The notes beneath the pieces were generated by a model, which was not told the DNA's origin, ran no database searches, and saw nothing but the letters and a program-made list of their open reading frames with translations. The translations under genes and the position numbers were made by a program. Shown piece by piece: positions 1 through 8,804 of a DNA stretch of 8,804 nt (position 1 is the stretch's first letter; the number at the start of each line of letters is the position of its first letter). The DNA is from a bacterium (GTDB taxonomy: Bacteria > JAHJDO01), in assembly GCA_030611945.1 (NCBI GenBank), contig JAUWOV010000072.1, forward strand, positions 1 through 8,804, given 5' to 3'.

Positions 1-1383
1 GAGAAAGAGAGATTGATATATCCGTTAGCGCAATTGCCTCTGGAGATGGTGAAGGATGAAAACGGTTCCATAATCAGACCGTTCTTCAAGAGCAGGATAA
101 TGTGGTTGGGATTTGCCATTCCATTCACAATCAGTTCAATAAACGCATTTCATCATTATTTTCATTTTATACCTAATATAAATCTCGTTAATAATATTCC
201 AATATTTCGTAATACTTTAAGTATAATTTTCAGAGTAAGCTTTCCAATGATAGGATATGCGTATTTTATCAACATGCAGCTGGCATTCAGTTTGTGGTTT
301 TTATGCCTGTTATCAATAGTAATAAAAGGAATCTGTAACATTACAGGGTTTGGATTCAACGAAAATCTAGGCATTTTTGGAGTGCAGGGTTCTCCAATGC
401 TGTACCATCAGCAGACAGGAGGAATGATAGTATTGGTAATGACAGGTTTATGGATGGCAAGAGAACATCTTAAGGATGTGTTTGGCAAAGCATTCGGGAG
501 AAGAAAAAATATAGAGGATAGAGATGAAATACTCTCCTACAAAGCGTCAGTACACTCACTCCTGACAGGTTTAATTGTAATGGGAGCATGGCTGTACTTC
601 AGCGGTATGCCTATGATAACAGTTCCTATATTCATGTTTTTTGCTCTGGTATTGTTTATAGGTTTAACAAGAATAGTTGCAGAGGGAGGACTGGCAGTAG
701 TAGTAGCGCCGTCAATAGCGCCGTCTCTGGCAGTATCAGGACTGGGAACATCCATATTTGGTCATGGGGGACTGGTAAGTTTAGGATTTACATATGTATG
801 GGGTTCAGACCTGAGAACGTTTGTAATGGCAGCAACAGCGCATAGTCTGAAGATAATAGAGGTAATAAAGACAAACAGGAGAAAGCTTTTCTGGTTTATA
901 TTAGCTGCTCTCATAATAGGTCTTGGAGCTACATTCTGGATAGCGTTGAAGCTGGCATACACACATGGCGGAATAAACATGAATTCATGGTTCTTCATAA
1001 GAGGACCGCAGGGACCATACAAGTATGTGGTAGACAAGATATTGCATCCGACAGGAGTGAATTGGATGGGCTGGCTGCATACAACAATAGGCGGAGGATT
1101 CATGGCGTTTCTGATGTTTATGAGATACAGGCTTCTGTGGTGGCCCATACATCCTGTAGCATATCCAATAAGCGCTACAGTTAGAATGAATGATGTGTGG
1201 TTCAGCATATTTCTCGCATGGATAATAAAGTCAGTGCTCACAAGGTACGGGGGAAATAAGGTATACAAGGCTTCAAAGCCGCTTTTTCTTGGACTGATAC
1301 TTGGTCAGCTGGTTGCCGCAGGGCTCTGGTTTGTTATTGATCTGCTCACAGGACATACAGGTAATCAGGTATTCTGGATATAG
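1..1383 (+). CDS. DUF6785/DUF6784-type multi-pass membrane protein, 5' partial
   Basis: The frame is open to the left edge (E-K-E-R before the first possible TTG start at 13), so the gene begins upstream and about 460 C-terminal residues are visible. The protein is strongly hydrophobic, with roughly ten or more membrane segments (for example those starting IMWLGFAIPF, GYAYFINMQLAF, ITVPIFMFFALVLF, FWFILAALIIGLG and FLGLILGQLVAAGLW). The entry motif YPLAQLPLEM and the C-terminal HPVAYPIS ... WFSIFLAWIIKSVLTRYGG ... GLWFVIDLLTG pattern resemble the DUF6785/DUF6784 proteins common in planctomycete- and Omnitrophota-like genomes. That family may be distantly related to oligopeptide transporters, so a transport role is possible but not shown by the sequence. 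nadC starts 15 bp after the stop, so the genes may be cotranscribed, although their functions look unrelated. Assignment rests on remembered family pattern. Confidence 0.8.
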   Translation, partial: EKERLIYPLAQLPLEMVKDENGSIIRPFFKSRIMWLGFAIPFTISSINAFHHYFHFIPNINLVNNIPIFRNTLSIIFRVSFPMIGYAYFINMQLAFSLWFLCLLSIVIKGICNITGFGFNENLGIFGVQGSPMLYHQQTGGMIVLVMTGLWMAREHLKDVFGKAFGRRKNIEDRDEILSYKASVHSLLTGLIVMGAWLYFSGMPMITVPIFMFFALVLFIGLTRIVAEGGLAVVVAPSIAPSLAVSGLGTSIFGHGGLVSLGFTYVWGSDLRTFVMAATAHSLKIIEVIKTNRRKLFWFILAALIIGLGATFWIALKLAYTHGGINMNSWFFIRGPQGPYKYVVDKILHPTGVNWMGWLHTTIGGGFMAFLMFMRYRLLWWPIHPVAYPISATVRMNDVWFSIFLAWIIKSVLTRYGGNKVYKASKPLFLGLILGQLVAAGLWFVIDLLTGHTGNQVFWI

Positions 1384-1398
1384 ACCCGCCTCGCAAAT

Positions 1399-2343
1399 AT
1401 GAACATATCGCAAAATAGAGTTAAGGAACTTGTTGTTGCCGCCTTAAAAGAAGATATTGGAGAAGGTGATATTACTACAAAAGCTTGCATTTCTCAAAAG
1501 AGAAATGCTAAAGCTAAGATTATAGCAAAGCAGCACGGAATAATTGCCGGACTGGAAATAGCAAAGGCTGTATTTGAAACACTTGATAATAAGATTAAAT
1601 TTAAATCTTTGGTTAAAGATGGAACGGAAGTAAAGAAAGGGGATGTAATAGCTGAATTATCAGGACATATAACACCCATTTTGGCTGGAGAAAGAACAGC
1701 CCTCAACTTTTTGCAAAGGCTTTCAGGAATCGCAACATTAACAAGAGAGTATGTAAAAAGAGTCAAACCATACAAAGCAAGGATATTTGATACGAGAAAA
1801 ACAACTCCGGGACTGCGTGATATAGAAAAATATGCAGTAAGTGTTGGTGGAGGACAGAATCATAGAATGGGGCTTTATGATATGGTCATGATAAAAGATA
1901 ATCATCTAAAGATAGCGAATAGGAGTATAGAGGAACTTGTACAAGCCATTAGAAGGAAAGTTTCTAAAAACGTAAGGATTGAGATAGAAGTAGAAAATTT
2001 ATCTCAGGTTAGGGAAGCTCTTCAATCTCAAGCGGATATAATCATGCTGGACAACATGGATATACTGACCATCAAAAAGGCGGTTTCCTTAATTCAAAAT
2101 TCTCCCGAAAGTCTTCGGGACAAAATTCAAAATTTGCCAGAGATAGAGGTTTCAGGAGATGTAACCCTTAATAGTGTTGAAAAGATAGCAAAATGTGGGG
2201 TTGATAGGATTTCTGTTGGCAAACTAACTCATTCTGCAAAAGCAATGGATATATCATTGGAAATTTCAAGCACGAAGCACGAAATCCGAAACAATATCAA
2301 ATTACCAAAATACAAATGCTCAAAACAATGTTTTGGATTTTGA
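1399..2343 (+). CDS. nadC: Nicotinate-nucleotide pyrophosphorylase (carboxylating), with palindromic insert and extended tail
   Basis: This enzyme converts quinolinate and PRPP to nicotinate mononucleotide, CO2 and PPi in de novo NAD synthesis in the cytoplasm. Family signatures are clear: EDIGEGDIT (18-26), GERTALNFLQRLSG (97-110), DTRKTTPGLR (131-140), GGGQNHR (151-156), KDNH (166-169), IMLDN (215-219) and GVDRISVGKLTHSAKAMDISLEI near the end. Known substrate-binding Arg, His and Lys positions fall in these blocks. At 314 residues it is longer than the usual 275-290. About 11 residues (near 235-245, SPESLRDKIQN) come from a palindromic insert, and the last 25 residues (290-314) are translated from a repeat that supplies the stop codon. 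The ATG at 1399 lacks an evident Shine-Dalgarno sequence. It is first in a nadC-birA-coaX cofactor run. The core motifs are intact, so it is probably functional. Confidence 0.95.
   Translation: MNISQNRVKELVVAALKEDIGEGDITTKACISQKRNAKAKIIAKQHGIIAGLEIAKAVFETLDNKIKFKSLVKDGTEVKKGDVIAELSGHITPILAGERTALNFLQRLSGIATLTREYVKRVKPYKARIFDTRKTTPGLRDIEKYAVSVGGGQNHRMGLYDMVMIKDNHLKIANRSIEELVQAIRRKVSKNVRIEIEVENLSQVREALQSQADIIMLDNMDILTIKKAVSLIQNSPESLRDKIQNLPEIEVSGDVTLNSVEKIAKCGVDRISVGKLTHSAKAMDISLEISSTKHEIRNNIKLPKYKCSKQCFGF
2091..2134 (+). repeat. In-frame palindromic insert in nadC, with 11-bp flanking direct repeats
   Basis: TCCCGAA (2103-2109) and TTCGGGA (2114-2120) form a 7-bp stem with an AGTC loop. The 11-mer AATTCAAAATT occurs on both sides (2091-2101 and 2124-2134), exactly 33 bp apart. 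Removing one repeat plus the hairpin deletes 11 codons in frame and leaves LIQN-LPEIEVSGD, close to the usual NadC spacing. This looks like a small palindromic element with a target-duplication-like flank. Confidence 0.75.
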
Positions 2344-2397
2344 AAATTTAAATTTAAAATTTGTTTCGATATTCGGATTTAGAATTTCGGATTTTAT
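2271..2397 (+). repeat. Imperfect long inverted repeat spanning the nadC 3' end and the nadC-birA gap
   Basis: AAATCCGAAA (2282-2291) is exactly complementary to TTTCGGATTT (2385-2394). Near the centre CAAAAC (2321-2326) pairs with GTTTTG (2330-2335) around an AAT loop. The intervening DNA is A/T-only for long stretches, with AAATTT-type words. The nadC stop (2341-2343) lies inside it and birA begins about 35 bp after it. It resembles the dispersed 'GAAATCCGAAA...' palindromic repeats of some uncultured bacterial genomes, which is remembered and not searched here. Confidence 0.65.
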
Positions 2398-2406
2398 CTC
2401 TATAAT
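2378..2406 (+). promoter_or_regulatory. Possible promoter for birA
   Basis: A perfect TATAAT (2401-2406) follows a weak -35 candidate TTTAGA (2378-2383) with 17-bp spacing, 25 bp before the birA start. The -35 lies in the right arm of the palindromic repeat, so the repeat could contribute a promoter. The -10 may be chance in AT-rich DNA. Confidence 0.35.
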
Positions 2407-2431
2407 ATGCTTCACTGAGGATTTATTGGAT

Positions 2432-3223
2432 ATGGAAGAATTTTCTGAAGATACAATCAAAGCTGGTCTAGAGACTCAGATAATAGGGCAGAAAATATAT
2501 GTTTATAATAAAACATCTTCCACAAATGATATAGCATGGTCCCTGGCTGAGAAGCACAACGCAGAAGGTACTGTCATTCTGGCAGAAGAGCAGACAAAGG
2601 GAAGAGGCAGATTAGGCCGAACATGGTTTTCTCTGCCGCAAAAATGCATTCTGTGTTCAATTATATTGAAATCAAATATACTTTCAGAAAGGCTGAATCT
2701 GCTTACTATAGGAGTATCTGTTGCTATTTCTAAGGCAGTAAGGGAGGCAACATCTCTACCTGCTTATATTAAGTGGCCGAACGATGTGGTAATAAAAGGG
2801 AAAAAAGTTTGTGGGATTCTTGCAGAAAAAAGAAGGACGAAAACTGGTTTTGTAGTCATAGGCTTTGGAATAAATGTGAATTTAGATGAAGATGATTTTC
2901 CACGTGATTTATGTGGTAAAGCTACCTCGTTAAAAATGGAATGTGCTAAGAAAGTGTCACGGGTAGAGTTTGCACAAAAAGTGTTGCTTGAGATAGAGAA
3001 GATGTATTTATATCTAAGAAAAGGGGAGGGGAATCTGCTGTTTGATGAATGGAAAGAAATGTCTTCTATTCTGGGAAAACAAGTTAGAGTGATTTTGCAA
3101 AATGAGGTTGTAGAAGGGCAAGCGCTTGGAATAGATCCTGACGGCGCATTGATCCTTAGATTAGATTCAGGTATATCCAGACGCATTACAGAGGGAACGA
3201 TTGACTATGCTTTTTGCTGTTGA
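2432..3223 (+). CDS. birA: Biotin--[acetyl-CoA-carboxylase] ligase without HTH domain
   Basis: The enzyme activates biotin to biotinyl-5'-AMP and transfers it to the lysine of biotin carboxyl carrier proteins. From ATG 2432 the product has 263 residues. The catalytic core shows STND (30-33), the biotin/ATP loop GRGRLGR (57-63), KWPND (114-118), KKVCGIL (124-130) and GFGINVN (144-150). A C-terminal SH3-like part (about 213-258, GKQVRV ... ITEGTI) closes it. The N-terminal DNA-binding HTH of dual-function BirA is absent, so it is probably a ligase only and not a repressor. The frame stays open back to 2333, but that stretch is translated palindromic repeat, so I chose 2432. TGAGG at 2416-2420 is a rather distant ribosome site. 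It overlaps coaX by 17 bp. BirA and CoaX are neighbours or fused in other bacteria, so this order is familiar. Confidence 0.93.
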   Translation: MEEFSEDTIKAGLETQIIGQKIYVYNKTSSTNDIAWSLAEKHNAEGTVILAEEQTKGRGRLGRTWFSLPQKCILCSIILKSNILSERLNLLTIGVSVAISKAVREATSLPAYIKWPNDVVIKGKKVCGILAEKRRTKTGFVVIGFGINVNLDEDDFPRDLCGKATSLKMECAKKVSRVEFAQKVLLEIEKMYLYLRKGEGNLLFDEWKEMSSILGKQVRVILQNEVVEGQALGIDPDGALILRLDSGISRRITEGTIDYAFCC

Positions 3224-4007
3224 TATAGGAAATACAAGTATTAGCGCAGGCATATTTACCAATGATATATTGATATCTAAAATCAGCATAAAAACAAAGC
3301 AGAATGATGAAAGTAGGGACAGGTCGCGACCTGTCCGCATTGAATATTATTTCAAAAAGCTGAATGATTTTCTAATTGAATCAAATCTTAAGAAAGAAGA
3401 GATAACAGGTTTTATAATATCTTCTGTTGTGCCTGACATAACGAAATTATTCATAAGACTGTCTAAAGAACACTTTAATATCGTTCCGCTAGTAGTTGGC
3501 TATAAGACAAAAACTGGTTTAAAGATAACATACGATGAACCTTCTCAGGTTGGGAGCGATAGGATAGTCAACGCCGTAGCCGCATATAATCTGTACGGAG
3601 CGCCTGCAATAGTTGTTGATTGCGGAACAGCCACCACATTTGATCTGGTATCTAAAGAACGTGCATACATTGGAGGGGTAATATGTCCCGGCATAGGAAT
3701 GTCTATAAATGCGCTTTACAGAGATACTGCCTTGCTGCCAAAGGTGGAGCTCTCAAAGCCCAAGTCAATTATTGGAAAGAACACTACTCAGAGCATACAA
3801 ATAGGAATTGTGTACGGATTTAGTTCAATGATAGACGGCATAGTAAAAAGATTAAAAAAGGAATTTCCTACACCACCAAAGGTTATTGCTACAGGCGGCT
3901 GGTCATTGCTGATAAGTCAATATTCAAAAAGCATACAGAAAACAGATTTGGATCTTACGTTACAAGGCCTCAGGCTGATTTTTGATATGGGAAAAACATC
4001 ACTCTAG
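3207..4007 (+). CDS. coaX: Type III pantothenate kinase, with palindromic insert
   Basis: It phosphorylates pantothenate to 4'-phosphopantothenate, the first step of CoA synthesis. It belongs to the ASKHA-fold type III enzymes, which need a monovalent cation. The 266 residues carry DIGNTSIS (6-13, phosphate loop), GSDRIVNAVAAY (116-127, containing the catalytic Asp of the GxDR motif), DCGTATTFD (138-146), GGVICPGI (156-163), IIGKNTTQSIQIGIVYG (188-204) and ATGG (228-231). ATG 3207 is chosen over TTG 3201 because GAGGGA (3191-3196) is well spaced and MLFAVDIGNT matches family N-termini. It overlaps birA by 17 bp. Residues about 36-44 (SRDRSRPVR) come from a 20-bp palindrome splitting the usual 'DEY' region. 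Near the end, TDLDLTLQGL has Leu where the family and the downstream duplicate have Pro. The enzyme still looks intact. Confidence 0.94.
   Translation: MLFAVDIGNTSISAGIFTNDILISKISIKTKQNDESRDRSRPVRIEYYFKKLNDFLIESNLKKEEITGFIISSVVPDITKLFIRLSKEHFNIVPLVVGYKTKTGLKITYDEPSQVGSDRIVNAVAAYNLYGAPAIVVDCGTATTFDLVSKERAYIGGVICPGIGMSINALYRDTALLPKVELSKPKSIIGKNTTQSIQIGIVYGFSSMIDGIVKRLKKEFPTPPKVIATGGWSLLISQYSKSIQKTDLDLTLQGLRLIFDMGKTSL
3317..3336 (+). repeat. 20-bp perfect palindrome inside coaX
   Basis: GGACAGGTCG is followed directly by its reverse complement CGACCTGTCC. In frame it contributes most of R37-V43 (RDRSRPV). Ordinary CoaX proteins pass straight from the 'T..DE' segment to the following helix, so about nine or ten residues look inserted. 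No clear flanking target duplication is visible. Confidence 0.8.
3891..3994 (+). repeat. coaX 3' end, copy 1 of a 104-bp direct repeat
   Basis: This matches 4497-4600 without gaps at 92 of 104 positions, with an offset of exactly 606 bp. This copy is the functional end of coaX. Of the 12 differences, eight are synonymous in the coaX frame. Confidence 0.95.
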
Positions 4008-4040
4008 TATCCGCTCGAAATGAAACTGCTGTAAAAAATA

Positions 4041-4069
4041 TTGCTGGATACGCACTTTGATGATATAAT
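4041..4069 (+). promoter_or_regulatory. Predicted extended -10 promoter of hicBA
   Basis: TGATATAAT (4061-4069) is a perfect TATAAT with an upstream TGn extension. TTGCTG (4041-4046) lies 17 bp upstream as a partial -35. It sits in the 89-bp gap after coaX, 27 bp before the hicB start, so the toxin-antitoxin pair can be transcribed independently of the cofactor operon. HicB-type antitoxins often autoregulate, but this short form lacks a visible DNA-binding domain. Confidence 0.65.
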
Positions 4070-4096
4070 CTCTTTGTTAAAACACGGAGGTTGATT

Positions 4097-4312
4097 ATGC
4101 ACAATGAATTTACGGCTATTGTAGAAAAGGATGAAGATTGGTATATCGCTTATTGTGCCGAATTGCATGGAGCAAACGGACAAGGCAAAACAAAGGATGA
4201 ATGTCTAAAAAACCTATCTGAAGCTATTGAACTTATTCTTGAGGACAGACGTCAGGATTCCTTACGCGCTATCCCTTCAGATGCTTCTTCTGAAAGAGTG
4301 GCAGTTGGATGA
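4097..4312 (+). CDS. hicB: HicB-family antitoxin, short form
   Basis: This is the predicted antitoxin that binds and neutralises HicA. The product is 71 residues from ATG 4097. GGAGG (4086-4090) lies 6 bp upstream, which excludes the TTG at 4091. The HicB partial RNase-H-like fold is recognisable in the pattern FTAIVEKDEDWYIAYCAELHG, then GQGKTKDECLKNLSEAIELILED. There is no C-terminal ribbon-helix-helix domain, as in many one-domain HicB proteins, so self-repression would need another contact. Its stop overlaps the hicA start by 4 bp (ATGA, 4309-4312), a translational-coupling arrangement with antitoxin first. The pair lies inside a 606-bp unit bounded by coaX tail copies. Confidence 0.9.
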   Translation: MHNEFTAIVEKDEDWYIAYCAELHGANGQGKTKDECLKNLSEAIELILEDRRQDSLRAIPSDASSERVAVG

Positions 4313-4497
4313 AACGCAATGATTTGATTAAACATCTACGAAGAAGTGGATGTTATCTCAAGCGAGAAGGTGCCAGTCATTCATTGTGGAGCAATCCGAT
4401 TACGGGACATGTCGAAGCAGTTCCACGGCATACAGAGATTCCCAACAGACTTGTTAATAAGATATGCAAAGCACTATCAATAAAGGAAATTGGATAA
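4309..4497 (+). CDS. hicA: HicA-family mRNA interferase toxin
   Basis: HicA toxins are small dsRBD-fold ribonucleases that cut mRNA and arrest growth when not bound by HicB. This 62-residue protein has the family pattern: KRNDLIKHLRRSGC, the catalytic-His segment EGASHSLW (His near residue 24), and the AVPRHTEIPNRLVNKICKAL C-terminus. It overlaps hicB by 4 bp and is probably translated by coupling. The TAA stop at 4495-4497 ends precisely at the first base of the duplicated coaX tail, so the gene abuts the recombination junction. The length is normal for the family, so I do not think it is truncated. Confidence 0.92.
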   Translation: MKRNDLIKHLRRSGCYLKREGASHSLWSNPITGHVEAVPRHTEIPNRLVNKICKALSIKEIG

Positions 4498-4613
4498 CAG
4501 GCGGCTAGTCATCGCTGATAAGTCAATATTCAAAAAGCATACAAAAAACAGACCCGGATCTTACTCTGCAAGGTCTCAGGCTAATTTTTGATATGGGGAA
4601 ATGCAATCTCTGA
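4497..4613 (+). pseudogene. coaX: Orphan 3' fragment of coaX (copy 2)
   Basis: In the coaX frame this reads T-G-G-stop, then SSLISQYSKSIQKTDPDLTL and QGLRLIFDMGKCNL followed by TGA. The fourth codon is TAG where copy 1 has TGG. There is no start and no upstream coaX sequence, so it cannot be expressed as CoaX. Compared with copy 1, seven codons differ silently (eight nucleotides). Three codons change the product: W to stop, L to S, and L to P. The Pro in DPDLTL is the family-like residue, so this may be the older resident tail left behind when the hicBA-bearing unit arrived. Confidence 0.9.
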
Positions 4614-4616
4614 AAC

Positions 4617-4633
4617 GTTCAATGATTAATGTT
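4617..4633 (+). repeat. Cassette left-border repeat, copy 1
   Basis: GTTCAATGATTAATGTT differs at one position from 6546-6562. Both copies end with the GTT that I propose as the crossover core of a cassette, just before the secreted-protein gene here and before the membrane-protein gene at 6571. It could be an attI-like site or the right arm of an attC site. Confidence 0.55.
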
Positions 4634-4638
4634 AGCTC
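4631..4638 (+). other. Leading core of cassette 1 (R'-like)
   Basis: GTTAGCTC is the exact reverse complement of GAGCTAAC at 5224-5231, just after the gene it precedes. In integron cassettes the leading-edge TTRRRY and the downstream R'' come from the same attC site of the circular cassette and should pair this way. The C at the sixth position departs from the GTTRRRY consensus. Confidence 0.55.
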
Positions 4639-4652
4639 TTAAGGAGAATATC

Positions 4653-5225
4653 ATGCTAAAGAAAAAATGGAGTCTACTTATTTGTTTAGTAATGGGAGTA
4701 TTCGTTGTCTCTATGGTGTATGCTCAATCAACCAGAAGAAAAAGTAATACCACTGAGTTAAAAAGGAAAATTCAAGCACAAAAATTAAAAAAGAAAAAAG
4801 AAAGAGAAACAGCAATAAAACGATTGCGTAAAAAATTATCTCCTATAATCAGAGGATATAGTATTGAGGAACTGCAACTAGCATTACTTATTAAAGTAAC
4901 AACAAAATATACAGGATGTAAAATTTACGCAACTGACACTCTTAATAACGCAAAGATATTTCTAGGAACTATTGAAAATGAATTTGCAAGTAATTCTATT
5001 TTTAATGAATTCGGTTCATATGGAAGTCCATACGCAACTAATAGCATTTGGAATGAATATGGAAGCTTTGGAGGCGAGTATTCAGCTATGAGTCCATTTA
5101 ACTCATATTCAGCAACTCCTCCAGTAATTGTTAAAAATGGTAAAATAATTGGACGTTTATCTACTAATAAATACACAACAGGAGCAATTGATCCAAATTG
5201 GCTAAAAACATATTTTAAATATTGA
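4653..5225 (+). CDS. Predicted secreted protein with 16-residue S-I-x-N-E repeats
   Basis: ATG 4653 is chosen because AAGGAG (4641-4646) lies 6 bp upstream. The ATG at 4629 would overlap the cassette core. The 190-residue product begins with a signal peptide: basic MLKKKW, hydrophobic core, and probable cleavage after VYA at residue 24. A Lys/Arg-rich stretch follows (about 28-62), then a small domain. Residues 113-155 hold two and a half copies of a 16-residue unit, seen as SIFNEFGSYG, SIWNEYGSFG and SPFNSYSATPP, with aromatic residues at 117, 133 and 149. The ending PPVIVKNGKIIGRLSTNKY completes a pattern I recall from unnamed exported proteins of other bacteria. The function is unknown. 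The DNA is very AT-rich (14 of 60 G+C at 4741-4800). The stop overlaps the attC-like site, as in integron cassettes. Confidence 0.85.
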   Translation: MLKKKWSLLICLVMGVFVVSMVYAQSTRRKSNTTELKRKIQAQKLKKKKERETAIKRLRKKLSPIIRGYSIEELQLALLIKVTTKYTGCKIYATDTLNNAKIFLGTIENEFASNSIFNEFGSYGSPYATNSIWNEYGSFGGEYSAMSPFNSYSATPPVIVKNGKIIGRLSTNKYTTGAIDPNWLKTYFKY

Positions 5226-5306
5226 GCTAACAAATCAATTCAGAGGAATTTGCATCCGGCAAATCCGTTGCGTTCTTTTGCCAATCGCTTAGCTGAGGTG
5301 TTAGAC
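5225..5306 (+). other. Candidate attC recombination site (59-be-like), 82 nt
   Basis: The left core AGCTAAC (5225-5231, ending in the essential AAC) is followed by AAATCAATTCAGAGGA. The right side reads CGCTTAGCTGAGGT before the core GTTAGAC (5300-5306), which fits GTTRRRY. TCA (5235-5237) pairs with TGA (5294-5296) and further interrupted pairing links the arms. GGAATTTGC (5245-5253) can pair with GCAAATCC (5259-5266) inside, with one bulged base. Length and right arm look like typical attC sites. The site overlaps the upstream stop and ends 16 bp before the next start. Confidence 0.62.
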
Positions 5307-5322
5307 GCAAAAAAACTATCCA

Positions 5323-6279
5323 ATGTCAAAATACAAAAAGCAACATTTTGTACCAAGCTCCTACCTTAAAACTTGGTGCGATTCAAAATGTCCCAAAAAC
5401 CAGACTCCATATGTTTGGAGATTTTCTTTTGATGGCACAGATGTAAAGAGAAAAGCTCCAAAGAATATATTTCATGAAACTGACATGTACACAATCAGAG
5501 GCGAAAATGGAAAACGCAATTTAATACTTGAGCATGGTCTCCAACAACTAGAAACAAAATTTGCAAGAATCAGAAGAAAAACACTTCAAAAAAAAAGAGA
5601 GTTAACAACAGAAGAGCACATTTTAATTTGTGCATTTATTGCTGCCACAAATTCAAGGACTAAAGCAACAAGAGATCATTGGAAGAAAAATTGGGAGCGC
5701 TCATTAAAAATGATGGAAGGCATGATGGAATGGGCAAAAACCGCCACTCCAGAAGAAAAGGAACGTGCGGCTTCAATATCTTCATTATCATCACGCGAAA
5801 ACAATAACAGTTTAGATTATAAACAGGTAAAAGAACTTCATGAAAATCCGTTACAAAAAATGTTGCCGGGCATGATAACTTCTCTAACTCCAATGCTTTT
5901 AAAATTAAACATGGCAATATTATGTACTAATAATATTCCTGGCTTTATTACATCGGACTATCCTTGTGTATGGTATGACCCTGAGGCATACAAAAGGCCT
6001 CCTTTATATCGGGCGCCAGGTTTAATATATCCTGCTCTTGAAATAACTCTTCCCGTATCTCCAAAACAAATCATACTTCTAAGCAGGCATGACTATACTG
6101 GCTATATGGACGTACATGAAAGAATTGTTGACGAACTTAACAGAAGAACAAGGTTTAATGCAGATGAGTATTTTGTTGTTAATAGTAATATGAAAAAGAA
6201 TTTCTGGTTTGACCCTGGCAAAGAACCTTCTGACTCATGGGAGAATACCCAAAAAAGGAAAGAAATAAGCGCCGAATAA
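5323..6279 (+). CDS. DUF4238-family protein
   Basis: The 318-residue product fits DUF4238 in the N-terminal KKQHFVPSSYLKTW (5-18), the central ITSDYPCVWYDP (209-220, matching the family's 'TSDxP'), and the C-terminal LPVSPKQIILL (243-253) with VDELNRRTRFNADEYFVVNS (269-288). There is no signal peptide or membrane segment, so it is probably cytoplasmic. The biochemical role of the family is not established. It is common in accessory and cassette DNA, and a defence role is speculation. It begins 17 bp after the GTTAGAC core of the preceding attC-like site, with no evident Shine-Dalgarno. GCCTAAC (6297-6303), complementary at six of seven positions to that core, follows its stop by 17 bp. This gene-plus-cores layout fits cassette 2 of the array. 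Confidence 0.85.
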   Translation: MSKYKKQHFVPSSYLKTWCDSKCPKNQTPYVWRFSFDGTDVKRKAPKNIFHETDMYTIRGENGKRNLILEHGLQQLETKFARIRRKTLQKKRELTTEEHILICAFIAATNSRTKATRDHWKKNWERSLKMMEGMMEWAKTATPEEKERAASISSLSSRENNNSLDYKQVKELHENPLQKMLPGMITSLTPMLLKLNMAILCTNNIPGFITSDYPCVWYDPEAYKRPPLYRAPGLIYPALEITLPVSPKQIILLSRHDYTGYMDVHERIVDELNRRTRFNADEYFVVNSNMKKNFWFDPGKEPSDSWENTQKRKEISAE

Positions 6280-6296
6280 TCGCATTGAATGCAGCG

Positions 6297-6303
6297 GCCT
6301 AAC
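6297..6303 (+). other. R''-like core of cassette 2, apparently broken attC
   Basis: GCCTAAC fits RYYYAAC and pairs at six of seven positions with the leading core GTTAGAC of the same unit (5300-5306). The following bases (GGGCTTATTTGGG) have no complementary right arm downstream, so the attC is likely truncated or interrupted by the repeats at 6386-6471. Confidence 0.4.
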
Positions 6304-6385
6304 GGGCTTATTTGGGTAGTTTGCTACACTTTCTTTTGCACATTCTCACTATCCACCTATATTCTCCTGCAAAGAGACATGTTTT

Positions 6386-6406
6386 AAATTTAATCTGAGA
6401 ATGGGC
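6386..6406 (+). repeat. 21-nt direct repeat, copy 1
   Basis: The sequence from AAATTTAATCTG to GAATGGGC matches 7141-7161 with one mismatch (A versus G after CTG). The copies lie 755 bp apart, bracket the membrane-protein cassette, and each leads into a different palindromic repeat. Confidence 0.8.
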
Positions 6407-6410
6407 AAAC

Positions 6411-6471
6411 ATCCCCCTGATTTCGCCTATGGCGAAACCGTCCCCCTTTGAAGATGGATTTAGGGGGATTT
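6411..6471 (+). repeat. Composite palindromic repeat, possible transcription terminator
   Basis: ATCCCCCT (6411-6418) pairs with AGGGGGAT (6462-6469). TCCCCCT (6441-6447) can also pair with AGGGGGA (6462-6468). Nested in the left part is TTTCGCC-TAT-GGCGAAA (6421-6437), a clean 7-bp hairpin that looks like a second element inserted into the first. The run ends GGGGGATTT but has no long T tract, so efficient intrinsic termination is doubtful. The whole gap 6280-6570 carries no gene that I can support. Confidence 0.65.
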
Positions 6472-6545
6472 CTAAAAATGCGGTTTCACATTTTTCTTGA
6501 TATCTTGGTTAAATAATGAGACATTACATTGAAATAGTGCTAAGT

Positions 6546-6562
6546 GTTCAATAATTAATGTT
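6546..6562 (+). repeat. Cassette left-border repeat, copy 2
   Basis: GTTCAATAATTAATGTT has one mismatch to 4617-4633 and again ends at the proposed GTT crossover core, 8 bp before the next start codon. Confidence 0.55.
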
Positions 6563-6568
6563 CTGCAA
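6560..6568 (+). other. Leading core of cassette 3 (R'-like)
   Basis: GTTCTGCAA is the exact reverse complement of TTGCAGAAC at 7112-7120, near the end of the same gene. The 9/9 match is the relation expected between leading edge and R'' of one integron cassette, although only the GTT fits the GTTRRRY consensus fully. Confidence 0.5.
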
Positions 6569-6570
6569 AG

Positions 6571-7134
6571 ATGGAAAATAGAATGGCAAGATCCGAAAGC
6601 GATTGGGTAAACATGGCTATAGCGCGGCTACCTCTGAACTTGATCAAGCCGAAACTGAAGGAAAGTCCGACTGAGGAGTTGTTATCTTTCTGGTGTAAAA
6701 ATAGACGAGACAAGTTTGCAGATGATCTTTTTGATGCTGTCCGAGACGTTCTTCAATCAAGAGATATTCCATTGCCAGAACAGCAACCTTTTACAGGAAA
6801 GAAGAAAGGCAGCAAGACAGAAATTGGAACCGGAATTGGCGGTCTCATAGTTTATTATGCATACAAAAGACTGATCGAGGAGTTCCCAGACTCTTTCATC
6901 CTGAATCTCCTCGGTGCCATCGCCATTGGTTGCCTTTTCGGACTCGTTCCCTATTTTGTCGCCAAGCACAGAGGTCACGCCAAACTCAGCAAGGGTTCTC
7001 TCATCGCGTGCGCAATCTCAGGTGCCATTTTCGGTCTCTTTGGGTCAGTGCCTATGGCCGTTATATTCACGATCGTGACGTTGCTTCAAAAGAAGACCCT
7101 AAAGCAAGACATTGCAGAACAAACGCATGGATAA
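6571..7134 (+). CDS. Small predicted membrane protein of unknown function (cassette 3)
   Basis: I do not recognise a named family for this 187-residue protein. The N-terminal soluble part (about 1-80) contains SPTEELLSFWCKNRRDKFADD and then a stretch ending in DIPLPEQQ. This 'EELL..W..NDR..W.D..F.A...IL..R' type motif is seen before membrane domains in many hypothetical proteins. Two or three hydrophobic segments follow (about 109-130 and 144-172, the latter probably a hairpin), with a short charged tail. ATG 6571 is used. ATG 6583 is possible and has a slightly better upstream purine run. The gene is much richer in G+C than cassette 1 (31 of 60 at 6901-6960), which suggests a different origin. 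The core TTGCAGAAC (7112-7120) overlaps the last codons, as attC sites often do. Confidence 0.75.
   Translation: MENRMARSESDWVNMAIARLPLNLIKPKLKESPTEELLSFWCKNRRDKFADDLFDAVRDVLQSRDIPLPEQQPFTGKKKGSKTEIGTGIGGLIVYYAYKRLIEEFPDSFILNLLGAIAIGCLFGLVPYFVAKHRGHAKLSKGSLIACAISGAIFGLFGSVPMAVIFTIVTLLQKKTLKQDIAEQTHG
7112..7130 (+). other. Left half of an attC-like site of cassette 3
   Basis: TTGCAGAAC (7112-7120) followed by AAACGCATGG looks like the R''-L'' end of an attC site (AAC then AAACGCATGGA). No matching CATGCGTT-type right arm is found before 7330. Repeats begin at 7141, so the site is probably truncated. Confidence 0.45.
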
Positions 7135-7140
7135 GTCCAA

Positions 7141-7161
7141 AAATTTAATCTGGGAATGGGC
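7141..7161 (+). repeat. 21-nt direct repeat, copy 2
   Basis: This is the second copy of the repeat at 6386-6406 (20 of 21 identical). It runs directly into the inverted pair at 7158-7226. Confidence 0.8.
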
Positions 7162-7226
7162 GGAGGCAAGCCCCGCCCCTACAATGTGGAAATTGGAAAA
7201 TATAGGGGCAGGCCTTGCGTCTGCCC
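7158..7226 (+). repeat. Pair of inverted 25-bp GC-rich repeats
   Basis: The arm 7158-7182 (GGGCGGAGGC ... CCCCTAC) and the arm 7202-7226 (ATAGGGGCAGG ... CTGCCC) are reverse complements at 20 of 25 positions around a 19-bp spacer. Each arm can also fold on itself (GGGCGG with CCGCCC; GGGCAG with CTGCCC). The pair stands out as GC-rich in AT-rich surroundings. It could end transcription from the cassette region, but no T tract follows directly. Confidence 0.75.
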
Positions 7227-7276
7227 TGATATGCTTCGTTTTTATGTGCAATTTGATTTTGTGACATTTTTATATG

Positions 7277-7320
7277 ATAGTATAAAATTCTCTTGACAAT
7301 TTTATACTATGGTGTATAAA
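7277..7320 (+). promoter_or_regulatory. Three-half-site operator overlapping the ATPase promoter
   Basis: ATAGTATAAAATT (7277-7289) is perfectly complementary to AATTTTATACTAT (7298-7310), a 13-bp inverted repeat with 8-bp spacer. The 7-mer GTATAAA occurs three times: forward 7280-7286, reverse 7301-7307 and forward 7314-7320. The sites cover the -35, the spacer and the -10 of the promoter, so a bound dimer would block RNA polymerase. The binding protein is unknown. Confidence 0.7.
7293..7320 (+). promoter_or_regulatory. Strong sigma70-type promoter of the AAA ATPase gene
   Basis: Consensus TTGACA (7293-7298) and TATAAA (7315-7320, one mismatch) are separated by 16 bp. Transcription should start about 7327-7328, only 2-3 bases before the ATG at 7330, and no Shine-Dalgarno is present, so a leaderless or nearly leaderless mRNA is predicted. 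Confidence 0.75.
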
Positions 7321-7329
7321 TAACCTGTT

Positions 7330-8571
7330 ATGAAAAGAATACAATCTCTATATCTATTTGATCCTGATGTAAATGCAGGGAAAATGATATTTTTGTCTGG
7401 TCCACGGCAGGTTGGGAAAACAACCTTTGTCAAAAGCAGATTGAAACAAGTTGGAAATGGAGAACTTTATTTTGACTGGGATGATCCTTATGTAAGAAGA
7501 GAATACACAAAAAACCCTCACTTTTTGAGGGCATATCTGAGCAAGTCTGTTAACAAAAAACCTCTTGTAGCTTTTGATGAAATACATAAGCACAAACACT
7601 GGAAGGACATATTAAAAGGGCTTTATGACCTTCATTCTGCAGAAGCTCAAATAATTGTTACAGGAAGTGCGTGTCTGGATTACTTCAGACAGTCGGGAGA
7701 TAGTTTGGTTGGGAGATATTTTTCTTATCGTCTACTGCCTCTGGGGTTAGCTGAAGCTGCGGAGAATTTTGATTTTGTACTCAAAGACGAGACTGTATTA
7801 CGTCAACCGGATAGACTGAACTTTCTTTCTACAGTTCAGAAGATAGACGAAAAAACATTCAGGCATCCTTTTAAAAGACTTATGGATTACGGTGGATTTC
7901 CTGAGCCATTTCTTAAAGCTAAAGACAATTTCTCTACTAAATGGAGGAGGAACTATAAGTCTCTCTTGATACATGAAGACTTAAGAGACTTGACGCGCAT
8001 ACAGGATATTAAAGGAATTGAACAACTTCTATTACTCCTACCCGAAAGGATAGGTTCTCCTCTTAGCGTTAATTCTCTCAGAGAAGACCTGCAGGTGAAT
8101 CATAAGACGATTTCTACATGGCTTGAAGCATTTAAGAAGATATATCTGGTTTTTTCAATAATGCCATGGTCAAAAAGCATATCAAAGGCAATTAAAAAAG
8201 AAGTTAAATTTTATTTTTTTGACTGGACAATGGTCAATGATGAAGGAGCAAGATTTGAAAATGCAATAGCAGTGTTTTTATTGCGTCTTGTGTCTAGGTT
8301 GAACGAATTGGGTATTGGTGACTTTGATTTACGCTACATCAGAAAACACCAAGGACAAGAGGTGGACTTTGTTCTTATAAAAAACAATGAACCTATTGCG
8401 CTATTTGAAGCAAAAAAGCATGATTCCAATCTCTCAAAATCAGGTATCTACTTTAGTAAACTCCTGAAAATACCTTATTATCAATTGGTATCCGATTATG
8501 ACATTGTTGAGGCATATTCAGAAAATAAATACATTGTTTCAGCATGGCGCTTTTTGGGACTGTTAGGTTAG
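7330..8571 (+). CDS. AAA_14/DUF4143-family ATPase
   Basis: The 413 residues match the two-part family of AAA_14 ATPase plus DUF4143. Walker A is GPRQVGKTT (24-32), Walker B is LVAFDE (79-84), the sensor segment is VTGSA (110-114), and LVGRYFSYRLLPL (126-138) is the usual region after it. YGGFPEPFL and a winged-helix-like segment (about 245-280) follow. The C-terminal EVDFVLIKNNEPIALFEAKK (344-363) has the D ... ExK spacing of a PD-(D/E)XK nuclease-like fold, with D346, E360 and K362. The length is normal. The role of these proteins is not settled. They are very common in uncultured bacteria and archaea and are often variable accessory genes. The gene is a single transcription unit with its own strong promoter and palindromic operator. 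Confidence 0.93.
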   Translation: MKRIQSLYLFDPDVNAGKMIFLSGPRQVGKTTFVKSRLKQVGNGELYFDWDDPYVRREYTKNPHFLRAYLSKSVNKKPLVAFDEIHKHKHWKDILKGLYDLHSAEAQIIVTGSACLDYFRQSGDSLVGRYFSYRLLPLGLAEAAENFDFVLKDETVLRQPDRLNFLSTVQKIDEKTFRHPFKRLMDYGGFPEPFLKAKDNFSTKWRRNYKSLLIHEDLRDLTRIQDIKGIEQLLLLLPERIGSPLSVNSLREDLQVNHKTISTWLEAFKKIYLVFSIMPWSKSISKAIKKEVKFYFFDWTMVNDEGARFENAIAVFLLRLVSRLNELGIGDFDLRYIRKHQGQEVDFVLIKNNEPIALFEAKKHDSNLSKSGIYFSKLLKIPYYQLVSDYDIVEAYSENKYIVSAWRFLGLLG

Positions 8572-8615
8572 AAGAGGCAAGAAAGAAATTTTCACTTCTA
8601 TTTAAAAACCATTGT

Positions 8616-8624
8616 TGCTATAAT
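8616..8624 (+). promoter_or_regulatory. Predicted extended -10 promoter of the dehydrogenase gene
   Basis: TGCTATAAT (8616-8624) is a perfect TATAAT with the TGn extension, 45 bp before the start codon. No good -35 is found at 16-18 bp, which extended -10 promoters can tolerate. Confidence 0.55.
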
Positions 8625-8634
8625 CCCAAAACTA

Positions 8635-8653
8635 AGTATTAAGAATTAATACT
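8635..8653 (+). promoter_or_regulatory. Perfect 8-bp inverted repeat in the 5' leader
   Basis: AGTATTAA (8635-8642) and TTAATACT (8646-8653) flank GAA. It lies at or just after the expected transcription start and 4 bp before the Shine-Dalgarno region, so it could be an operator or a weak leader hairpin. It is not a terminator for the upstream gene, because an A run and not a T run follows. Confidence 0.5.
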
Positions 8654-8669
8654 AAAAAAAGGAGTTACG

Positions 8670-8804
8670 ATGTATAAAATAGGTGTGATGGGTGGAGATG
8701 GAACAGGTCCTGAAGTTGTAAAAGAAGGAATGAAAGTGCTTGATGCGATTTCGGGTAAATATGACATAAAGTTTGAGTTTACGCATTATGATTTTGGCGG
8801 TGAG
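8670..8804 (+). CDS. leuB: 3-isopropylmalate/isocitrate dehydrogenase family, 3' partial
   Basis: The first 45 residues are visible: MYKIGVMGGDGTGPEVV (1-17), then KEGMKVLDAI and FEFTHYDFGGE at the edge. The GDGTGPEV motif marks the beta-decarboxylating dehydrogenase family (LeuB, isocitrate, homoisocitrate and tartrate dehydrogenases), which oxidise a 2-hydroxyacid with NAD(P). The THYDFGGE ending resembles 3-isopropylmalate dehydrogenases of leucine synthesis best, but substrate-specifying residues lie outside the window. AAAGGAG (8658-8664) with 5-bp spacing supports the ATG. It has its own predicted promoter and is probably not part of the ATPase unit. The symbol is provisional. Confidence 0.8.
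   Translation, partial: MYKIGVMGGDGTGPEVVKEGMKVLDAISGKYDIKFEFTHYDFGGE

Follow-up and report, generated by a model that had tools for sequence, protein, structure and literature searches.

How do integron-type gene cassettes come to stand in a genome with no recognisable integron integrase? In the usual understanding, an integron has a single attI next to a single intI, with one array and one promoter. The window analyzed here (the whole stretch of 8,804 nt, from a little-known seafloor bacterium) had been described in an earlier note as a CALIN-like array of three consecutive cassettes, and its relevant features are the following, with core sequences and their pairing read directly from the DNA:

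4617-4633, + strand: docking motif copy 1, GTTCAATGATTAATG^TT, 17 nt, lacking the promoter part and abutting a duplicated coaX 3' end
4631-4638, + strand: leading core of cassette 1 (GTTAGCTC), recognised by core complementarity
4653-5225, + strand: cassette 1 gene, 190-aa secreted protein, no Pfam match
5224-5231, + strand: trailing core of cassette 1 (GAGCTAAC), pairing 8/8 with the leading core of its own unit
5225-5306, + strand: candidate attC at the junction of cassettes 1 and 2 (R'' AGCTAAC, R' GTTAGAC), 82 nt, moderate score
5300-5306, + strand: leading core of cassette 2 (GTTAGAC), fitting the GTTRRRY core
5323-6279, + strand: cassette 2 gene, DUF4238 protein of 318 aa (Pfam PF14022, 8.3e-37)
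6297-6303, + strand: trailing core of cassette 2 (GCCTAAC), pairing 6/7 with the leading core of its own unit, the remaining attC cut to ~30 nt
6327-6385, + strand: native sequence to the right of the coaX-leuB docking site, matching the flank 3' of a different cassette (G004:C56)
6490-6562, + strand: docking element 2, promoter-like part plus motif (6546-6562), 73 nt, model R1 match of 47.5 bits
6560-6568, + strand: leading core of cassette 3 (GTTCTGCAA), recognised by core complementarity
6571-7134, + strand: cassette 3 gene, 187-aa putative membrane protein, no Pfam match
7112-7120, + strand: trailing core of cassette 3 (TTGCAGAAC), 9/9 complementary to its own lead, the attC truncated by a dispersed repeat from ~7141

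The three same-strand units (4631-7120), the pairing of each trailing core with its own lead (8/8, 6/7 and 9/9) and the uneven base composition of the genes (GC 30, 36 and 46%) were all as the earlier note had described them. What this first reading overlooked is a 17-nt repeat, GTTCAAT[GA]ATTAATGTT, which lies directly 5' of units 1 and 3 (4617-4633 and 6546-6562). Units 2 and 3 are ~250 nt apart, and since native flank, a dispersed repeat and unit 3's own docking element lie between them, unit 3 represents a second docking event. The window is made up of two docking sites (units 1-2 after coaX, and unit 3 separately) and not of one three-cassette array; of the CALIN-like description, the integron-type cassettes stand and the contiguity does not, as units 1-2 and unit 3 lie behind separate copies of the attI-like motif.

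Across five congeneric genomes (labels including G000, which carries the window's coaX-leuB site, and its relatives G001, G003 and G004), the 17-nt motif is part of a 76-nt element with 87 matches, about 10-22 copies per genome, conserved up to the junction in five species and dropping in conservation at G^TT. Most copies have a conserved promoter-like sequence ~45 nt 5' of the docking site; those at the coaX and pckG 3' ends are missing all or most of this part. Terminators directly 5' of the element are modestly enriched (28 vs. 10%, n = 29). The genes behind the elements are accessory or uncharacterised, none obviously housekeeping among those scanned, and the 43 first genes include only 4 homologous pairs. 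Overall, the genomes hold many copies of a single short, promoter-bearing site with single interchangeable genes docked 3' of them, in an integron-like mode of capture. Outside these genomes, viral contigs gave 58 exact matches to the 17-nt motif and no convincing full element (best 16.6 bits), and the 76-nt element was absent from the plasmids searched. The element also contains an 8-bp inverted repeat (TTATTGAG / TTCAATRA, 96.5% of cells pairing). The element itself was considered as a folded attC and rejected, the inverted repeat being there and covariation in it not exceeding that of shuffles.

The core pairing seen in the window recurs throughout the genus. Near the first stop codon, 12 of 43 sites in the five genomes have a match of at least 8/9 to their own lead, whereas permuting the leads between sites gives an expectation of 1.1 (never more than 5 such sites in 1000 permutations). 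Four sites match 9/9, where 0.10 would be expected from the same permuted leads. Control GTTR positions from the same loci (n = 633) reach at least 8/9 in 2.1% of cases and 9/9 in 0%. Because this own-unit pairing recurs in five genomes above both the permutation and the control expectation, the units are integron-type gene cassettes. Their ends vary between units and agree within each, with GTT at the start and AAC at the end throughout. Columns after G^TT are dominated by A (25/36), G/T (34/36), A/G (31/36) and C/T (24/36), that is GTT-A-[GT]-[AG]-[CT] (GTTAKRY); at the junction, GTTRDRY is found in 12/34 cases (vs. a 7.7% background) and the strict GTTRRRY in 5/34 (p-value 0.019), so that the G^TT junctions carry the core site of integron cassettes.

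Content at a given site is interchangeable. At coaX-leuB, G000 and G004 have the docking motif in an equivalent position, followed by different cassettes and then by a shared right flank, of which an exact 21-nt pattern occurs in the five genomes only at G000 coaX-leuB and at G004:C56. The lipB site likewise holds different cassettes in G003 and G001, with element and right flank in common. Between plsY and gpsA, G000 and G004 carry different genes, and this is probably a further orthologous site with swapped cassettes (in G004 the motif is shortened and a trailing core was not observed). The gene pairs plsY-gpsA and ppdK-mcsA in G003, and yidC-mnmE and coaX-leuB in G001, are uninterrupted. 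The earlier note had asked for the window's genes to be sought in relatives and held that a fixed, non-cassette gene order would speak against its reading. No such fixed order was seen in the relatives: the sole congeneric homologue of unit 1 lies at another locus immediately 3' of a docking element (G004:C76), and that of the DUF4238 gene of unit 2 at another locus 1.8 kb behind one (G003:C24).

Evidence for attC sites is uneven. Our own R/L-box scanner, which recovers known Vibrio and class 1 attC sites, gave the candidate at 5225-5306 a score of 7.85 (per-AAC null p ~0.06), outside the window's top hits, which are themselves at chance level (shuffle maxima 8.7-12). This is the only complete-looking attC in the window, the junctions 3' of units 2 and 3 being truncated. 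DNA folding of 5215-5320 was no better than shuffles on either strand (z -0.9 and -0.5), and nothing in an Rfam scan of the window reached the gathering score. Textbook-like attC sites do follow cassettes in relatives (G004:C104, G004:C29 and G003:C32, scores 10.4-11.4). As for the integrase, its absence from view, noted earlier for the window, extends to all five genomes: none has a match to the IntI model TIGR02249 over the curated cut-off, so that the intI gene of a complete integron, with its additional IntI-specific domain, was not found, and no intI was found beside any copy of the dispersed motif, where an attI would adjoin one. Among tyrosine recombinases, XerC/XerD turned up, as did others that fell short of an IntI-level score; in G003, only XerC and XerD match Phage_integrase at an E-value of 1e-8 or better.

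The reading we consider probable is a multi-site form of the integron that lacks an integrase, in which cassettes were inserted at the G^TT of a dispersed, promoter-bearing, attI-like site. Each unit would once have been a circle closed at a single attC, which integration would have split, leaving a TT-core in front and a core-AAC at the back. Insertion would have taken place at the G^TT of the docking site GTTYAATRATTAATG^TT, present in 10-22 dispersed copies per genome, and the promoter-like sequence 5' of most copies would transcribe the docked gene, such that the site would act as a dispersed promoter-bearing attI. The agent may have been an IntI-type tyrosine recombinase, supplied in trans, since lost, or missing from the assemblies. 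Counting against the cassette explanation, a clear trailing core is present at only ~12 of 43 sites, several elements are truncated within the motif or read into large, cassette-unlike genes (e.g., 625 and 1065 aa), and the attC score at 5225-5306 is moderate. We find it rather doubtful that this is a distributed integron whose scattered promoter-bearing attI-like sites are loaded singly by a recombinase other than a recognised IntI. If the favored reading is right, a genome with some twenty promoter-bearing sites could have many of its captured genes in first position for expression simultaneously, and cassette capture would be decoupled from having an integrase. The dispersed attachment site offers a ready test bed for IntI, Xer or other enzymes, and the docking motif a handle with which to mine unknown cassette genes in uncultivated lineages.

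Other origins can be weighed against these observations. The five genomes without integrase and the truncation of several cores and attC sites would suit a degraded CALIN remnant of a once normal chromosomal integron, rearranged and inactive now, but sister species share sites and flanks while differing in the cassettes held there, so that gain or exchange of cassettes took place once the sites existed, and a broken array would not place promoter and motif before so many single genes; we regard this as very unlikely. That the units are small transposable elements with terminal inverted repeats is barely credible: each does have 7-9 bp inverted ends, but these are unit-specific yet matched within the unit and always GTT...AAC, reading the sequences revealed no target-site duplication, none of the units was found to hold a transposase, and high-scoring attC-like sites lie 3' of several of them.

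It is decidedly improbable that the 76-nt element is the retained half of a lineage-specific, promoter-carrying attC left by earlier cassettes, with later ones docking at the old ends. The right arm of its inverted repeat does lie ~5 nt from GTT, as L' does in an attC, and at G003:C99 a trailing AAC core is followed by a partial element and then by the next cassette; yet its left end has no R''-like AAC box, native genes such as plsY and ppdK lie to the left in several cases, and covariation in the repeat stays at the level of shuffles. Moreover, attC recombines through the bottom strand, whereas the changes in the element keep top-strand pairing. Off-site attG integration at chromosomal GTT by a past or in-trans IntI, the element being a repeated native promoter region behind which expressed cassettes were retained and no dedicated attachment site existing, is unlikely as well. 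The cores fit GTTRRRY, no intI is present, and genomic attG insertion of single cassettes outside an integron has been described (Loot et al., 2024, doi 10.1038/s41564-023-01548-y, as cited in PMC12901181). According to PMC12901181, attG sites are strongly divergent from classical att, whereas here a specific 17-nt motif within the 76-nt element is reused in exact register at orthologous loci, and is also found where the promoter part is incomplete or missing, at the 3' ends of coaX and pckG; a degenerate GTT outside any longer, conserved site, which a secondary description gives as the mark of attG, is not what an element conserved in five species presents.

In the literature searched we came across no dispersed attI system. 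CALIN (IntegronFinder, PMC9024848) are alike in their complementary GTT/AAC cores, attC-like sites and lack of a nearby intI, but here the cassettes are mostly single, dispersed behind a conserved promoter-bearing motif and not clustered; by the CALIN definition (at least 2 attC sites within 4 kb, no intI), the R/L-box scan of the window provides one moderate candidate. In the attI/Pc platform of integrons, too, cassettes join a conserved site at its G^TT and a promoter-like sequence reads into the cassette, but the classical form has one attI adjoining intI, in contrast to 10-22 copies per genome here, none shown beside an intI. Archaeal and MAG integrons (PMC9668308) are likewise from uncultivated lineages, mostly CALIN-like and with unassigned cassette functions, but their intI-bearing members have a single attI beside intI, and none was found here.

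Regarding the DUF4238 protein of cassette 2, no DUF4238 was found in phages, and plasmids held only distant alphaproteobacterial and Cupriavidus relatives. The cassette 2 protein also has a weak PADLOC match to DUF4238-Pers.

The window makes up a whole contig of 8,804 nt (G000:C86). Its genome (G000; 1.66 Mb in 119 contigs, estimated 91% complete) was compared with four congeneric relatives (G001 to G004), these five species of one genus being all of the phylum present in the search set. The coaX loci of G004 and G002 are identical to the public cold-seep MAGs CSMAG_1337 and CSMAG_1431, respectively. Direct reading of the sequence confirmed that units 1–3 carry leading GTT and trailing AAC cores at the positions first reported. 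The window is laid out as follows (nadC, birA and leuB are named from reading the sequence, not from a search):

Start: DUF6785/DUF6784 membrane protein, nadC, birA, coaX
Middle: hicBA pair, duplicated coaX 3' end, units 1–3
4653-5225: unit 1 gene, leading/trailing cores GTTAGCTC/GAGCTAAC
5323-6279: unit 2 gene (DUF4238), cores GTTAGAC/GCCTAAC (6/7 match)
6571-7134: unit 3 gene, cores GTTCTGCAA/TTGCAGAAC
End: AAA_14/DUF4143 ATPase, then the start of a leuB-like gene

A repeat analysis identified a feature that the earlier note had overlooked, namely 17 nt (GTTCAAT[GA]ATTAATGTT) directly before both unit 1 and unit 3, its final three bases being the leading core. Further copies occur in G000, and their upstream sequences align gap-free over ~76 nt, with the consensus (T/A)TTTATTGAGGTTTTAAGC.ATTTGAG.TATGGTAATATTAAAG.AGAAGTGA.TGTTYAATRATTAATGTT and a 17-nt spacing from TTGAGG to TATGGT, as in a sigma-70-type promoter. 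A sequence-only model of this docking element found 87 matches (20, 18, 10, 17 and 22 in the five genomes). Of these, 46 were aligned. The element is strongly conserved from about −70 up to GTT and conservation drops directly after, only an integron-type core (GTT-A-(G/T)-(A/G)-(C/T)) being kept beyond. The element also contains an 8-bp inverted repeat (alignment columns 6-13 with 70-77, TTATTGAG / TTCAATRA, 96.5% paired) with no covariation beyond that in shuffles; most changes in its right arm retain a G-U type pair in the top strand.

Core complementarity is genus-wide. At 43 element copies followed by a first gene, the 9-mer from GTT was compared with reverse-complemented 9-mers around the first stop codon. 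Own-core matches were of at least 8/9 at 12 copies (permuted mean 1.1, maximum 5 in 1000 permutations) and of 9/9 at 4 (0.10 expected by permutation), vs. 2.1% and 0% of 633 control GTTR positions from the same loci. An independent exact-match test gave at least 8 nt in 7 of 36 cases (0.85 expected). A clear trailing core is absent from about two thirds of element copies. Ends that are alike within a unit and different between units are the expected trace of a cassette that was circular and joined at its own attC, a pattern unlike that of transposon inverted repeats.

Among relatives, the same site holds different content. Between coaX and leuB, the motif after coaX recurs in G004, where it is followed by a different cassette (GTTATAAG...CTTATAAC, 8/8), an attC-like stretch and the flank CACTTTCTTTTGTGCATTCTC. 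In the window, this flank comes after unit 2, and it has no other exact match in the five genomes; in G001, leuB directly follows coaX. At lipB, G003 and G001 have the same left element and the same right-hand flank, GTTATAAAAAAATAATTAAAA(A/T)TTATGAATAG, around a PHP-type and a corrinoid-methyltransferase-like gene, respectively (both names are impressions from reading). The ppdK-mcsA genes are adjacent in G003 and separated by element, cassette and attC in G004, and yidC-mnmE are adjacent in G001 and separated by element and cassette in G000. The plsY-gpsA pair is uninterrupted in G003, holds the element with different genes in G000 and G004, and has other content in G001; this case is weaker because in G004 only ATTATGTC is left of the motif and no trailing core could be made out.

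Several cassettes of relatives are followed by attC-like sites, which score 10.4-11.4, within the span of the known Vibrio and class 1 sites taken as yardsticks, for example:

G004:C104: ATCTAACAAGGATAATTCAGCC...GGCTGACACACGGCGTTAGGT
G004:C29: ACATAACAATCACATGCA...GGTGATGTGAGGCGTTATGC
G003:C32: TTCTAACAAGACGGTTGGAGGC...GCCTCAGACGCACGTTATAA

For the attC proposed at 5225-5306 in the window, the boxes are present, R'' AGCTAAC lying 82 nt from R' GTTAGAC, but L-box pairing is weak and the score (7.85, per-AAC null p about 0.06) is not the window's highest. The site behind unit 2 is shortened to ~30 nt, and that behind unit 3 runs into a dispersed repeat.

As the earlier note had it, no integrase is in view: TIGR02249, the integron integrase model, had no match above cut-off in the five genomes, although at the strict E-value of one of the searches its controls gave no match either. 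The best tyrosine recombinases of G000 are XerD and XerC (362 and 348 bits by their own models), which reach 147 and 142 bits under the integron model vs. a cut-off of 265. The protein closest to IntI (295 aa, 193 bits; best stretch at profile positions 5-180, a second further along) occurs only in G001. In G003, rich in elements and cassettes, XerC and XerD alone match Phage_integrase at E 1e-8 or better. Short tyrosine recombinases (214-235 aa), mainly catalytic domain, occur several times in G000 (e.g., L004, L005 and L006 on contigs C88, C70 and C30) and also in G001 and G004.

At the sequence level, the cassette ends, the conserved site ending at G^TT and its reuse with different content are evident. 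Cassettes would be joined there by an IntI-type reaction, with the motif probably giving docking specificity and the upstream promoter-like part likely transcribing the docked gene. This dispersed system works like an integron cassette system but is not a complete integron, which has intI with attI beside it, neither being found in these five genomes. CALINs (PMC9024848; PMC9668308 for archaeal MAG examples) are similar, although here cassettes are mostly single and dispersed. Insertion at attG (Loot et al., 2024, to the extent described in PMC12901181) is similar too, but here the target is specific and conserved. The literature searched, with subscription journals largely outside its scope, yielded no account of numerous dispersed sites that are attI-like and bear promoters.

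First genes behind the element encode unknown proteins, YhcG-type nucleases, Eco57I-type methylases, a kinase, a YggL protein, an ion channel and a Clp protease, with no obvious housekeeping genes among those scanned and only four homologous pairs among the 43. Within the genus, the unit 1 protein has a single homologue, immediately behind an element at a different locus, in G004 between eno/hicBA and mraZ; its cores GTCAGACAC and GTGTCTAAG are worn. The unit 2 protein weakly matches a DUF4238 candidate defence model, which says little on function, and its only congeneric homologue is in G003, 1.8 kb downstream of an element.

A hicBA pair sits directly upstream of the element carrying the unit 1 homologue (L091, G004:C76:10229-10951) and also near the window's copy. 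In the window, this toxin-antitoxin pair is flanked by two 89% identical copies of 105 nt from the coaX 3' end (3891-3995 and 4497-4601), and it seems to have arrived with a replacement coaX 3' end, because the second copy resembles the coaX end of G004. Two different palindromic dispersed repeats (6386-6406 and 7141-7161; common start AAATTTAATCTG(A/G)GAATGGGC) have dozens of similar copies in all five genomes, where they frequently lie a short distance upstream of the docking element. Upstream of the AAA_14/DUF4143 gene, a 27-nt imperfect inverted repeat with a TTGACA-like hexamer (7266-7321), similar to a sequence in G002:C89, is a possible operator.
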